NCBI RefSeq assembly: GCF_002777255.1
Contig: NZ_CP017634.1
Coordinates: forward strand, 4,166,903 to 4,230,902
DNA from: Candidatus Formimonas warabiya
GTDB taxonomy: Bacteria > Bacillota > Dehalobacteriia > Dehalobacteriales > Dehalobacteriaceae
Length of the DNA: 64,000 nucleotides
Direction: 5' to 3'
Shown: positions 1 to 64,000 of the stretch, one piece after another
How the letters are laid out: every line of letters begins with the position of its first letter
How positions within the stretch are numbered: the first letter of the stretch is position 1
Position numbers and translations under genes: made by a program
The notes under the pieces: model-generated
Told to the model about the DNA's origin: nothing
The model's database searches: none
Seen by the model: the letters and a program-made list of their open reading frames with translations, nothing else

Positions 1-409
1 GATCGGGAGATGCAAGCTGAGTTTCAATGGCAGGAATCAGATCGTCCGTAATGCCTTTGTGATAGCTGTCTGTTGTGGCGATAAGCTTTTTAACCTCTGC
101 TTTATGATCTGCTTCTGTGATATCCTGCAACTCCTGTTCCATTTCGAGCACGGTATTCATTTCTTTGTTGTAGGTATCCTTAAAAGTATCCTGTCCATAG
201 GCCACATAACCGCGAATATTGGATACTGCGTTGTAAAAATGAACTTCGATATCTTTCTCAAGGGTAAGGCTTTCATTTGCCACGGTAATTGTCGCAATAT
301 TTTTTTCCGTTGACTTTGACGAAAGGATAGAGTTTACACTGATGATACCCAATAATAGTAATATGAGGGAAAACCCTAACCATATTTTTACGCCGATTTT
401 TAGCCTCAT
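1..409 (-). CDS. Methyl-accepting chemotaxis protein, N-terminal part (cut by window edge)
   Basis: This is the first ~136 residues of a second chemotaxis receptor, reading leftwards off the window. The ATG at 409-407 follows a GGAGGCGATAC ribosome site. The translation begins [17 protein letters not shown] and stays open to base 1. It aligns without gaps to the start of the complete receptor at 1457-3046 (offset 2637 bases), with scattered substitutions such as EQELQDIT against EKKLYNLM. Residues ~8-28 are a membrane segment, followed by the start of a four-helix-bundle ligand-binding domain. The signalling half is outside the window, so whether this paralogue is intact cannot be judged. It is the 5' part of copy 1 of a tandem duplication. 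Confidence 0.85.
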   Translation of the reverse strand, partial: MRLKIGVKIWLGFSLILLLLGIISVNSILSSKSTEKNIATITVANESLTLEKDIEVHFYNAVSNIRGYVAYGQDTFKDTYNKEMNTVLEMEQELQDITEADHKAEVKKLIATTDSYHKGITDDLIPAIETQLASPD

Positions 410-701
410 TGTATCGCCTCCTATGCCATTTTAAGTTGCTGTTTTAAGTCTTAATCCATTATGATACCCTTGAGGACACTCACCTCCATCTGTTTACAAA
501 TTAACCTGTATAAATTTGGATCCTGCTGGAATATTTTTCTTTATTTCGACACATTTAGACATTTTTCCTTCAATTTCGAACAAATATTCTTAATTTTGAC
601 ATTCCCGATCGATAAAAATTAAACGTTTGGAAGGACTATCAAAAGGAAATTATGGTAAATTGCAGAAAATATAAGTAGGTTCACCGAGGAGGGATAGGGG
701 A
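410..701. other. Divergent intergenic region between receptor and flavin reductase
   Basis: This region is AT-rich and non-coding. A TTGACA hexamer at 596-601 faces the reductase but no convincing -10 box follows at 17 bases (TTAAAC at 619-624). The second copy has lost the TTGACA. No structured RNA was recognised. Confidence 0.4.
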
Positions 702-1253
702 ATGAACATTTTGGCGGTTCAAGGAAGCCCTAAAAGAAATGGCAATACAGCGGCTCTTTTGCATCATTTTCTCAAAGCAATGGAGGAAGATAAAAATGTG
801 AAAATAGAACAGATCTACCTCGCCTCAAAAAATATTAAGCCGTGCATGGGGTGCGGGAAGTGCAAAAAAGCCTCTCAAGGGTGTGTGATGAAAGACGATA
901 TGCGGGAGATTTACTCAAGTCTTTTGGCGGCAGATGTGCTTGTGCTGGCATCACCCATTTACTGGTTCAATGTGACTGCGCAGACCAAGCCTTTTTTGGA
1001 TAGGATTTATGGCCTTCCAGACTATGAAAATGTGTTACAAGGGAAAAAATTTGTCCTCTTAATGACTTATTTTGACCCGGACCCCAATATTGGAGCCCGA
1101 ATTACGACGGACATGATGAAAGAAGCCTGTGCTTACGTAAAGATGGATTTTGCCAAAGTCTTGGGAGTTTGTACCGGCACTGTTTCCGTACAGGAGAATT
1201 TTCCAGCTCAAGCAGAGGCCTATCATTTAGGAAAAGCTCTTTTGGAGGAGTGA
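702..1253 (+). CDS. NADPH-dependent FMN reductase / iron-sulfur flavoprotein family
   Basis: The 183-residue cytoplasmic protein has a flavodoxin-like fold. The N-terminus ILAVQGSPKRNGNTAALL is the FMN phosphate-binding loop of the NADPH-dependent FMN reductase family (residues 3-20). PCMGCGKCKK at ~47-56 is the compact cysteine cluster typical of iron-sulfur flavoproteins of anaerobes, and SPIYWFNVTAQTKPFLDR is the conserved flavin and dimer region. The start is supported by GGAGGGATAGGGG upstream. It probably transfers electrons from ferredoxin or NAD(P)H to a flavin-dependent acceptor; the substrate is not evident. The duplicated copy at 3323-3457 has lost all but the last ~40 codons, so this is the only working copy here. 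Confidence 0.85.
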   Translation: MNILAVQGSPKRNGNTAALLHHFLKAMEEDKNVKIEQIYLASKNIKPCMGCGKCKKASQGCVMKDDMREIYSSLLAADVLVLASPIYWFNVTAQTKPFLDRIYGLPDYENVLQGKKFVLLMTYFDPDPNIGARITTDMMKEACAYVKMDFAKVLGVCTGTVSVQENFPAQAEAYHLGKALLEE

Positions 1254-1311
1254 ATCCGGTAAGTACGGGGATAATAATAAAGTATCCCTATTTGTTTTTG
1301 GGGAAGCTGTG

Positions 1312-1380
1312 ATGATGGGGAATCGGGAATCATTATTAAAAAGCCTATTATGGAGTTGATCAAAAAGAGGCCTCTGGCCT
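1312..1380 (+). pseudogene. Nitroreductase fragment (first ~20 codons, frameshifted)
   Basis: This stretch matches the start of the nitroreductase gene at 3510. One base is missing compared with the intact copy (GAATCATTATTAAAAAG here, GAATCCCTATTTAAAAAG there), which shifts the frame and leads quickly to stops. Homology ends at ~1380 where a palindromic repeat begins, and the other ~270 codons are absent. It is a dead remnant left by the duplication. Confidence 0.85.
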
Positions 1381-1437
1381 AAACCAAGGGGACGGGTCCT
1401 CTGGTCGCGTAAGCGGCAAAGGGCCCGTCCCCTTGGT
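1381..1437. repeat. Palindromic repeat (GGGGACGGG family), 15-bp perfect stem
   Basis: AACCAAGGGGACGGG at 1381-1395 is the exact reverse complement of 1423-1437, with a 27-base loop. It resembles the GGGGACAGG elements found elsewhere in the window but has ACGGG instead of ACAGG and different flanks. It lies at the join between the two duplicated segments and just after the receptor stop codon (minus strand), so it may also act as a terminator. Confidence 0.8.
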
Positions 1438-1456
1438 TCCCCTGAAAGCCTGGTCC

Positions 1457-3046
1457 CTAGATTTTAAATTGGGAAACAGACCTTTGCAGCATCTCTGCAA
1501 TATTGGCAAGTTCTTGGGTAGAGCTGGCCACTTGCTGGATGGTGGAGGCTATTTGTTCATTGTTTGCCGATAGCTGCTGGGTTCCTTCACTTGTCTGTTT
1601 GGCACCCAGTGAGATCTCTTCGATGAACTTAATATTGTGGTAAATGGTGTCAATGATATTTTCCAGAGCCGTTCCGGCTTCCGAGGCCAAATGCACCCCT
1701 TCATTCACATCTGCCGCACCTTGAGCAATGGCTTCCATGGCCAATTCAACACCTGACTGAATCTGGGTGATGAGCTGGCCTATTTCTTTGGCCGCAGCTG
1801 CCGACTGTTCTGCAAGTTTCCGCACCTCATCCGCCACTACGGCGAAGCCTCGTCCGTGCTCCCCCGCTCTGGCCGCTTCGATTGCCGCATTTAGGGCCAA
1901 AAGATTGGTCTGATCGGCAATACCGGTAATGACATCGGTGATATTCCCTACTTGTGCGGAGAGGCCGCCAAGGTTCTGAATGGAACTATTTACCTGATCG
2001 GTGGATTGAGAAATGGCCGTGATTTTCTCTGCGGTCTTTCTTACTATTTTGCCCCCCGACTCGGCCACTTCAATTACTTTATGGGACTCTGACGCGGTTA
2101 CGGTGGCATTTTCCATACTATTCTCCGCCATTGCAGCGACTTCGGTTGTGGTACTTGCTGTTTCTTCCATGGTGGCGCTTACTTCTTCCGCAGAAGCGGC
2201 CAGTTCTTCGCTGTGGGCGGCCAGGGCCTGGGAATGGGCAGCAACATCGGCCATCAAATGCCGCAGTTGGGATGCCATGCCATTTAAGGACCGGGCCAGA
2301 TCGCCTACTTCATCAGTGGATTTTACCCTAATTTCCTCCGTAAAATTACCCAGAGCAAACTGATTGGCGCCGTTCACCATGCTTAGAATGGGATTTTTTA
2401 GGGATCGGGCCAGGAATATACTTAAGCCGATGCCCAGGATCATGGCCAGAATACTGATCAGGATGGCAACAAAAATTACTTTGGAGACATATTGTTTTGT
2501 CGCAGTGATGGATTCATTGAATTCCTTTGTGTCCAGGGCGACTAATTCTTGAAGACTCTCTGTCAGCTGGTTTGTAATGAGTAACATGGTACCGGCTAGC
2601 TGGAGGACCTCTTTTTGGGCTTCTTGCATACTTTGGAAATCAGGAGATGCAAGCTGAGTTTCAATGGCAGGAATCAGATCGTCCGTAATGCCTTTGTGAT
2701 AGCTGTCTGTTGTGGCGATAAGCTTTTTAACCTCTGCTTTATGATCTGCTTCCATCAGATTATACAACTTCTTTTCCAGTTCGAGCACGGTATTCATTTC
2801 TTTGTTGTAGGTATCCTTAAAAGTACTCTGTCCATAGGCTATATAACCGCGAATATTTGATACCGCGTTGTAAAAATGAACCGCAATATCTTTCTCAAGG
2901 GTAAGGCTTTCATTTGCCACGGTAATTGTCGCAATATTTTTTTCCGTTAACTTTGACGAAAGGATAGAGTTTACACTGATAATAGCCAATAGTAGCAATA
3001 TAAGGGAAAACCCTAGCCATATTTTTACGCCGATTTTTAGCTTCAT
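1457..3046 (-). CDS. Methyl-accepting chemotaxis protein
   Basis: This is a 529-residue chemoreceptor. The start is the ATG at 3046-3044, preceded by GAGGAGGCGATACC; an upstream in-frame start at 3112 has no such site. Membrane segments lie at ~8-28 and ~190-212, with a four-helix-bundle ligand-binding domain between them, then HAMP (~213-265) and a long coiled-coil signalling domain. The hairpin tip contains [20 protein letters not shown], the CheA/CheW contact region. There is no C-terminal CheR-docking pentapeptide; the protein ends SQFKI. The ligand is unknown. No other chemotaxis genes are nearby, and a close paralogue begins at 409. Confidence 0.95.
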
Positions 3047-3575
3047 GGTATCGCCTCCTCTGATATTTTCAGTCTTCATTGATTTTACCCTCGAGAAAAT
3101 ACTCACCTCCATCTGTTCATGAATAATGAAGTCGGTTTCATTTTGCCTATAGATTATGGATACATGGATACTTGGATATTTTTCTTAATTTCAACACATT
3201 TAAACAGTTTTCCTGCTTTTTTGCAAAACAAATATTCTTAATTTGGATATTTCCTGATCGATAAAAATTAATCACCGGAAAGGGCTATCAAAAGGAAATT
3301 CTGGTAAATTGCAGAAAGTATACACGTAAAGATGGATTTTACCAAAGTCTTGGGAGTTTGTACCGGCACTGTTTCCGTTTCCGTACAGGAGAATTTTCCA
3401 GCCCAAGCAGGGGCCTATAATTTAGGAAAAGCTCTTTTGCAGGAGTTAATCCGCTAAGTACGGGGTAATAATAAAGCAGGTATCCATATTTGTTTTTGGG
3501 GAGGTTGTGATGATGGGGAATCAGGAATCCCTATTTAAAAAGCCTATTACGGAGGTGATCGAAAAGAGGATCTCT
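2638..3575. repeat. Segmental tandem duplication, copy 2
   Basis: This is the second copy of the receptor / reductase / nitroreductase segment, displaced by ~2.64 kb. Compared with copy 1 it has a deletion of about 450 bases that joins GGTAAATTGCAGAAA directly to ACGTAAAGATGGATTT and so removes the reductase start and most of its body. It also carries a 6-base duplication (GTTTCCGTTTCC) in the reductase remnant. The receptor and nitroreductase are intact in this copy. Confidence 0.85.
3323..3457 (+). pseudogene. FMN reductase fragment (last ~43 codons)
   Basis: This matches the 3' end of the gene at 702-1253 (KMDFAKVLGVCTGTVSVQENF region) with an added Val-Ser from a 6-base tandem duplication. 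It ends at TAA 3455-3457 rather than at the original stop. There is no start codon or N-terminal flavin-binding loop. It is a deletion remnant just upstream of the nitroreductase and now effectively forms its leader. Confidence 0.85.
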
Positions 3576-4376
3576 GTCCGGACCTATCTGGAGCAGCCTT
3601 TGACACCGGACATAAAGGACCGGCTGCAGGCGGCTTTTTCATCCATAACCGGACCCTTCCGGGTGCCGGTCAGGTTTGTCCTGATGGAAAGTGATCTGGT
3701 TTTAAAGGAAGCAAATGTGAGGCTGGGAACCTACGGTGTAATCAAAGGAGCCTCTGCATATGTGGCCGCGGCCGTGAAAAAGGCGGATAGAAACCTGGAG
3801 GAATTGGGTTACACTCTGGAAGAACTGATTCTGTATGCCGCATCTTTAGGGTTGGGCACCTGCTGGCTGGGGGGTACCTTTAAAAAAAGCCAGTTTGCCC
3901 AAGCCGTAAAATTGAAAAATGACGAAATCCTGCCCTGTGTCACCCCGATAGGATATCCCAGCAGCCGCAAACGTATCCTAGACTCCGTGATGCGGTTTTC
4001 CGCCGGGTCCAAAAACAGAAAAGAGTGGAGGGAACTTTTTTTTCTCCATGATTTCGCTACCCCTTTGACCCAAGAGGAGGCGGGAAAATACGCAGTACCT
4101 CTGGAAATGCTCCGCCTGGCACCCTCCGCCTCGAATAAACAGCCTTGGCGGATCGTTAAGGATGATCACGGCTATCATTTCTTTCTCCAACACACCAAAG
4201 GTTATGCGGAGCACCTGGCCTACGATTTGCAGCGGGTGGACATGGGAATTGCCATGTGCCATTTTGCCTTAACGGCAAAAGAGACCGGTATGGGCGGAAG
4301 ATGGGAAATGAACGAGCCGGGTATGGGGAATATCCCCCACAACACGGAGTATCTTGTCAGTTGGAGGGAAACTTAA
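3510..4376 (+). CDS. Nitroreductase-family protein (TM1586-like)
   Basis: The protein has ~288 residues. The start is one of GTG 3507, ATG 3510 or ATG 3513; GGGGAGG at 3497-3503 gives the best spacing to ATG 3510. Two nitroreductase-like half domains are visible: VIEKRISVRTYLEQPLTPD (~12-30) with YTLEELILYAASLGLGTCWLGG (~105-126), and MLRLAPSASNKQPWRIV (~200-217), the FMN-binding signature. This two-lobed arrangement resembles the putative TM nitroreductase family rather than the short NfsA/NfsB type. It is probably a flavin-dependent, NAD(P)H-linked reductase; the substrate is unknown. It was once paired with an FMN reductase, as the duplicated segment shows. Confidence 0.85.
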   Translation: MMGNQESLFKKPITEVIEKRISVRTYLEQPLTPDIKDRLQAAFSSITGPFRVPVRFVLMESDLVLKEANVRLGTYGVIKGASAYVAAAVKKADRNLEELGYTLEELILYAASLGLGTCWLGGTFKKSQFAQAVKLKNDEILPCVTPIGYPSSRKRILDSVMRFSAGSKNRKEWRELFFLHDFATPLTQEEAGKYAVPLEMLRLAPSASNKQPWRIVKDDHGYHFFLQHTKGYAEHLAYDLQRVDMGIAMCHFALTAKETGMGGRWEMNEPGMGNIPHNTEYLVSWRET

Positions 4377-4430
4377 TAAAGCGGGATGGGAAAAGGAAAA
4401 ACAAAAATTTGATGAAGGGGGAAAGTAAGC

Positions 4431-4793
4431 ATGAAATTTTGTTGGACCACATTAAGGGTGAAGAATCTGGAGGAATCTTTAAAATTTTATCAGGAAATTG
4501 TTGGCCTGAAAGTGGAAAGAAAATTTTCGGCCGGACCCGGAACGGAGATCGTATTTCTGGGGGACGGGGAAACAAAGGTGGAACTGATCGGTAACGGAAC
4601 CAATCAAGAAGTAAACATGGGAGAGGATATCTCCCTGGGATTTGAAGTCGGCTCAGTGGATGAAATGTTCAACGTTGTGAAAGAAAAGGGGATCGAGATT
4701 CATAGCGGACCGTTTCAGCCCAATCCGCACGTAAAGTTTTTCTTTGTCAGGGATCCCAACGGATTAAAAATTCAATTTGTGGAAAACATGTAG
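4431..4793 (+). CDS. VOC-family protein (glyoxalase / dioxygenase-like)
   Basis: The protein has 120 residues and one vicinal-oxygen-chelate domain with two beta-alpha-beta-beta-beta units. CWTTLRVKNLEESLKFYQEIVGLKV at the N-terminus and FFVRDPNGLKIQFVENM at the C-terminus are typical, with the final Glu of IQFVE at a usual metal-ligand position. RBS GGGGGAAAG precedes the ATG. It lies 54 bases after the nitroreductase and is probably co-transcribed with it up to the terminator at 4811. Family members range from glyoxalase I to fosfomycin-resistance enzymes; no specific substrate can be assigned. Confidence 0.85.
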   Translation: MKFCWTTLRVKNLEESLKFYQEIVGLKVERKFSAGPGTEIVFLGDGETKVELIGNGTNQEVNMGEDISLGFEVGSVDEMFNVVKEKGIEIHSGPFQPNPHVKFFFVRDPNGLKIQFVENM

Positions 4794-4810
4794 TTCCGTC
4801 ATAAATTTCA

Positions 4811-4839
4811 AGCATCTTCTTACGAGAAGATGCTTTTTT
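4811..4839 (+). terminator. Rho-independent terminator after VOC gene
   Basis: AGCATCTTCT-TACG-AGAAGATGCT is a 10-bp perfect stem with a tetraloop, followed by TTTTTT. Confidence 0.9.
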
Positions 4840-4878
4840 CATGCATTGACCCGGGCCAAGTCTCGCGTGGACAATTCA

Positions 4879-4906
4879 GCATGTGCTTGAAGTCCGGGTT
4901 TTTTTA
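4879..4906 (+). terminator. Second hairpin with T-tract
   Basis: GGAC...GTCC encloses an inner TTCAGCA/TGCTTGAA pairing, and the hairpin is followed by GGGTTTTTTTATTTT. It can pair further with ACCCGG at 4849-4854 (CCGGGT at 4894-4899). It is either a backup terminator or the end of a short structured RNA; no known RNA family was recognised. Confidence 0.55.
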
Positions 4907-5004
4907 TTTTAGTGACTCCCTATGTTTTTACATCGGATCAAAGGCGGCGGCACAAAAAGAAGTTTATTTGGATGAAACTGGAAAGGAAAAATTGGGCCAC
5001 ATAC

Positions 5005-5067
5005 ATTGCATTATATAGTATAATATGTTACAATGCATAAAGTAATAATGTATATTGCATAATATAG
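5005..5067. promoter_or_regulatory. Operator-like direct repeats upstream of PadR gene
   Basis: ATTGCATTATATAG (5005-5018) recurs as ATTGCATAATATAG (5054-5067), with an inverted half-copy (CAATGCAT) at about 5031. TATA-rich boxes such as TATAATATG lie between them. PadR regulators usually autoregulate through TA-rich dyads near their own promoter, so this is a likely autoregulatory site. That function is inference. Confidence 0.5.
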
Positions 5068-5098
5068 ATAAGAGGGAATAGGAAAGGAGGCAGAAATA

Positions 5099-5440
5099 TT
5101 GGAAATCGAGAAGGAAATGCTCAAGGGATACATCGATATCATTATTCTTTCCATGCTTTATGGAGATGACCTGTATGGCTATGAGCTTGGCAAGCGGGTC
5201 AAGGAACAAACGCAAAATAATTTTGAGCTTAAAGAGGGCACCTTATATCTTGCCTTCAAACGGTTGGAGCAGAGCGGCCTGATTGAATCCTACTGGGGTG
5301 AAGAAAGTATTGGCGGCAGGCGCAAGTATTACCGGCTCCTGCCGGAAGGGCGCAGGCATCTGTCCCAACGCAAGCGGGAATGGGAGCATCTCAAAAGAAT
5401 TATGGATTTATTTTTGAAAGGAGTAGATATTCATGAGTGA
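5099..5440 (+). CDS. PadR-family transcriptional regulator
   Basis: This is a 113-residue winged-helix repressor. The start is TTG at 5099, eight bases after AAAGGAGG (5083-5090); the first ATG is six codons later and has no better site. LKGYIDIIILSMLYGDDLYGYEL (9-31), KEGTLYLAFKRLEQSGLIESYW and GGRRKYYRLLPEGRRHL are the standard PadR helices and wing. It overlaps the next gene by 8 bases, the usual architecture in which PadR controls an adjacent membrane-protein gene. A second pair of this type is at 20635-22262. Confidence 0.92.
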   Translation: MEIEKEMLKGYIDIIILSMLYGDDLYGYELGKRVKEQTQNNFELKEGTLYLAFKRLEQSGLIESYWGEESIGGRRKYYRLLPEGRRHLSQRKREWEHLKRIMDLFLKGVDIHE

Positions 5441-6029
5441 GCATATGCTGGACCGTGAGACGATGCGGAAAATTGATAAGCTGGTGGAGCGCGTGGCCCG
5501 AAAAGCAGGTTATTCCGGGCAGGAAGAGATGACCTACAAGGAACACCTTCAGGCTAAGTTCGAGCAACAGCGCGATAAGCTGGAACGAAAATTTCAAAAG
5601 TATCGCCACAAATTCAACCTGAAATCGAGAAGAACGGACTTTGCCGAGGAGATTAAAACCTATTTGCGGGACGGACTGGTTGACCTTATGAAAGAAGGCT
5701 ATTCGGAAGAGGAAGCCCTGAAAATGACCATGGATAAATTCGACGAGGCGGAGCTCAACAGCAGTTTTGAAGAGTTTATGCGGGAATTTGACGGTTTTGG
5801 CATGGAGGAATATGTGCAGTTGGATAAGTGGTATCGGGAAAACGGCGATGCCATCGGCCTTTTTTATGGGGCTTTTCTGATCCTGGGGCTTACCCTGGGG
5901 GCCTTTTTCGGTTATCTCGGCGGTCATAGCCTGGTAAGTACAGGCATTGGGCTTGCTGTAGGGTGCGGGGCCGGCATCGGTTTAGGACTTTTAAGCAATG
6001 GCATCATTGTATTGATCAAAAGGAAATAA
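5433..6029 (+). CDS. Membrane protein with permease-prefix-like N-terminus, PadR partner
   Basis: The protein has 198 residues. A charged N-terminal half (~1-130) contains helices typical of the 'permease prefix' segment that follows PadR genes, including LRDGLVDLMKEGYSEEEALKMTMDKFDEAEL (a short repeat also seen in the partner at 20970). Two membrane segments follow: AIGLFYGAFLILGLTLGAFFGYL and GIGLAVGCGAGIGLGLLSNGIIVLI. It probably acts at the cytoplasmic membrane as an envelope-stress or transport-related protein regulated by PadR. No catalytic motif is visible. Confidence 0.75.
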   Translation: MSEHMLDRETMRKIDKLVERVARKAGYSGQEEMTYKEHLQAKFEQQRDKLERKFQKYRHKFNLKSRRTDFAEEIKTYLRDGLVDLMKEGYSEEEALKMTMDKFDEAELNSSFEEFMREFDGFGMEEYVQLDKWYRENGDAIGLFYGAFLILGLTLGAFFGYLGGHSLVSTGIGLAVGCGAGIGLGLLSNGIIVLIKRK

Positions 6030-6074
6030 GCTTGTTGATAAACCCCCATCTACGTTATGAAGGCCATGGATGGG

Positions 6075-6109
6075 AATAAACGAAAAGCCCTGAGGGCTTT
6101 TCGTTTATT
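6075..6109. terminator. Bidirectional terminator between convergent genes
   Basis: AATAAACGAAAAGCCC-TGA-GGGCTTTTCGTTTATT is a 16-bp stem with A/T flanks on both sides. It overlaps the stop codon of the minus-strand DUF4153 gene (6105-6107) and ends the PadR operon on the plus strand. Confidence 0.9.
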
Positions 6110-7940
6110 TCACCGTCAGGAAAACTTCTCCTTCCATGTTTTCTATCTTGAGCTGATTATTCTCGGGAATCACTGATCCGTTGATATTGTTAAAGATAAT
6201 CATGATTTTGAGGGTATCGGTCTCATCGGTGAGAATGGCTCTTTCCGAACTGGAGGAATTGGTGCCGGGCTTCATTCCTCCTTCTATATTGGTGCCATAT
6301 TTGGCATAGAGGGGCTGAACATAGTTCATTAAATCATATTGGTAGATTCTATCCCCGTTTTTAAACAGGAGCAGGTGATATTGGGGGTCAAGGGCTAACT
6401 TCACTTTTCCCTTTTCAGTATCGATTTCTTTTTCATAGATATTCTCGTTGCCGGATGAATAGGTAAAAGCTTCCAAGGGGAAGAAGGTCTCATATCCCGA
6501 AATTTTTACAGGCACGGTCCGGTCCCAATTGTAGGAGAAGTAATTCCCCGCTCTGCCGTCCGGGTAAACCTGCTCAAACCCAAAAACATCCTTCATCTGA
6601 TCCATGGTAAAGTTGGGGGGAAGGTATTTCAGATCACTGAGTTCATGGGACTGGTCAAAGTAGCGCAATACGCCGCTGATTTCCTGCTGGTCCAGGATTT
6701 CCACGACACGGTTGTTCTTGACTACTTGACCGTTCTGGATCAGGTCATACTTGGAGGCAATCTGGACAAACCGGTTGCTCTGACTCATTTTGGACACTTC
6801 AAAGGCATTCCAGGGCCCGATAACGGTTAAAAGAGCGACCAGGGCCAGGCTGGCCGGAAGCACGGTATTGTTTTTCCCTTTGCTGAAGTTCAGGAAAATC
6901 ATAATCGCGGTCGCCCATAAACCGATGACCAGGATAAAATACCTGTTTTCCGTAAAGCCGAATTGGCCGATGCGCATGCCGATGGAGATAAACATCATGC
7001 CCAGCAGGGGAAAGATTAGTTTAGTAAAGCCCGTGGTAAAGACCTTGACCCATTTGTTCTCCTCCCGAAAGGGCGTGGCCAGAAAGATGGCGGCAATTCC
7101 TGCAGCCGTATAGGAAACGACCAGGTAAGAAACAATGCCTTTCGGCCAGACCTGGGTGACGATAATTTTGCTGAAATAGGCATATAAGACAATGGTGTAA
7201 ATGGTAATGATGGGCAAAACAATATAGAGGAGCATGATTTTGATTACTTTATTGAAATGCTCTCTGGTAAAACTATCCTTCAAGCAGGGCAAATTAGAGA
7301 GAAAATGGAGCGGGGCAAAAATTGTCCAGGCTAAAACCCAGGTATCCGCGTAAAGGCGGGAATCCATGCCGCTGTATAGCAGGGATTTGACGGCAAACAG
7401 GGTGGCTACCAGCCCTAAAGCCAGCACAACGGTAAAAAAGGCGGTTGTCGCGGCCCCGGTAATAATACTGGTGACATAAATCTCAAAATGATCCCTTTTG
7501 GGGAGGTAGGGAATAAAGAAAAAGGACAGGGTCATGGCCAGGGTGAGCAGCAACAGCCGGGTTACCGGGACCATATCGGTATCGGGGAACAAAAACAGGT
7601 AGTACAGGTACAGGAAAGCCAGCTCTGCCAGCCAGGTGCCGATCTGGAAGAGAAGATATTTTTCTTTCCCTAACCGCTCCAATAGCAGGGAGACGCTTAA
7701 GGAAAAGGGGACACCCAGAGCCAGCACACCGCTGATCCGGTCAAGAATGGTATTGATCTCTTTCAGCTTTTCATAAGGAGTTTCGATGCGATAAATAAGG
7801 ATGGCCGCAAGCCCCAGAAACATAAGGAGCGGAATGGGAAAGCGGCGGAAAGTCGTGGAGACGGCCTGAAGACCAATTCTGGCATACCTGCGCAAGGCGG
7901 GTGTTACCACTTTTACATCACCTCGTTTAAATTTTACCAT
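6105..7940 (-). CDS. DUF4153-type multi-pass membrane protein
   Basis: The protein has about 611 residues. The ATG at 7940 was chosen; TTG at 7943 and GTG at about residue 11 (behind GAGGTGATG) are alternatives because no strong ribosome site precedes the ATG. Roughly the first 390 residues hold about ten hydrophobic segments (for example IPLLMFLGLAAILIY and YLLFQIGTWLAELAFLYLYYLFLF). The last ~220 residues are polar and probably extracytoplasmic, with NYFSYNWD and YQYDLMNYVQPLYAKYG. Length and layout match DUF4153, whose function is unknown. Its expression appears independent of both neighbours. Confidence 0.75.
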   Translation of the reverse strand: MVKFKRGDVKVVTPALRRYARIGLQAVSTTFRRFPIPLLMFLGLAAILIYRIETPYEKLKEINTILDRISGVLALGVPFSLSVSLLLERLGKEKYLLFQIGTWLAELAFLYLYYLFLFPDTDMVPVTRLLLLTLAMTLSFFFIPYLPKRDHFEIYVTSIITGAATTAFFTVVLALGLVATLFAVKSLLYSGMDSRLYADTWVLAWTIFAPLHFLSNLPCLKDSFTREHFNKVIKIMLLYIVLPIITIYTIVLYAYFSKIIVTQVWPKGIVSYLVVSYTAAGIAAIFLATPFREENKWVKVFTTGFTKLIFPLLGMMFISIGMRIGQFGFTENRYFILVIGLWATAIMIFLNFSKGKNNTVLPASLALVALLTVIGPWNAFEVSKMSQSNRFVQIASKYDLIQNGQVVKNNRVVEILDQQEISGVLRYFDQSHELSDLKYLPPNFTMDQMKDVFGFEQVYPDGRAGNYFSYNWDRTVPVKISGYETFFPLEAFTYSSGNENIYEKEIDTEKGKVKLALDPQYHLLLFKNGDRIYQYDLMNYVQPLYAKYGTNIEGGMKPGTNSSSSERAILTDETDTLKIMIIFNNINGSVIPENNQLKIENMEGEVFLTVK

Positions 7941-8040
7941 CAATGATTAAATTATACAGGCTCATCATAAAACCCTTCCCTAAGCGGAAGAAACCGTCAA
8001 CAACTGCAAAGCAAAATTTTTTCCGCCGTATCATAGACGA

Positions 8041-8077
8041 AAAGCAAGCGAAGATAGTTCCCCGCTTGCTTTTTTAT
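8041..8077. terminator. Hairpin downstream of binding-protein gene
   Basis: AAAGCAAGCG (8041-8050) pairs with CGCTTGCTTT (8063-8072). The long T-run is on the plus-strand side (TTTTTTATTTTT), and only a short one follows on the minus strand. Its position just 3' of the minus-strand binding-protein gene makes termination of that gene the likely role. Confidence 0.65.
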
Positions 8078-8094
8078 TTTTCCTTCCTGTCTCT

Positions 8095-9054
8095 TTACAT
8101 CTCCTGGACCAGGTTCTCATATGTCAGGTCATTTTTCAGCAGTCCTTTTTGATCCATCCATTTCAGCACATTGTCCACATCTTCCTTCGCAGGAACCTGG
8201 GGTTTAGGGTAGTGCTGGATCTGATAGTCTTTGGCAATGGGTTCCGGAACATTTGCGGTCTCCACCATCAGCTGCTGATAATCCGCGGGATGGTTGTTCA
8301 AATCATCTACCGCCTTAGCGTAGGCCCGGTAGAAGGATTCCAGGGCCTCCTTCTTTTGGTCCAGGGCTTTCTGTTCAAAGAGCACCACCGCCTGGGACAG
8401 GTTCTTTTCCGTATCTTGGGCCAAGATTTTTGCACCTTTAAATTCGGCAAAAGTCACCAGGGGGTCCGGCACTACGATAGCATCAATCTGGTTGCTAAAA
8501 AGCATTTCCATGCGTACGGGAATTTTAGGTACGGAGACCTTCTTCACTTCTGAAGGATCGATCTTTCCCGCCTCCAGCAGTCCATCGGTAACATATTCAA
8601 TAATGGAATTTTGAGAAATTCCTACCTTCTTCCCTTTAAGATCCTGCAAAGTTTTAATATCCGAATTGGGTGCGGCTACAATGGCGAACCGGCCTTCCTC
8701 AGGCGTTACCCCGAGGGTCACGGAGGTTATTTTAATATCCAGTCCGGAATCCTTGATCAGGCCGGCCACAATCATGTCCGTGACCATGCCGTCCAGTTCT
8801 CCCGACTGCATGGCATTTCCCTGCTCCACCGCGCTTTGAAAAGGGACCAATTCCACGTCCAGATTTTCCTGGGCAAAATAACCGTTTTTCTCTGCCACCA
8901 CCATCGGCATAATATCTTCGATGGGCAGCACCCCGATTTTCAAATGTTGCGGTTCAGTTTCCTGGGCGGTTTCTTTTACCTGGCCGCATCCGGGCAATAT
9001 CGCTGCCATAACAAGCAGTGCCAGCACCACCCTGAGCTTTTTAATCAACCCCAT
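8095..9054 (-). CDS. ABC transporter substrate-binding lipoprotein (NMT1/SsuA-like)
   Basis: The protein has 319 residues from the ATG at 9054, which follows GGAGGAAGGG; an upstream in-frame start at 9081 lacks one. The N-terminus MGLIKKLRVVLALLVM ends in a lipobox, ILPGC. The mature part has the type II periplasmic-binding fold of the NMT1/THI5/SsuA group: LKIGVLPIEDIMPMVVAEKNGYFAQ, FQSAVEQGNAMQSGELDGMV and LKGKKVGISQNSIIEYV. It should capture a small organic substrate (sulfonate, pyrimidine precursor or similar) for the permease and ATPase at 10172-11687, from which it is separated by menA on the other strand. An operator-like motif upstream is shared with the TetR gene. Confidence 0.88.
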   Translation of the reverse strand: MGLIKKLRVVLALLVMAAILPGCGQVKETAQETEPQHLKIGVLPIEDIMPMVVAEKNGYFAQENLDVELVPFQSAVEQGNAMQSGELDGMVTDMIVAGLIKDSGLDIKITSVTLGVTPEEGRFAIVAAPNSDIKTLQDLKGKKVGISQNSIIEYVTDGLLEAGKIDPSEVKKVSVPKIPVRMEMLFSNQIDAIVVPDPLVTFAEFKGAKILAQDTEKNLSQAVVLFEQKALDQKKEALESFYRAYAKAVDDLNNHPADYQQLMVETANVPEPIAKDYQIQHYPKPQVPAKEDVDNVLKWMDQKGLLKNDLTYENLVQEM

Positions 9055-9090
9055 TTTTCCCTTCCTCCTAAATACATGCAAATTAAAAGA

Positions 9091-9113
9091 ATGAATTGAT
9101 ATTCATTTTATTA
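9091..9113 (-). promoter_or_regulatory. Candidate TetR operator upstream of binding-protein gene
   Basis: ATGAATTGATATTCATTTTATTA contains the dyad TGAAT-TGAT-ATTCA. The same pattern (TGAATT, four to five variable bases, TTCATTTTAT) occurs upstream of the tetR-type gene at 12404-12428 in the same orientation and at a similar place ahead of the gene. This suggests that the TetR protein controls both transcripts. Confidence 0.6.
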
Positions 9114-9254
9114 GTGATATCTTAAAATTTCCTTTGAGAAAAGTCAAGAGGTTTGTGCCCGGGGGGGAATGTTTTTCCTTTGTCCTTTTAGGAAGGAATC
9201 CGGCAGGAGAACACGAATAACTAAAGAAAAATGTTTTTTTAGGGGATAAATGAG

Positions 9255-10163
9255 ATGTCACAATCAAAAGAGAATTTAAATCGCTTTACCGTCTGGATGC
9301 TGGCCATCCGTCCTAAAACCTTGCCTGCTGCCATGGGCCCTGTGATTGTAGGGACGGCGCTGGCGGCAGGAGATCAGGCTTTCCGTTTCGGGCCGGCTCT
9401 GGCCGCTTTGCTGGCCGCCCTGCTCTTGCAGATTGGTTCTAATCTGGCCAATGATGTCTTTGATTTCAAAAAAGGAACAGATACCAAAGAAAGAACCGGA
9501 CCCGTGCGAGTGACCCAAGCAGGCCTCCTCACTCCCCGCCAGGTCATGGGGGGAATGTGGGCAGTCTTCGTCCTGGCCTTTTTGATCGGCACCTATCTGA
9601 TCTGGGTGGGGGGATGGCCCATTCTGGTGGTAGGGGTTTCCGCCATTATTTCGGCCATCGCTTACACCGGCGGCCCGTTTCCCTTGGGCTACCACGGGCT
9701 GGGCGAGATTTTTGTCTTTATATTCTTTGGACCGGTGGCCGTCTGCGGCACCTATTATGTTCAGGCAGGCTCCGTCAGCACTGCCGCCTGGTGCGCTTCA
9801 CTGCCGGTGGGATTATTGATTTCCGCCGTCCTGGTGGTGAACAATTTCCGGGACCTGGAAACGGATCAAAAAACGGGGAAAAGGACTTTAGCCGTTCGCC
9901 TGGGCCCGGGCCATGCCCAAATGGAATATGTTCTCTTGCTGGCCAGTTCTTTGCTGATTCCCTTGCTGATGTGGCTCACCGGCCAGTCTTCCCTGTGGAT
10001 TCTCCTGTCCTGGTTTTCCCTGCCCCTGGTTCCTCCCTTAATCGGTGATATCCGGACCAAAAGGGGCGTCCCCCTTAATGCCACTTTGGCAGGGACCGCC
10101 CGTCTTTCCTTAGTATTCAGCATCCTGTTTTCCTTTGGTTATCTGCTGGACAAGGGAATCTGA
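9255..10163 (+). CDS. menA: 1,4-dihydroxy-2-naphthoate polyprenyltransferase (MenA)
   Basis: The protein has 302 residues and belongs to the UbiA family of integral-membrane prenyltransferases. It should attach a polyprenyl chain to 1,4-dihydroxy-2-naphthoate to make demethylmenaquinone. The first Asp-rich motif is NLANDVFDFKKGTD (~72-85) and the second is NNFRDLETDQKTGKRTLAVRLG (~197-218); both bind prenyl diphosphate through magnesium. Eight to nine hydrophobic segments cover the rest, and IRPKTLPAAMGPVIVG at the N-terminus is typical of MenA. No other menaquinone genes are in view. The gene sits alone on the plus strand between parts of an ABC importer. Confidence 0.9.
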   Translation: MSQSKENLNRFTVWMLAIRPKTLPAAMGPVIVGTALAAGDQAFRFGPALAALLAALLLQIGSNLANDVFDFKKGTDTKERTGPVRVTQAGLLTPRQVMGGMWAVFVLAFLIGTYLIWVGGWPILVVGVSAIISAIAYTGGPFPLGYHGLGEIFVFIFFGPVAVCGTYYVQAGSVSTAAWCASLPVGLLISAVLVVNNFRDLETDQKTGKRTLAVRLGPGHAQMEYVLLLASSLLIPLLMWLTGQSSLWILLSWFSLPLVPPLIGDIRTKRGVPLNATLAGTARLSLVFSILFSFGYLLDKGI

Positions 10164-10171
10164 CGGGAACC

Positions 10172-10930
10172 CTAAAGATGCATCCAGGTACAGACCATTT
10201 TTTCCGCTTTATCCAGCAGGAGATAGAGAAAAAATCCCATCAACCCCATGGCAATGATGCCGGCGAACATTTCTTCGTAATTCATCCGGCTCAGGGAATC
10301 CATGATAAAAAAACCGATTCCGGTCTGGGTGGCATAGGTCTCGGCGAGAAAAAGCACCGCCATGGCTGTGCCCAGCCCCAAGCGCAGGGCCGTAAGGATG
10401 GCGGGCAGGCACCCGGGAAAATAGACGTGGCGGTACAGGTCCCAGGGCCTGGCGCCCAGAGACAGAACCGAAGCAAGATACCCTTTTTCCAGGTTTTTCG
10501 CTGCGTCCCGGGTAGTCACCAGGATTTGGTAAAAGGTAATCAGGGTAATCAAAACGATTTTGGACAGGTCACCGATGCCGAGAAGAATTAAGAGAATCGG
10601 CATAAATACCACTTTAGGAACCGGGTAAGTTAAATAGATCATAGGGGCAACTTTGGCGTCTATGCCTGGGTTCTTGCCCAGAAAAATACCCAGGGGCACC
10701 GCCAGGACCGTGGCCAGAACCAAGCTGGCCAGCACCCGGTACAGGCTTACGATCAGGTGGAGGGAAAGATCCCCCTGCATACTGGTGAGAAAGCTTTTCA
10801 AAGCCGCCAAAGGGGCGGGGACCGCCGCGCTTTTTAAAACGAAGGAGAGCAGCCACCAGATGAGGAGGAGAAGAATGGATGAGGAAAGAAGAGACCACAG
10901 TCCCCGGGTTTTTTTAAGCACCTGCCGCAT
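10172..10930 (-). CDS. ABC transporter permease (SsuC/TauC-like)
   Basis: This is a 252-residue inner-membrane permease with about six hydrophobic segments. The cytoplasmic loop around LSLGARPWDLYRHVYFPGCLPAILTALRLGLG is the EAA motif of this family (EAA---G---I--P). ATVLAVPLGIFLGKNPGID near residue 75 is also characteristic. Its start overlaps the 3' end of the ATPase gene by 17 bases, so the two are translationally coupled. It forms the channel of the importer with the ATPase at 10914 and the lipoprotein at 8095. It ends 8 bases from the convergent menA stop, and no terminator is seen between them. Confidence 0.9.
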   Translation of the reverse strand: MRQVLKKTRGLWSLLSSSILLLLIWWLLSFVLKSAAVPAPLAALKSFLTSMQGDLSLHLIVSLYRVLASLVLATVLAVPLGIFLGKNPGIDAKVAPMIYLTYPVPKVVFMPILLILLGIGDLSKIVLITLITFYQILVTTRDAAKNLEKGYLASVLSLGARPWDLYRHVYFPGCLPAILTALRLGLGTAMAVLFLAETYATQTGIGFFIMDSLSRMNYEEMFAGIIAMGLMGFFLYLLLDKAEKMVCTWMHL

Positions 10931-11687
10931 TATTTTCCCTCCTGTGCAGGAATGAGCGGAGGTAGCTGCACATTTCCAGAAATTGCACCCGTCCCCTCAG
11001 GTGACCCTCTCCTGCCATGGTATTTTCTACTTCCTCTTGGATCCGTCCCGGGCCGGAAGACATGACAAAGATTTTTTGGCCCAGAAAGACGGCTTCTTCG
11101 ATGTTGTGGGTGATGAGCAAAGTGCTGAGCCGGGTTTCTTCCCAGATCTCCAGGAGAAAATCCTGAATTTCTTCCCGGGTTAAGGCATCCAGGGAAGAAA
11201 AAGGCTCGTCCATTAAAAGCAGCTTCGGTTCCAGCACCAAGGCCCGGGCAATGGCCACCCGCTGCCTTTGGCCCCCGCTTAATTGGGCGGGATACCTTTT
11301 GGCCAGAGAAAAAAGGCCCAGCTTTTCCAGTACCGCCTCTGCTGTTTTTTTGATTTGCCCCGGATTCTTTTTGCGCAGCTGCAGTCCTAAAATCACATTT
11401 TCCCACACCGTTTTCCAGGGGAGCAGCCCAAAGTCCTGGAGAATCAAGGCGGTATCGCCTCCTCCCTGGGGTGGGTTGCCGTCGATCAGCACCTGGCCGG
11501 AATAATGGGCATTAAGACCGGCTAAAACAGAGATCAGCGTGCTTTTCCCACAGCCGGAAGGACCGATAATCACCCCTCTCTGGCCCCGGGCAAGGGATAA
11601 GTCCACGGATTCCAGGGCTCGGACCCTTTCTCCTTTATGCTGGTAATCCACCGATAAAGACCGGATGGACAGATAAGAATCTTTCAT
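10914..11687 (-). CDS. ABC transporter ATP-binding protein (SsuB/TauB-like)
   Basis: The protein has ~257 residues. AAGGAA abuts the first in-frame ATG (11696) and lies nine bases from the next (11687), so 11687 is preferred. Walker A is GPSGCGKST (~40-48), the Q-loop is LILQDFGLLPW, the signature is LSGGQRQRVAIARAL, Walker B is LLLMDEP and the H-loop is LLITHNIEEA. DFGLLPWKTVWENVILGLQLR is the pattern of nitrate/sulfonate/taurine-type ATPases. It energises uptake through the adjacent permease and may share a transcript with the TetR gene upstream. Confidence 0.92.
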   Translation of the reverse strand: MKDSYLSIRSLSVDYQHKGERVRALESVDLSLARGQRGVIIGPSGCGKSTLISVLAGLNAHYSGQVLIDGNPPQGGGDTALILQDFGLLPWKTVWENVILGLQLRKKNPGQIKKTAEAVLEKLGLFSLAKRYPAQLSGGQRQRVAIARALVLEPKLLLMDEPFSSLDALTREEIQDFLLEIWEETRLSTLLITHNIEEAVFLGQKIFVMSSGPGRIQEEVENTMAGEGHLRGRVQFLEMCSYLRSFLHRRENNAAGA

Positions 11688-11743
11688 TTTCACCATTTCC
11701 TTGCACTTTCCGGTGGCGCGCCGTCGTCAGAGGCTTGGCGCAA

Positions 11744-11763
11744 GCCAAGTTTTCTAGTCCGGA
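11744..11763. other. Short GC hairpin between TetR and ATPase genes
   Basis: CTTGGC-GCAA-GCCAAG is a 6-bp stem with a GNRA-like loop. The TTTT tract is on the plus side only, so it is a poor terminator for the minus-strand genes. It could be a processing or attenuation point in a TetR-ATPase-permease transcript. Confidence 0.35.
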
Positions 11764-11764
11764 G

Positions 11765-12376
11765 TTATTTTTGTTTGCCCAAGCCGCGGAGATTGTATGC
11801 CATCAGAGTGTCGCAAGCTTCGGCCAAATTTTCCGGTTTCCCTTCCCGGAGCCAGTTGATGATCACCTGGCGGAAGCTGCCCACAAAAGCCATGGCACAG
11901 ACCAAGGTATCTTCTTCAGGCAGCATCCCCCGGCTTTTTAATTCATCCAGGTCCCCTTTGGTCAGCTTGATCAGCTCGTTTTCGATTTCAATCAGCTTGG
12001 CGTTAAAGGCGTTGTTGACGCCCGGCACCTGCACCAAAAGAATTTTGGCCATAGTTTTTTCCCGCATGAAGATGTTCAGGCACGCTTCCATGGAAGCCTG
12101 GAGTTTATCATAGTTGTCGGTAAACTTGGCCCGTTCTTTTTTGATATGGTCCAGGAGTTCATGGAACATTTCATCCACAATCATGTTGATCAGGGCTTCT
12201 TTATTGGAAAAATAGAGGTAAAAGGTTCCTGTGGCAATTTTCGCCTTCTGGGCCAACGCTTTGATGGACGTACCCTGGTAGCTTTGTTCTGCAAATACCT
12301 CCCGGGCTGCCCGGATAATCTCCTTTTTTTTGGACTCTAGTTTTTCCTTTACTCTGTCCGTCTGACGGTATGCCAT
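11765..12376 (-). CDS. TetR/AcrR-family transcriptional regulator
   Basis: The protein has 203 residues from the ATG at 12376, seven bases after GAGGTGG; a GTG four codons upstream overlaps that site. The N-terminal helix-turn-helix is KKKEIIRAAREVFAEQSYQGTSIKALAQKAKIATGTFYLYFSNKEAL (split here only by the family's usual helices), with the FYLYFSNKE recognition end. The C-terminal ~140 residues are the ligand and dimer domain. A dyad upstream of this gene is repeated upstream of the SsuA-like gene, so a likely role is control of that importer in response to its substrate. The ligand is unknown. Confidence 0.9.
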   Translation of the reverse strand: MAYRQTDRVKEKLESKKKEIIRAAREVFAEQSYQGTSIKALAQKAKIATGTFYLYFSNKEALINMIVDEMFHELLDHIKKERAKFTDNYDKLQASMEACLNIFMREKTMAKILLVQVPGVNNAFNAKLIEIENELIKLTKGDLDELKSRGMLPEEDTLVCAMAFVGSFRQVIINWLREGKPENLAEACDTLMAYNLRGLGKQK

Positions 12377-12403
12377 GGGTGGGACCACCTCGTAAGTGAA
12401 AAA

Positions 12404-12428
12404 GTGAATTTAAGTTCATTTTATATTC
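12404..12428 (-). promoter_or_regulatory. Candidate TetR operator upstream of its own gene
   Basis: GTGAATTTAAGTTCATTTTA matches the site at 9091-9113 at most positions (TGAATT....TTCATTTTAT). It lies 28-52 bases before the TetR start, in the promoter region, as expected for autoregulation. Confidence 0.6.
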
Positions 12429-12485
12429 AATATTTTATGCTTCTTCCCGGTTTAAGTCAATCATAGGATGGGTGGGTGAAGGGTG

Positions 12486-13376
12486 CTAAATTTTTGTTTC
12501 CCGGTATTTTTCATTTTTTATGGGTAATTGGGGAAGCAAAACGGCGGAAAGAACCAAAAGTGCCCCGATGATTTGCCAGCCTGTGAGCTTTTCGCCAAAT
12601 ACCCAATAGGCAAGGAAAGCTGTACAGGGGGGTTCCAGGGTATTGATGATTGCAGCTAAGGTAGGACCTACCAGGGGCAATCCATAAATTAAGGCGAGGG
12701 TAGCGGTGGCAGTGGAAATCAGGCTGAGGCCGGCCAGATAAACCCAGCCGGAAAGAGCAAAATGAAAATCAAGGGCTCCGGAAAAAAGGCCCAGGAAGCC
12801 AAAAAACACCGTACTGCCGACAAAAAACCAGGTAATCACGGTTACTTGATGCACGGTCTTTAAGAGTTTCGGTAAGTAAATCATGTAGAGGGCATTGGCC
12901 GAGGCTGCTATCAAAGCCAGGACTGCGCCCCACATGTTCAGCTTTTCCCAGGAAGTCCAGAGCAAAAGAATCAAACCGCAGGCGGAGATGACCAGGGCAC
13001 ATATTTTCACCTTGGCTAAGCGTTCCCCGTCTACCAGAAAAGCCAAAAGGCCCGTTAAGACCGGGAAGGCATAAAAAAACATAATGGCCATGGTAGCTGG
13101 CAGCAGGGCAAAAGATTGAAAAAGCAAGAGAGCAATGACGACATAAATGCCGAATAAAGGAAGAAAGAGCTTGCGGCTCCCTGGGGGGATGCGCAGGGAT
13201 GTTCCCGTCACATAGGATACCAGCAAAAGAATAAGTGCGGGCAAAACAAAGCGCAGCGCCAGCACAGTGATTAAATTGACCTGGGCTCCATAGGCCAGCT
13301 TGGCAAAAATAGCCTCCGTGGCAAACAAACAGGTTGCCGCCGTTACCAAGAATGCCCCTTTTCGCGCGGAATGCAC
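12486..13376 (-). CDS. EamA-family (DMT) transporter
   Basis: The protein has 296 residues. The start is GTG at 13376, spaced from GAGGTGG. Ten hydrophobic segments form two EamA repeats: the first is FLVTAATCLFATEAIFAKLAYG to ~140, and the second is MWGAVLALIAASANALYMIY to the end. EPPCTAFLAYWVFGEKLTGWQIIGALLVL is the conserved end of repeat two. Family members export amino acids or other metabolites by exchange with protons; the substrate is not evident. The gene stands alone on the minus strand. Confidence 0.9.
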   Translation of the reverse strand: MHSARKGAFLVTAATCLFATEAIFAKLAYGAQVNLITVLALRFVLPALILLLVSYVTGTSLRIPPGSRKLFLPLFGIYVVIALLLFQSFALLPATMAIMFFYAFPVLTGLLAFLVDGERLAKVKICALVISACGLILLLWTSWEKLNMWGAVLALIAASANALYMIYLPKLLKTVHQVTVITWFFVGSTVFFGFLGLFSGALDFHFALSGWVYLAGLSLISTATATLALIYGLPLVGPTLAAIINTLEPPCTAFLAYWVFGEKLTGWQIIGALLVLSAVLLPQLPIKNEKYRETKI

Positions 13377-13451
13377 CTTGCACCACCTCTCCCATCTTTT
13401 TTAATTATACGGTTAGCCGGAGAGAAACGCAATTTTAGTTTTATTTTCTAC

Positions 13452-13514
13452 TTGACTTCATATTGATAATCAGGTACGATCCTCCTGTCCGGAAAAAGGA
13501 TCAGGAGGTTTTTT
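13452..13514 (+). promoter_or_regulatory. Promoter and SD-sequestering hairpin ahead of MFS gene
   Basis: TTGACT (13452-13457), 17 bases, TACGAT (13475-13480) forms a sigma-A-like promoter; GATAAT at 13464-13469 is an alternative -10. CCTCCTG (13481-13487) is complementary to CAGGAGG (13502-13508), which is the ribosome site of the next gene, and TTTTTT follows. If the transcript starts at or before 13481, the hairpin would hide the Shine-Dalgarno or terminate transcription. Confidence 0.45.
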
Positions 13515-14723
13515 ATGCTTAGTTTGTTTCGCAACCCGATTGTGCAGGCGATTTTATTATCGGAGATTTTTCTCCAAATCGGCATCTGGGTGCGTAATTT
13601 TTCCGTGCTTTTGTATGTGGTGGAAATGACGAACGGGGATGCCCTGGCGGTTTCCCTGGTTTCTGTGGCGGAATTTGTGCCGATCTTTGTCTTCTCCTTT
13701 ATCGGCGGAACCTTTGCCGACCGGTGGCGCCCCAAACGTACCATGGTCTGGTGCGATACCTTAAGTGCGGTGTCGGTATTCGCCGTGCTTTTGACCATGA
13801 TCTTCGGTTCCTGGAAGGCGGTCTTTTTCGCCACCATGTTCTCGGCCATTTTGTCCCAGTTTTCCATGCCGTCCGGGTTGAAGCTGTTTAAAATTCATGT
13901 GCCGGAGGACCAGATTCAGGCCGGCATGTCCATTTACCAGACAGTTTTTGCCTTGTTTATGGTTTTCGGCCCGATTCTGGGCACATTTGTTTACCAGCAT
14001 TTTGGCATTCAGATTGCCATTGCCGTGATGGGCATCTCGTTCCTGATGTCGGCCGCCGCCCTGTTATGGCGCCTGCCCGGTCATGACCCGGGGGGAGAGG
14101 GGGCCGGGGCCACCGTTCTTCAGGATATGGGCGCCGGAATCCGTTATATGCTGTCGAAGAAAGTGCTCACCCTGCTCGGCGCCTGTTTCTTTGCCGCCGG
14201 CCTGTCTCTGGGTTTGATCCAACCCTTGGGTGTTTTCCTGATCACGGAAAGGCTGGGCCTGACCCAAGATAATCTGCAGTGGTTGATGACGGTCTACGGC
14301 GTCGGCATGATTTTGGGAGGCGGACTGACCATGGCCTTCGCCAAAGCGGTTCCTCCCCAAAGACTGCTGGCTTTCGGTTTGTTCTTCGACGCCCTGGGCA
14401 TTGGTTTGTCGGGGATATCCACGGTTTGGTGGTTAACATTGGGGGCCCAGTTTTTAAGCGGGCTGGTGCTTCCCTGCATTCAAATCGGCATCAATACCAT
14501 GATTCTGCAAAACACGGAAAACCAATATATTGGCCGGGTCAACGGCATCCTCAACCCCTTGTTTACCGGGGCCATGGTGGTGACCATGAGCCTGGCCGGC
14601 CTGTTGAAAAAAATATCCTCCCTGGTATCTATGTACGAAGGGGCGGCCCTATTGATGATTGTGGCCTTGGTGTGTATCGTGCCCTTGTACCGGATGCCGG
14701 TTGTTGCGAAGAATGAAGAGTAA
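13515..14723 (+). CDS. MFS transporter (MFS_3 / enterobactin-exporter-like)
   Basis: The protein has 402 residues and twelve hydrophobic segments. The ATG follows CAGGAGG by six T residues. GGTFADRWRPKRTMVWCD (~62-79) is the loop 2-3 signature of the major facilitator superfamily, and NTENQYIGRVNGIL in the second half is characteristic of the MFS_3 type. It probably exports a small hydrophobic compound or siderophore-like molecule with a proton gradient. The gene is monocistronic between its own promoter and the terminator at 14759. Confidence 0.9.
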   Translation: MLSLFRNPIVQAILLSEIFLQIGIWVRNFSVLLYVVEMTNGDALAVSLVSVAEFVPIFVFSFIGGTFADRWRPKRTMVWCDTLSAVSVFAVLLTMIFGSWKAVFFATMFSAILSQFSMPSGLKLFKIHVPEDQIQAGMSIYQTVFALFMVFGPILGTFVYQHFGIQIAIAVMGISFLMSAAALLWRLPGHDPGGEGAGATVLQDMGAGIRYMLSKKVLTLLGACFFAAGLSLGLIQPLGVFLITERLGLTQDNLQWLMTVYGVGMILGGGLTMAFAKAVPPQRLLAFGLFFDALGIGLSGISTVWWLTLGAQFLSGLVLPCIQIGINTMILQNTENQYIGRVNGILNPLFTGAMVVTMSLAGLLKKISSLVSMYEGAALLMIVALVCIVPLYRMPVVAKNEE

Positions 14724-14758
14724 AATTGCCATCCGGAATCGATTTCAGAAGGATGAAT

Positions 14759-14797
14759 AAAAACACCGTCAGAACCCATGATTCTGATGGTGTTTTT
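14759..14797 (+). terminator. Rho-independent terminator after MFS gene
   Basis: AAAAACACC plus TCAGAA pair with TTCTGA plus GGTGTTTTT across one G-U pair, with a loop CCCATGA. A- and T-runs on both sides make it effective in either direction. Confidence 0.9.
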
Positions 14798-15022
14798 GTA
14801 TTCTATACAATGTGTCCAATGGGGTTTTATGATCACGTAAGTTCCATGATAGCATACAGGTATTTTTAGATATATTTCTTTCCTTTCAGTATCTGATTGA
14901 ATTATCCAAAGCTGCTAATTTGGCGGGCAGAAATTAACAAAAGTTTGTATAGTAAAAATCTTTCATTAAATGTAGTATTTAGTTAGATAAAGTTATTTTG
15001 CATTTTAGGAGGCTTGAGTAAA
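14798..15022. other. AT-rich upstream region of dipeptidase gene
   Basis: This non-coding stretch presumably carries the dipeptidase promoter (for example TTGTAT near 14943 and several TA-rich boxes), but no single promoter is clear. No repeat, RNA gene or operator was recognised. Confidence 0.4.
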
Positions 15023-16450
15023 ATGACGGATGAATATGATCGGGACGTCCTTTTCCGCTTTATTGACGATCATGCGGCGCAAATGGCGGCGGATGTCGGG
15101 GATCTGGTGCGGGTGCCCAGTGTGTCCAAAGATCTGGGCCAGGTGGCGGAAGCATTGCGTTTGGTCTTGAGCAAAGCAGCCGGTATGGGCTTAAAAGCAG
15201 AATCCCTGCTGGATGACCGGGTGGGGCTGGTGGAAATAGGCCAAAGACAAGAGACGGTCGGTGTGCTCGCCCATGTGGATGTAGTGGACGTGGACGGGGA
15301 TTGGACCGTTCCCCCCTATGGAGGCCTCCTGGTGGACGGGGAGATATGGGGGCGGGGGGCGGTAGACGACAAGGGGCCGTTGGTGGCTGCCCTTTACGCT
15401 TTATGGGCCGTAAACAGCCTGCCCTTACCCAAATACAAAAAAGTGCAATTGATTATCGGCACCCAGGAAGAAGTAGCCTGGACCGACATGGAGGACTATA
15501 CGGGAAGATATCAAACACCGGATTACGGTTTTACACCGGATGGAGAATTTCCCGCCACCAACCGGGAAAAGGGGTATGCCGATATCCGGCTTGATTTTGC
15601 CAAAAACGAGGAAGGGGAGAAGAATTTCGAGATCTTAAGCCTGGAGGCGGGGAGTACGGTAAATGCCATTCCGGCCCGGGCCCAGGCTCTGGTCCGGGGA
15701 GAACCTGCCCGCATGGAAGGATTTATCACCCATTATCTGGAAAATTACCCTGGAGAAAAAATAATTCTGGAGAAAAAAGAAAATGCCCTTCTCATTACCG
15801 CTTACGGGGTTGCCGCCCATTCCTCTGTTCCGGAAAAAGGAAAGAATGCCATTACCCTGCTCTGCCATTTTTTAAACGGTCTTCCCGGGAAAAAAGACGG
15901 CTCCTCCCGGCTGATTGCCTTCATCGACCGCTTTTTCCACGGGGACATCTACGGGAAGGCCATCGGCCTGTACAGCCAAAGCGAATATTTGAACGGGGAG
16001 TACATTCATCGCAATGTGATTTCACCCACCCTGCTGGAAACGAAAGAGGGGAGCTTTCATGTTACCTTTAACCTGAGAACCTCCTTCGGCACCACCAGGG
16101 AAGATATTGAAAAGGCCTTTGCGGCCTTTGCACAGCAATATCACTATACCTGGACCCACTTGAGCTATTATGAGCCGATTTATGTCAGCAAGGACATGCC
16201 TTTTCTCAAAGTCTTAGGAGAAGCCTATGAGGAGATCACGGGCCTGTGCAGCGAACCGGCCCTGGCCCACGGCACCTCTTATGCCAAGGCGATGCCCAAT
16301 ACCGTGGCTTGGGGGCCTGTTTTCCCCGGTCAGGAAGATTTCTGTCACGGGGCGGACGAAAGAATCTCCCTGGCATCTCTGGTGACAGCGGCCAAAATCT
16401 ATGCCAGGGCTTTGGCGGACCTGGTCTTTTCCCCAAATTCGTTTAAATAA
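15023..16450 (+). CDS. M20-family dipeptidase (Sapep / PepV-like)
   Basis: The protein has 475 residues. The ATG at 15023 lies ten bases after AGGAGG; a TTG at 15014 is too close to it. It is a cytoplasmic di-zinc or manganese peptidase. GVLAHVDVVDVDGDW (~80-94) gives the first metal-binding His and Asp, GRGAVDDKGP the bridging Asp, and GTQEEVAW the catalytic Glu-Glu pair. PALAHGTSYAKAMPN near the C-terminus carries the last His ligand. A lid domain lies in the middle (~190-330). Members cleave dipeptides such as beta-Ala-dipeptides and help recycle peptides. It is preceded by about 300 bases of AT-rich leader and appears to be monocistronic. Confidence 0.9.
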   Translation: MTDEYDRDVLFRFIDDHAAQMAADVGDLVRVPSVSKDLGQVAEALRLVLSKAAGMGLKAESLLDDRVGLVEIGQRQETVGVLAHVDVVDVDGDWTVPPYGGLLVDGEIWGRGAVDDKGPLVAALYALWAVNSLPLPKYKKVQLIIGTQEEVAWTDMEDYTGRYQTPDYGFTPDGEFPATNREKGYADIRLDFAKNEEGEKNFEILSLEAGSTVNAIPARAQALVRGEPARMEGFITHYLENYPGEKIILEKKENALLITAYGVAAHSSVPEKGKNAITLLCHFLNGLPGKKDGSSRLIAFIDRFFHGDIYGKAIGLYSQSEYLNGEYIHRNVISPTLLETKEGSFHVTFNLRTSFGTTREDIEKAFAAFAQQYHYTWTHLSYYEPIYVSKDMPFLKVLGEAYEEITGLCSEPALAHGTSYAKAMPNTVAWGPVFPGQEDFCHGADERISLASLVTAAKIYARALADLVFSPNSFK

Positions 16451-16463
16451 TCCGGAAAATTCC

Positions 16464-16919
16464 CTATTCCTGGTTTTGCAGGAAGGTTTTTAGAATATCC
16501 GCCCGGCTGACAATCCCAATTAATTTTTTGTTTCTTAAAACAGGTACCCGGTTAATGTTTTTATGGACAAAAATGGTGGCAATATCCTGGACGTCCATGT
16601 CCTCTCCGATGGTGGCAACATCGGTGGTCATGATTTCTTCCGCTTTTGTGGCCGCCAGTTTTTTAAAGTCCTCTTTATACTGTTCCACACCGCTGAAATA
16701 AATAAACGCTCCTAAAACAGAAAGAACTTTGGGCAGCCTGGGGGCCGTTTCCTGATGAATCAGATCTCCTTCCGTGACAATACCCATTAATTGATGATCA
16801 TCATCAACGACAGGCACGCCGGAAATATGGTGATCAATTAATATTCTGGCAATTTCTCCGATTGGGGTATCTTTTTTCACGGTAATCACTTCTTTGGACA
16901 TAATATCCTTTGCCTTCAT
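16464..16919 (-). CDS. Tandem CBS-domain protein
   Basis: The protein has 151 residues and consists of two CBS motifs: MKAKDIMSKEVITVKKDTPIGEIARIL to GIVTEGDLIHQE (~1-55), and EEIMTTDVATIGEDMDVQDIATIFVHKNINRVPVL to GIVSRADIL (~93-145). Such stand-alone pairs bind adenine nucleotides and regulate partners. RBS GAAAGGGGG precedes the ATG. The linker between the motifs is longer than usual (~35 residues, with LGAFIYFSGVEQYKEDFKKL), as seen in clostridial members. No partner gene is adjacent. Confidence 0.92.
   Translation of the reverse strand: MKAKDIMSKEVITVKKDTPIGEIARILIDHHISGVPVVDDDHQLMGIVTEGDLIHQETAPRLPKVLSVLGAFIYFSGVEQYKEDFKKLAATKAEEIMTTDVATIGEDMDVQDIATIFVHKNINRVPVLRNKKLIGIVSRADILKTFLQNQE
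16467..16491 (+). terminator. Weak terminator after dipeptidase gene, inside convergent CBS gene
   Basis: TTCCTG-GTTTTG-CAGGAA is followed by GGTTTTT. It lies within the last codons of the convergent CBS-domain gene. The stem is only six pairs, so the call is tentative. Confidence 0.4.
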
Positions 16920-16969
16920 GATTATCCCCCTTTCCTTTCTGTAAAGCTTGTCTCCATCTTTCAGGAAAC

Positions 16970-17113
16970 ATGGTTGATGTCTCCAGTATAAATGACTTGG
17001 CAGAAACTGTCCAGCAAGAGGAGAAAAACAATTTTTATCAAATTCCGGCCATGCCCCGGAAAGAGCAAGATGGGGAAAAGATCATCGGGCAGTTTTCAGA
17101 TATGCTGGAGTAA
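16970..17113 (+). CDS. Possible small protein, 47 residues
   Basis: An open frame runs from ATG 16970 to TAA 17111-17113, in a gap otherwise without genes and divergent from the CBS gene. The product begins MVDVSSINDLAETVQ, contains QIPAMPRKEQDG and ends GQFSDMLE. It is acidic, hydrophilic and of plausible composition. The upstream AGGAAA is a weak ribosome site. It could be a real small protein or the tail of a decayed gene. No family was recognised. Confidence 0.4.
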   Translation: MVDVSSINDLAETVQQEEKNNFYQIPAMPRKEQDGEKIIGQFSDMLE

Positions 17114-17196
17114 GAGACTTGTTTTAAATGATAGGATATTTAAGTTTGTTTATAAAAATTTTAAGATTGCTTTATGGCCGTTTTATTTTTCCCCGT

Positions 17197-17229
17197 TATA
17201 ATGACCTCAAACAAAAAAAGGAGGTCATT
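17197..17229 (+). promoter_or_regulatory. -10 box and 9-bp inverted repeat over the SD of the His-rich protein gene
   Basis: TATAAT at 17197-17202 is a perfect -10 with no good -35. AATGACCTC (17200-17208) and GAGGTCATT (17221-17229) form a perfect inverted repeat, 21 bases between centres, whose right arm is the ribosome site. It could be a protein-binding operator over the promoter, or an RNA hairpin if transcription starts early enough. Confidence 0.6.
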
Positions 17230-17232
17230 TTT

Positions 17233-17913
17233 ATGAACAAAATAAAAGTGATGTATGATGTGGTAAAAAAATTGAAGGAAAAGGAGGTTTTCAAGGGGAC
17301 CCTGGCAGGAGAAATAAAAAAAGACCAGGTAAAGCTGTTCGGTCTGGCCAAAGAGTTTGAAAAGGATACGGCCCAAGGCCAGGTAAAAGCCAAGATCAGC
17401 ACCGAATGGGACTTTGCGGGAAAGAAAGGACGGCATGAAAGCAGCACTGAATTTCATACCCCGGAATGTGCCGGCACCGGTATGCACCACCACCATTTTA
17501 TGAGACACGGGCACCATTTTGATCATCATCCCGGCATCCATGGCTGCTGTGGCGTGAAGGGCAAATTAGATAAGATTGCCTTTGTGCTCAACCTGTTCAA
17601 CAACATCAAAGTGGACGAGGAGAAAGACGGCAGAGCCGTATTGTCCCTTACCGTCACGGAACTTCCGGAAGATGTGAAAAATCATCTGAAAGCACATTTG
17701 GATCAAAAAATAAACAGGCCGGAAGAGGGGGAGAAAGGCTGCGTGCTCAAGGAGCTTGCCGCTTTGGAGGAGGCAAGCCTGGAGGTAAAAGTGATGATCA
17801 ACCCCAACAGCGAGATAGAGAAAATAGTCCTGGCCGGGCAAGGGAAACAGAAGGATGCCCAAAATGGGGTCCATGACCTCAGCTTAGGAGCAGAAATAAA
17901 CTTAGTTTGGTAA
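17233..17913 (+). CDS. Histidine-rich cytoplasmic protein of unknown function
   Basis: The protein has 226 residues. The ATG at 17233 follows AAGGAGGTCATTTTT; an ORF start upstream at 17128 is not supported. There is no signal peptide or membrane segment. Residues ~74-115 hold about twelve histidines (CAGTGMHHHH, RHGHHFDHH, GIHGCCG) plus three cysteines, a likely binding site for nickel, zinc, cobalt or copper. The flanks are lysine- and glutamate-rich and have beta-type repeats. It is followed by a sensor kinase whose own N-terminus is also histidine-rich, which suggests a metal-related role. No family was recognised. Confidence 0.75.
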   Translation: MNKIKVMYDVVKKLKEKEVFKGTLAGEIKKDQVKLFGLAKEFEKDTAQGQVKAKISTEWDFAGKKGRHESSTEFHTPECAGTGMHHHHFMRHGHHFDHHPGIHGCCGVKGKLDKIAFVLNLFNNIKVDEEKDGRAVLSLTVTELPEDVKNHLKAHLDQKINRPEEGEKGCVLKELAALEEASLEVKVMINPNSEIEKIVLAGQGKQKDAQNGVHDLSLGAEINLVW

Positions 17914-17933
17914 TCAGAGCACAGATTCTAAGT

Positions 17934-17968
17934 AAAGGGCGTAAAGCGGGTGAAGTTTTACGCCCTTT
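17934..17968 (+). terminator. Terminator after His-rich protein gene
   Basis: AAAGGGCGTAAA (17934-17945) pairs perfectly with TTTACGCCCTTT (17957-17968) around an 11-base loop, followed by CTCCCTTTT. It separates the His-rich gene from the kinase operon, although read-through is possible. Confidence 0.75.
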
Positions 17969-18039
17969 CTCCCTTTTGAAAGCTTTAGAATGTGGTAGAA
18001 TAGAATCAATAATTGATTTTTCAGGCAGCAGGTGAGAAG

Positions 18040-19245
18040 ATGTTCGACAAGAAAAGACGGGTGCATCAACATTTCCATAAAATACACGAGCAATTCCATC
18101 GGAAGCATCCCCATTCCCCCGGAAAGTGGGGCAATAATCACTGGGGTGAAGAATACCAGAACCACTGCAAATACCATCATGATTTTGATTCCTTCCACAA
18201 GGGCCTGAAATGGCTGCGCCCGGCAGCTTTCATCTTTACCGTAATCCTTTTATATTTGCTCTTTAGATGGATCGGCACTACGGCTATTGCCGTTTTCTTT
18301 GCCCTTTTTATCGCTATCAAAGAAATCATTCATCTCGGGTTTCTCCAGCGCCTGGAGAAAAGGATCTTTCTGCCCATGGATGAACTGAAGAAAGCCGTGG
18401 ATGAAATTGCCCGGGGAAACTACTATGTGCAGGTGGATTATCCTGTGACCAATGAATTCGGGGTGTTAATCCATTCTTTTAATGAAATGGCCCAAAAATT
18501 ACAGGAAAGTGAAAAAGTGCAGCTTTCCTATGAAGAAAACAGGAAGGCCTTGATCGCCAATATTTCCCATGATCTAAAAACGCCCATTGCTTCCATCCAA
18601 GGATATATTGAAGGAATTTTGGACGGGGTGGTGGCATCCCCGGAAAAAACCAATAAGTACCTGAAGATTATTTATCATAATACTGTCTATATCAATAAAC
18701 TGATTGATGACCTGTTCCTTTTTTCTAAATTGGATATGGAGAAACTGGATTTTCAATATGAGACGCTGCCGGTGAAAGGGTATATGAGTGATCTGATGGA
18801 GGAATTCCGGCTGGAACTGGAAGAAAAGCAGATTCAGTTCAGTTACCTGGACAAAATGGACCCGGACGGTTATGTCCGCATCGACAGGAAAAGAATCCAT
18901 CAGGCGATCAGAAACATTATCGGTAACGGGGCAAAATTCGGCGGGGGCAACGAATTAACCATCACCGTAGAATTATGGCGGCAAGATGATGCGGTCTATG
19001 TCAGCGTAAAGGATAATGGGCCGGGGATTCCCCAGGATAAACTGGCTCATGTGTTTGAAAGATTTTACCGCATTGATACGGAACGGACCAAGGACATGAT
19101 GAGTACGGGCTTAGGTCTGGCTATTGCGAAGGAATTAGTGGAGGCGCATCAGGGCAAAATTACCTTGTCAAGCACGGAAAATGAGGGTACTTGTTTTACG
19201 ATTATGCTGCCAATTGTGAAAGAACAGGGAGAGGCTGGCCAATGA
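18040..19245 (+). CDS. Sensor histidine kinase with His-rich N-terminal tail
   Basis: The protein has 401 residues from the ATG at 18040, after AGGTGAGAAG. The first ~58 residues are cytoplasmic and hold about twelve histidines (RVHQHFHKIHEQFHRKHPH, then NNHW, QNHCKYHH). Two closely spaced membrane segments follow (~62-80 and ~84-105) with almost no extracellular loop, so the input is probably intracellular or intramembrane. HAMP is at ~110-160. The phosphorylated His is in NISHDLKTPIASIQGY, the N-box is IRNIIGNGAKFG, and the G boxes are DNGPGIP and GLGLAIAKEL. It pairs with the regulator at 19242, with which it overlaps by ATGA. Confidence 0.92.
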   Translation: MFDKKRRVHQHFHKIHEQFHRKHPHSPGKWGNNHWGEEYQNHCKYHHDFDSFHKGLKWLRPAAFIFTVILLYLLFRWIGTTAIAVFFALFIAIKEIIHLGFLQRLEKRIFLPMDELKKAVDEIARGNYYVQVDYPVTNEFGVLIHSFNEMAQKLQESEKVQLSYEENRKALIANISHDLKTPIASIQGYIEGILDGVVASPEKTNKYLKIIYHNTVYINKLIDDLFLFSKLDMEKLDFQYETLPVKGYMSDLMEEFRLELEEKQIQFSYLDKMDPDGYVRIDRKRIHQAIRNIIGNGAKFGGGNELTITVELWRQDDAVYVSVKDNGPGIPQDKLAHVFERFYRIDTERTKDMMSTGLGLAIAKELVEAHQGKITLSSTENEGTCFTIMLPIVKEQGEAGQ

Positions 19246-19928
19246 AACAGATCCTGATTATTGAAGATGATATTAATATTGCGGAACTGGAACGGGATTA
19301 TCTGAACCTGAACGGTTATCAGGTGGAAATTGTCCAGGACGGGGCGGAGGGACTGAAAAAGGCCGTCTCCGGCATCTTTGACGTGATCCTGGTGGACCTG
19401 ATGCTGCCCAACAAAGACGGCTATGAGATTATTAAACAGGTGCGGGAGCGGTGGGAAATTCCCATCATCGTCGTTTCGGCCCGGAATGAAGAAATTGACA
19501 AAATCAGAGGCCTGGGCTTCGGGGCGGACGATTATCTCACCAAACCTTTCAGTCCGGCGGAGCTGGCCGCCAGGATCAAGTCCCATATCAAAAGATATGA
19601 GCGCCTGATGGGCAAAAAAACGGTAAACGAAGTGATCAACCACAAAGGATTGGAAATTAATACCGCCTCCCGCAAAGTCTATGTAAACGGGAAGGAAGTC
19701 CTCATGACCACAAAAGAATATGAATTATTGCTGTTTCTGGCCTCCAACCCCAACATTGTTTTTAGCAAAGAGAGAATTTTTGATACCATCTGGGGTGAAG
19801 ACTATTTTGGGGATACCGCCACCGTGGCGGTTCACATTCAAAAAGTAAGGAAAAAGATTGAAAAAGACCCCTCTGCTCCCGAATATATCGAAACTATCTG
19901 GGGGGCGGGATACAGGTTTAATGCCTGA
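19242..19928 (+). CDS. OmpR-family response regulator
   Basis: The protein has 228 residues. The ATG at 19242 overlaps the kinase stop (ATGA), which shows translational coupling. The receiver domain carries the acidic pair in IIEDD, the phospho-acceptor Asp in ILVDLMLPNKDGYE and the Lys in LTKPFSP. The winged-helix domain ends with VAVHIQKVRKKIEKDP and IETIWGAGYRF. It should act on genes that respond to the His-rich sensor; the His-rich protein gene upstream is the first candidate. Confidence 0.95.
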   Translation: MKQILIIEDDINIAELERDYLNLNGYQVEIVQDGAEGLKKAVSGIFDVILVDLMLPNKDGYEIIKQVRERWEIPIIVVSARNEEIDKIRGLGFGADDYLTKPFSPAELAARIKSHIKRYERLMGKKTVNEVINHKGLEINTASRKVYVNGKEVLMTTKEYELLLFLASNPNIVFSKERIFDTIWGEDYFGDTATVAVHIQKVRKKIEKDPSAPEYIETIWGAGYRFNA

Positions 19929-19971
19929 CAGCCGGTCAATTTGATACTTGGGAAAGGAATGAATTTAGCAG

Positions 19972-20451
19972 ATGAAGAATGCGATTGTTTTTGCCTCCTC
20001 TCATGGCACCACAGAGAAAGCCGCCCGATTACTCGGGGAAAACCTGAAGGGAGAAGCGGTTTTAATCAACTTAAAAAAGACACCTAACCCGGATATTCAA
20101 GGGTATGACGGTGTGATCATCGGCAGCTCTATTCATGCCGGTGCCATCCAGTCAAAGGTAAAGCAGTTCCTGAAACAGAACCAGCCTGTTTTCGGCACGA
20201 AAAGGATCGGCCTGTTTCTTTGCTGCATGTTTGAGGACGAAAAAGCCCAAAAGCAATTCGAGACAGGTTTTCCCCGGGAATTGCGGGAAAGATCTTCCGC
20301 CAACGGGTTGTTCGGGGGAGAGTTTATTTTCTCAAAAATGAACCTGGTGGAACGGATCATCGTCAAGAAGGTAAGCGGGGTTACTGCGGATATATCTAAA
20401 CTGGATGTCAATGCCATCAAAAATTTTGCGCATCAGTTCCAGGCAAGCTAA
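19972..20451 (+). CDS. Flavodoxin-domain protein (HemG-like)
   Basis: The protein has 159 residues. AIVFASSHGTTEKAARLLGENL (4-25) is the FMN phosphate loop of the flavodoxin_5 group, which includes menaquinone-dependent protoporphyrinogen oxidase HemG. YDGVIIGSSIHAGAIQSKVKQFL is the second flavin loop, and FLCCMFEDEKAQKQF has a Cys-Cys pair. HemG activity is possible, but many clostridial members act as general flavodoxin-like redox proteins, so no symbol is given. It lies 43 bases after the response regulator and may belong to its operon. Confidence 0.82.
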   Translation: MKNAIVFASSHGTTEKAARLLGENLKGEAVLINLKKTPNPDIQGYDGVIIGSSIHAGAIQSKVKQFLKQNQPVFGTKRIGLFLCCMFEDEKAQKQFETGFPRELRERSSANGLFGGEFIFSKMNLVERIIVKKVSGVTADISKLDVNAIKNFAHQFQAS

Positions 20452-20574
20452 ATTCTTTCTTCCCACCAGCCAAAAGCCACTCTTCCTACAATTTTTCACA
20501 AATGAAGACGATCAGACTAAGAAATCTGATTCCCTTGATTCAAAAAAAGAGTTGATTTTTAGAGGAATTTCTGT

Positions 20575-20609
20575 TATATCTATACATAGATAATCTATGC
20601 ATAGATATA
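20575..20609. promoter_or_regulatory. 35-base near-perfect palindrome (PadR operator)
   Basis: TATATCTATACATAGAT (20575-20591) and ATCTATGCATAGATATA (20593-20609) are inverted copies with one mismatch around a single central base. The palindrome lies 26 bases before the PadR start, over the likely promoter. It is a very strong candidate for the autoregulatory site. Confidence 0.7.
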
Positions 20610-20634
20610 AAGCTTATTGGAAGGAGGGACTGAT

Positions 20635-20979
20635 GTGAAAGTAAACAAGGAGCTTCTAAAAGGGAGCAGCGTAATCCTGGTTTTAAGCTTGCTGAACCGG
20701 GAGCCTATGTATGGCTATCAGATGATTAAAGAAATGGAGAAAAGATCCAGCGGGGTGTTTCAGTTCAAAGAGGGTACGCTTTATCCTATTTTACATGGTT
20801 TAGAAGCCGATGGGATGGTTGAATCCTATTGGTGGGGACAGGTGGGCAGCCGGCAAAGAAAATATTATCGCATTACCCATCAGGGAAATCATTATTTAAA
20901 AGAAAAAGAACAAGAGTGGGAAACATTTCGTTCTGCCGTCGATCAGGTTCTCACAAGGGAGGCTTACATATGGTCTTAA
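20635..20979 (+). CDS. PadR-family transcriptional regulator
   Basis: The protein has 114 residues. GTG at 20635, six bases after AAGGAGGG, is the likely start; the longer frame from TTG 20617 would overlap the ribosome site. LLKGSSVILVLSLLNREPMYGYQMIKEMEKRS, KEGTLYPILHGLEADGMVESYW and RQRKYYRITHQGNHYL are the PadR winged helix. It overlaps the FtsW-like gene by 10 bases. A large palindrome upstream is the expected binding site, and the cognate signal is probably envelope stress. Confidence 0.93.
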   Translation: MKVNKELLKGSSVILVLSLLNREPMYGYQMIKEMEKRSSGVFQFKEGTLYPILHGLEADGMVESYWWGQVGSRQRKYYRITHQGNHYLKEKEQEWETFRSAVDQVLTREAYIWS

Positions 20980-22262
20980 TCCAGAACCCCAAGATACAAG
21001 CATATATTGGTGATATCTGCGCCCAGATTAAATTTCGCGAAGTTCATCAGGAAATACAGCTGGAAATTAACACCCACCTTCAGGAGAGTATGGAAGAATA
21101 TATGGCGCAGGGCTTTTCCGAAGATGAGGCGGTAAACAAAGCAATTGTTCAAATGGGCAGTGCGGATACCGTAGGAAAAGAGCTTAATAAAGTTCACCAG
21201 CCGAAACCGGAGTGGAGCATCCTAAGTTTAAGTCTTTTTTTCGCAGGCTTGGGTTTAGCCGCCATGTATTTTATGGGCAAACAAGGTCTGCTTCTATCCA
21301 CTCAGCCCCGGATATTTACCAAAACGTTGGTTTTCATCATCATGGGAGCAGTGATTGTACCTGGATTATATCTATTTGATTACCGGAAATTAGAGCCCTA
21401 TTCAAAGTACCTCTATCTGGGCACCCTGGTATTGATGACCCTGACCACGCTGGTTGGGGTGCCATTTCAAGGCAAACCCTATTTAAATATCGGTCCCTTT
21501 TATTTGGATATTATCGGCATCAGTCCTTTCTTGTTCAGTATCGCTTTTGCCGGGCTATTCCATAAATGGCAGTGGAACGAACCCAAAAAATTGTTACAGG
21601 GTTTTCTGATATGTCTGGTGCCCCTGTTTTTGATCTTGACAGGCCGTTCCTTGTCCACCGCTGTCATTTATTCGATTATGTGCCTTACACTGATGGCAGT
21701 TTCAGGGGTAAAACATAGAATTTCCCTGCTGTTATTTGGTTTATTGGGAAGTATCACGCTGTGCTCCGTCATCAGTACTCCTTACCGCTTACAACGCCTG
21801 ATTACCTTTTTAAACCCGTCGGCGGATCCTGCCGGTAGTGGCTGGCTCAATATCCAGCTGAGTCAATTAATGCACAGTTCCGGATTTTTTGGCCAAGGAT
21901 TCACGCTCGGCCAGAAATTGATCCCTGACCTGCATACCGATTTTATTTTTTCTTATATTACCTTCACTTTTGGTTGGATTGCAGGGGGTATTTTGGTGGC
22001 CCTGGTTGTTTTGTTTATGATCCGGATCATCTTCATCGCTACAACCGTAAAAAATAGTTATGGCAGGCTCCTTACCAGCGGGTTAGCAGCCATTTTTGCC
22101 ATCCAGTTTTTCTGGAACATATCTATGAACCTGGGATGGGCCCCGATCAGCGAAGTGGGGCTTCCCTTTATCAGTTTTGGCGGTTCCCGGTTAATCCTCA
22201 ATGCAGCAGCCTTGGGAATTATTTCAAGTATTTACAGACGAAAAAACATTTCCCTAACTTGA
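20970..22262 (+). CDS. FtsW/RodA/SpoVE-like membrane protein with permease-prefix N-terminus
   Basis: The protein has 430 residues from the ATG at 20970 (site AAGGGAGG). Residues 1-~85 are soluble and resemble the PadR-linked prefix domain: a helical ICAQIKFREVHQEIQLEINTHL and the repeat MAQGFSEDEAVNKAIVQMGSADTV. The remainder has about ten membrane segments. The final part, DFIFSYITFTFGWIAGG and EVGLPFISFGGSRLILNAAALGII, matches the SEDS family of septum and cell-shape glycosyltransferases (FtsW, RodA, SpoVE). It may polymerise peptidoglycan under PadR control. Clostridial relatives are common, but the fusion to a regulator-linked prefix is unusual. Confidence 0.85.
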   Translation: MVLIQNPKIQAYIGDICAQIKFREVHQEIQLEINTHLQESMEEYMAQGFSEDEAVNKAIVQMGSADTVGKELNKVHQPKPEWSILSLSLFFAGLGLAAMYFMGKQGLLLSTQPRIFTKTLVFIIMGAVIVPGLYLFDYRKLEPYSKYLYLGTLVLMTLTTLVGVPFQGKPYLNIGPFYLDIIGISPFLFSIAFAGLFHKWQWNEPKKLLQGFLICLVPLFLILTGRSLSTAVIYSIMCLTLMAVSGVKHRISLLLFGLLGSITLCSVISTPYRLQRLITFLNPSADPAGSGWLNIQLSQLMHSSGFFGQGFTLGQKLIPDLHTDFIFSYITFTFGWIAGGILVALVVLFMIRIIFIATTVKNSYGRLLTSGLAAIFAIQFFWNISMNLGWAPISEVGLPFISFGGSRLILNAAALGIISSIYRRKNISLT

Positions 22263-22335
22263 CCTTAGCATAATCCATACGCGACTTAGCAGTTATAAAG
22301 TTTCTGCACAGACCGAAAAGATCTATAAAATGGAG

Positions 22336-22377
22336 GGGACGTTTTGTCTGAAAAGCTCACATCAAACAAAACGTCCC
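22336..22377. terminator. Hairpin between convergent genes
   Basis: GGGACGTTTTGT and ACAAAACGTCCC form a 12-bp perfect stem with an 18-base loop. It lies between the FtsW-like gene (+) and the exported-protein gene (-). There is no long T-run. It resembles the GGGAC-type repeats of the window and may be one of them serving as a terminator. Confidence 0.55.
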
Positions 22378-22386
22378 TGTGCTGCC

Positions 22387-23253
22387 TTATCCTACTGATT
22401 TACCTGTTGCGGGATGATAGTCTAAACTGCCGTCGTACCCATTGGGAAAGAAAATATAGGCTGCTGCTTCCTTGTTTTCACCTGTTAAGCGCACTGCGTA
22501 TGCGGAGCCGTCGGATAATTCACATACGACGATGACGCCGCCTGCCGGCGTTGCTAACACCACCTTGCTGCCGGTGATGGAAACATTCTCCGGCAAAAAC
22601 TTGGCTATTTCTTGTAAAGCCTTATTTGTCCACGCGGGATTATCCAGATCTTTGTTGTTTTCTTCCCGATAATTAAGGTTATAAAAACTTGCATCCAGCA
22701 TTCTACCGTTCACAGAGTCTATGGAGGCAATATACCTTTTGGTATTTTGATCTTCCTTGGGGGCGTGGAATATTACCGTCCAGGAATCGGAGTTTGGTAC
22801 CGGGCTTCTGGAAAAGCTTGCTTCCGCAGTATAGCCTTGAAAATCAACGCCATAGGCCTTTTTCAGGATGCCCGCAGCATAAGCGGCCGCTTGCTCCGCT
22901 GAAAGATCCTTTTCCCCGGGAGTCATATTCGAAATAATTTCATGATATTTTTCTTCGATCTGCTCAGGGGTGATGCCGTCTATCATGCTTAACTTTTCTC
23001 TGATATATTCCTTTTGGTCAGACACAGTCTTAGATAGGTCAGTAACGGAGTACTCCGCAGTAATTCCGGTTTCGGCAGCGGGAATTTGATTATAGGCATT
23101 CGCATCAATTGTGATGCCCGCTGCATGTGCCGATGCGCTTTCCGGCACATTACGGTCAAGGGCAAAAGCCATTGCAGAGCTGCTTCCTGCTATTAATGCA
23201 GCTGCCGCGACAAATACCCATGCCTTGTTGACTACTGTTTTAAATTTCGTCAT
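22387..23253 (-). CDS. Exported protein of unknown function, linked to two-component system
   Basis: The protein has 288 residues from the ATG at 23253; the frame extends upstream to 23316 without a good start. KAWVFVAAAALIAGSSSAMAFA is a signal peptide or membrane anchor. The mature part is acidic with repeated alpha/beta elements: TPEQIEEKYHEIISNMTPGEKDLSAEQAA resembles a calcium- or PepSY-like helical segment, and the later part is beta-rich (VVLATPAGGVIVVCELSDGSAYAVRL). It follows the kinase by 49 bases on the same strand, so it is probably the last gene of that operon. No defined family was recognised. Confidence 0.65.
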   Translation of the reverse strand: MTKFKTVVNKAWVFVAAAALIAGSSSAMAFALDRNVPESASAHAAGITIDANAYNQIPAAETGITAEYSVTDLSKTVSDQKEYIREKLSMIDGITPEQIEEKYHEIISNMTPGEKDLSAEQAAAYAAGILKKAYGVDFQGYTAEASFSRSPVPNSDSWTVIFHAPKEDQNTKRYIASIDSVNGRMLDASFYNLNYREENNKDLDNPAWTNKALQEIAKFLPENVSITGSKVVLATPAGGVIVVCELSDGSAYAVRLTGENKEAAAYIFFPNGYDGSLDYHPATGKSVG

Positions 23254-23302
23254 TTTTCGTGATCTCCCTTTTTCATCAATGTTTGGTAGCGCTACAAGTA
23301 AA

Positions 23303-24748
23303 TCATACACCCTCATCGATCAGAGAGTTTTCACTGGGTTGTAAAAGAGTTGTAAAAGCAACCTGCACGGTGGTGCCTTTTCCGGGACAAGAGTTGATTC
23401 TTAGCTCAGCTCCGTGCAAATGCGCAATCTCACGGCAAAGGGACAATCCCAGTCCAACACCGCCTGAGCTCCGGGAGCGGGCTTTGTCCACCCGATAGAA
23501 GGGTTCGCACACCAAAGCAGCCTCTTCCTCTCCCATGCCGCAGCCCGCATCCTTCACTTCCAGTATGGGTACGGTATCAAAATAGGCGGACAGTTGAATG
23601 GAAGAATCATGAGAAGATGCTTTCACGGCATTATCTACCAGGTTCACCAGCAGGGACTGGAGAAGAATAGAATCTCCTGTTAGATCTTTCAATGGGCAAT
23701 AAATATCCAATCTAATACGCTTTTCTTCCAATTTTGCCGCCAACACTGTTTGAACCTGATGAAACAATTCTCCTGGGATGAGGGGCTGCAAATCCGGCTT
23801 ATTGTTTCTTACAAGGGCCAAATCCAGCAGTTTAAATGCCAGGTTCTGCATCCTGTCCGTTTCGCTGATAATATAATTCGCTGCTTTGATGCGATTTTGC
23901 TCATGGGTGTTAGCACTTTGCAGATATTCGGCATAACCTCGAATCGCGGTAAGCGGTGTGCGCAACTCGTGGGCCAAATTATCGATGAGCCTTTGTTTAT
24001 CTTGGGCGTTTTTGTCAAGCTCGGTAATCTTATCCTGGATGCGGGACGCCATCTGATTAAAGTTTTCTGCCAGGTCATGGAATTCATCTTTCCCGGGGAC
24101 ACTGATTCGTTCATGATATACCCCGCCGGCTATTTTACGGGTAGCCTTTTGCATGGTTCGGATCGGATCGGTAAGCTTCCTTAATAGCATCAGTAAGATT
24201 ATTGTCAGCACTATTTCCACCAACGCGGTGACCGTGATCAGATAGCGGGTGAGTTGAGAGTGAGTCTGATACAGTTCAGACAGGTCGCGGACGTAGGTAA
24301 GCGTATAGTCCTGATACTGCCCGCCTACCTTTCCCGCTATAGATAAGTAGTTTTTTCCGCTGCTTGACAGCACCTTTATGGTATAGGCATCCTTAGCCGG
24401 TTCTCCGTCATTCATATCGGATATGGCGGCAGAAGGGACATTTGTAAAAAGCAGCTTATTTGAGTGCCGGAGTTCCAGGAATACATTCTGTATTCTGTAG
24501 TAGTCCGCATAGGAACGCATAAAGCTTTCTATCGAAGTGGGTGTCAGCTCACCCTGTTCACGGTAGTAAATACTGTTCATCGTATCGTAAACGCCATTCA
24601 TGATGAAGTGATATTCGCCTAACGCCCGGTCCGTATCCCGCTTCATATTAAGAGAGAAGCTGTATTTAGAAGTCAAATAGAGGCAGATATTGATGGATAT
24701 AATGAAAACTACTAAAATGCCGATAAAGGCTTTTTGCCAAAACTTCAC
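23303..24748 (-). CDS. Sensor histidine kinase
   Basis: The protein has 481 residues. Membrane segments lie at ~7-27 and ~167-190, with an extracellular sensor domain of about 140 residues between them. HAMP follows, with LTDPIRTMQKATRKIAGG. The phosphorylated His is in NLAHELRTPLTAIRGYAEYL, the N-box is LLVNLVDNAVKAS, and the G boxes are VKDAGCGM and GVGLGLSLCREIAHLHG. It overlaps the response regulator gene by 4 bases. The sensor domain has no obvious ligand signature; antimicrobial or envelope stress is a common input for this layout. Confidence 0.93.
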   Translation of the reverse strand: MKFWQKAFIGILVVFIISINICLYLTSKYSFSLNMKRDTDRALGEYHFIMNGVYDTMNSIYYREQGELTPTSIESFMRSYADYYRIQNVFLELRHSNKLLFTNVPSAAISDMNDGEPAKDAYTIKVLSSSGKNYLSIAGKVGGQYQDYTLTYVRDLSELYQTHSQLTRYLITVTALVEIVLTIILLMLLRKLTDPIRTMQKATRKIAGGVYHERISVPGKDEFHDLAENFNQMASRIQDKITELDKNAQDKQRLIDNLAHELRTPLTAIRGYAEYLQSANTHEQNRIKAANYIISETDRMQNLAFKLLDLALVRNNKPDLQPLIPGELFHQVQTVLAAKLEEKRIRLDIYCPLKDLTGDSILLQSLLVNLVDNAVKASSHDSSIQLSAYFDTVPILEVKDAGCGMGEEEAALVCEPFYRVDKARSRSSGGVGLGLSLCREIAHLHGAELRINSCPGKGTTVQVAFTTLLQPSENSLIDEGV

Positions 24749-25401
24749 TGGTCCACCTCCAGGCGGTACCCCATTTTGTAAATAGTTTTGATTCTATTTT
24801 CCCAGTTTAATTTTTTGCGCAGTTTTTGAATATGCACATCTACGGTTCTTGTCTCTCCAAAGTAATCATATTCCCAGGCCAGTTTAAGCAGTTTTTCCCG
24901 GGACAGGGCGATATTTCTATTTTTAATGAGTATTTCCAGCAATTCATATTCGCGAAGGGTCAGTTCGATTTCGCTGCCTTTCACGGTGACTACTCTGCTT
25001 TCCAGATTTACCACGGTACTGTCCAGAGAAAAAATATGCAAGGACCGCTGGGTACGGCGCAGCACGGCTTCAATACGAGCCAGCAGCTCAATCGTTTCAA
25101 AGGGTTTGACGATATAATCGTCGGCGCCCAGTTTCAGCCCTTTCACCCTGTCGGACAGATTGCCCATGGCAGTGAGGAAAATGACGGGCGTGTTCTCAGA
25201 AACATGCTGCATCAGGGTGAACCCGTCCAGCCCCGGAAGCATAATATCCATTACAATCAGGGCATAAGTATGCTGCTTTAGGTATGCAAGGGCCTCATTG
25301 CCTTCATATGCCTGGGTACTGGTGTGGCCTACCAGCTCCAGATTCATCGCAATAAGGTCGTTTATGGATTTTTCATCCTCAACGATGAGAATGTGCGCCA
25401 T
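24745..25401 (-). CDS. OmpR-family response regulator
   Basis: The protein has 218 residues; the ATG at 25401 follows CGGAGGTGG. The receiver has the acidic pair in IVEDEKS, the phospho-acceptor Asp in LIVMDIMLPGLDGFT, the Thr in VIFLTAMG and the Lys in YIVKPFE. The winged-helix DNA-binding part includes LTLREYELLEILIKN and VDVHIQKLRKKLNWENRIKTIYKMGYRL. It is the first gene of an operon with the kinase and the exported protein. Confidence 0.95.
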   Translation of the reverse strand: MAHILIVEDEKSINDLIAMNLELVGHTSTQAYEGNEALAYLKQHTYALIVMDIMLPGLDGFTLMQHVSENTPVIFLTAMGNLSDRVKGLKLGADDYIVKPFETIELLARIEAVLRRTQRSLHIFSLDSTVVNLESRVVTVKGSEIELTLREYELLEILIKNRNIALSREKLLKLAWEYDYFGETRTVDVHIQKLRKKLNWENRIKTIYKMGYRLEVDQ

Positions 25402-25492
25402 AAAACCACCTCCGCTCCTATTTTAGCATAGATGGAAAACAAGCAATGTAATAGAGTTGTAAATTACATTTGGTGGATATTGGATAAGAACT

Positions 25493-25576
25493 ATGTCAAG
25501 GGGACAGGTCCACTGACATAAGAGGATAAATTGGCATGAGAGGAAGACCATGTCAAGGGACCTGTCCCCCTGACAT
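25493..25576. repeat. Palindromic repeat, full-length copy (GGGGACAGGTCC family)
   Basis: ATGTCAAGGGGACAGGTCC at the left and GGACCTGTCCCCCTGACAT at the right form the terminal inverted repeat, with CACTGACATAAGAG and AATTGGCATGAG in the interior. The same interior words occur in the copies at 58641, 61037 and (degraded) 45261. There is no coding capacity. Confidence 0.9.
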
Positions 25577-25587
25577 AATTGACATAT

Positions 25588-26049
25588 TTAGCTATGGATT
25601 ATCTTGGCAAATAAAGCCAGTATTCCCGCTGTAATCAGCGGTCCGACAGGCACTCCGCCCAAAAAGGCCGCGGCGCCGACTGCTCCGATGATCATGGCAG
25701 GCATAACATTGCCATGTCCCTGAACAGTTAGATAGTTCAAGCCTTGACCGCTTAAATATGTTGTGAAAAATGAAAGAGCTAAAGCAGTGATACCTGTCCA
25801 GGATGTGAATACGCTTTTTATATTTTCTGCGGAAATGCTGCCATTGGCAATCGGTATCATGATGGCAGCGAGAAGGAATATCAGTCCCCAGGTCATACCG
25901 CTTTTTTCTATAAACGGATACACATAGCTGTCCAAACCTATTAATTTCAGTAAAAGTAAAACACATGTAGCAATAGCCACCGAATTCGCCTTGCCCAATA
26001 TAGCAACAGCAAGAATCCCCAATAAAATAACTGTAGAACTCAAGACCAT
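25588..26049 (-). CDS. DUF441 membrane protein (YeaL-like)
   Basis: The protein has 153 residues; CAGGAGATGA precedes the ATG. Four hydrophobic segments are visible: VILLGILAVAILGKANSVAIA, GLIFLLAAIMIPIANG, WTGITALALSFFTTYLSG and a C-terminal GPLITAGILALFAKII. VMPAMIIGAVGAAAFLGGVPVGPLITAG is the DUF441 signature. The function of the family is unknown. The gene is preceded by its own AT-rich leader and followed 11 bases later by a palindromic repeat. Confidence 0.88.
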   Translation of the reverse strand: MVLSSTVILLGILAVAILGKANSVAIATCVLLLLKLIGLDSYVYPFIEKSGMTWGLIFLLAAIMIPIANGSISAENIKSVFTSWTGITALALSFFTTYLSGQGLNYLTVQGHGNVMPAMIIGAVGAAAFLGGVPVGPLITAGILALFAKIIHS

Positions 26050-26383
26050 TCATCTCCTGAAATTTATTTAAATTATATAAAATAAAATGAAGCGCTTTTA
26101 TTTCAATTCCCTTTTCCGTTCCATTTTATTACCTTCCTCACTATTTTACCGGCTTGCCGCAAAAATTATTTTTCCAACGTCATGCCAATTTTCTCAGCAG
26201 TCCATGTTCTTATATTCCTTTAAGGACAAGGAAAGGAAAAAGGGGGCAAAGAGGTCAGGACAATAGCTCCCTTGCCGATTAAGTTCATGCGGAATGCGAA
26301 TTGGCAGAAACACCATGTTTGTGGAAATTCAGCTTGGTGCCGGATGTATTTATCAGTGAGTTTGAAAAAGCTCAGCCGGAATA
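26050..26383. other. Intergenic region between DUF441 and LysR genes
   Basis: This is about 334 bases without a supported gene. A frame ending ...LWKFSLVPDVFISEFEKAQPEY before a TAA near 26383 looks somewhat protein-like but has no start or ribosome site and may be the tail of a decayed gene. No repeat or RNA was recognised. Confidence 0.35.
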
Positions 26384-27259
26384 TTAAGGAAAAAGGCTTA
26401 GAAAAAGCTGCGTCACGGTGTTTGTGTTGTTTGATCGATAAGCCAGACATCTGGCAATAGCAAAATTATCATTCTCGATTTCGAGCACCGCGCAATTTGT
26501 CAAATGTCTTTTCATGTTTGTAGTCAATATCGCTATTCCGGCTCCTGCCTGAGCGGTCAACAACATCATCTCATAATTGGGTACAAGGATGGGATTTGCA
26601 ATGTGAACGCCATTTGTCCTGCATAAACCTCTGATATATTCGAAATATCCTCTATAGAAGTCGTCATCAACGCTGACAAAAATTTCGTTAGCTAAATCCG
26701 ATATTTGAATGCTCTTTTGTTTGGAAAGAGCATGTTTCAAACTGACCATTACAATGAGGGGCTCGGTATATAGGTCAACAAATTTCAGCAAATCACTGTT
26801 TTTGAAATCGACATGCATGGTCGCGCAAACATCTATGTTCCCATCAAAAACTTCCTTGAGCAATTCATTGGGAGTTCCGGCGACAAAGTTCAGTATAACG
26901 TCTGGATATTTAAGCTTAAACATCTCAATTTTTTCTAAAAAAAATTCTTTTTGATAGTATAGGAGCCCTAAACCCAGTTTTCTCTTGTGTGCAACATCAA
27001 TTTGTTTCACCGCTTTTATCGAGCTGTCATATTGGGCAACTATTTCTATGGCCTTGTCAAGGAAGGCTTTGCCGGCCTCTGTTAATTTGACAGTGCGCTT
27101 TGTGCGGAGAATCAGACTAGTGCCAACCTCTTCCTCAAGGCAGATCAGATGCCTGCTTAGCGTGGGCTGGCTCATATGAAGGATTTCGGCGGCTTTTGAA
27201 AAATTAAGCGTTTTTGACAAAACTACAAATTCACGAATGTAGTCTAAATCCATACCCAT
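26384..27259 (-). CDS. LysR-family transcriptional regulator
   Basis: The protein has about 291 residues. Three ATGs in a row follow AAGGAG; the second (27259, seven bases away) is preferred. The N-terminal helix-turn-helix is YIREFVVLSKTLNFSKAAEILHMSQPTLSRHLICLEEEVG (in two parts around ALS), followed by LILRTKRTVKLTEAGKAFL. The rest is the two-lobed effector domain. It is divergent from the GcvT-like gene at 27586, the usual position for a LysR activator of that operon. The inducer is probably the methylated substrate of the operon (inference). Confidence 0.9.
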   Translation of the reverse strand: MGMDLDYIREFVVLSKTLNFSKAAEILHMSQPTLSRHLICLEEEVGTSLILRTKRTVKLTEAGKAFLDKAIEIVAQYDSSIKAVKQIDVAHKRKLGLGLLYYQKEFFLEKIEMFKLKYPDVILNFVAGTPNELLKEVFDGNIDVCATMHVDFKNSDLLKFVDLYTEPLIVMVSLKHALSKQKSIQISDLANEIFVSVDDDFYRGYFEYIRGLCRTNGVHIANPILVPNYEMMLLTAQAGAGIAILTTNMKRHLTNCAVLEIENDNFAIARCLAYRSNNTNTVTQLFLSLFP

Positions 27260-27585
27260 ACTCATACTCCTTGAGAACTTTTTAACAGTGCTTTGGTGTA
27301 AAAAATATTGGTAAGTATAAAAAAGTGACTACAATACCTTCATTATACAGTTTTTCCCCTTGTTTTGGTAGATGCGCTTAATACAGTGTTTGAATAACAG
27401 TTATTTTTTAATTGAATTTCCGTTTTTTGAGTGCCTATGCTATCCTTGAACCAGGATCAGATCCGAAATGGCAGTTGAGAAAAGCTTTTCTAAATTTGTA
27501 TCATTTCCTGCTTGGGAACCATTGTCTTTGTGTATTATCATGCTAAGCAAAAATCAAGTTATTTATTGATTGAAGGGAGACATTT
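27260..27585. other. Divergent control region between LysR and GcvT-like genes
   Basis: This non-coding, AT-rich region must hold both divergent promoters. TTGAATAACAGTTATTTTTTAATT near 27390 has partial dyads, but no LysR box could be picked with confidence. No repeat or RNA was recognised. Confidence 0.4.
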
Positions 27586-28872
27586 ATGAGTGACCAAGAT
27601 ATGAACAAATACCGCGTAACACCTCCCGGCTATTTTACGATACGGTGGGGTCAACCTGAATACACCGACTGGATGGATGAGAGTATGTCGTGGAAGGAGA
27701 ACTGCTATATCGGGGATTGGTCCTTCCTTTGGGAGCGCTGGTTCAGAGGTCCCGATGTGGAGAAACTGTTCTCCGATTTTTCCACGACCAGCTTTAAAAG
27801 GTTTGAAATAGGCCAGTCCAAGCACTGCATTCATTGCAATGTAGACGGTAAGGTTATCCACGAGGGTATTTTGTCCCGTATGGGTGAGCATGATTATTTG
27901 CTTTTTGGCCGAGGATGTTTCTGGATGAATTACAACCTGGAAAAAGGCAACTACAATGTTACATCCGAACCTGACGATTGGTTCAATTTGCAGGTATCGG
28001 GTCCCAATGCCGTAGCCCTTCTCGAAAAGTCCTGCGGTGAAAGCTTGCGCAATGTCAAATACATGCACATGAAAAAGATCGGGATCCGTGGCAAATGGAT
28101 GTACGCACTGCGGCAGGGTATGGCGGGAGAGCCTGGTTTTGAGCTGGTGGGCCCTAATGAGTGGAAGGAAGAGGTCATTCAAGCCATTCTGGAGGACGGA
28201 GAAGAATTCGGCATTCGCAGACTGGGTGGAAGAACGGTCTTTATTAACCATCTGGAAGCTTGTTTCCCCACGATTATTACCGACTACATCCCGGCGATGT
28301 TTAGCAGCGATTTAACCGATTATCTCACCGCTTTCAAAACATCAATGCCCGCCTCTATGACCACATTGAATCTCTACGGCAGTTTTGAAGGCAACGATAT
28401 CAGCGATTACTATCGCAGCCCGATTGAGCTGGGGTGGAGCAAGGTTGTAAAATTTGACCATGATTTTCTAGGGCGGGAAGCCCTTGAAAAGGAAATGGCA
28501 AATCCCAAAAGAATCATTCGCACGCTGGTTTGGAACCCGGAGGATGTGGTAGATGTATATGCTTCCATGTTCCGAAAAGGCGACCACTATGATTATATTG
28601 AGTTGCCCAGATTCCAGAGAGGCGGCATGTATGTTGATAAGGTGGTGAAGAACGGAAAATTAGTCGGCACCACTTCATCCTATGGATATAGCTACTATTT
28701 CCGCGAGATGCTCTGTCTGGCTGTTCTTGATGTTGACCAGGCTGACATCGGCAATGAGGTCAAAATTGTATGGGGTGCTCCCGGACATCCGCAGAAGGAA
28801 ATCAGGGCGACCGTGGCTCAGGCACCTTACAAAAAGGACGGATCGAAGGGTGATTTGCACCTCGTGAGATAG
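27586..28872 (+). CDS. GcvT-like tetrahydrofolate-dependent methyltransferase / O-demethylase
   Basis: The protein has 428 residues; the ATG follows GAAGGGAG. It belongs to the aminomethyltransferase (GcvT/DmdA/LigM) superfamily: WFNLQVSGPNAVALLEKSCGESL (~126-148) is the folate-domain core, RQGMAGEPGFELVGPNEW matches the GcvT G-E-GFEL motif, and SPIELGWSKVVKFDHDFLGREALEKE matches the conserved P-E-GW / DF-G-EAL block. It is longer than GcvT and lacks glycine-cleavage partners, so it more likely removes a methyl group from a methoxylated, sulfonium or N-methyl compound. A divergent LysR gene and a carboxylate transporter gene flank it, which points to an aromatic or organic-acid substrate. Confidence 0.8.
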   Translation: MSDQDMNKYRVTPPGYFTIRWGQPEYTDWMDESMSWKENCYIGDWSFLWERWFRGPDVEKLFSDFSTTSFKRFEIGQSKHCIHCNVDGKVIHEGILSRMGEHDYLLFGRGCFWMNYNLEKGNYNVTSEPDDWFNLQVSGPNAVALLEKSCGESLRNVKYMHMKKIGIRGKWMYALRQGMAGEPGFELVGPNEWKEEVIQAILEDGEEFGIRRLGGRTVFINHLEACFPTIITDYIPAMFSSDLTDYLTAFKTSMPASMTTLNLYGSFEGNDISDYYRSPIELGWSKVVKFDHDFLGREALEKEMANPKRIIRTLVWNPEDVVDVYASMFRKGDHYDYIELPRFQRGGMYVDKVVKNGKLVGTTSSYGYSYYFREMLCLAVLDVDQADIGNEVKIVWGAPGHPQKEIRATVAQAPYKKDGSKGDLHLVR

Positions 28873-28979
28873 CTCACGTTAGATGCTGCCATCATTGCAC
28901 ATAGAAATATTGTGGATCAATGATTTTGGGCATAAGGCGATTATCATTCCGCCAGTTGCCCGGATATGAATTATCTTTT

Positions 28980-29022
28980 AGTCGCCTCGTTATACATAGA
29001 AAAAATGCATAGTGAGGCGACT
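28980..29022 (+). terminator. Hairpin after GcvT-like gene
   Basis: AGTCGCCTC (28980-28988) and GAGGCGACT (29014-29022) form a perfect 9-bp stem, followed by TATTATTAATT. The 25-base loop and weak T-run suggest partial termination or attenuation ahead of the transporter gene. Confidence 0.55.
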
Positions 29023-29082
29023 TATTATTAATTATGATTTATGCCAGTCTGTGAAAATGTAATAGAGCGGAGGAATAAAATC

Positions 29083-30492
29083 ATGGAAAAAATTGTGCAA
29101 AAAATCGGCTTTTTGCTGTTCGTAGCCATCAGTTTGCTGATCGGCATCCTGCAATTATTCCAACCGGCCCTCGATGCCAAGGGGCATTTTGTCGTGATGA
29201 TACTTATTATTACCATTGGACTTTGGATTTTCAAACCCCTGAATATACCTTTTTCGGTAAGCGGCGTACTATACATGGCCTGCCTGTTGGCGATAGGGGT
29301 TCCTGCAAGCAATGTGTTTTCGGGTTTTTCGGGAACGGCTGTTTGGTCATTGATTCCCGCTCTTTTTTACGGCTTTGTGCTTGCAAAAACCGGACTAGGC
29401 AAACGCATTGCCTATCTGGGAATGAAGTATGTAAAAATAAGCTATCCAGGGCTTTTGCTCATGTGGGCGGTAATCGGTATTGCGCTTTCCATGCTGACAC
29501 CGTCCATAACAGTACGGGTAGTTATCGTTACCCCCATAGCTTTAAACTGTGCGAATATCTGCAAACTTCCCGAAAACTCCAAAGAACGATCTCTTATCTT
29601 GATAAATGCTTGGGCGATGGCTGTCATTCCGGGTATCGGATGGCTGAGCGGCTCGCTGGCAGGTCCCATTATGTCCGGCTTTTTTGCCTCTGTTCCCGAG
29701 CTTGGCGCAATTGACTTTGCGTCGTGGGCCAGAGTTTCTCTCCTGCCGGTAGCTGTCATTACGGTTCTGACCATCATCGCCGGTTATATTGTACTAAAGC
29801 CTTCTGAGAAACTGAATATTTCAAAAGATACGTTCATTGAGGAATATCGAAAGCTTGGTGCTATGAGTAATCAGGAAAAGACCAGCAGCATTGTTTTGGT
29901 GCTCTCATTTGTGCTGTTTGCGACTAGCTCCTACCATAAAATCCCTGACGCGGCGGTCTGCCTTGCTGGTTTGTTTATCCTGACTGCGGCACAGATTATC
30001 AACAGCAAAGAGATCGGTTCAGGAATCAGCTGGGATCTTGTGCTATTTATCGGTACGACCATGGGATTTGGCTCGGTGTTTGCCGCAACTGGCGTATCAA
30101 GCTGGATGTCGTCGATACTGGTCAATGCACTTGCTCCTATCGCCGGTAATTCATGGTTGTTTGTTTTGGTTGTATTACTAATTATGTTCTTAGTTCGATT
30201 TGTGGATATTGCCGTGTTTGTTCCGACCATGGCGATTGTTTCATCAATTGCCCCGAGCGTATTTGAAAGGTACGGAATTAATCCCCTTGTTTGGGTGCCT
30301 TTACTATGCATCGCTATGAACGCCTTTTTCCTGAGCTATCAGAACATGTTTGCACTGGTTGCCGAGGCAAATATGGGAGGAAACGGTTGGGCATCCAAGC
30401 ATTTGTTTAGATTTGGCACCGCCTATTTTGTTGTCTGCATGCTGTCAATGCTTATTGCAATACCATATTGGATATCAATAGGAATGTTTTAA
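29083..30492 (+). CDS. SLC13/DASS-type anion symporter
   Basis: The protein has 469 residues; the ATG at 29083 follows CGGAGGAATAAAATC. About twelve membrane segments are visible. SMLTPSITVRVVIVTPIALNCA (SxTP loop) and the second-half ISWDLVLFIGTTMGFGSVFAATGVSSW with SYQNMFALVAEAN resemble the two substrate loops of the divalent anion/sodium symporter group (CitT, SdcS). It probably imports a di- or tricarboxylate, or an aromatic acid, for the enzyme at 27586. A palindromic repeat separates it from the convergent MerR gene. Confidence 0.85.
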   Translation: MEKIVQKIGFLLFVAISLLIGILQLFQPALDAKGHFVVMILIITIGLWIFKPLNIPFSVSGVLYMACLLAIGVPASNVFSGFSGTAVWSLIPALFYGFVLAKTGLGKRIAYLGMKYVKISYPGLLLMWAVIGIALSMLTPSITVRVVIVTPIALNCANICKLPENSKERSLILINAWAMAVIPGIGWLSGSLAGPIMSGFFASVPELGAIDFASWARVSLLPVAVITVLTIIAGYIVLKPSEKLNISKDTFIEEYRKLGAMSNQEKTSSIVLVLSFVLFATSSYHKIPDAAVCLAGLFILTAAQIINSKEIGSGISWDLVLFIGTTMGFGSVFAATGVSSWMSSILVNALAPIAGNSWLFVLVVLLIMFLVRFVDIAVFVPTMAIVSSIAPSVFERYGINPLVWVPLLCIAMNAFFLSYQNMFALVAEANMGGNGWASKHLFRFGTAYFVVCMLSMLIAIPYWISIGMF

Positions 30493-30504
30493 TAGTATGG
30501 GAAT

Positions 30505-30555
30505 ATGTCAAGGGGACAGGTCCACTGACATCCTGTCCCCCTGTTCCCTTGACAT
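30505..30555. repeat. Palindromic repeat, short copy
   Basis: ATGTCAAGGGGACAGGTCC followed closely by TCCTGTCCCC and CCCTTGACAT. The interior is much shorter than in the full copies. It lies between the convergent SLC13 and MerR genes and can fold into a strong hairpin in either transcript. Confidence 0.88.
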
Positions 30556-30561
30556 GTAAAA

Positions 30562-31128
30562 CTAGGTTTGGAACTCCTGGATTATTCCGTGAAGTACTTT
30601 TTCCATTTCAGCCCGATCTTTGGCGTTCATTTGGAGCCATTCATTTCCAAGTTCCTTGATTTTCTCTTGGTCTAAAATTTCACCCTGCCTCTTCAATCTT
30701 TCTATTTTTTCGGGGGTGAGCTGATGCTTTTCTGACATTACAATCACCTCAATTATTTTGATGAATTTTTCTGTACTTACTTTTTGCTGCCCTTCCAGAG
30801 CCTTTTCGACGGCCTCTAGTTTTTGACAGAGCTCTTCCTGAAGCTGAATGTGCTCACGGGTTTTCTCCAAATGCAACCGTATTATTTCATGGGGAGAAAA
30901 TCCAGGATTACTTAGGAGTTTTTTTATTTCATCGAGTGAAAAGTTCAAAGCCCGTAGCGATAATATCTGCTGAAGGAGAGCAATATCTGATTTGATATAT
31001 AAGCGATGCCCTGATCCTGTTTTTTCAGAAGGAATTAATAGCCCTATCTGATGATAATGGTGTAAAGTTCTTACGGATAATCCTGTAAGCTTGGATATCT
31101 CACCAACTTTCCAATGTTCTTTGCCCAT
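30562..31128 (-). CDS. MerR-family transcriptional regulator
   Basis: The protein has 188 residues from the ATG at 31128, after GGAGGTGTAAAT. The winged helix is WKVGEISKLTGLSVRTLHHYHQIGLL (5-30) and TGSGHRLY. A dimerising coiled coil (~75-120) and an acidic helical C-terminus with repeats such as LTPEKIERLKRQGEIL follow. It resembles TipA/SkgA regulators but is too short for a full TipAS ligand domain. There is no cysteine-rich metal loop. Its own promoter has a 19-base spacer with a dyad, as MerR targets do, so it is probably autoregulated. Confidence 0.9.
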   Translation of the reverse strand: MGKEHWKVGEISKLTGLSVRTLHHYHQIGLLIPSEKTGSGHRLYIKSDIALLQQILSLRALNFSLDEIKKLLSNPGFSPHEIIRLHLEKTREHIQLQEELCQKLEAVEKALEGQQKVSTEKFIKIIEVIVMSEKHQLTPEKIERLKRQGEILDQEKIKELGNEWLQMNAKDRAEMEKVLHGIIQEFQT

Positions 31129-31169
31129 ATTTACACCTCCATGCATGGAACTTTATTGCCGGCACCTTT

Positions 31170-31200
31170 AATATACAACCTGACGTTACGTAAGATGCAA
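31170..31200 (-). promoter_or_regulatory. MerR-type promoter with 19-base spacer and dyad
   Basis: On the minus strand, TTGCAT (31200-31195), 19 bases, TATATT (31175-31170). The spacer holds CTTACGT-A-ACGTCAG, an inverted repeat with one mismatch. Over-long spacers with a central dyad are the hallmark of promoters activated by MerR-type DNA distortion. Confidence 0.7.
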
Positions 31201-31250
31201 GAGGTTTTAAATAAATCTTTAAGAATAGATGATGCATTAGAAAAAGGTTT

Positions 31251-31277
31251 ATGTCAAGGGACCTGTCCCCTTGACAT
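31251..31277. repeat. Palindromic repeat, half copy
   Basis: ATGTCAAGGG-ACCTGTC-CCCTTGACAT, with a 10-bp perfect stem. It directly abuts the 3' end of the BTAD regulator gene (stop at 31279-31281). Confidence 0.85.
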
Positions 31278-31278
31278 A

Positions 31279-34200
31279 CTATGTATCGTAGCGGTGCCCA
31301 TGGTAGCTCAACCCCGTGCAGCGCCGGAGCAGGTCCATTGCCTTTGCTCTCTCTCCCGAATTCCGGTAGTTTTCCAGAAGAGCGTCGGCCGCCTCCAGAA
31401 AACCGTCCTCGCACTGCAGTCTGGCACTCTCCGCCCACAGGGCTTCCAGATCGTCCAGATACCGGCCGGTGTAGCAGTCTACCACCCTTTGGGCGTTTTC
31501 GGGTCCAGGCTGTCGCCGGAATTCGTCCGCCGCCTGCCGGAGCAGGTCATAATCGCAGATAATTTCCTCCCTGTTCAGGTGGTATACGCCTTTCTCATAC
31601 AGGATGGGATTGTCCGCCCCCAGGCTCTCGAAGGCCCGCCGGATTTCCCCCCGGCGCGTGTGGAACAGGTTGGTCACATTGGCCTCGCTGTCTTCCCACA
31701 AGTCGGCATAAATCTGTTCCCTGGTGACCCCCTGGGGATGTGCCAGCAGATAAGCCAGAAGCTCACGGGCCTTTTGCGTGCGGATTTTGACGGGACTTCC
31801 CCGATCGTAAGCGGGGGCGATATAGAAGTTTCCCAAGGTATGGATATAAACCCGTTCGGCCGTATATCCGCCATAGGAGAGCATTTCTCGGGTAAATTCC
31901 GGGGTGATGCCCGACTCCACAGCCAGTTTCAGCACAGAAGTAAAAAGCGGTTTGAAGCGAATGTAATAAAGGTGGTTGTATTGGCGGGAAAGTTCTAAAA
32001 AGCGCCGGGTGTATTCCCTTGCGGCATCCCTGTCTCCTTCCCGCAGATAAATGGCCGCCAGCCTTCCATAAGCAATGGTAGCATAAGCATAGCTTCCAAC
32101 CTCTTCCCCAATTTGGATGCATTGTTTGTAAAAACCCTTGCATTGTTCAGGGTCCCGGCCCAGGGTGTCCAAGGCGTTGGCGATACGTCCGTAGGCCAGG
32201 GATTGAAAAAACGGCGTTGTGCTTTTGAGGAGAGCAAGTGTTTCGCCGATAGACTGCCCGGCCTTCTCCGGCTGTTCCAGCAGGCGCGTGCATAGCCGCC
32301 ATATTTTGACAAACAAAAAATGATCCCGGGTGCTTCGGTTTAAAAGAGCGTATTCCTCTGCCATACTCAGATAACGGTCCACGGCTGAATACTCAAAGGT
32401 CATTCCCAGGTAGCGCTTCAAAAGCTCTACAGAATGGAGGATTTCCGCATGAAGCAGGTAATTGACGCTGTACTCTTCATAAAGCCCAAGCTGTTTTAAG
32501 CGTGCCAACTCTGCCTCCAGCAAAGGCAGCACTTTCTCTTCCTGTCCGGTTACCTGGTAAGCCTTGGCCGCATAGGCCCCGATGCTGTGACGCATCAGCC
32601 AGTCCTGTTCTTCCCGGGGGATGGACAGGGATTTTTCATACACTTTCAGACAGCTTTTGTAATCTCCCGTGTAAAAATAAATGACTGTCAAATATCGCTC
32701 AAACCAGGCCTTGACACCAGCCGCTCCGGATGTCAGGCATTGCTCCATCATCGCCATGGTCAGTTCCAGCGCGTCGGAGAGCCGGGAGGTCAGGGTAAGG
32801 TTGTGAATTTTTTCAATCATCACGCCGTACCAATTCTGCATGGGCGCATCCTGCAGCAAGGGCAGCAAGGCATCTATGCAGCGGGTACTTTCGTCGAAGG
32901 AAACCCTGTTCCGCAGTACCCTGGCCATATGGGTCATGGCGTGCACATAGAGATCTTTATCGTCGTTGCTCAACTGAGGAATGGCTGTGCGCAAGTACTT
33001 TTCCGCTTGATAAAAATCCCCCTGATCGGATAAAAACATACCTTTAGCCAACATCACCCGGGGGGACAAATCCGCAGACTGCTCTTCCAGAAAGTCAAAG
33101 TACTTTCTCAGGCTCCAGGTACGGCCCCAGTCAAAGGGTTTGTCAAGAATAGCACCGATACAGTCTTGGATGACATTTCCATTCTCTAAAAGTAGGGCAT
33201 AATCAGCGGCCTGTTCGTAATCCTTGCCATCATAACAGAAGGCCATGGCTTTGCTCAGGGTTTCTCTTCCCAGGCCGTCGTCATTTTGCTGTAAAAATAA
33301 GTGAAACAGGGCATGGTAGCGGTAAGAGGCGGCGGAAACCCGTTGTGTAAAAATATTGCGGTGGATCAGGTTCTCGAGTATTTCCCGGGAATTGCCGATA
33401 CCAAGCAGGAGGTCGCAAAGCCCGGTTTCCAGTACGGGCAGGCAGGAGGTCGCTTTCAGGAAATATTGGGTTTCCGCCGGCAGCTGCCGCAAAATCTCAT
33501 TTAACAGATAACGGTAAAGGTCCTGCTCCGCCTGGAGGCGCGATCCGGAAAGCATCCCGCCGTCTTTTGCCGCCAGGCGGTAAGATTGGATGGCCAAACT
33601 CCAGCCCTCGGTTGCTGCGTAAGTCTCTTCATCGAAGAAGCCCCACAGCTGTTCCGCCTCTTCCCGGCTGAAACATAAATCGTCTTTGGTGAATTCAGCG
33701 ATCCCTCCGGCCATTTTCAAGCGCAAAAGGCCGCTCCACGGTTCATGGCGGCTGGCCATGATCAGGGAGATGTTCGGGGGACAGGTCATTGCCCATGCGG
33801 TGAGCAGCCCTGTTACAGTATCATTATCAATCACATGGACATCATCCATCAGGATGGACAGTCTGCTCCGGCCGATTGCCTTCAGCAGGGCGGGCAGAAC
33901 GGTGGACGCAAATCTTTTCCTTCCGGCAAAGGGGATATAATCTGCCGCATGAAACTCAAATCGTCCCAGCTTTTCCCGAATGGACGCCTCCAGATGGCGC
34001 AGAAAAAACTGGGTATCGCTGTCCCGGTCATCCAGGGCAAGCCAGACCACATCATTACGGCCCTGGGCGTATTGCATCATCAGGGTGGTTTTTCCGTGGC
34101 CCGCATCCGCATGGATGTAGGTGAGCCTGCTGCCGGGAGGGGCAAGCTTCTCTACCAGGCGGGAACGGGGAATGATTGCTTCATCTGCTGCCTCAACCTG

Positions 34201-34428
34201 TCCGGGAGGCCTCTGCGGAACGGAAAGATCCTGCTTTCCCTTGATGTAACGGCCGGATTTGATTCTGGCGTCTTCCGGCTTTTTTGATCTTTCCGGAATC
34301 AACCAGGTCCAGCCATGGCGTTCCGTATCCTTGATCCTGCCCTCCAGGCAGAGGGTATGCACCCGGCGCTGGGAGATGCCCCATTTTTCCGCGGCCTCCT
34401 TGGGCGTTATATATTTCAGTCTGCGCAC
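31279..34428 (-). CDS. Large ATP-binding transcriptional regulator with C-terminal BTAD-like domain
   Basis: The protein has 1049 residues. The start is GTG 34428 just after GGAGGGG; a stop lies nine codons upstream. Residues 5-45 form an excisionase/MerR-type helix-turn-helix (YITPKEAAEKWGISQRRVH). A MalT/STAND-like ATPase follows, with Walker A ADAGHGKT (107-114) and Walker B ILMDDVHVID (~185). The centre (~400-850) is TPR-like. From ~875, IHTLGNFYIAP and GVTREQIYADLWED lead into a SARP/BTAD-type winged helix and a partial BTAD. The protein stops soon after, with GLSYHGHRYDT next to a palindromic repeat, so the C-terminus may be truncated. It is divergent from the sigma-factor operon and may control the RiPP cluster. 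Confidence 0.85.
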   Translation of the reverse strand: MRRLKYITPKEAAEKWGISQRRVHTLCLEGRIKDTERHGWTWLIPERSKKPEDARIKSGRYIKGKQDLSVPQRPPGQVEAADEAIIPRSRLVEKLAPPGSRLTYIHADAGHGKTTLMMQYAQGRNDVVWLALDDRDSDTQFFLRHLEASIREKLGRFEFHAADYIPFAGRKRFASTVLPALLKAIGRSRLSILMDDVHVIDNDTVTGLLTAWAMTCPPNISLIMASRHEPWSGLLRLKMAGGIAEFTKDDLCFSREEAEQLWGFFDEETYAATEGWSLAIQSYRLAAKDGGMLSGSRLQAEQDLYRYLLNEILRQLPAETQYFLKATSCLPVLETGLCDLLLGIGNSREILENLIHRNIFTQRVSAASYRYHALFHLFLQQNDDGLGRETLSKAMAFCYDGKDYEQAADYALLLENGNVIQDCIGAILDKPFDWGRTWSLRKYFDFLEEQSADLSPRVMLAKGMFLSDQGDFYQAEKYLRTAIPQLSNDDKDLYVHAMTHMARVLRNRVSFDESTRCIDALLPLLQDAPMQNWYGVMIEKIHNLTLTSRLSDALELTMAMMEQCLTSGAAGVKAWFERYLTVIYFYTGDYKSCLKVYEKSLSIPREEQDWLMRHSIGAYAAKAYQVTGQEEKVLPLLEAELARLKQLGLYEEYSVNYLLHAEILHSVELLKRYLGMTFEYSAVDRYLSMAEEYALLNRSTRDHFLFVKIWRLCTRLLEQPEKAGQSIGETLALLKSTTPFFQSLAYGRIANALDTLGRDPEQCKGFYKQCIQIGEEVGSYAYATIAYGRLAAIYLREGDRDAAREYTRRFLELSRQYNHLYYIRFKPLFTSVLKLAVESGITPEFTREMLSYGGYTAERVYIHTLGNFYIAPAYDRGSPVKIRTQKARELLAYLLAHPQGVTREQIYADLWEDSEANVTNLFHTRRGEIRRAFESLGADNPILYEKGVYHLNREEIICDYDLLRQAADEFRRQPGPENAQRVVDCYTGRYLDDLEALWAESARLQCEDGFLEAADALLENYRNSGERAKAMDLLRRCTGLSYHGHRYDT

Positions 34429-34481
34429 CCCCTCCAGATCTGTTCTTTTCCTTCGCGTTTCCTAAATTTTCATTTTCTTTG

Positions 34482-34510
34482 ATTATAGGCCAAACTTCGA
34501 ACAATATCAA
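34482..34510 (-). promoter_or_regulatory. Sigma-A-type promoter of the large regulator
   Basis: On the minus strand, TTGATA (34510-34505), 17 bases, TATAAT (34487-34482), 54 bases before the GTG start. This promoter differs from the TGTAATA type found at other RiPP-cluster promoters. Confidence 0.75.
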
Positions 34511-34746
34511 TGATGATACCTTAACTGCCGGAAGAAATAGCTGACAAGCATTCCTGTTTTGTCCCGGATGAAGCGACGCCGGACAAGAATCGACAAAATT
34601 CCCTTGTTTGGCGGCAGTTTTGGTGGTAGTCGACTTTTTATCATAAATTATGGAAATAAAAGGGCCTAAATAAAATAAAAACGGGCACCGTCCAATGAAA
34701 TTGCCGGCAGGGTTAAGAATCGGGGTTCGAAGGAGGAGTACAAAGG
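34511..34746. other. Upstream region of the sigma-factor operon
   Basis: This is about 236 non-coding bases with a GTCC(C)GG / CCGGAC dyad near 34562-34585 and AT-rich DNA at 34640-34680. The TGTAATA-N14-CGTA motif of the other cluster promoters is absent, so the sigma gene does not seem to be autoregulated that way. Confidence 0.45.
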
Positions 34747-35325
34747 ATGGTTACACTGACGCAAACAGAGGAAACATCATTGGTTGCCCCGGCCAATGAT
34801 CATGAGCGCACATTTGTTGAACTTTATAACAGTTACTTTTCCCGGGTTTACAATTATGTGCATTACCGGGTGAACGATTTTCATGATGCCGACGATTTAA
34901 CCGGTCAGATCTTTGCCAAACTTTTTAGCAAACTAAAATATTACCGGCCGGAAAAGGCGCCCTTTGCCGCTTGGGTCTTCAGCATCGCCCGCAATGCCGT
35001 CACGGATTATTATCGCTCCCGGATGCGGAATCCTTCTACTCCCCTGGAGGAAACGGCAGATTTTATAGATTCCCGGCCCGGCCCGGAGGATATCGCCGCT
35101 GACCATGAAATGCACCGGCATCTGCGCAAGGCTTTAGCCTCCTTGACTCAGCGGGAGCGGGAAATCATTGCCTTGAAGTTTTGGAGCGGTTTTACCAACC
35201 GGGATATTGCCAGATTTACCGGTATCAGCGAAAGCAATACAGGGATCATCTTATTTCGGGCCATGCGGCGGCTGCGCCAAATCTTGGAAAGCCAGGGGAT
35301 GAGTATTGATGACGGAAATGACTAA
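34747..35325 (+). CDS. Sigma-70-family RNA polymerase sigma factor (ECF-like)
   Basis: The protein has 192 residues; GGAGGAGTACAAAGG precedes the ATG. Region 2 is at ~20-88: FVELYNSYFSRVYNYVHYRV, DADDLTGQIFAKLF and FAAWVFSIARNAVTDYYRSR. Region 4 is at ~120-180: LASLTQREREIIALKFWSG and NRDIARFTGISESNTGIILFRAMRRLR. Regions 1 and 3 are absent, as in extracytoplasmic-function sigma factors. The zinc-ribbon gene overlaps its end, and the RiPP precursor, maturase and exporter genes follow; three of their promoters share a non-standard motif that this factor probably recognises. Confidence 0.93.
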   Translation: MVTLTQTEETSLVAPANDHERTFVELYNSYFSRVYNYVHYRVNDFHDADDLTGQIFAKLFSKLKYYRPEKAPFAAWVFSIARNAVTDYYRSRMRNPSTPLEETADFIDSRPGPEDIAADHEMHRHLRKALASLTQREREIIALKFWSGFTNRDIARFTGISESNTGIILFRAMRRLRQILESQGMSIDDGND

Positions 35326-35692
35326 GGCGGAGATATACCTAACTTACCTGGATCAGATCTTAGCCGGGGAAAAAGATATCGGGCCGGTTGAGGATACTGA
35401 AGTGGCCAAACTCCTCCAGCTGGCCCAAAGCATGATTACCGCTGATTTCAGCGTGCATAGTGAAATCAGGGAGACTTTAAGAAAACAGCTTCTGGACCAG
35501 ATATCTCCGGAAGATAATTTCATTTTGGCCGATATATTGAAAGATGAACAGGAAGCGGAGGATGAGCTGACGGAAGAGGAATTAATGTATGCGGCCGCCG
35601 GACTGCCGGAAGAAGCCGGAGAAAATATCTGTCCCCGCTGCGGGGCAAGGATGAACAAAATGCACGGAAAATGTCCCGTCTGCCGTTATTAA
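35309..35692 (+). CDS. Zinc-ribbon protein, candidate anti-sigma partner
   Basis: The protein has 127 residues from the ATG at 35309; TTG at 35306 is also possible. It overlaps the sigma gene by 17 bases, so translation is coupled. The N-terminal ~100 residues are acidic and helical (IYLTYLDQILAGEKDIG, LLQLAQSMITADFSVHSEIRETLRKQLLDQI). The C-terminus is a zinc ribbon, ICPRCGARMN...GKCPVC. It has no membrane segment. Its position suggests a cytoplasmic modulator of the sigma factor, but it lacks the usual ZAS-domain His-x3-Cys-x2-Cys. The function is inferred from context only. Confidence 0.7.
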   Translation: MTEMTKAEIYLTYLDQILAGEKDIGPVEDTEVAKLLQLAQSMITADFSVHSEIRETLRKQLLDQISPEDNFILADILKDEQEAEDELTEEELMYAAAGLPEEAGENICPRCGARMNKMHGKCPVCRY

Positions 35693-35717
35693 TTATAGGG
35701 GAAATGATGGCTTTTAC

Positions 35718-35745
35718 TGTAATACATCGAAGAGAGCGGCGTACT
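35718..35745 (+). promoter_or_regulatory. ECF-type promoter of RiPP precursor genes
   Basis: TGTAATAC (35718-35725), 14 bases, CGTACT (35740-35745), 63 bases before the first precursor. The same arrangement with the same 14-base spacing occurs ahead of the maturase and exporter genes. Confidence 0.75.
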
Positions 35746-35807
35746 AACCTTTGAGAACACAAATTAAATGCGCACCAGATACACCAAAATAAGACGGAGG
35801 TGAGAAA

Positions 35808-36062
35808 ATGAGTGTCGAATCAGCAAAGGCCTTTATTGAAAAAATAAAGAGCGACGAGGACTTTAAAAACAAACTGGGACAGCTTAAAGACGGTCAGGCG
35901 CGGCTGGACTTTGCCAAAGGGGCGGGTTTTGATTTTACGGCGGAGGATATTGCCAAAGTGAAAGAGGAACAGGGTCTCACGGATGAAGAATTGGACGGCG
36001 TAGCCGGCGGCTGCGGGCATGCTTGCCTCGCCATACCAGGAGCGGACCTTAAATTTACGTAA
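35808..36062 (+). CDS. Nif11-type RiPP precursor peptide A
   Basis: The peptide has 84 residues; the ATG follows GGAGGTGAGAAA. The first 68 residues are a Nif11-like leader (SVESAKAFIEKIKSDEDFK, then AEDIAKVKEEQGLTDEELDGVAGG) ending in the double-glycine cut site used by C39 peptidases. The 16-residue core, CGHACLAIPGADLKFT, has two cysteines. It is nearly identical to precursor B in the leader and in CGHACL, and different after that. Maturation by the radical SAM enzyme at 36458 and export by the C39-type ABC transporter at 40139 are inferred from context. Confidence 0.93.
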   Translation: MSVESAKAFIEKIKSDEDFKNKLGQLKDGQARLDFAKGAGFDFTAEDIAKVKEEQGLTDEELDGVAGGCGHACLAIPGADLKFT

Positions 36063-36116
36063 AGTGATGTCGGATCATGGTCAAATGTACCCAAAAATAA
36101 AAAAGGAGGCTCTATT

Positions 36117-36368
36117 ATGAGTATCGAATCAGCAAAAGCATTCATCGAAAAAGTGAAAAATGACGAGGACTTTAAAAAGAAACTGGGAGAACTTAAAGAC
36201 GGCCAGGCGCGGCTGGACTTTGCCAAAGGGGCGGGTTTTGATTTTACGGCGGAGGATATTGCCAAAGTGAAAGAGGAACAGGGTCTCACGGATGAAGAAC
36301 TAGACGGCGTAGCCGGCGGCTGCGGGCATGCTTGCCTTGAAGGAATAGGGGATGTTCAAGTTTGGTAA
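36117..36368 (+). CDS. Nif11-type RiPP precursor peptide B
   Basis: The peptide has 83 residues and lies 54 bases after precursor A; AAGGAGG precedes the ATG. The 68-residue leader differs from that of A at only a few positions, including Val/Ile3, Lys/Ile13, Ser/Asn15 and Asn/Lys21. The 15-residue core is CGHACLEGIGDVQVW. Leader DNA is almost unchanged from ~36190 to 36320, which indicates recent duplication or gene conversion, while the core tail has diverged. It is the last gene before the strong terminator at 36388. Confidence 0.93.
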   Translation: MSIESAKAFIEKVKNDEDFKKKLGELKDGQARLDFAKGAGFDFTAEDIAKVKEEQGLTDEELDGVAGGCGHACLEGIGDVQVW

Positions 36369-36387
36369 ACTGACCTATTCATAAGCA

Positions 36388-36429
36388 ATACCCTCATTCC
36401 ACTTTGAACAAGGGAATGAGGGTATTTTT
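36388..36429. terminator. Strong bidirectional terminator between precursors and maturase
   Basis: ATACCCTCATTCC (36388-36400) pairs perfectly over 13 bases with GGAATGAGGGTAT (36413-36425), followed by TTTTT. It ends the precursor transcript (+) and lies 3' of the maturase gene (-). Confidence 0.92.
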
Positions 36430-36457
36430 ATCTTCCATTTGATGAGCATGTCCCCGG

Positions 36458-37777
36458 TTAAAAGTCGAGGGGACAGGGTTTGGGAGGAAATATTTCGTGA
36501 GCGTTAAGGAAAGCGCGGTCCTGGTCATCAAAGCGGCCGGCCAGAACTGCAGCCAGTTCAAGTTCCCGCTGTCTCAGGCGGCACATTTCCGGGGAGGGGG
36601 TCCAGGCTGAACCGCAGGAGCCCGCGTTATCATGTTTGCACCCTCCGGCGCAGTAGTAGCGGGCAAAACAAGCAGCGCAAGCCGGCACCCGGGTAAGGGG
36701 GGATTCCCGGTAAATTTCCCGCTCAAAGCCGGCTTCAAAGACATTTCCCAGCTTATAGCCATCCAGGCCGACGAAGCGGTGGCATAAATAGATATCCCCC
36801 GCACAGGAAACGGCGGTGAATTTTACACCGGCGCCGCAGGCATAGCGCATTTTTCTGTTGTGCAGAAGGGCCAGCAGGGCATGGAAAAGCTGGGCTTTAG
36901 ACTTCAGATCTTTTAAGGACCAACTATCCCTGTTTTTGACAAGCTTCAGCCATAAGTCCGCTTCCCGCTCCAATTCCCGGAGCAGGCCATCCAGCTTTCT
37001 GGCCTGGTTGGCTTTTACCGCTCCCTCTTCCCCTTCAAACAGTGAGGGGGATGCCGGCAAAAGGGTTACTTCCGGGAAACCGATATCCTGCAGCGCGTTT
37101 TTGATAAGTTCCGTCTTGCTGTCGTCGACGAGCACGGCATGAACGCAGGTTTCCGGCTTCGCCGCCAGCAGTTTTTTTACCCGGGGCAGAATGACGTCGT
37201 AAGAGCCCCGGCCGCCGGCAAAAGGCCGCTGCCGGTCCTGGATCTCCCTGGGGCCGTCCATACTGACCAGCACGTTGACATCATACTCCCGGAGAAACGA
37301 AATCATTTCCTCATCCAGCAGGGTCCCATTGGTCGTGACGTTGAAGCCTACTACCTTGTCCAGAGCGCCGGCTTTCTCCCGGGCGTAGGCCGCGACTTTT
37401 TTTATCAGAGGGAAATTCAAAAAGGGTTCGCCGCCGAAAAAGGAAATATAGATTTTTTTGGTGTTTCCCGCTTGTCCGAGCAGCCAGTCCACAGCCTGGA
37501 AGGCGGTTTTTTCCTCCATTTTGGCGCCGTCTTTTTTTTCATAGCAGTACACACAGCGCAGGTTGCACGCCTGGGTGACAAACAAGGCGATACTGATAAT
37601 AGGAACGGATAAGCCGGATGCCGGCGGTTTTTCCGGTTGGGCTGATACCCTTCTTAAGGTTTCGGCAGTCAGGTCATCAACAGCGCTTGCCTGCATTTTT
37701 TCAATATCAATGACATAATTTTCACCGCCGTATTGAAATACATGAAAGGGCATGATTGTTTTCGTTTTTTCGTTCAC
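36458..37777 (-). CDS. Radical SAM/SPASM peptide maturase
   Basis: The protein has 439 residues; GTG 37777 follows GGGGG. An N-terminal ~60-residue segment (FHVFQYGGENYVIDIEKMQ) probably binds the leader. The radical SAM cluster motif is CNLRCVYC (CxxxCxxC, ~72-79), followed by FFGGEPFLNF and VTTNGTLLDEE. The SPASM region has many cysteines: CGAG, CAGDIYLC, CAACFARYYCAGGC, and a final MC near residue 410. Enzymes of this type install thioether or other radical-derived links in RiPPs and are known beside Nif11 precursors. The residues modified in CGHAC are not predictable from sequence. The 3' end (KPCPLDF) contains GGGGACAGG, reminiscent of the repeat family. Confidence 0.9.
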   Translation of the reverse strand: MNEKTKTIMPFHVFQYGGENYVIDIEKMQASAVDDLTAETLRRVSAQPEKPPASGLSVPIISIALFVTQACNLRCVYCYEKKDGAKMEEKTAFQAVDWLLGQAGNTKKIYISFFGGEPFLNFPLIKKVAAYAREKAGALDKVVGFNVTTNGTLLDEEMISFLREYDVNVLVSMDGPREIQDRQRPFAGGRGSYDVILPRVKKLLAAKPETCVHAVLVDDSKTELIKNALQDIGFPEVTLLPASPSLFEGEEGAVKANQARKLDGLLRELEREADLWLKLVKNRDSWSLKDLKSKAQLFHALLALLHNRKMRYACGAGVKFTAVSCAGDIYLCHRFVGLDGYKLGNVFEAGFEREIYRESPLTRVPACAACFARYYCAGGCKHDNAGSCGSAWTPSPEMCRLRQRELELAAVLAGRFDDQDRAFLNAHEIFPPKPCPLDF

Positions 37778-37829
37778 AGAGTATCCCCCTTTTTTGCCGT
37801 CTTCAGGTTAAACCGCCTGATTGGTTTAG

Positions 37830-37845
37830 TTAACTTTAAAGTTAA
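37830..37845. promoter_or_regulatory. 16-base perfect palindrome at the maturase transcription start
   Basis: TTAACTTT-AAAGTTAA. It overlaps the -10 element CGTATT of the maturase promoter and the expected start of its RNA. An operator for a repressor is the simplest reading. Confidence 0.6.
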
Positions 37846-37871
37846 TACGTTTCGAAAGAGGGGTTATTACA
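37844..37871 (-). promoter_or_regulatory. ECF-type promoter of the maturase gene
   Basis: On the minus strand, TGTAATAA (37871-37864), 14 bases, CGTATT (37849-37844), 67 bases before the GTG start. It matches the precursor and exporter promoters. Confidence 0.75.
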
Positions 37872-37924
37872 AAAAAATTATTTTTATATGAATCCGTTTT
37901 CGGAATAGGAATCGCTGCAAAAAC

Positions 37925-37952
37925 TGTAATACTTTCTTTTGTCTGACGTATT
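37925..37952 (+). promoter_or_regulatory. ECF-type promoter of the exporter operon
   Basis: TGTAATAC (37925-37932), 14 bases, CGTATT (37947-37952), 58 bases before the lipoprotein start. It is the third copy of the cluster motif and is divergent from the maturase promoter, with 53 bases between them. Confidence 0.75.
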
Positions 37953-38009
37953 TACTTTAAATAATGGCATGAAAAGCAAGATTAGGCGGCAGGAAAGGCA
38001 GGAGAGGCT

Positions 38010-39137
38010 GTGTTGAAAAAAAAGGGCGGAATTTTCGGGGGCTTCATGTTAGGCCTGTTTCTCTTATTTGGCCTGACCGGCTGCACGCAGCCGGCAGAAC
38101 CTCAAGAGATCGTCATCGGGGTGGTCTGGCCTTTTGCCGCCGACAACGATCTGTTTAACGAAGGCATCGATTTGGCCGTCAAGGAGATCAACGCCAGCGG
38201 CGGCATTAACGGCAAAGAACTGAAGCTGCTCAAAGAAGACGACGGTTCCGAGGTTGTCAAAGGGATCGCCATCGCCGAGTCTTTGGCGGAAAATAAGTCT
38301 GTCCGGGCGGTGATCGGGCACCGCAATTCTTTTGTCTCCATCCCGGCTGCCGCCATTTACGAACAGGCCGGGCTTACCATGCTGTCCCCGGCTTCTACGG
38401 CCCCGGAACTCACCCAAAACAATTACCGGCATATCTTCCGCGACCTTCCCGGGGATGAGGAAATCGCGCGGCAGCTGGCAAACCACCTGGCCGGGCAGGG
38501 CTTAAGGCGGCTGGTGATATATTATTCCGCGGATGCTTACGGGACCGGTTTGGCCAATTCCTTTGAGGATGCGGCCAAGTTATTGGGAATCACCATCGTC
38601 GACCGTTTTAACTACTATTCCGGCCCGGAAGAACTGAAACGCCTGCACAGCAGGTGGCAGGCCTTTGGTTTTGACGGTGTCTTTATCGCCTCGTCCCTGC
38701 CCGGAGGAGCCCGGTTAATTGCTGATGCCGGGCAAATCGGCATAGACGGACCTTTTGCGGCCGGAAACGCCCTCGACGCTCCGGAGCTGGCCGCCATAGG
38801 CGGAAAAGCGGCGGCAGGAACGGTGGTCGGCTCCGTGTTTGATCCGGGCAGCGACCGCCCGGAGGTACAACGTTTTGTGGCGGCTTTCCGGGAAACGTAC
38901 CGGGAAAAACCGAGTTCCCATGCGGCCCTAGGTTATGACGCTGTCAAGATGCTTGCGGCCGCGATGGAAAAAACCGGCCGGCAGGACCGGGCCTCGGTCG
39001 CCGAGGGATTAAGGAATTTGGGCAGATGGCCGGGTGTCTGCGGGGTGCATGAACTGAGCGCAGCGGGAGACGACCTGGGCGACCTGGTAGTGCTGAAGCA
39101 ATTACAGGACGGGGAATTTGTCGCCCTGGAAAAATAG
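38010..39137 (+). CDS. LivK-like substrate-binding lipoprotein in RiPP export operon
   Basis: The protein has ~375 residues. GTG 38010 or TTG 38013 follows GGAGAGG. A signal peptide ends in the lipobox LTGC (~24). The mature part is a type I periplasmic-binding fold of the branched-chain amino acid class: EIVIGVVWPFAADNDLFNEGIDLAVKEINASGGINGKELKLL (in family form), then VIGHRNSFVSIPAAAIYEQAGLTMLSPASTAPEL, and YDAVKMLAAAMEKTG near the end. There are no LivHMGF partners; instead HlyD and export ABC genes follow on the same strand. It may be a surface receptor for the mature peptide, an immunity protein or a signal sensor. Confidence 0.85.
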   Translation: MLKKKGGIFGGFMLGLFLLFGLTGCTQPAEPQEIVIGVVWPFAADNDLFNEGIDLAVKEINASGGINGKELKLLKEDDGSEVVKGIAIAESLAENKSVRAVIGHRNSFVSIPAAAIYEQAGLTMLSPASTAPELTQNNYRHIFRDLPGDEEIARQLANHLAGQGLRRLVIYYSADAYGTGLANSFEDAAKLLGITIVDRFNYYSGPEELKRLHSRWQAFGFDGVFIASSLPGGARLIADAGQIGIDGPFAAGNALDAPELAAIGGKAAAGTVVGSVFDPGSDRPEVQRFVAAFRETYREKPSSHAALGYDAVKMLAAAMEKTGRQDRASVAEGLRNLGRWPGVCGVHELSAAGDDLGDLVVLKQLQDGEFVALEK

Positions 39138-39150
39138 AGAGGTGCCGGGC

Positions 39151-40137
39151 ATGAAACAAAACATCTTCCGGGAAGTATCCTTAAAGAGGCTTTCCTCGCC
39201 GGAACAGCTGGATCAACTGATCAAAGTGACTTCACCCAAGGGCTGGCTGGCCCTGATCGCTCTGGGCCTTCTTTTGGCCGGGGTGATCGTCTGGAGTTTT
39301 ATGGGCAGTATTCCCACGAAAATAGCGGGCCAGGGGATCCTCTTAAATGACGGCGGCGTCTTTTCCTTAACCCATGATAGCTCCGGCCAGGTCCTTGACG
39401 TCCGTTTCGCGGCCGGAGACGTGGTAAAAAAAGGAGATGTCATCGCCAGAATTGAACAGCCCCAGCTGGTGGAAAAGATTAACGGTGTGCTCGGTACGCT
39501 CCGGGATTTGGAGAAGAATCAACAGACCTCTTCCCCCGAATATCGGAACTTGGAAAACCAGGTGGCTGAGCTGCGGGAGGAACTGGACTACCGCTCGCAA
39601 ATCGTTTCCCCGATTGAGGGGCGGGTTTTAGAACTGAATATCCGTCCGGGCCGTATGGTCCAGCCGGGTGAGACCCTGGCCACGCTGGAACAGTATGGTG
39701 CTGTGGTCCGGCTGGAGGCTGTGCTCTATGTTCCCGCCGAACTTACGGGAGAAATCCGGCCCGGGATGGAGGTTCAAATCTCTCCGACTATTGTCAACAA
39801 AGAGGAATACGGTTTCATGCTGGGAAGGGTTACCGCTGTTGCGGAATATCCGGCCACCGCCCAGAGCATGATGCAAACCCTGGGCAACGAAAATCTGGTC
39901 TCCTTATTGGCGGGGCAGGGCGCCCCCCTGGAGGTGCAGGTTGACCTGACTCCGGACGGCAGTACGGCAAGCGGGTATAAGTGGTCTTCGCCTGCCGGTC
40001 CGCCGCTTTCCATTCCCAGCGGAACGCTGGTCCAGGGTGCGGTCGTGATTGCCAGGGAAAAACCGGTTGCCAAGGTGATCCCTTTCTTCGGGGCGCGGGC
40101 CGGTGAAAACGGGGAGCGCGAAAGTGGGGAGAAATAA
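39151..40137 (+). CDS. HlyD-like membrane fusion protein, NHLP-type secretion
   Basis: The protein has 328 residues from the ATG at 39151 (GAGAGGTG upstream). A cytoplasmic N-terminus of ~40 residues (FREVSLKRLSSPEQLDQLIKVTSPKGW) is typical of the NHLP bacteriocin-system secretion protein. One membrane segment follows (LALIALGLLLAGVIVWSFMG), then lipoyl-type beta domains: GQVLDVRFAAGDVVKKGDVIARIEQP and VSPIEGRVLELNIRPGRMVQPGETL. A coiled coil links them. It should connect the two ABC proteins to the cell wall side. The stop codon is separated from the next start by a single base. Confidence 0.9.
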   Translation: MKQNIFREVSLKRLSSPEQLDQLIKVTSPKGWLALIALGLLLAGVIVWSFMGSIPTKIAGQGILLNDGGVFSLTHDSSGQVLDVRFAAGDVVKKGDVIARIEQPQLVEKINGVLGTLRDLEKNQQTSSPEYRNLENQVAELREELDYRSQIVSPIEGRVLELNIRPGRMVQPGETLATLEQYGAVVRLEAVLYVPAELTGEIRPGMEVQISPTIVNKEEYGFMLGRVTAVAEYPATAQSMMQTLGNENLVSLLAGQGAPLEVQVDLTPDGSTASGYKWSSPAGPPLSIPSGTLVQGAVVIAREKPVAKVIPFFGARAGENGERESGEK

Positions 40138-40138
40138 C

Positions 40139-42325
40139 GTGGGAAAAAATGCCGAAATAAAAATCCCCGCCGTCGTCAGGGTTCCCACCGTCCTTCAGAT
40201 GGAAGCTGTGGAATGCGGGGCGGCGTCCCTGGCCATGATCTTAAGATATTTTGGAAAATATGTGCCGCTGGAGCAGGTCCGGATCGCCTGCGGAGTATCC
40301 CGGGACGGCAGCAAGGCCAGCAATATCCTGAAAGCGGCCCGGCAATACGGCCTGGAGGCCAAAGGGTTCCGCAAGGAACCGGAGAAACTGAAGAAAATGC
40401 CCCTGCCCGTGATTATTCATTGGAATTTCAGTCATTTTATGGTCCTGGAAGGGTTCCGCAAGGGTAAAGTCCTTTTAAATGATCCCGCCGCCGGCCGGCG
40501 GCGCGTCACGGAGGAAGAATTCAACCAGTCTTTTACCGGGATCACCCTCACTTTCAGCCCCACACCGGAGTTTCAAAAAGACGGCAGAAAACCCAGCCTG
40601 GTCTCCGCTTTCATAAAACGGCTGCGGGGTTCGGAAGCCGCTTTGCTTTACGTGGTTCTTGCCGGCCTGGCCCTGGTCATTCCGGGCCTGGTCCTTCCCG
40701 TATTTGCCAGGATTTTTGTCGACGATATTCTGCTTGCCGGCAAAGATTCCTGGATCGCCCCCCTGCTTTTGGGGATGGGAGTGACGGTGGCCATGCGCGG
40801 CATTCTCACCTGGCTCCGGCAGTATTACCTGTTAAGATTGGAGTCGAAGATTGCCCTGACGTCCTCCAGCCGCTTTTGGTGGCATATTTTAAAGCTGCCG
40901 GCGGAATTTTTCGCCCAGCGTTCGGCCGGAGACATCGCGTCCCGGATGCTGAGCAACGACAGGGTGGCCGCATTGCTGTCGGGCAAACTGGCCACCGCAG
41001 TTTTAAATCTGATCATGATCGTCTTCTACTTTATTTTGATGCTCCGCTATAATATGGTCCTGGCTTTGGCCGGTCTGGTGATTGCCCTCGTCAATATGGC
41101 GTATTTGAAAATGGTTTCCGTCCAAAGAAAAGACCAAAACAGCAGGCTCTTAAAAGACCGGAGCATGGCAGCCGCTACCGGGATGACGGGCTTGCAGATT
41201 ATCGAAACCCTCAAAGCCACCGGTTCGGAATCGGACTTTTTCGCCAAGTGGGCGGGATACCAGGCCAAAGCGCTGAATGCGGAGCAGGAGTTGGGGAATT
41301 CTTCCCAATACCTGGCCGTGCTTCCCACCTTTTTGACCGGGATCAATAACACCGTCGTCCTGGCTTTAGGCGCTTATTTTATCCTTGAGGGGCAAATGAC
41401 CATCGGCATGCTGGTCGCCTTCCAAAGCCTGATGACCAGCTTTATGACGCCTGTCACGGAAATTGTAGGACTGGGGGCCGAGCTGCAGGAAGTGGAAGGG
41501 GAAATGAACCGCCTGGACGATGTTTTACAATACCTGCCGGAGCCGGGAACCGGGGACGAAGAGAAAGGGGCGGAGGAAGATCAGGTGCCCCCTGCAGGGC
41601 AAAAGCTGGAGGGGTTTGTGGAACTGAAGGGAATTACTTTCGGCTATAGCCTATTGGAACCTCCGTTAATTGAAGATTTCGGTTTAAAGCTCCGGCCGGG
41701 ATCCCGGGTGGCGCTGGTGGGCGGTTCCGGCAGCGGCAAATCCACCGTGGTCAAAATCCTGGCTGGCATTTACAAACCCTGGTCCGGGCAAATCCTTCTG
41801 GACGGCCGAACCCGGGCAGACTGGCCCCGGGCGGTGATCACCGATTCCCTGGCCATGGTCGACCAGGAGATCCGCATGTTTGAGGGAAGCGTGCGGGACA
41901 ATATCACCCTGTGGGACGAAACGGTTTCGGAATTCGAACTGGTCCGGGCGGCCAAGGACGCCTGCATCCATGAGGATATCACGGCCCGGGCCGGCGGCTA
42001 TGACCAGCCGGTGGAAGAAGGCGGCAAAAATTTCAGCGGCGGGCAAAGGCAGCGGCTGGAGATCGCCCGGGCTTTGGTGCAAAACCCCGCGATCATCATC
42101 CTGGATGAAGCCACCAGCGCGCTGGACCCATTAACGGAAAAAATCGTGGATGAAAACATCCGACGCCGGGGGTGTACCTGTGTCATCGTGGCCCACCGCT
42201 TGAGCACCATCCGGGACTGTGACGAAATCATCGTCCTGGAAAAAGGAAAAATCGCCGAACGGGGCACCCATGAGGAATTATATGCGCGGGGCGGGCTTTA
42301 CGCCGGTCTGATTAGAACCGGTTAA
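40139..42325 (+). CDS. NHLP-type ABC transporter with C39 peptidase (PCAT)
   Basis: The protein has 728 residues. GTG 40139 (after GGGGAGAAATAAC) is preferred to the earlier in-frame GTG 40103. The C39 peptidase domain (~15-140) has the catalytic Cys in MEAVECGAASLAMIL, the His in HWNFSHFMVL and the Asp in LLNDPAAG. Six membrane segments occupy ~170-440. The ATPase has Walker A GGSGSGKST, the signature FSGGQRQRLEIARAL, Walker B IIILDEATSALD and the H-loop VAHRLSTI. It should cut the Nif11 leader after Gly-Gly and export the core. The operon downstream provides a partner half-transporter. Confidence 0.93.
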   Translation: MGKNAEIKIPAVVRVPTVLQMEAVECGAASLAMILRYFGKYVPLEQVRIACGVSRDGSKASNILKAARQYGLEAKGFRKEPEKLKKMPLPVIIHWNFSHFMVLEGFRKGKVLLNDPAAGRRRVTEEEFNQSFTGITLTFSPTPEFQKDGRKPSLVSAFIKRLRGSEAALLYVVLAGLALVIPGLVLPVFARIFVDDILLAGKDSWIAPLLLGMGVTVAMRGILTWLRQYYLLRLESKIALTSSSRFWWHILKLPAEFFAQRSAGDIASRMLSNDRVAALLSGKLATAVLNLIMIVFYFILMLRYNMVLALAGLVIALVNMAYLKMVSVQRKDQNSRLLKDRSMAAATGMTGLQIIETLKATGSESDFFAKWAGYQAKALNAEQELGNSSQYLAVLPTFLTGINNTVVLALGAYFILEGQMTIGMLVAFQSLMTSFMTPVTEIVGLGAELQEVEGEMNRLDDVLQYLPEPGTGDEEKGAEEDQVPPAGQKLEGFVELKGITFGYSLLEPPLIEDFGLKLRPGSRVALVGGSGSGKSTVVKILAGIYKPWSGQILLDGRTRADWPRAVITDSLAMVDQEIRMFEGSVRDNITLWDETVSEFELVRAAKDACIHEDITARAGGYDQPVEEGGKNFSGGQRQRLEIARALVQNPAIIILDEATSALDPLTEKIVDENIRRRGCTCVIVAHRLSTIRDCDEIIVLEKGKIAERGTHEELYARGGLYAGLIRTG

Positions 42326-42359
42326 GGCGCGTGCGCGGATTTTATAAAGCAGGTGAATT

Positions 42360-45095
42360 ATGTCTATTGCAGATTTTTTTGACAGGGAAGGCACAAAGAT
42401 TGCGCTTGAAGGCAGCAAACCCCAATTACTCGACGATCCCGGCTTTGTCTGGCTGGTCGGGCCGGAGCAGGTTTCTGTTTTCTTAACGGCTTTGGCGTCG
42501 GACAACCAGCCGGGGGTCAAAACTTTCCTGTTTGAAGCCGGACCGGGAGAATTGCTTTTCGGCCTGACCCCGGAAGGAGCACCGGAAAAATTGGCCTTAC
42601 TGGCTGTGGGTCCGTTAGGTTCCGGCTTGATCCGGCTGGAAGCAAAGCGGCTGGAAGAAGTGCCGGCGGGGGAAATGTCCGGGGAAGCAGCCCGCTTGAC
42701 GGCCCGTTGGCGGGAAAATCTGAGAAAGGCCGGCAGCGGCAAAGAAGACGGTGGGAGCAGGGAAGCGGCACTTACAGAAGCCGCTATAGGAGAAGTTGCC
42801 GCTTCAGGGGACCCCTGGCAGCGGGAGAATTATCACAGCCAGGCTCTCCGCTCCATCACGGAACTTTGGCAGGAAAAGAAACAGGCGGAAATAAACCGCC
42901 TGCAAAGAAAGAAAGACAACGACCGGCGGCTGATGGATCAGGCACTTTGCCGACTGACCGCCCTGAATCAGAAAGAGAAAGAGATTGGCCTGCAGGAAGA
43001 GAGCGGCGATCCCCTGCTGGATGCCTGCCGCTTGGTAGGGCAAAGTATGCAGATGGAAATTGTGCCGCCTGCTTCAAACAGCGAGGGAAGCAACGGCGAT
43101 AACAGAAGCGCAGGCAGCGCTCCGGATCTTACCCTAGACGCGATTGCCCGTGCTTCCCGCATCCGGACCAGGGAAGTGGCTTTAACCGGAGAATGGTATA
43201 AAGAGGACAGCGGGCCGATCCTGGGGTTTATGGAAGAAGGCGGCAGACCGGTTGCCCTGATTCCGGTTTCACCTGCCGCCTATATTCTTCACGACCCTGT
43301 TTTACACAGCCGAAAAAAGGTGGACCGGGAAACGGCTGCTCAAATCAGTGGTTGGGGGTTTGTTTTCTTCCGTCCGTTCAGCCATAAAGAGATCAAGCTA
43401 GGCGATCTTCTGTCTTTTGGCCTCCAAAGCTGCTGGAAACAGGACTTGCTGGTGATTGTCCTCATGGGTGTTCTGGGGGGCCTTCTGGGTACGGCCGTTC
43501 CCCTGGCCACCGGCATCGTCTTCGACAGCATTATTCCGGAAGGGGAAAAGGGTGCGCTTCTGCAAATCGCTTTGATCCTGGGGGCCAGCGCCCTGGCCGC
43601 CATGCTTTTTCAATTGACCCGTTCTTTGGCGACCATGCGCCTGGAAGGAAAAATGGACGGTTCTCTGCAGGCGGCGGTCTGGGACCGCCTGCTCAGCCTG
43701 CCGGTGCCCTTTTTCAAACAGTTTTCGGCTGGGGAATTGGCTTTGCGGGCGATGGGGATCAGCCAGATCCGGACCATCCTTTCAGGAACGACGCTCAATA
43801 CCATTCTCTCCGGTATTTTTTCGGTATTCACCTTTGTGCTGCTTTTTTATTATGATGTTCGGCTGGCCGGGGTGGCCGCCGTGCTGGTCATCCTGGCGGT
43901 CCTGGTGATGGGGTATCTGGGTTACCGCAAGGTAAGCTGGGAGCGCAAAGTCCTGGAGGTTTCCAACCATATCTTAGGCTTGATGCTGCAGTTGATTGGC
44001 GGGGTGGCCAAATTCCAGGTGGCCGGGGCGGAGAACAGGGCCTTTTACCGCTGGGCCCGGGAATTCGGCTGGCAGCGGGAACTGACTTTCCGCCGAGAAA
44101 CGGTGGCCAACGCCTTGACGGCTTTTAATACTGTTTTCCCCGTTCTGTCCAGTGTGATTATTTTCTATGTCCTGACTTCCTCGGCGGCGCCGCTGCCGGC
44201 CGGTCAGTTTATCGGCTTTTATTCGGCTTTTACAACCTTTATGCTGTCCATGGTTTCCCTGTCGGACGCTTTGATCGGCGTCAACCTGGTGATTCCCCTG
44301 TACCAAAGGGCCAAACCCATCCTGGAGACCTTGCCCGAAGACGATGAGACCAAGATCAATCCCCGGGTTCTGACCGGTTCCATTGAAGTCAGCCACGTTT
44401 CTTTCCGCTACCAGGCGGACGGTCCCCTGGTCCTGCAGGATGTTTCTTTCCGGATCGAGGAGGGGGATTATGTCGCTTTGGTCGGCACTTCCGGCTGCGG
44501 CAAATCCACACTGTTTCGCATCCTGCTGGGTTTCGAAAAACCGGAGACCGGGAACATCTATTATGACGGCCAGGACCTTTCTAAAGTGGATATCCGGGCC
44601 GTGCGCAGGCAACTGGGCGTGGTGCTGCAAAACGGGCAGCTCATGACCGGCAACATCTTAAGCAATATTATCGGCGCCAATCCCCGCCTGACCATCGACG
44701 ACGCCTGGGAAGCGGCCAGGATGGCCGGTATGGAAGAGGACATCCGGGAAATGCCCATGGGCATGCACACCATAATCAGCGAGGGAGCCGGCACCATCTC
44801 CGGCGGGCAAAAACAGCGCCTGATGATCGCCCGGGCCATCGTCAATAAACCGAGAATCATTTTCTTTGACGAGGCCACCAGCGCTCTGGACAACCGGACC
44901 CAGGCTATCGTCAGCCAAAGCCTGGATACGCTCCAGGCGACCCGGGTGGTGATTGCCCACCGGCTGAGCACCATTATGAACTGCAACAAGATTTTCGTGA
45001 TGGATCAGGGGAGAATTGTGGAGCGGGGGACTTACCGGGAGCTGATGGAGAAGGAAGGAATTTTTGCCGACCTGGCCAGGAGACAGCTGGCTTAA
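42360..45095 (+). CDS. NHLP-type ABC transporter permease/ATPase
   Basis: The protein has 911 residues; AAGCAGGTGAATT precedes the ATG. The N-terminal ~340 residues are soluble, with an inactive peptidase-like or regulatory segment (AISADFFDRE-type start, then coiled-coil EKKQAEINRLQRKKDNDRRLM). Six membrane segments lie at ~370-640. The ATPase has Walker A GTSGCGKST, the signature ISGGQKQRLMIARAI, Walker B IIFFDEATSALD and the H-loop IAHRLSTI. This corresponds to the second ABC protein of NHLP export systems, which accompanies the C39-type exporter. It is the last gene of the operon; no hairpin follows immediately. Confidence 0.9.
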   Translation: MSIADFFDREGTKIALEGSKPQLLDDPGFVWLVGPEQVSVFLTALASDNQPGVKTFLFEAGPGELLFGLTPEGAPEKLALLAVGPLGSGLIRLEAKRLEEVPAGEMSGEAARLTARWRENLRKAGSGKEDGGSREAALTEAAIGEVAASGDPWQRENYHSQALRSITELWQEKKQAEINRLQRKKDNDRRLMDQALCRLTALNQKEKEIGLQEESGDPLLDACRLVGQSMQMEIVPPASNSEGSNGDNRSAGSAPDLTLDAIARASRIRTREVALTGEWYKEDSGPILGFMEEGGRPVALIPVSPAAYILHDPVLHSRKKVDRETAAQISGWGFVFFRPFSHKEIKLGDLLSFGLQSCWKQDLLVIVLMGVLGGLLGTAVPLATGIVFDSIIPEGEKGALLQIALILGASALAAMLFQLTRSLATMRLEGKMDGSLQAAVWDRLLSLPVPFFKQFSAGELALRAMGISQIRTILSGTTLNTILSGIFSVFTFVLLFYYDVRLAGVAAVLVILAVLVMGYLGYRKVSWERKVLEVSNHILGLMLQLIGGVAKFQVAGAENRAFYRWAREFGWQRELTFRRETVANALTAFNTVFPVLSSVIIFYVLTSSAAPLPAGQFIGFYSAFTTFMLSMVSLSDALIGVNLVIPLYQRAKPILETLPEDDETKINPRVLTGSIEVSHVSFRYQADGPLVLQDVSFRIEEGDYVALVGTSGCGKSTLFRILLGFEKPETGNIYYDGQDLSKVDIRAVRRQLGVVLQNGQLMTGNILSNIIGANPRLTIDDAWEAARMAGMEEDIREMPMGMHTIISEGAGTISGGQKQRLMIARAIVNKPRIIFFDEATSALDNRTQAIVSQSLDTLQATRVVIAHRLSTIMNCNKIFVMDQGRIVERGTYRELMEKEGIFADLARRQLA

Positions 45096-45260
45096 ACTGC
45101 ACAAATAATTACCCGCATCATCGCGCCCCAAGGCATTGTGCGGTCCTTGTAAAGTATTATGAACTAAGGGAATCAGTTATATGGTTCCTTTTTGTTTTTG
45201 GCCTGTATATTTTCTCTCGATGGCAAAGATATTTTGAGGCAGATCGAGTGTATGCCTGCC

Positions 45261-45327
45261 AAGGACAGGTACACGACATAAGGAATTAATTTGATATAAA
45301 GACAGTTTTGTCAACGGACCTGTCTTT
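45261..45327. repeat. Degraded palindromic repeat
   Basis: AAGGACAGGT (45261-45270) and ACCTGTCTTT (45318-45327) form the ends, with CACGACATAAG and TTGTCAACGGACC inside. This matches the full copy at 58641-58724 with many changes. Confidence 0.75.
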
Positions 45328-45493
45328 GCAGCGCCCGTGACAATGTTCCCGTGACAACGTGACAAACGAGTGATAAGAAGGCTAGCAAAGAAATAGCCGA
45401 AATGTAGGGTGGAGAGAAGTTATCAGGTTATAGCAATGTGTATGGTCCCTTAAACAAGGGGAGTAAACCGGGCTTACGGTATAATAAAGCAAT

Positions 45494-45527
45494 AAAAAGG
45501 TAGATGAAAATATCTGCCTTTTTTTGG
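45494..45527. terminator. Terminator-like hairpin
   Basis: AAAAAGG.AGAT pairs with ATCT.CCTTTTT (one mismatch in the middle) around GAAAAT, with TTTTTTT after it. It may end RNA running out of the exporter operon about 400 bases upstream. Confidence 0.55.
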
Positions 45528-45638
45528 TTATCTGAGAGGAATTTATTGGTATTCTGTGGAATTAGGTGTTAAAAATAGGGTTATGTCTATTAGGCGAAAT
45601 TATCAACCTTATGAATGTCTTTTAAAGAGGTGATTTGT

Positions 45639-46328
45639 TTGGATAAATTGATTGATAAGCTAAGCTTGTACGATTTTTTCGGTTACATAATTCCGGGGTT
45701 TTTAGGAACATGGGCATTGAATGTTTTTTTTGTGGAGACTCTACAAGTCAATTTTATTTTTAAACTTGATGTTGGCTTCATTAATTCTGTTCTTTTTGTG
45801 GCAATAAGTTATTATATTGGAGTTTTATTGCATGAATTAAGCGAATTGCTTCAAGAACATTTTTTTAAAAGGATCTGGAAAGGTCTTCCGTCAGAAAGAT
45901 TTTTAGTTGATTCGGATAATAAATATTCGACCGAATTTAAAGCTTCTTTGAAAAAGATGATAGAAAGCAAATTTGGCCTAATTGTAGGGAATGACAATAA
46001 GAAGTCCCAGGAAGCTTTTAATCTTATTTATTCTGGACTTCAGGGAGCGGGTAAAGATGAAAAAGCTCAGCTGTTTAATTCTTTGTATGGAATGTACCGT
46101 AATTTCTTTGCTGGCACAGTTATGTGTCTATTAGTTTTTTTGATAAAAGGTTTTGTTTTAGTATGCAGAGAAAATTGGCAAAGTTTATTTGAAAGCTTTT
46201 TATATGCTTTTTTATTTTTGCTAGCTACATTAACATTGATGAGACGACTGAGAAGATTTGGTGAAAGGCTTGCTGATTATGTCATTCGTGATTACTACAA
46301 TTATTATTTGGAACACAAAAGTGAGTGA
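45639..46328 (+). CDS. AT-rich membrane protein of unknown function
   Basis: The protein has ~229 residues. TTG 45639 lies at good distance from AAGAGGTG; ATG 45615 is an in-frame alternative. Membrane segments are at ~10-30 (DFFGYIIPGFLGTWALNVFF), ~45-65 (SVLFVAISYYIGVLL), ~160-180 (AGTVMCLLVFLIKGFVLV) and ~190-210. The loops are lysine-rich. Base composition is clearly more AT-rich than in the RiPP cluster, which suggests transfer. It is followed directly by the first 22 codons of a ComEC-like MBL gene, so it may once have been half of a two-gene module. Confidence 0.6.
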   Translation: MDKLIDKLSLYDFFGYIIPGFLGTWALNVFFVETLQVNFIFKLDVGFINSVLFVAISYYIGVLLHELSELLQEHFFKRIWKGLPSERFLVDSDNKYSTEFKASLKKMIESKFGLIVGNDNKKSQEAFNLIYSGLQGAGKDEKAQLFNSLYGMYRNFFAGTVMCLLVFLIKGFVLVCRENWQSLFESFLYAFLFLLATLTLMRRLRRFGERLADYVIRDYYNYYLEHKSE

Positions 46329-46335
46329 GAAAAAA

Positions 46336-46404
46336 ATGCTAAATATTTTTTTCTTTGATATTGGACAAGGTGACTGTACACTAATTAGATTTCCTTTGTA
46401 TTAA
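46336..46404 (+). pseudogene. Truncated ComEC-like MBL-fold gene (first 22 codons)
   Basis: MLNIFFFDIGQGDCTLIRFP is the conserved N-terminus of ComEC/Rec2-like metallo-beta-lactamase-fold proteins (D-x-GQGD-x-x-LI). The frame ends at TAA 46402-46404 after two more codons, and repeat DNA follows from ~46420. The catalytic HxHxDH part is absent. The rest was probably lost when the repeat or a deletion arrived. Confidence 0.7.
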
Positions 46405-46419
46405 TATGGTAGTAAGAGT

Positions 46420-46505
46420 GTCAGCGGACGGGGTCGCTGACATGTTAATAAAGGGACATGGGGACAGGTAAATTAGGCAAAAGGGACCTGTCCCCATGTC
46501 CCTTT
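46420..46505. repeat. Double hairpin: GTCAGCG stem and 20-bp perfect palindromic repeat
   Basis: GTCAGCG (46420-46426) pairs with CGCTGAC (46435-46441). AAAGGGACATGGGGACAGGT (46450-46469) is the exact reverse complement of 46486-46505. The second stem is the longest perfect arm among the window's repeats. It lies between the broken MBL gene and the DJ-1-type gene. Confidence 0.92.
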
Positions 46506-46533
46506 TGCCTCATAATCACTTATAAACTGGAAT

Positions 46534-47115
46534 TTAGCAAAAGCCCATCGCTTCTTTTACTACCTGCATTTGCTCAGTAGATGTTAGCCGCTCTAGTAAT
46601 TTGAAAGCAACTTCCGAGGCGGTTTCAGGGCAATATGACGTAATTACATTGTCATCGACTACAATGGGGCTGTTCACCACATTTACGCCGAATTGAGCCA
46701 ATTGCTTTTGGCGATAACCTCCCCTTAAATGATACGTTGTTGCATTCCTGTCTTTTAAAATACCGCTTTTTCCCAGTGCCAATGCCGCAACGCAGATCGT
46801 GGCAATTGTTTTTCGCATTTTATCGAATTTACGAATTAAATCTAATAATTTTTCGTTGTAAGCCTCTTCATAAAATCCGAATTCTTCAAATCCTCCGGGA
46901 ATTGCTAATGCATCGTAATCATCAACATTAATCCCATCAATTAGTCGATCCACTATGACTGGAACATTAAAAGTGCTGGAAACTGTTTTTGAAAATCCAC
47001 ACGTTATGACATCAATGTCATAGTGATAATCATTTCTTGCCCATCCAAGTATATCTACGAAAACACTAAATTCCATTGTTTCAAAACCCTTAGCCAGAAA
47101 TAGCAACACTTTCAT
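46534..47115 (-). CDS. DJ-1/PfpI-family protein
   Basis: The protein has 193 residues; GAGGTG precedes the ATG. It has the class I glutamine-amidotransferase-like fold. The nucleophile elbow is [14 protein letters not shown] with Cys108, close to the DJ-1 position. GFETMEF (~10-16) supplies the acidic residue near the active site, and [18 protein letters not shown] is the conserved loop. Close relatives include YajL/YhbO-like deglycase candidates and chaperones; the true role of the family is debated. It stands alone between repeat elements in an AT-rich stretch. Confidence 0.88.
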
Positions 47116-47243
47116 TTGAGCACCTCATTAAATTCCTATTTTCTGCGTTTGTATAAATAATCAAAATATCTACATGAAAATTATACCAGAAATATATAAT
47201 AGATCTACTCAATTGTTTACCATGATTCAAAGATTCAAAAAGA

Positions 47244-47268
47244 CCTTCGGGCCAAGTTAGCCCGAAGG
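47244..47268 (-). terminator. Terminator-like hairpin in leader of DJ-1-type gene
   Basis: CCTTCGGGC-CAAGTTA-GCCCGAAGG has a 9-bp perfect stem. On the minus strand it is followed by TCTTTTTG, so it would stop RNA running toward the DJ-1-type gene from the right. It could be an attenuator or the terminator of a lost gene. Confidence 0.6.
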
Positions 47269-47297
47269 GCATCCGTTAATCTTTTACCACAAGACGT

Positions 47298-47353
47298 GGG
47301 ACGGTCTAGTGTCTAAATAATTACACTTAACTAAACTTCAGACAAACCGTCCC
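47298..47353. repeat. GGGACGGT / ACCGTCCC inverted repeat
   Basis: GGGACGGT (47298-47305) pairs with ACCGTCCC (47346-47353), and GTGTCT / AGAC pair inside it. It has the same architecture as the GGGGACAGG elements but with changed arms, so it is a variant or an unrelated hairpin of similar style. Confidence 0.55.
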
Positions 47354-47488
47354 TATATCTCTGATCTCTATGTCTCTGGGAAAATTGTTTCCGTTTACCG
47401 GTTGGGATAAAGGGAATCATATTGACAATGGAACAAAAGAGCCGCTTTGGCGTCTATAGGTTAAGAAATAATTTTTGGAGGGAATAAT

Positions 47489-48412
47489 GTGAAAAAATCA
47501 TTTTTAGTTATATGTATTTTATTATTTAGTATTTCTTTGTTTGGTTGTATGAACACAGGAAAAGAGGATGGACAGGAAGGAGCGCCTCAGGAGAATGCCC
47601 AAGAAACCCATGATAGTGATGCAGCTGCAGTTGCAAATTTAGTGGAAGATTTCGGCAGAAAGCTTCAGGCAGTTTCACTTCAGGCACCAAAGGATACCTT
47701 GGAAAAGAGTATGCAGGAGAATTACGGTGCGTATGTCTCCCCGGCACTTCTGGAAAAATGGCTTAATGATCCGCTGAATGCTCCCGGAAGGCTGACGTCA
47801 AGTCCTTGGCCGGAGCGGATAGAGACGAAAAGTATAGAAAAGTTGTCGGAATCTGCATATGAAGTTCAAGGGGAAATCATTGAAGTGACAAGTGCAGAAG
47901 AGGAAATTGCGGAAAAGCGGCAAATTAAGCTTGGCGTAGAGAAAATAGATGGACGCTGGCTGATCAACAGCGCTCAAATTGGCGGGTATGAGGATAGCAG
48001 TGCAACCGTGTATCGGAATACCCAATATGGTTTTAGTTTTCCTTTGCCGGAAAGTTGGAAAGGTTATACCATCGTAACGGATGAATGGGAGGGCTTAGCT
48101 CTGGGAGGCGAAAAAGAGGGTGAAGTGATTGAAACCGGTCCGATCATCTCCATCAGACACCCTCAATGGACTTCGGAAGACCCGCGGCAGGATATCCCCA
48201 TCATGGTATTTACCGTGGACCAATGGAAACTGCTTCAACAGGAAAAGTTTCATATCGGCGCGGCTCCAATGGGACCAAAGGAACTAGGCAAGAACAGCAA
48301 GTATGTTTTTGCGCTTCCCGCACGTTATAACTATGCATTTCCCACAGGATTTGAAGAAGTGGAAAAGATCTTAGAAGGCAATCCCCTTCAAGCAAATGAA
48401 AGTATCAATTAG
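47489..48412 (+). CDS. Lipoprotein of unknown function
   Basis: The protein has 307 residues; TTTGGAGGGAATAAT precedes the GTG or ATG-like start at 47489. SFLVICILLFSISLFGCMN is a signal peptide with the lipobox LFGC. A Gly/Glu/Gln-rich linker (GKEDGQEGAPQENAQETHD) follows. Residues ~45-150 resemble a small NTF2-like domain (AVANLVEDFGRKLQAVSLQAPKDTLEKSM...VSPALLEKWLNDP). The C-terminal part has NTQYGFSFPLPESWKGYTIV, a PsbP-like motif found in many Firmicute lipoproteins. No partner is adjacent. The role is unknown. Confidence 0.75.
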   Translation: MKKSFLVICILLFSISLFGCMNTGKEDGQEGAPQENAQETHDSDAAAVANLVEDFGRKLQAVSLQAPKDTLEKSMQENYGAYVSPALLEKWLNDPLNAPGRLTSSPWPERIETKSIEKLSESAYEVQGEIIEVTSAEEEIAEKRQIKLGVEKIDGRWLINSAQIGGYEDSSATVYRNTQYGFSFPLPESWKGYTIVTDEWEGLALGGEKEGEVIETGPIISIRHPQWTSEDPRQDIPIMVFTVDQWKLLQQEKFHIGAAPMGPKELGKNSKYVFALPARYNYAFPTGFEEVEKILEGNPLQANESIN

Positions 48413-48490
48413 CATAAGAATGAAATAAGAAATAAAATATGGATTTATGATGTTATTCTAAAAAAAGCAATAACCCCTTTTTAAGTTTTC

Positions 48491-48531
48491 AAGCAGCCTT
48501 GGTCCGAAATTCTTTCGAACTGAGGCTGCTT
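48491..48531. terminator. Bidirectional terminator between lipoprotein and LysR genes
   Basis: AAGCAGCCT (48491-48499) pairs with AGGCTGCTT (48523-48531) and an inner CGAA/TTCG stem extends it. TAATTATTTT follows on the plus side and TTTTCAAG-like T/A bases on the other. Confidence 0.8.
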
Positions 48532-48546
48532 AATTATTTTGCTCAA

Positions 48547-49473
48547 TTATTTATTGTATTCTAAAGCCTCCTTTAAAATGGCAATGAATTCACGGGCGAC
48601 TTTGGTGATATACCGCCCGTCCCGGTAGGCTACGGCTAAACATCTGGTAATGTGCGGTTCTTTGAGTGAGAAATAAACAGGCGGCCTTTCCATCCGGTCA
48701 AACCGGGCTACCGACTCCCCGATAAAAGTCAGGCCCATGCCGGCTGCGACCAGGCGATGAAGCGTCACCACATTTTCCGCCTCACAAATAATTTTGGGCA
48801 CGATGCCCGCCGTTTTGAATAAGTCGGTTACGGTTTGACGCAAACGGCTTCCCGGTTTTAACAAAACAAAAGACTCGCTGGCAATATCCTTAAACTCTAT
48901 TTGGGGCGGATTCTCCAGGTTAATATTTTTGTCCGAAATTTTGGCGCACAAGGGGTGATCGGGCGGAATCGCCACCAGAATTTCTTCGGTTAACAGCGTC
49001 TCATAGGAGATGCCTTCTTTTTTTATGGGCAGGGTTAAAATGATCAAATCAGTGACCCCTTTTTCGGTGTATTCCTCCAATTCCCGGGATGACCCCTCCA
49101 TGAGAATCAACTCTATCCCGGGAAATCTTTCATGAAACAGGGGCAGAACTGCCGGCAGCAGGAGAGAACCTCTGATCAGGCTAATGCCCACAGTTAAGCG
49201 GCCCTTCTTGCAATCCGCGATATCACCGATTTGCCGGTGCAGGGTGTCGTTTAAATCTAAAATGTTACGCGCGGTTTGCACAAATTTTTCTCCGGCATAG
49301 GTAAGCTCCAAACGGCTCGTGGTGCGGTCGAACAGTTGGGTGCCTAACTGTGCTTCAATACTCATGATATTTTGACTTAAGGAGGGCTGGGCAATAAATA
49401 GCTTTTTCGCGGCTTTGGAAAAGCTTCTTTCCTCGGCCACAGTCAAAACATATTCAAGTTGGCGGAAGTACAT
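48547..49473 (-). CDS. LysR-family transcriptional regulator
   Basis: The protein has 308 residues; AGGAGATGTG precedes the ATG. The helix-turn-helix is LEYVLTVAEERSFSKAAKKLFIAQPSLSQNI (6-36), and the effector domain begins at ~90 (KKGRLTVGISLIRGSLLLP). It is divergent from the AtuA-like gene with a 150-base gap that contains a perfect LysR-type dyad. The expected role is activation of the carboxylate catabolism genes at 49627-58663 in response to their substrate or a pathway intermediate. Confidence 0.92.
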   Translation of the reverse strand: MYFRQLEYVLTVAEERSFSKAAKKLFIAQPSLSQNIMSIEAQLGTQLFDRTTSRLELTYAGEKFVQTARNILDLNDTLHRQIGDIADCKKGRLTVGISLIRGSLLLPAVLPLFHERFPGIELILMEGSSRELEEYTEKGVTDLIILTLPIKKEGISYETLLTEEILVAIPPDHPLCAKISDKNINLENPPQIEFKDIASESFVLLKPGSRLRQTVTDLFKTAGIVPKIICEAENVVTLHRLVAAGMGLTFIGESVARFDRMERPPVYFSLKEPHITRCLAVAYRDGRYITKVAREFIAILKEALEYNK

Positions 49474-49489
49474 TTTTACACATCTCCTC

Positions 49490-49506
49490 TATAGGTGCAG
49501 CCTATA
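49490..49506. promoter_or_regulatory. LysR-type operator (T-N11-A dyad)
   Basis: TATAGG-TGCAG-CCTATA is a perfect 6-bp dyad that includes T-N11-A (TAGGTGCAGCCTA). It lies 17 bases before the LysR start, a typical autoregulatory position. Confidence 0.7.
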
Positions 49507-49626
49507 AATTTAATAGAAATGATATATTGGACCTATCACTATTTATAATAGTACAATATGCTTGTAATTTCTACCAGACTTTAAAAGATTAGATCCACTA
49601 ATTTTAGCGAAACGGAGATGATAAAA

Positions 49627-50988
49627 ATGACCAGAGAAGAAATCAGGGTTTTAACACCTTTGGGCATGCTGGGGTATGGGTTCCCGGTCAATTGGTTTAA
49701 AAAGGGATTGGATATGAACCCTGATATTATTACTGCCGACGCAGGCTCCACCGACAGCGGTCCCCAGAAGCTGGGACTCGGCTCCATGACCTGTTCTGAG
49801 GACGCCTATTATACCGATATGGCCGTTCTGCTGGAGGCCTGTCATGAAAAGAAGGTGCCTCTTTACATCAGTTCAGCCGGCGGAAACGGCACCAATCAAC
49901 ATGTGGATGATTTCATTTCCATTATAAAAGATATCGCGGGTGCCAAAGGATATCATTTCAATATGGCGGCGATCTATGCCGACATTGATAAGAACTATAT
50001 TAAAAATAAAATCAGGGCCGGAAAAGTAACTCCCTGCGGTGCCGTGGAGCCGATCACCGAGCAGGAAGTGGATGAAGCCACGGTAGTGGTGGCCCAGATG
50101 GGTGTGGAGCCTTACCTGGACGCGCTCCGGGAGCGGGATAACCTGGACATCATCGTATCCGGCCGGGCTTATGATCCCGTACCCATCGCGGCGCTGGGCA
50201 TTATGGAGGGGTTCGATCCGGGACTGTGCTGGCATATGGGAAAAATTATGGAATGCGGCGGCAAGTGCGCCGAGCCGGCTGTGCGCAGTATCTTCGGCAT
50301 TCTCAGACGAGACTGCTTTATCCTGGAACCGTTAGATCCCGCATCCGCCTGTAAAACACATTCCGTAGCGTCCCATACTTTATACGAAAAATCACATCCT
50401 TATCTTCTGCCCGGACCAGGAGGCATGCTGGATTTATCCCAGACCAAGTTTGAGCAGCTTACTCCCCGCAGTGTCAAAGTGTCGGGCAGCAAATTCATGC
50501 CGTCGCCCGTCTATACGGTGAAACTGGAAGGGGCCAAAAAGGTGGGCTACCGGTCCATCTGTGTGGCCGGAATCAGGGATCCTTTTTTAATAAAACAAAT
50601 AGAGATGATGCTGAAGGAAATCGAGACGAGCATCAAAGAGTCTTATGCTCAGGTCGGCCAGGATTATCAGCTGATCTTTCATGTGTACGGCAAAAATGGT
50701 GTGATGGGCGAATTGGAACCGGTGAAGGATGTTACCCCCCTGGAGCTGTGCGTCATTATTGAAACTGCCGCCCGGACCCAGGAGATAGCCACTTCCATCT
50801 GCAGCAGGGCTCGTGTGCTGATGCTGCACAACCACTATGAAGGGAAGATTGCCACCTCCGGCAATATCGCCCTGCCCTTTACCCCTTTGGAAATCCCTTT
50901 GGGGGAAGTCTGCAAGTTCAATATTTATCACCTGATGGAAGTCGATAGCCCCACGGAACTCTTCCCGATTAAGTTTCTGGAGGTATAA
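49627..50988 (+). CDS. AtuA-family protein (DUF1446)
   Basis: The protein has 453 residues. The ATG at 49627 lies eight bases from CGGAG; an ATG at 49618 overlaps it. IRVLTPLGMLGYGFP, ADAGSTDSGPQKLG (~35-50) and ISSAGGNGTNQHVDDFI are conserved in the 'acyclic terpene utilization AtuA' family. Despite the name, most members have no proven reaction. Here it is followed by the DUF4387 gene, which is often adjacent or fused, and by tricarboxylate transport and aconitase-type genes. The context suggests a step in breakdown of a branched or methylated carboxylic acid. Confidence 0.85.
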   Translation: MTREEIRVLTPLGMLGYGFPVNWFKKGLDMNPDIITADAGSTDSGPQKLGLGSMTCSEDAYYTDMAVLLEACHEKKVPLYISSAGGNGTNQHVDDFISIIKDIAGAKGYHFNMAAIYADIDKNYIKNKIRAGKVTPCGAVEPITEQEVDEATVVVAQMGVEPYLDALRERDNLDIIVSGRAYDPVPIAALGIMEGFDPGLCWHMGKIMECGGKCAEPAVRSIFGILRRDCFILEPLDPASACKTHSVASHTLYEKSHPYLLPGPGGMLDLSQTKFEQLTPRSVKVSGSKFMPSPVYTVKLEGAKKVGYRSICVAGIRDPFLIKQIEMMLKEIETSIKESYAQVGQDYQLIFHVYGKNGVMGELEPVKDVTPLELCVIIETAARTQEIATSICSRARVLMLHNHYEGKIATSGNIALPFTPLEIPLGEVCKFNIYHLMEVDSPTELFPIKFLEV

Positions 50989-50992
50989 TGAG

Positions 50993-51322
50993 ATGGTACA
51001 GATGAAACCTTTGAAAGAAATTGCGGCTGTGATACGCAGTAAAAACGCCGGCCCCTTTGAAATTACCCTGGACATTATTTTTCGGAATGCCCAGGATTTC
51101 CAGAAAGTAAAAGAGACCGGTATCATTAATAAAGAAATTATCTCCCGTATTTACAACCTGCCGGTGGAAAAAATAATTACCTTTGTGGAGTTCGAAGCGG
51201 CCAACGCGATCAAGGTTACCATACCGCGGACCAGGGCACAGGGCAGCATCGGTGAAACAGACATGCATGCGACCCAGCAGCATGTGCCCTTAATGGATAT
51301 TATGATTCCCTGGGATGTTTAA
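50993..51322 (+). CDS. DUF4387 protein, AtuA partner
   Basis: The protein has 109 residues and lies four bases after the AtuA-like stop. LKEIAAVIRSKNAGPFEITLDIIFRN (~5-30) is the DUF4387 signature, and VTIPRTRAQGSIGETDMHATQQHVPLMDI (in family form) ends it. The domain is found fused to AtuA-like proteins in other organisms, so the two probably act as one enzyme or complex. The reaction is unknown. Confidence 0.88.
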   Translation: MVQMKPLKEIAAVIRSKNAGPFEITLDIIFRNAQDFQKVKETGIINKEIISRIYNLPVEKIITFVEFEAANAIKVTIPRTRAQGSIGETDMHATQQHVPLMDIMIPWDV

Positions 51323-51387
51323 CAGTTCTTTGGCCCGATCGCTTTTACCGGATGGTAAAGAGCAATCAGAGAAGGAAAGAAGGTGGC

Positions 51388-51429
51388 ATGAAGAACATTA
51401 CAGGTGTTTCTTTGGTAAAAGCCCTTTAA
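51388..51429 (+). CDS. Possible 13-residue leader peptide before tctC
   Basis: The short frame MKNITGVSLVKAL has a good ribosome site (AAGAAGGTGGC) and ends 21 bases before the binding-protein start. No attenuator hairpin is clear beside it. It could be a regulatory leader or chance. Confidence 0.3.
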   Translation: MKNITGVSLVKAL

Positions 51430-51450
51430 TAGAGAGAGGAGGAGATTAGT

Positions 51451-52434
51451 ATGAATTACAGGAAAATGGTCGTGCTTACAACGATTCTGAGTTTAGTGCT
51501 GGTATCGTCTTTATCTTTAGTTGGGTGTTCGGCTAAAAAGGACGCCTATCCCAATAAACCTATCGAGCTTGTGGTGCAGGCAGGTGCAGGCGGTGCCAGC
51601 GATGCCTTTTGCCGGATGGTCGCCGACATTCTGACCAAAGAAAAAATCATCAACGTGCCCATTTCCGTGGTGAACAAAACGGGCGGAGGCGGCGCCGTGG
51701 CCTTCAAATATTCTGCGGCGAAAAAAGGTGATCCCTATGTTCTGCAGAATGCGCCCTCCACATTTATCACCCTGCCCTTGCAAACAAAAGACTGCCCCAA
51801 CTATACGGAATTTACGCCCATTGCCATGGTAGCCACCGAACCTCTGGCGATCATTGTGAAGGCCGATTCTCCTTACCAGAGTATTGAGGATCTGGTTGAA
51901 GCCGCTAAAACGAAACCGGAAGGTATTACCTGGACTTTTTCTTCCGTGGGCGGATTTGACCACTTATTGGGATTGCAGTTTGGCAAGATAGCCGGAGGGA
52001 AATTTGTCTATGTGCCCCAAACCTCCGACAACGAATCCATCGTGGCCATCCTGGGTGGTCACGTGGATGTAGCCAGTATGACCATGCGTCTGGCGGTGGG
52101 ACAGGTTCAGGCCGGAAAAATGAAGATTCTGGGCATGGCCAGTCAGGAACGCGCGGAAAAACTGCCGGATGTTCCCACCTTAAAAGAACTGGGCTACGAT
52201 ATCGTCTTGGGTATTCCCAGAGCCATAGCGGCTCCCAAGGATATTCCGGAAGATGCCGAAACTTTCCTGGTGGATGCGTTCAAGAAGATGGGCGAAACAG
52301 AACGCTGGAAGAAATATGTGGAGGATGAGTGGCTGCTGCCCGAAGTGTATTACGGGGATGATTTCGGTGCCTACCTAAAGACGGAAACAGAAAAAGTTGA
52401 ACCGCTGCTGAAAGATGCGGGATTGATCAAGTAG
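51451..52434 (+). CDS. tctC: Tripartite tricarboxylate transporter substrate-binding protein
   Basis: The protein has 327 residues; GGAGGAGATTAGT precedes the ATG. The signal peptide ends with the lipobox LVGC (~26). YPNKPIELVVQAGAGGASDAFCRMVADILTKEK (~34-66, in parts) is the N-terminal signature of TctC (Bug) receptors, and VPISVVNKTGGGGAVAFKY and ILGGHVDVASMTM are the later conserved loops. It binds a carboxylate (citrate, tricarballylate, a methylated analogue) outside the membrane for TctB and TctA. A GC-rich hairpin after the gene may raise its expression over that of the membrane subunits. Confidence 0.92.
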   Translation: MNYRKMVVLTTILSLVLVSSLSLVGCSAKKDAYPNKPIELVVQAGAGGASDAFCRMVADILTKEKIINVPISVVNKTGGGGAVAFKYSAAKKGDPYVLQNAPSTFITLPLQTKDCPNYTEFTPIAMVATEPLAIIVKADSPYQSIEDLVEAAKTKPEGITWTFSSVGGFDHLLGLQFGKIAGGKFVYVPQTSDNESIVAILGGHVDVASMTMRLAVGQVQAGKMKILGMASQERAEKLPDVPTLKELGYDIVLGIPRAIAAPKDIPEDAETFLVDAFKKMGETERWKKYVEDEWLLPEVYYGDDFGAYLKTETEKVEPLLKDAGLIK

Positions 52435-52446
52435 GATATTTTACCG

Positions 52447-52468
52447 GGGGAGGGCTCTCTCCCTCCCC
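52447..52468 (+). other. Hairpin between tctC and tctB
   Basis: GGGGAGGG-CTCTCT-CCCTCCCC is an 8-bp G/C stem without a T-run. Such hairpins between a binding-protein gene and its permease genes commonly protect the upstream mRNA. Confidence 0.65.
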
Positions 52469-52506
52469 TGCAATAATAATTTCAGTAAACTGGGAAAGGA
52501 GTCCTT

Positions 52507-52959
52507 ATGGCAAAGAGAGATGCAATAGCAGGGCTCATCCTGTTGCTTGTTGGTTTAATCTTCGGAGGGATGTCCCTGCGCTATGATTACATGCAGGAAT
52601 ATGCGCCTGGCCCTGGTTTTTTTCCCTTATGGCTTTCCGTCATCCTGATCTGCCTTTCTCTTGCTCTCTATATCACTGCCCGCAGACGCAAGGGGGACGA
52701 AAAGGCAAAATTAATGTTTAAAAACCCCCAAGCGATTTTTAGTTCTTTGGGCGTTTTGCTGCTGGTGGCGATTTTCATTGAGCTGGTAGGCTTTGTCATT
52801 GCTGTCGGTTTGGCCGTGACCCTTTTTGTCAAACTGGTGAAGCCTGGGCATCCCTGGACCAGGTCCTTTATGATCGGGTTCGGTTCTACGGTCATCATCT
52901 ATTTCTTCTTCAGTTATGCTCTGGGCATTGTGCTCCCAAGGGGGGTGTTACCGTTATGA
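52507..52959 (+). CDS. tctB: Tripartite tricarboxylate transporter small membrane subunit
   Basis: The protein has 150 residues; GGAAAGGAGTCCTT precedes the ATG. Four membrane segments are present: AIAGLILLLVGLIFGGMSL, GFFPLWLSVILICLSLALYI, LGVLLLVAIFIELVGFVIAVGL and FGSTVIIYFFFSYALGIVLP. EYAPGPGFFPLWL is a conserved TctB motif. It overlaps tctA by four bases (ATGA). Confidence 0.92.
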   Translation: MAKRDAIAGLILLLVGLIFGGMSLRYDYMQEYAPGPGFFPLWLSVILICLSLALYITARRRKGDEKAKLMFKNPQAIFSSLGVLLLVAIFIELVGFVIAVGLAVTLFVKLVKPGHPWTRSFMIGFGSTVIIYFFFSYALGIVLPRGVLPL

Positions 52960-54479
52960 CCTTATTCAGCAACTTACTAATGGGATTCGGACAGGCTTTG
53001 AGTCCCTTCGTCCTGCTTTATACCTTTATCGGCACGGTGGTCGGCACCGCTATCGGCGTCTTGCCGGGACTGGGTCCTGCGGCCACGCTGGGGATCCTGC
53101 TGCCCATTACTTTTGGCATGGACCCTTTATGCGCTATGGCCATGCTTTGCGGCATCTATTACGGAGCCCAGTACGGGGGGTCCACCACCTCCATTCTCTT
53201 GAATATGCCGGGAGAATCGGCTTCTGTGGTCACCTGCCTGGATGGCCACGAAATGGCCAAACGGGGCCGGGGGGGAGCAGCCCTTGGCATATCGGCCATC
53301 GGCTCCTTTGTAGCGGGTACCATCGGCACTCTGCTGCTCTACCTGATTGGCGCGCCTATTTCCGAAGCCGCGCTGGCCTTTGGCCCGGCCGAGTACACCA
53401 TATTGATGGCCCTGGGATTGAGCATGGCCACCAGCCTGGGCGGCAATCAGCTGAAATCGATGATTATGTGCATCCTGGGGCTCCTGGTCGGCACCATGGG
53501 CACCGACAGTTTAACCGGCCTCAATCGTTTTGCTTTTGGCATTACATCTCTGGAGCAGGGGTTTGAACTGGTGCCCATCCTCATGGGCCTCTTTGCCCTG
53601 GGTGAAATCCTTTCCGACATTGAAGACGGCATGGGCAGCAATCCTGAGATGCTCTCTGTGAGCACCCGCTTACGGGACCTTCTCCCCACCGGAAAGGATA
53701 TGAAGAATTCTCTGGGCGCCATGCTGCGCGGAAGTATCGGCGGCTTTTTTATCAGTGTGCTGCCGGGCATAGGAGCGGCGACCTCCTCTTTTATTTCCTA
53801 TGCGGTGGAGCGCAAGCTTTCCAAACATCCGGAAGAATTTGGCCAGGGCGCCATCGAGGGGGTAGCCGGACCGGAAAGCGCCAATAACGCCGGGTCAAGC
53901 GGGGCGATGGTGCCCCTGTTAACCCTGGGCATCCCGGGTACCACCACGGCTGCCATCCTGGCCGGAGGTTTGATGATGTACGGGCTGGTGCCCGGTCCCT
54001 TGCTTTTCCGGGATTATCCCCAGTTTGTCTACGGCCTGATTGCCACCATGTTTATCGGCAACATGCTGCTGGTGATTCTGAATCTGCCTTTAATCAGCCT
54101 GTGGATCAGAATGCTGAAAGTGCCCCTGCACATTCTCTATCCCGTGGTGATTGCCTTTATCATTATCGGCGGCTATTCCACCAGTCTGAATACCTTTGAC
54201 TTGTTTGTGCTGGTCTTGTTCGGATTCTTTGGTTATCTGATCAATAAGAACAAATTTCCCGCCGCCCCTTTTATTTTGGGCTATTTTTTAGGGCCCCTGT
54301 TTGAGGCCAATTTGCGTAAAGCCCTGATCATTGGCCGGGGTAATCCCGGGATCTTTGTGGAACGTCCCATTTCCGGCGTCTTAATTGCCTTGATGGTGAT
54401 GGTGCTCATCGGACCAGGGGTAATGAGCTTCGTAAAAAATCGGTTGAAACCGGCTGGATCCGGAAGTATAAAAGACTAA
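52956..54479 (+). CDS. tctA: Tripartite tricarboxylate transporter large permease
   Basis: The protein has 507 residues and about ten to twelve membrane segments. [26 protein letters not shown] (~25-50) and the matching second-half [26 protein letters not shown] are the duplicated TctA signature loops; [18 protein letters not shown] is also diagnostic. It is the ion-coupled channel for the carboxylate brought by TctC. It is followed by the catabolic genes with only 15 bases between. Confidence 0.94.
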
Positions 54480-54494
54480 ACAGGAGGGATCTCA

Positions 54495-55631
54495 ATGAGG
54501 GAGGATAAAAAAGTACCCTGCGTGCTGATGCGGGGAGGTACCAGCAAAGGAGTTTTCTTTCATGACCGGGATTTGCCCGCAGATCCCCGGGAACGGGATG
54601 CCGTGATCCTGAGAGCCTTCGGCAGCCCGGACATCCGGCAGATCGACGGCCTGGGCGGCGGTAATCCCTGGACCAGTAAAGTTGCTGTGATCGGGCCAAG
54701 CAAGCGGCCGGACGCCGATATCGACTATACCTTTGGTCAGGTGAGCCAGGACCAGCCCTACATAGGGAAATCGGTAAACTGCGGCAATATCTCTGCCGCC
54801 ATAGGCCCCTTCGCCATCGATGAAGGGCTGGTGAAGGCAGTGGAGCCCGTTACAGTAGTACGCATTTACAACACCAATACGGATAAGATGATCATTGCCC
54901 ATGTTCCGGTGAACAATGGGAAGACAGTTTATCAGGGCGATTTTGAAATTCACGGTGTGCCGGGAACATCCGCCCAAATCGACCTGGAGTTCGTAGATCC
55001 GGGGGGAGCGGTGACGGGGAAGGTCCTGCCCACCGGGCAGCCCCAGCAAAAAATTACCGTGGATGAAAAAGAATATACGGTATCCATTGTGGACTCTGCC
55101 ATGCCCCTGGTTTTTCTGAAACCGGAAGAGTTTGGCCTCACGGGAAGGGAAATGCCCTGGGAATATGAGCAAAGGCCGGATTATCAGGAACTTTCTGTTT
55201 TAGTGGAAAAAATCAGGGGCCAGGCGGCTTTTCTCATGGGGATCGTGGATGATCCGGCCAAAGCCGCCAAAGAAAGCCCGGAAAAACCCAAGATCGGTTT
55301 TTATTCTGGGCCGGCCCCCTATATCGATGCCGATAAACATCCAGTCCGGCCCGGCGAGATTGACCTGGTGGCCCGGCAAATTGCCATGGGCAAGATGATT
55401 TATGTCCTGATGGGGACCGGTTCCATCTGCATCGCCGCCGCGGCCAATATTAAAGGAACCATCATTCATGAAATCGTCAGTCCGGCCCTGGGCGATGAGG
55501 TGACAAAACTGCGCATCGGTCATCCCTTTGGCGTGATGACGGTCACGGCCAAGCCCGACGGCAACGGGGTAAAAAGCGGCACCATCGGCCGCACGGCCAG
55601 GAGAATCATGGACGGTTGGGTTTATGTCTAA
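54495..55631 (+). CDS. PrpF-family isomerase (methylitaconate / methylaconitate isomerase-like)
   Basis: The protein has 378 residues with the diaminopimelate-epimerase-type double domain; GGAGGG precedes the ATG. PCVLMRGGTSKGVFFHDRDLP opens the family. Ser17, Lys62 (NPWTSKVAV) and Cys96 (SVNCGNIS) fall exactly at the catalytic numbers recalled for methylitaconate isomerase of Eubacterium barkeri (about 380 residues). The active-site His described there normally follows MGKM; here the motif is MGKMIYVLMGTG, with Ile302 in its place. It should move a double bond in an itaconate- or aconitate-type acid; the substrate may differ because of the missing His. The aconitase-type genes follow. Confidence 0.85.
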   Translation: MREDKKVPCVLMRGGTSKGVFFHDRDLPADPRERDAVILRAFGSPDIRQIDGLGGGNPWTSKVAVIGPSKRPDADIDYTFGQVSQDQPYIGKSVNCGNISAAIGPFAIDEGLVKAVEPVTVVRIYNTNTDKMIIAHVPVNNGKTVYQGDFEIHGVPGTSAQIDLEFVDPGGAVTGKVLPTGQPQQKITVDEKEYTVSIVDSAMPLVFLKPEEFGLTGREMPWEYEQRPDYQELSVLVEKIRGQAAFLMGIVDDPAKAAKESPEKPKIGFYSGPAPYIDADKHPVRPGEIDLVARQIAMGKMIYVLMGTGSICIAAAANIKGTIIHEIVSPALGDEVTKLRIGHPFGVMTVTAKPDGNGVKSGTIGRTARRIMDGWVYV

Positions 55632-55649
55632 GATGAAGGAGTGACATCA

Positions 55650-56909
55650 GTGGGTAAAACGATAGCGGAAAAAATATTAAGCAATAAAAGCGGGAAAGAC
55701 GGATTCGCCAACGATTTTGTGGTAGCCGATATCGACTTCATGCTGTCCCAGGATGGGAACAGGCCCCAGGCGCTGGATGTTTTTTATGAAATGGGCGGCA
55801 CCAAGGTTTTTGATCCGGCCAAAATCATTCCGGTTAATGATCATGCCCCGTCCAGCCCCACGGAAAGCACGGCGGAGATCCACAGAAAAATACGGAAGTT
55901 CGCCGAGGAGCAAAACTTAAAGTACTATGACATCGGTGCAGGCATCTGCCACCAGTTAATTCCCCAGGAAGGCCATGTGGCGCCGGGGGACCTGGTGATC
56001 GGCACCGATTCCCATACCGTCACGTATGGCGCCATTAATGTCTTTTCCACGGGAGTGGGGTCCAGCGACCTGGCCGCCGCGATGATTTGCGGCAAGTTAT
56101 GGTTCTGTATCCCGGAAACAATCAAGTTTGTCTTAAAGGGCAAGCTTTCCCCCGGCGTTTATTCCAAGGATCTGATCCTGTACCTGATCGGCATGGTAGG
56201 GGCAGGAGGCGCCATCTACAAAGCGGTAGAGTTCACCGGTGAGGCCATTCACGACCTGAGTGTGGATGCCAGGTTCACCATCTCCAATATGGCGGTGGAA
56301 ATGGGCGCGAAAGCCGGCTTGATGGAAGTGGATGAGAAAACGGAAGAATGGCTGAAGGGGCGGACCCGGAAGGAATGGCACCCGGTAAAAGCGGATGCCG
56401 ACGCCGTCTATGCGAAGATTATTGAGGTGGACGTCACCAAGATCGCACCCCAGATCGCCAAACCCCATACCGTTGACAATACCTGTTCCATAGAAGAGAT
56501 CGGCGACATTCCCATTCATGAAGCCATTTTGGGCACCTGCACCAATGCCCGTCTGGAAGACCTGCGCATCGCGGCCGGATTGTTAAAAGGCAAAAAGGTG
56601 CATCCTAAGGTCAGACTCTTTGTCTCAGCCGCTTCCAAAAGGATTTTTCAGGAGGCGCTGAAAGAAGGGTTGCTGGAGATATTCTCCGATGCCGGCGCGA
56701 TTATCGGCATACCCGGGTGCAGCGGCTGTACGGGGGGATCCTATTTTGCCTGCGCCAGCAACGGCGAGAATATCATCACCACGGCCAACCGCAACTTTAA
56801 AGGCCGGATATCAAATCCCCAGGCCAATATCTATCTGGCGTCACCGGCAACCGTAATCGCCTCTGCTCTAAAGGGCAGGATCGCCGATTGCCGCAATTAT
56901 CTGAAATAA
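55650..56909 (+). CDS. Aconitase-family dehydratase, large subunit (LeuC / DmdA-like)
   Basis: The protein has 419 residues. GTG 55650 lies nine bases after AAGGAG; GTG 55641 touches it. VVADIDFMLSQD and VGTDSHTVTYGAINVFSTGVGSSDLAAAM (in parts) are the substrate loops, and GTCTNAR with IPGCSGCTGG supply the three Cys ligands of the [4Fe-4S] cluster (~300 and ~360-363). The architecture is that of 3-isopropylmalate dehydratase, homoaconitase and 2,3-dimethylmalate dehydratase large subunits. No other leucine genes are present and the neighbours are catabolic, so a dehydratase for a methylated malate or citrate is more likely than LeuC. Confidence 0.88.
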   Translation: MGKTIAEKILSNKSGKDGFANDFVVADIDFMLSQDGNRPQALDVFYEMGGTKVFDPAKIIPVNDHAPSSPTESTAEIHRKIRKFAEEQNLKYYDIGAGICHQLIPQEGHVAPGDLVIGTDSHTVTYGAINVFSTGVGSSDLAAAMICGKLWFCIPETIKFVLKGKLSPGVYSKDLILYLIGMVGAGGAIYKAVEFTGEAIHDLSVDARFTISNMAVEMGAKAGLMEVDEKTEEWLKGRTRKEWHPVKADADAVYAKIIEVDVTKIAPQIAKPHTVDNTCSIEEIGDIPIHEAILGTCTNARLEDLRIAAGLLKGKKVHPKVRLFVSAASKRIFQEALKEGLLEIFSDAGAIIGIPGCSGCTGGSYFACASNGENIITTANRNFKGRISNPQANIYLASPATVIASALKGRIADCRNYLK

Positions 56910-56923
56910 GGCAGGTGAGATTG

Positions 56924-57418
56924 ATGCAATTTAAAGGAAAAGCCCACAAATTCGGCAACGACATCAACACGGATTATATTATCGCCGCCAAACATAAATC
57001 GCGCATCCTGGATTTTGATGAACTGTGCAAACATGTGATGGAAGACGCCTCCCCTGGTTTTTACAACAAGATCACGCCCGGTGATTTTATCGTCGCCGGC
57101 GAGAATTTTGGCTGCGGTTCATCCCGGGAAACCGCGCCGGTGGTGATCAAGAGAGCAAAAATTGCGGCTGTAATCGCGAAATCCTTCGCGCGGATTTTTT
57201 ACCGTAACGGCATTAACATTGGACTGCCCCTGATCGAATGCGACACAGACCAGATCAAAGACGAAGAAATTCTGGAGGTTAATGTCACAGCGGGTTTTAT
57301 CAAAACCCCCACCAAGACCATCCCCATTAAGCCTCTTCCCGACGTAATGCTGAAGCTCTTATTGGAAGGTGGACTGATGGAACATTTCAAGAAACATCGC
57401 ACCTTCGTCTTAGATTAA
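56924..57418 (+). CDS. Aconitase-family dehydratase, small subunit (LeuD / DmdB-like)
   Basis: The protein has 164 residues from the ATG at 56924 (GCAGGTGAG); an earlier in-frame start inside the large-subunit gene is not supported. [17 protein letters not shown] (~8-24) and [21 protein letters not shown] (two parts of the swivelling domain, ~51-71) are diagnostic, with the GSSRE loop binding the substrate carboxylates. It completes the enzyme with the subunit encoded just upstream. The next gene begins at the base after its stop codon. Confidence 0.9.
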
Positions 57419-58663
57419 ATGGCCCAAGGGATCGGTATCCTTTTTATCACCCTGGTTTTCCAGATCTCCGCCCAGATAAACAGGCCATTGGTGCCCCTTC
57501 TGGGGGAGCATCTGGGCCTTTCAGGGGTCACGATCGGGCTGGTCATTGCCATTCAGGCTTTTTTGCCCTTTTTTCTCTCCATCCCGGTTGGGCAGATGGT
57601 GGACACATGCGGTTGCCGCCGGGTGCTGCGCCTGGGAAGTTACCTCACCATTGGCACGGGGGTCCTTTATTTCTGTTCCCACGGAGTGTTCATGTTAATC
57701 CTGGCCCAGATCCTATCCGGCGTGGGACAGCTCCTGATCTGGCTTTCGGTGCAGACAGCGGCGACCCAGCTAAAAACAAGCGTCAGCGCCAGAGATAGTT
57801 ATATTGGTTTTTTTGGTTCCTTCTCCGCCGTGGGACAATTTTTGGCCCCAATTATGGGTGGGGTTGCCGCCGATATCTGGGGTTACCGGATTGCCCTCTT
57901 CATGCTCAGCGGGCTGGGCATCTTCCTGCTGCTCGGAGCTGCTGCGGTACCTGAAACCAGGATTGACCGCCTATCTTCGCCCCGCCGGTCTACGATCCGG
58001 TCTTACCGGGAAGGCGGCTCCATCCTGATCAATAACAAGGGCGTCCAACTAACCGTGCTTGCCGGGTGCATTCCTGTGTTCGTGACCCAGATCCGTTCCT
58101 CTTTTTTGCCCCTGTACCTGCATAATTTAAGCTTCAGCAATACCTCCATCGGCATGATCGTCGGCTTGGGTTCTCTGGCAGCGATCTTTTGCCGGGCAAT
58201 GATGGGGCCGATGATTATCTGGCTGGGCAGGCGTACGGTACTCTATATGAGCTTGTTTACAAGCTTTCTGCCCATGGCGGCAGTCCCTTTATTTCATGGC
58301 TTCTGGCCCCTGGCCTGTCTTTCCGCTATTTCCGGCTGGGGCGGAGGAATCAACGAGCCCATGACCATGAGCCTGCTGGCGGCCTATACCACCAAGTGTC
58401 AGCGCGGCGTGGCCATGGGACTGCGGCTGACAGGGAACCGGGCTTCTCAGTTTTTAGCCCCGCTGCTCTATACGGTATTTTACCGGTATCATGGATTGGC
58501 TGGGTCTTTTATTGATTTTGGGATCCTGCTTACATTCTGGGGTGTAGGATGCATTTCGTTTATTGCTTACTATGGCCTGGGCTCCGGCCTAGGCATTAGG
58601 GAGAATGTCAGGGGCGTCAAGGGACTGTCAGAGGACCGACTGTCAGGGGGACAGGTCCCTTGA
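57419..58663 (+). CDS. MFS transporter; C-terminus formed by repeat DNA
   Basis: The protein has 414 residues and twelve membrane segments. The ATG directly follows the previous stop (TAAATG) and has no clear ribosome site, so translation is presumably coupled. SIPVGQMVDTCGCRRVLRLGSYL is the loop 2-3 signature. It probably moves a substrate or product of the catabolic locus. The last ~16 residues (GVKGLSEDRLSGGQVP) are encoded by palindromic repeat DNA (58621-58663), so the original 3' end has been replaced or extended by an element. Confidence 0.88.
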   Translation: MAQGIGILFITLVFQISAQINRPLVPLLGEHLGLSGVTIGLVIAIQAFLPFFLSIPVGQMVDTCGCRRVLRLGSYLTIGTGVLYFCSHGVFMLILAQILSGVGQLLIWLSVQTAATQLKTSVSARDSYIGFFGSFSAVGQFLAPIMGGVAADIWGYRIALFMLSGLGIFLLLGAAAVPETRIDRLSSPRRSTIRSYREGGSILINNKGVQLTVLAGCIPVFVTQIRSSFLPLYLHNLSFSNTSIGMIVGLGSLAAIFCRAMMGPMIIWLGRRTVLYMSLFTSFLPMAAVPLFHGFWPLACLSAISGWGGGINEPMTMSLLAAYTTKCQRGVAMGLRLTGNRASQFLAPLLYTVFYRYHGLAGSFIDFGILLTFWGVGCISFIAYYGLGSGLGIRENVRGVKGLSEDRLSGGQVP

Positions 58664-58724
58664 CATAAGAGAATGAATTGGCATAAGAAAATGGTCTATG
58701 TCAACGGACCTGTCCCCTTGACAG
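58641..58724. repeat. Palindromic repeat, full-length copy
   Basis: GTCAGGGGGACAGGTCCC at the left, GGACCTGTCCCCTTGACAG at the right. The interior CATAAGAGAATGAATTGGCATAAG matches the copies at 25493 and 61037. The left arm is part of the coding sequence of the MFS gene, and a partial extra arm (GGGACTGTCAGAGG) lies at 58621. Confidence 0.9.
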
Positions 58725-58772
58725 TCTGACATTTCCACAGTCTATGACATTTCAATTCTGCAGCTAAAAGAA

Positions 58773-58806
58773 AAATCCGGGTGAATTCTCCACCCGGATT
58801 TTTTGT
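58773..58806. terminator. Bidirectional terminator between MFS and stalk-domain genes
   Basis: AAATCCGGGTG-AATTCTC-CACCCGGATTT has an 11-bp perfect stem, with AA and TTTT runs at both ends. Confidence 0.92.
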
Positions 58807-58836
58807 TGGTCATGTTGTAAAGCGATGCTTGGCAGG

Positions 58837-60306
58837 CTATTTTTTTAAAGTTATTGTGCCGGAGTCAGAATCCCAGGTTATCGTGTAGCCTAATTTTTCA
58901 AATTCTTTTATGTAAACGTAAATAGATCCATCACGAATGGTACCGCTGAGATAAATTCTTTCTCCATTTTGCTCTACAAAGGCCTGCTGTTTTTTACTGT
59001 CCCATCCGATCTTTTCCTGAAAGGCTTCCGCAACCTGTCTTAAGGGAACAATGGTGCGATTGTTAATGATGGTTGTGTCAATTTCACCGGAATCTGTAGA
59101 CAATCCCTGGGTCAATGTGTAATAACCGTACTCAGGCTCTATATCCATCTCCTTAGGTAACTTTGACATCCAATCCGTAAATGTCATGATATCTTCAGCA
59201 GCGGGTACCGGTACATCAAAGGTAGAAGATTTTGCCGTCCGGTCATTCATCTTAAAAGAGAAGGTAAAGGCACTATCCGGTTGTTCGGGAACCTGAAAAT
59301 CCCAAAATGCGTCTATTTGGGTATCATATTTATTCGAACCGGATTTTTCCAAAATTACGGTTATTTTTGAATCTCCAAACATTTCGTGTATGGATTGGGC
59401 TGTCTCGTTTTGTGTCGCTTCAAATTGCGTGATTAGTTCGGGACCGGTCATTTTAATTTGCGTTGCGGTATCGTCAATAGTTTGGATATATACATCTCTT
59501 TCTTGAGGATCTAACCCTAACATCATCAGTTCTTCGTCATCTAAATCCTGGATGGTGGTTTTAATAGTGGTTGCTAATTTATCCACATTTTCTACGGAGT
59601 AAACCAGCAAGGGTTTGACTACGTCGACGATGTTATCGGCAGTTAGTGAGATGACGAATTTATTCCCCTGTTTTTTGACGATCCCTGTTTCATATTGGTC
59701 AAAAGCATTCATAAAGGCCGCCATTATTTTTTGATATAGTTCCTGTTGTTTTTTCATTTTTTCCACGTCCCAAATATTCTCCAGGGACTTGGTTTGGGCC
59801 AGGGAAGCATCATTTCCCAGCAAATTCAATAGTTCCTGCTCTGAAATGCTTAAATACTTTTTGTCTTCAAAAACGGTGAAATCCTGAGAGTCTTCTTCGA
59901 TGCCTAGTGCTTTAAAGAACTGTAACAGGTGATCAATTTTTATGTATATCATGTGGTCCTTGCTGAAAATCGATAAAATTTCCTGAGGGGCCAAGTCATC
60001 GCCAAGCTTGAAATACACCGTGGCAGTCATCAGTTGTTTTTCTGTGTCCACTTTCACGGAATAAGGAAAGGTAAGGTGCTTTAACAACTGGGGAAGAATG
60101 GATGAGGCAGGATCCTCATTATCGATCAATTCCTGAGGAAGTTGATCCATTTGAAATTGAATTTCTCCGGTGCTTTCATAAATTTTTAGCTGGGACGATT
60201 CCTTTTGTATCTGATAAAATTCTTTTTCCGCGGGACTGCACCCGGTAAAAAGCGCGACAGCTACGAGTAGCATCAACAGCAGTACTAAAAGTTTTCCTTG
60301 TTTCAT
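58837..60306 (-). CDS. Lipoprotein with C-terminal stalk (copper amine oxidase N-like) domain
   Basis: The protein has 489 residues; AAAAGGAGAAGTCGA precedes the ATG. The signal peptide KLLVLLLMLLVAVALFTGC ends in a lipobox. The middle (~40-370) is a largely helical and beta extracellular domain without known motifs. The last ~110 residues match the stalk or copper-amine-oxidase N-terminal domain: NNRTIVPLRQVAEAFQEKIGWDSKKQQAFVEQNGERIYL and EKLGYTITWDSDSGTITLKK (in parts). In Firmicutes such domains anchor surface proteins. The gene stands alone on the minus strand. Confidence 0.85.
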   Translation of the reverse strand: MKQGKLLVLLLMLLVAVALFTGCSPAEKEFYQIQKESSQLKIYESTGEIQFQMDQLPQELIDNEDPASSILPQLLKHLTFPYSVKVDTEKQLMTATVYFKLGDDLAPQEILSIFSKDHMIYIKIDHLLQFFKALGIEEDSQDFTVFEDKKYLSISEQELLNLLGNDASLAQTKSLENIWDVEKMKKQQELYQKIMAAFMNAFDQYETGIVKKQGNKFVISLTADNIVDVVKPLLVYSVENVDKLATTIKTTIQDLDDEELMMLGLDPQERDVYIQTIDDTATQIKMTGPELITQFEATQNETAQSIHEMFGDSKITVILEKSGSNKYDTQIDAFWDFQVPEQPDSAFTFSFKMNDRTAKSSTFDVPVPAAEDIMTFTDWMSKLPKEMDIEPEYGYYTLTQGLSTDSGEIDTTIINNRTIVPLRQVAEAFQEKIGWDSKKQQAFVEQNGERIYLSGTIRDGSIYVYIKEFEKLGYTITWDSDSGTITLKK

Positions 60307-60485
60307 TCGACTTCTCCTTTTAAATCTATAAGTATTTTTGGCTACATCTTAGCCAGTATAGATGTTATTAAATTACTATTCTGTGGATTTCGGTTAATTC
60401 CTTTTAAATTTGTCATTTTGTGCTGAAAGTCATAAATTTACAGTCCCCCAGTAAATTCCGTATTTTCAAAAAACTATTTCAGAAA

Positions 60486-60529
60486 TTGACGGGCTGTTTC
60501 CTCTATATTATAATAGTTCATAGGTGAAC
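60486..60529 (+). promoter_or_regulatory. Promoter and MarR operator
   Basis: TTGACG (60486-60491), 17 bases, TATAAT (60509-60514) is a near-consensus sigma-A promoter. GTTCA-TAGG-TGAAC (60516-60529) is a perfect dyad just downstream, at the transcription start. A MarR repressor bound there would block its own transcription. Confidence 0.8.
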
Positions 60530-60568
60530 AGTTCTAAAATAAACTATTTATTTAAGGTGGAATGGTAT

Positions 60569-61024
60569 ATGGATTACCGTGATGACCGTGTCAAACAGGC
60601 AGAAGATGTCGTACAATCTTTTATAAACATTAGTAGGACTATCACAAAACTTACTCAGCAAAACGCGGCAAGCTTAGGTCTAACTTTAGCCCAAATGGGA
60701 ATCTTAAATACGATTTCTTCTTTCCCGGGAATAACCCTTAAAGAGATAACTGCAAGGTTATGCCTTTCAAAAAGCACAGTAAGTGTCAGCATTGATGATC
60801 TTGTCAATAAAGGGTTAATTGAACGAACAACATCTGAAGAAGATCGGAGGGAAATTAATTTAAAAGTAACCTCAAGCGGTAAAGAATTATCAAGAAAATC
60901 CTGTGATAATGCCATATCTTATAAAGCTATGGTGTCGGTATTGGAAAAAATACCACAAACCGACATCCAATTTTTACTCGGAATACATAAGCAAATACTC
61001 ACTCATCTGGACACTTTTTGTTAG
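60569..61024 (+). CDS. MarR-family transcriptional regulator
   Basis: The protein has 151 residues from the ATG at 60569 (AAGGTGG upstream); the frame extends to 60524 without a ribosome site. The winged helix is LTLAQMGILNTISSFPGITLKEITARLCLSKSTVSVSIDDLVNKGLIER (family core, ~38-86), and the wing carries SEEDRREINLKVT. The helical ends form the dimer. A dyad at its promoter is the probable autoregulatory site. A membrane protein gene follows, separated by a palindromic repeat, and may be its regulated partner. Confidence 0.92.
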   Translation: MDYRDDRVKQAEDVVQSFINISRTITKLTQQNAASLGLTLAQMGILNTISSFPGITLKEITARLCLSKSTVSVSIDDLVNKGLIERTTSEEDRREINLKVTSSGKELSRKSCDNAISYKAMVSVLEKIPQTDIQFLLGIHKQILTHLDTFC

Positions 61025-61036
61025 TTTTCAATAGGC

Positions 61037-61120
61037 ATGTCATAGGGACAGGTACACTGACATAAGAGAATAAATTGGTATGCAAGATGGACTTTGTCAA
61101 GGGACCTGTCCCCGTGACAT
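61037..61120. repeat. Palindromic repeat, full-length copy
   Basis: ATGTCATAGGGACAGGTAC at the left and GGGACCTGTCCCCGTGACAT at the right. The interior ACTGACATAAGAGAATAAATTGG matches other full copies. It lies inside a probable MarR-membrane protein operon. Confidence 0.9.
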
Positions 61121-61141
61121 GATGACATGCAAGGGGAGAAT

Positions 61142-62005
61142 ATGATGATGTTTGTAAAGACATGTTTTGAGTTTTTATGGAAGGGTATCGCAATAGGCGC
61201 TTTAAATTTAATATCTCTGATGATCGGGGGAGCAGCTCTTAAAAGCCTTGGATTGACATTTCCGGAAGTTAAAAACGATCCCGCTTTTATTCTATTGATT
61301 ATGTTTTTATCCGGATTTATGATTTCTGTTATTGGCGGCATAATCGTCAAACATCTGAAATTGTCCAAATTAGGAACCTTCATGGCATTATTCTTAATGC
61401 TTTTTTTGAACTCCCTTACTCAAATGATGGAAGCATTGGTATTTGCACCAGGGATAGTGAGTTGGGATGTGGTTCCGGCGATATATGGTCAGCAGTGTAT
61501 CATGTATCTATTTATCAGCGCTGGTATTGCATTTTTATTCAGATTTGACAGCAGAATCAGGGAAGATTTTCGAACATACCGGAGAAGTTGGGCTGGATGG
61601 CTTTGGAGAATCCTGGCCGGGTCCGGCAGTTATGTGCTGTTCTATTATGTTTTTGGCAGCATTAATGCGATGTTATTTACCGGGGAATATTACCGGGCTC
61701 AAATTAATGGACTGCGGCTACCGAGCAGCTTTGAAATATTGACATTAGAACCGGTTCGAGGGATTCTATTAGTTCTGTCCGTCTTACCGGTTATCTTAAA
61801 TTTGCATGTTTCAATAAAAAAACGGATGATTATCGTTGGGACGGCACTTTTTATTATTGGGGGACTTCTGCCCATGATTCAGCAAATAAATACCTTACCG
61901 GCGGTGCTTCTAGTAGCTAGCACAGTTGAGATGTTTTTTCAGTTTTTTTTAACAGGTGTAGTTGCAACCTATATTCTGCTGTTTAAGCAAGCTGAAAAAG
62001 TATAA
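61142..62005 (+). CDS. Multi-pass membrane protein of unknown function
   Basis: The protein has 287 residues. Three ATGs (61142, 61145, 61148) follow GGGGAG; the first is listed. About eight hydrophobic segments are visible, including GIAIGALNLISLMIGGAAL, FILLIMFLSGFMISVIGGIIV, FMALFLMLFLNSL, IMYLFISAGIAFLF, LAGSGSYVLFYYVFG, ILLVLSVLPVILNLHV and FFLTGVVATYILLF. No transporter signature was recognised. Repeat elements bracket the gene on both sides. Regulation by the upstream MarR is possible. Confidence 0.6.
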   Translation: MMMFVKTCFEFLWKGIAIGALNLISLMIGGAALKSLGLTFPEVKNDPAFILLIMFLSGFMISVIGGIIVKHLKLSKLGTFMALFLMLFLNSLTQMMEALVFAPGIVSWDVVPAIYGQQCIMYLFISAGIAFLFRFDSRIREDFRTYRRSWAGWLWRILAGSGSYVLFYYVFGSINAMLFTGEYYRAQINGLRLPSSFEILTLEPVRGILLVLSVLPVILNLHVSIKKRMIIVGTALFIIGGLLPMIQQINTLPAVLLVASTVEMFFQFFLTGVVATYILLFKQAEKV

Positions 62006-62030
62006 AATCCCCGGGAACTGCATGTCTAAG

Positions 62031-62097
62031 CATGTCAGAGGCATGTCATGGGGACAGGTCCACTGACATATGTCAAGGGACCTGTCCCCATGACATG
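62031..62097. repeat. Palindromic repeat, short copy with 19-bp perfect stem
   Basis: ATGTCATGGGGACAGGTCC (62043-62061) pairs with GGACCTGTCCCCATGACAT (62078-62096) around 16 bases. A partial extra arm (CATGTCAGAGGC) lies at 62031-62042. An in-frame ORF runs from it into the MBL gene, but the gene's own ribosome site lies after it. Confidence 0.92.
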
Positions 62098-62131
62098 TTT
62101 CCCCGTAACATTTATGAGGAGTGATATAAAG

Positions 62132-62884
62132 ATGAAGATAGCTGATGGAATAGAGATGCTTGAAATACCGGCGCACCTGATGGCCGGGCCGGGTATTATT
62201 AATCCGGTACTCTTTTGGGACAAAGACGAGGTTGTGTTGGTAGATGCAGGATTCCCTCACCAGGTGCAGCAATTTCGCGACGCTTTCGCCAAAGCCGGTG
62301 TGCCCTTTGATCGGTTGAGCAGAGTCATTGTCACGCATGCCGATGCTGATCATGTGGGCGGCTTGGCCGGTATCTTGCATGATTCACCTCAAAAAATCAC
62401 CATATTTGCCCATGAAAAAGAAAGACCATATATTGAAGCGGAACTTCCCCCCATCCGGCTGGCCCAAATGGAAGCCCAGTTGAAAATACTGCCGGAGGAA
62501 CGGCGCCAACAGGTGGCAGTATTGTATGAAAGCCTGAAGGCTAATTATAAAAAATTAGGAGCAAACGTTGATGAAACGGTGGAAGACGGAGAACAACTTC
62601 CTTATTGCGGCGGGATTAAAGTCGTCTATACGCCTGGCCACACCCCCGGCCATATCTGCCTTTACCATCAGCGGAGTAAAACCTTGGTAGCGGGAGATGC
62701 CTTCAATGTGGAGGGAGGAGTGCTGGTACATGCTCCCGAGTTCACATGTCTGGACAAAGAACAATATGACAAATCCCTGAAAAAGCTTGCCATGTATGAT
62801 ATTGAAACAGTCCTTTGCTATCATGGCGGCCTTTACAGGGATCATCCCAACCGGTCCATTGCCGAATTAGCCGGAATAAATTAG
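62132..62884 (+). CDS. MBL-fold metallo-hydrolase
   Basis: The protein has 250 residues from the ATG at 62132, after GAGGAGTG. The frame is open upstream through the repeat (from 62048) but has no site there. The metal motif is THADADHVGGLAGI (~65-78), a variant of HxHxDH with Asp at the second His. VYTPGHTPGHICLYH carries the next His and LVAGDAF the bridging Asp; LCYHGG near the end the last His. Related enzymes are glyoxalase II-like hydrolases or flavodiiron-like oxidases without flavin domains. The substrate is unknown. Confidence 0.85.
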   Translation: MKIADGIEMLEIPAHLMAGPGIINPVLFWDKDEVVLVDAGFPHQVQQFRDAFAKAGVPFDRLSRVIVTHADADHVGGLAGILHDSPQKITIFAHEKERPYIEAELPPIRLAQMEAQLKILPEERRQQVAVLYESLKANYKKLGANVDETVEDGEQLPYCGGIKVVYTPGHTPGHICLYHQRSKTLVAGDAFNVEGGVLVHAPEFTCLDKEQYDKSLKKLAMYDIETVLCYHGGLYRDHPNRSIAELAGIN

Positions 62885-62951
62885 ATTCTATTCAAAAATT
62901 ATACTTCTTATGATGACAGAAGGCAAGGGGAGTTCCGATATTTGGCCCCAT

Positions 62952-63000
62952 GGCTTTCTGTTCATATTTGTGCAGACAGACGTGGGGCTATTTCCTATGC
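62952..63000. repeat. Second repeat family, copy 1
   Basis: GGCCCCATGGCTTTCTG, CATATTTGTGCAGACAGACGTG and CTATTTCCT match 63732-63779 (GGCCCCTTGGCTTTCTG, CATATTTGCGCAGACGGATGTG, CTGTTCCT) with scattered differences. It has no internal symmetry. It may be an old duplication or the remnant of a larger element. Confidence 0.65.
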
Positions 63001-63004
63001 ATAT

Positions 63005-63127
63005 CATGGGGACAGGTAGAGATTACTGAAAAAATCACTTTTTCTAAAATTAGTGCCCGCAAACCGGCATAACTTCGTTGCTATTATTATAAAAATGGCA
63101 CTTTTTCAGTAGTCTCGGACCTGTCCC
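63005..63127. repeat. Palindromic repeat with inserted internal element
   Basis: The outer arms are GGGACAGGT (63008-63017) and ACCTGTCCC (63119-63127). Inside, ACTGAAAAA (63025-63033) pairs with TTTTTCAGT (63102-63110), and TAGTGCC with GGCAC. The inside differs from the other copies, as if another palindromic element had entered or the two had recombined. Confidence 0.75.
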
Positions 63128-63184
63128 TTCAGTTAACACTTGACATCCAGGAAGGTGCTTTTCGGTTCGCCCATGTAAAATGTT

Positions 63185-63236
63185 CTTTACATTTGTTCAA
63201 AAATAGGTTACTATAAATGTAAAGATGTTTTTACAT
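63185..63236 (+). promoter_or_regulatory. Promoter with repeated TTTACATT operator sites
   Basis: TTTACA (63186-63191), 17 bases, TACTAT (63209-63214). CTTTACATTT (63185-63194) and AAATGTAAAG (63215-63224) are a perfect 10-bp inverted repeat covering both promoter elements, and a third copy TTTTACATT lies at ~63228. These are probable binding sites for the XRE protein encoded just downstream. Confidence 0.7.
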
Positions 63237-63255
63237 TGGATAAGGAGGATTTTTG

Positions 63256-63486
63256 ATGTCTTTATTTAAAAAACTGGGTTTTGAAAAAGGCGATGAACGA
63301 ATGGTTTATATTGGATTCTATTCCACTCGAATTGCCTGGGTATTTACCTCTGTGGTGCTGATGATTTGGTCATTGCAGGGCCTGCTAACTACGGATAATA
63401 TACCTGTTCAGTTTATCGTTTTTTCCAGCACCCAGGTTGTTTACTGGCTTTCTTACCTACATTACAGAAAGAAGCTGGGTAGCTAA
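63256..63486 (+). CDS. Small membrane protein paired with XRE regulator
   Basis: The protein has 76 residues; TAAGGAGG precedes the ATG at 63256. Two hydrophobic segments are seen (YIGFYSTRIAWVFTSVVLMIWSLQGLL and QFIVFSSTQVVYWLSYLHY). Its stop shares a base with the start of the XRE gene (TAATG). Similar small membrane protein plus XRE pairs are common in Firmicutes; the regulator usually responds to or controls its partner. No specific function is known. Confidence 0.75.
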   Translation: MSLFKKLGFEKGDERMVYIGFYSTRIAWVFTSVVLMIWSLQGLLTTDNIPVQFIVFSSTQVVYWLSYLHYRKKLGS

Positions 63487-63674
63487 TGGAAAACAAGTTA
63501 AAAGAATTGCGCTTAGGCCAAAATCTTACCCAGGAGGAACTTGCCCGGGCTCTAGATGTGACACGGCAAACAATCATTGCCATTGAAAATAATAAATATG
63601 ACCCTACTTTAAGACTGGCGCTAAAGATTGCTAAATTTTTTGGAACCTATGTTGAGAAAATCTTTAAGATCTAG
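63486..63674 (+). CDS. XRE-family transcriptional regulator (compact)
   Basis: The protein has 62 residues: a single Cro/C1-type helix-turn-helix. ELRLGQNLTQEELARALDVTRQTIIAIENNKYDPTLRLALKIAKFFG covers residues ~8-54. There is no sensor domain. It is coupled to the small membrane protein gene by a one-base overlap, and three TTTACATT sites at the operon promoter suggest autoregulation. Confidence 0.92.
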   Translation: MENKLKELRLGQNLTQEELARALDVTRQTIIAIENNKYDPTLRLALKIAKFFGTYVEKIFKI

Positions 63675-63682
63675 CATATGCA

Positions 63683-63727
63683 TATGTCAAGGGACCTGTC
63701 CCCATGACATGTGGTCCCCATGACATG
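63683..63727. repeat. Palindromic repeat, half copy with extra arm
   Basis: ATGTCAAGGGACCTGTCCCCATGACAT followed by GTGGTCCCCATGACATG. The second arm is repeated, as in the truncated copies at 31251 and 62031. Confidence 0.85.
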
Positions 63728-63731
63728 TGTC

Positions 63732-63779
63732 GGCCCCTTGGCTTTCTGCATATTTGCGCAGACGGATGTGCGCTGTTCC
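63732..63779. repeat. Second repeat family, copy 2
   Basis: This matches 62952-63000 in order and orientation; see that entry. Both copies lie next to a palindromic repeat, on opposite sides of the XRE pair. Confidence 0.65.
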
Positions 63780-63790
63780 TGTGAAATCAG

Positions 63791-64000
63791 TTATACCTGG
63801 ATCTGTGCCGGTTCTTCAGGCGGCTTGCCTTTGTTGCGCTTCTTGGCCCACCAGATATGGAGGCTTTCGAATAAGGAATAGAGGACAGGCAGTAAGACCA
63901 GGGTAATCAGGGTATGAAAAATCAAACCGAAAATCACTATTGTAGCCATGGGTGCTTCCAGATCAGACCCTTCGCTGAAAGCCAGGGCCAAGGGTGTGAG
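63791..64000 (-). CDS. RND efflux permease, C-terminal part (cut by window edge)
   Basis: Seventy residues are visible, reading in from the right edge: LTPLALAFSEGSDLEAPMATIVIFG then LIFHTLITLVLLPVLYSLFE (shown in two parts). This is the last membrane helix pair of AcrB/CusA/MdtB-type RND transporters (PLA-G-G-E-..PMA..VIGG--SS---L-VLP-LY). The short charged tail (KKRNKGKPPEEPAQIQV) is cytoplasmic. The rest of the pump lies outside the window, so its substrate class cannot be determined. Confidence 0.9.
   Translation of the reverse strand, partial: LTPLALAFSEGSDLEAPMATIVIFGLIFHTLITLVLLPVLYSLFESLHIWWAKKRNKGKPPEEPAQIQV

Follow-up and report, generated by a model that had tools for sequence, protein, structure and literature searches.

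MibX/MibW and PspX/PspW are the ECF sigma/anti-sigma pairs of the microbisporicin and planosporicin lantibiotic clusters, in which production is controlled by a cluster-encoded ECF sigma factor and its co-encoded anti-sigma factor, with MibR or PspR as a further pathway regulator (PMC3933326). BldN-family ECF sigmas have RsbN-type anti-sigma factors that are membrane-anchored (PMC8103513). Among Firmicute ECF sigmas, Tt-RpoE1 of Thermoanaerobacter tengcongensis has a determined promoter, tGTTAC-16-CGTC, and activates its own gene (PMC3397946). Clusters that combine Nif11 precursors, a maturase, and the NHLM exporter set were described by Haft and colleagues, who also treated NHLP precursors encoded next to cyclodehydratases in Syntrophomonas and Pelotomaculum but nowhere mentioned sigma factors or transcription (PMC2887384).

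The stretch of DNA analyzed here (the window; 64 kb) contains a Nif11/NHLM RiPP cluster, in which the precursors, the radical SAM maturase, and three export proteins scored above curated NCBIfam cut-offs. As in the MibX and PspX systems, an ECF sigma gene, an anti-sigma-like gene, and a further regulator gene lie with the cluster; those systems belong to actinobacterial lantibiotic clusters, whereas the window RiPP is of the Nif11/radical SAM type. The anti-sigma factors of the MibX and PspX systems are membrane proteins. By contrast, the window encodes a soluble anti-sigma-like protein with a leader-like signature. The genes discussed below are:

31279..34428, minus strand: MalT/SARP-like large regulator, divergent from the sigma gene and a possible upstream input (MalT-like match, TPR repeats; no ECF site)
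34747..35325, plus strand: ECF sigma factor that would read the three sites (Sigma70_r2 and Sigma70_r4, both above Pfam cut-offs)
35309..35692, plus strand: anti-sigma-like protein, 127 aa (N-terminal homology to membrane anti-sigma factors; orthologs always adjoin sigma)
35808..36062, plus strand: Nif11-like RiPP precursor A (TIGR03798 above cut-off)
36117..36368, plus strand: Nif11-like RiPP precursor B (TIGR03798 above cut-off)
36458..37777, minus strand: radical SAM Nif11 peptide maturase (TIGR04064 above cut-off)
38010..39137, plus strand: substrate-binding lipoprotein, gene 1 of the exporter operon (PF13458)
39118..40137, plus strand: HlyD-like NHLP secretion protein (TIGR03794 above cut-off)
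40103..42325, plus strand: C39 peptidase/ABC exporter (NHLM ABC1), proposed reader of leader signatures (TIGR03796, PF03412)
42360..45095, plus strand: second NHLM ABC exporter protein, ABC2 (TIGR03797 above cut-off)

The nearest literature joining RiPPs, ECF sigmas, and anti-sigma factors concerned MibX/MibW, PspX/PspW, and methanobactin clusters, and we found no earlier description of a leader-like anti-sigma factor in the RiPP, ECF, and anti-sigma papers within the search, most subscription papers lying outside it. The promoter and anti-sigma switch proposed below is a new form of ECF control of antibiotic clusters.

Three candidate ECF-type promoter sites

An initial sequence-only reading had proposed that a motif, TGTAATAM-N14-CGTAYT, was shared by all three promoters of the RiPP cluster with identical spacing. 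Pattern searches returned three exact, equally spaced matches at 35718-35745 (+), 37871-37844 (–), and 37925-37952 (+), and no further zero-mismatch match in the 64-kb window. The sites had been placed 58-67 bases before the start codons that they serve; counted as intervening bases, the distances to the 35808 ATG, 37777 GTG, and 38010 GTG were 62, 66, and 57. When refined, the elements were a TGTAAT –35 box, a 16-base spacer, and a CGTAYT –10 box usually followed by AAC or AA, a combination with the GTAA-like –35 box, –10 CGT, and spacer of 16-17 that characterize ECF-type promoters.

35718..35745, plus strand: candidate ECF promoter 1 (TGTAAT-16-CGTACT), 5' of the two Nif11 precursor genes; conserved in L041, L042, and L090
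37844..37871, minus strand: candidate ECF promoter 2 (TGTAAT-16-CGTATT), 5' of the radical SAM maturase gene; counterparts in L041, L042, and L090
37925..37952, plus strand: candidate ECF promoter 3 (TGTAAT-16-CGTATT), 5' of the exporter operon; conserved in L041, L042, and L090

The sites had also been described as departing from the usual TTGACA/TATAAT pattern. No sigma-70 promoters were found at the three sites, and sigma-70-type matches in the promoter region were in no excess over shuffles. As had been claimed, neither the sigma gene nor the large regulator had such a site upstream, and the best-scoring sites of the window were the three listed above. Across the genome, which was searched as a single contig of 6,441,270 bases, TGTAATA-N15-CGTAYT had three perfect matches, one at each of the cluster's promoters (for the precursors, the radical SAM enzyme, and the exporter). 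With one mismatch allowed, there were nine matches versus 25 for a backward-pattern control, and no further genomic site is therefore conspicuous. These three sites appear to be the only full-pattern targets of the sigma factor in the genome. The genome-wide count, the conservation in orthologs, and the shuffle controls ruled out a chance origin of the sites.

Conservation in orthologous and related clusters

Searches confined to the order and class of the window found no ortholog, whereas sampling 399 Bacillota genomes across the phylum supplied useful relatives. Radical SAM orthologs were present in four of these genomes (G126, G156, G084, and G340, the last broken), and a further search added G469; most radical SAM matches (~32-38% identity) were left out as presumed other maturases, such as SCIFF-type enzymes. 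The same protein matched only remote radical SAM proteins in viral contigs and in genome contigs. Sigma, partner, precursor, maturase, and exporter genes were all present in G126 (locus L041), G156 (L042), and G469 (L090), and the sigma orthologs of L041 and L042 were 62-69% identical to that of the window. The regulator adjoining sigma varied, being MalT/SARP-like in the window (31279-34428) and a histidine kinase with or without a response regulator in the relatives (L041:14379-16782; L042:6025-8413; L090:1193-2932); kinase and response-regulator genes lay beside sigma in L041 and L042, and a kinase gene in L090.

In these three sigma-bearing clusters, each from another genus, the motif was kept at the same three promoters, before the precursor(s), the maturase, and the exporter. 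L041 had a separate site for each of its two precursors, one site in L042 had a 17-base spacer, and two sites in L090 read TGTAAC. No motif rose above shuffle level in L040 or L043, which are radical SAM/Nif11 loci with no adjacent sigma gene.

More distant clusters carried related sites. In G057 (L078) and G174 (L079), a sigma gene whose product is ~40% identical to the window sigma lay between an NHLP precursor gene and ThcOx/YcaO genes, downstream of the precursor, which bears a site. TGTAAT was present upstream of the precursor in both loci; the site of the YcaO gene read TGTAAT in L079 and TATAAT in L078. Judging from this arrangement, the same switch probably serves a different RiPP type, a YcaO/NHLP cluster with sites before precursor and YcaO genes. 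In the sequence available around the related sigma genes of L080, L092, and L115, the motif was not found; L080 and L092 are short contigs.

Several features of these loci deserve separate mention. An amino-acid ABC-type substrate-binding lipoprotein (38010-39137 in the window) heads the peptide exporter operon in the window and in its orthologs. A transposase-like gene (L042:11732-13390) separates the divergent promoters of the maturase and the exporter in G156, where both motif copies survive. The cluster of G340 is decaying (L043:9944-10742, L056:8947-10125), with damaged sigma, partner, and maturase genes and with sigma and maturase far apart.

The sigma factor and its promoter preference

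The 192-aa sigma factor matched PF04542, PF08281, and TIGR02937 above cut-offs and belongs to the ECF class (group IV). Its best curated model was that of the BldN family (TIGR02952), but its score of 150.5 bits fell short of the equivalog cut-off of 206.45.

Multiple observations support the assignment of the three sites to this sigma factor. First, among its relatives (22 matches from the phylum sample plus L091 from a class search), 16 have the ordinary membrane anti-sigma layout, with a partner of ~266-326 aa containing a hydrophobic segment after the sigma gene, and 12 of these 16 sigma genes are themselves preceded by TGTAAT-16-CGT, most often in the form TGTAATG-N15-CGTATT; in the other four, no self-promoter match was found. 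Second, a matrix made from the self-promoters of relatives, using only 11 sites and twelve box positions, placed the three cluster sites in the top three ranks of the 64 kb, and the score of the third was never reached in 40 Markov shuffles of that sequence. Third, the region 4 recognition helix (SESNxGVILxR) is largely common to the sigma clade. Because of these self-promoters, the matrix ranking and shuffles, and the common helix, we accept the assignment and conclude that the three sites are very probably promoters read by the cluster-encoded ECF sigma (34747-35325), at which it would bind and transcription would start. The original suggestion that the motif marks the regulon of this sigma is likewise supported by the orthologous clusters and by relatives' self-promoters with the same 16-base spacer. 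Weighing against the assignment are the variant sites of L042 and L090, the related sigmas of L080, L092, and L115 with no motif nearby, and the four membrane-type relatives with no self-promoter match.

Tt-RpoE1 provides a determined Firmicute precedent, with the same spacer and related boxes, but differs in activating its own gene, whereas no such site precedes the sigma gene of the window, whose product would control the RiPP cluster (PMC3397946). The absence of an own site, already noted in the window, extended to the RiPP-associated sigmas, unlike 12 of the 16 membrane-type relatives: no self-promoter lay within 300 bases in nine assigned leader-mimic sigmas where this was checked. No NHLM peptidase-exporter was found beside four membrane-type sigma loci examined more widely.

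Two other readers of the sites were weighed. Regulator genes adjoin the sigma gene in the window, L041, and L042, and the sites could in principle be operators for a transcription factor (MalT/SARP-like or a response regulator) rather than sigma-specific promoter elements. We consider this extremely unlikely, as the motif is constant while the type of regulator changes between clusters, it also precedes sigma genes to which no such regulator role is assigned, and its spacing and sequence fit the –35/–10 elements of Firmicute ECF sigmas such as Tt-RpoE1 (PMC3397946). The same genome also encodes a paralogous sigma (6024602-6025090) that is 46% identical to the cluster sigma, has a membrane anti-sigma partner, shares the recognition helix, and is preceded by a self-promoter, TGTAATG-N15-CGTATA, nearly identical to the cluster sites. 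ECF promoters read mainly by this paralog would make the cluster answer the paralog's envelope signal, and the paralog could also cross-talk with the cluster sites. However, the cluster sigma has been kept beside motif-bearing genes in four genera, Nif11/radical SAM loci with no adjacent sigma gene have lost or never had the motif, and the sites of the window fit TGTAATA and CGTAYT and are not exact copies of the paralog's own site, all of which makes reading mainly by the paralog very unlikely.

Reading by the cluster sigma would give the Nif11/NHLP clusters of anaerobic Bacillota a concrete on-switch. The sigma factor expressed alone should activate the cluster, and TGTAAT-16-CGTAYT should be usable for finding its targets.

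A soluble partner with a leader-like signature

The anti-sigma-like gene lies directly downstream of sigma with a 17-base overlap, a layout repeated in L041, L042, and L090. Residues 1-64 of its product align with the N-terminal parts of the membrane anti-sigma-like partners (hhalign probability 97.7), which were themselves assigned by layout and DUF4367 and not by experiment. In hmmsearch, these membrane-partner N-termini matched all seven soluble-type proteins tried at 22-33 bits, with E-values not calibrated on a large database. The gene at 35309-35692 most likely encodes the soluble anti-sigma factor of the cluster sigma, which it would sequester. Although TIGR02952 is the best model for its sigma, the partner is not membrane-anchored as RsbN-type factors are (PMC8103513). 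Its highest 19-residue hydropathy mean was 0.76, compared to ~1.7-2.7 in the membrane type, and no transmembrane segment of the MibW/RsbN kind was evident. In place of the membrane part are two elements:

35564..35602, plus strand: leader-like signature ELTEEELMYAAAG within the anti-sigma-like protein (precursor-trained matrix, 395 ORFs)
35630..35683, plus strand: zinc-ribbon-like C-terminal segment, CPRCG...CPVC (4 Cys invariant in orthologs; weak NF049953 match)

Structure prediction for the partner was poor (mean pLDDT 60), and a fold search with this weak model gave no match.

The C39 domain recognizes a leader helix in precursors, with Leu at –12, Leu at –7, and a small or aliphatic residue at –4. 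The window partner carries the corresponding double-Gly leader signature (hydrophobic residues at –12, –7, and –4; small residues at –2/–1), with Ala rather than Gly at –2, as in most leader mimics. Leader signatures of precursors include GLTDEELDGVAGG and ELSDEQLDAVAGG; the leader-like stretches of the orthologous partners are ELDEEDLEYVAAG, ELDEEDLEHVVAAG, and ELDEENLNYVVAAG, and those of the partners of distant sigmas are ELSDDELEGISAAG (L078, L079), ELEDDDLDLVAGG (L080), ELEDDALDLVAGG (L115), and NLSDEELDMAVAAG (L117). When 395 ORFs were ranked by a matrix made from precursors only, the top 18 included precursors, precursor-like ORFs of L118, and the leader-like partners; the L090 partner, in 20th place, was the sole partner below them.

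The distant partners are short soluble proteins encoded beside ECF sigma genes (L078:9576-9902, L079:10276-10602, L080:4297-4593, L115:7605-7919, L117:8378-8593), and the loci of those in L080, L115, and L117 are directly beside NHLM exporter genes. Another short soluble protein with a leader-like double-Gly signature, KMTDDELDMVVAAG, is encoded beside a Nif11 precursor (L116:8418-8642), with no sigma gene seen adjoining. None of the short leader-signature proteins of L078, L079, L080, L115, L116, and L117 matched a Pfam family. A single origin of the leader-mimic type did not emerge from the sigma tree (support 21/37).

We tentatively propose that the leader-like tail lets the C39 peptidase-exporter, for which precursor leaders compete, control release of the sigma factor. 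An upstream regulator, MalT/SARP-like here and two-component in the relatives, would probably set the levels of sigma and anti-sigma, and the anti-sigma would hold sigma until its tail is engaged, most plausibly by an idle C39 exporter. Such an exporter might bind or cut the anti-sigma and free sigma, which would switch on precursor, maturase, and exporter together; abundant precursor would compete for the exporter and close the loop. With Ala at –2, most mimics might be bound yet poorly cut. Such proteins could form a class of soluble anti-sigma factors, found with several Bacillota RiPP types, in which the membrane sensor was traded for the export and cleavage signature of a RiPP leader, creating a sensor of export occupancy, although we think this somewhat less probable than not. 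If the leader-mimic idea is true, this would be export feedback in which a regulator counterfeits the address label of the cargo, and the cell may thereby gauge how much export capacity it has.

Two other roles for the partner's C-terminal part bear on this proposal. The four Cys residues invariant in the orthologs would suit a zinc or redox sensor, as in ZAS-type anti-sigma factors, with the ribbon rather than the leader-like stretch doing the sensing; the ribbon is missing in L078, L079, L080, L115, L116, and L117, all of which have the leader-like stretch, and we find this role doubtful. The partner might instead be a RiPP-like precursor whose leader is the anti-sigma-like domain and whose exported cargo is the zinc ribbon, in which case export itself would remove the inhibitor. 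Its leader-like signature, the Cys-bearing segment behind it, and the adjacent C39 exporter genes would suit such a role. However, in other lineages the signature is followed by a short, charged tail that often has no Cys (L080, L116, L117), unlike a core peptide, and most of these proteins have Ala instead of Gly at –2; a precursor role is improbable.

The L118 ORFs that ranked with the precursors are three in number (L118:8446-11573), have a GG leader signature near the N-terminus (KMNFEELDGVAGG, AMTDDQLDNVAGG, and IMGDAELDNVAGG), and have a sigma gene and an NHLM exporter upstream of them.
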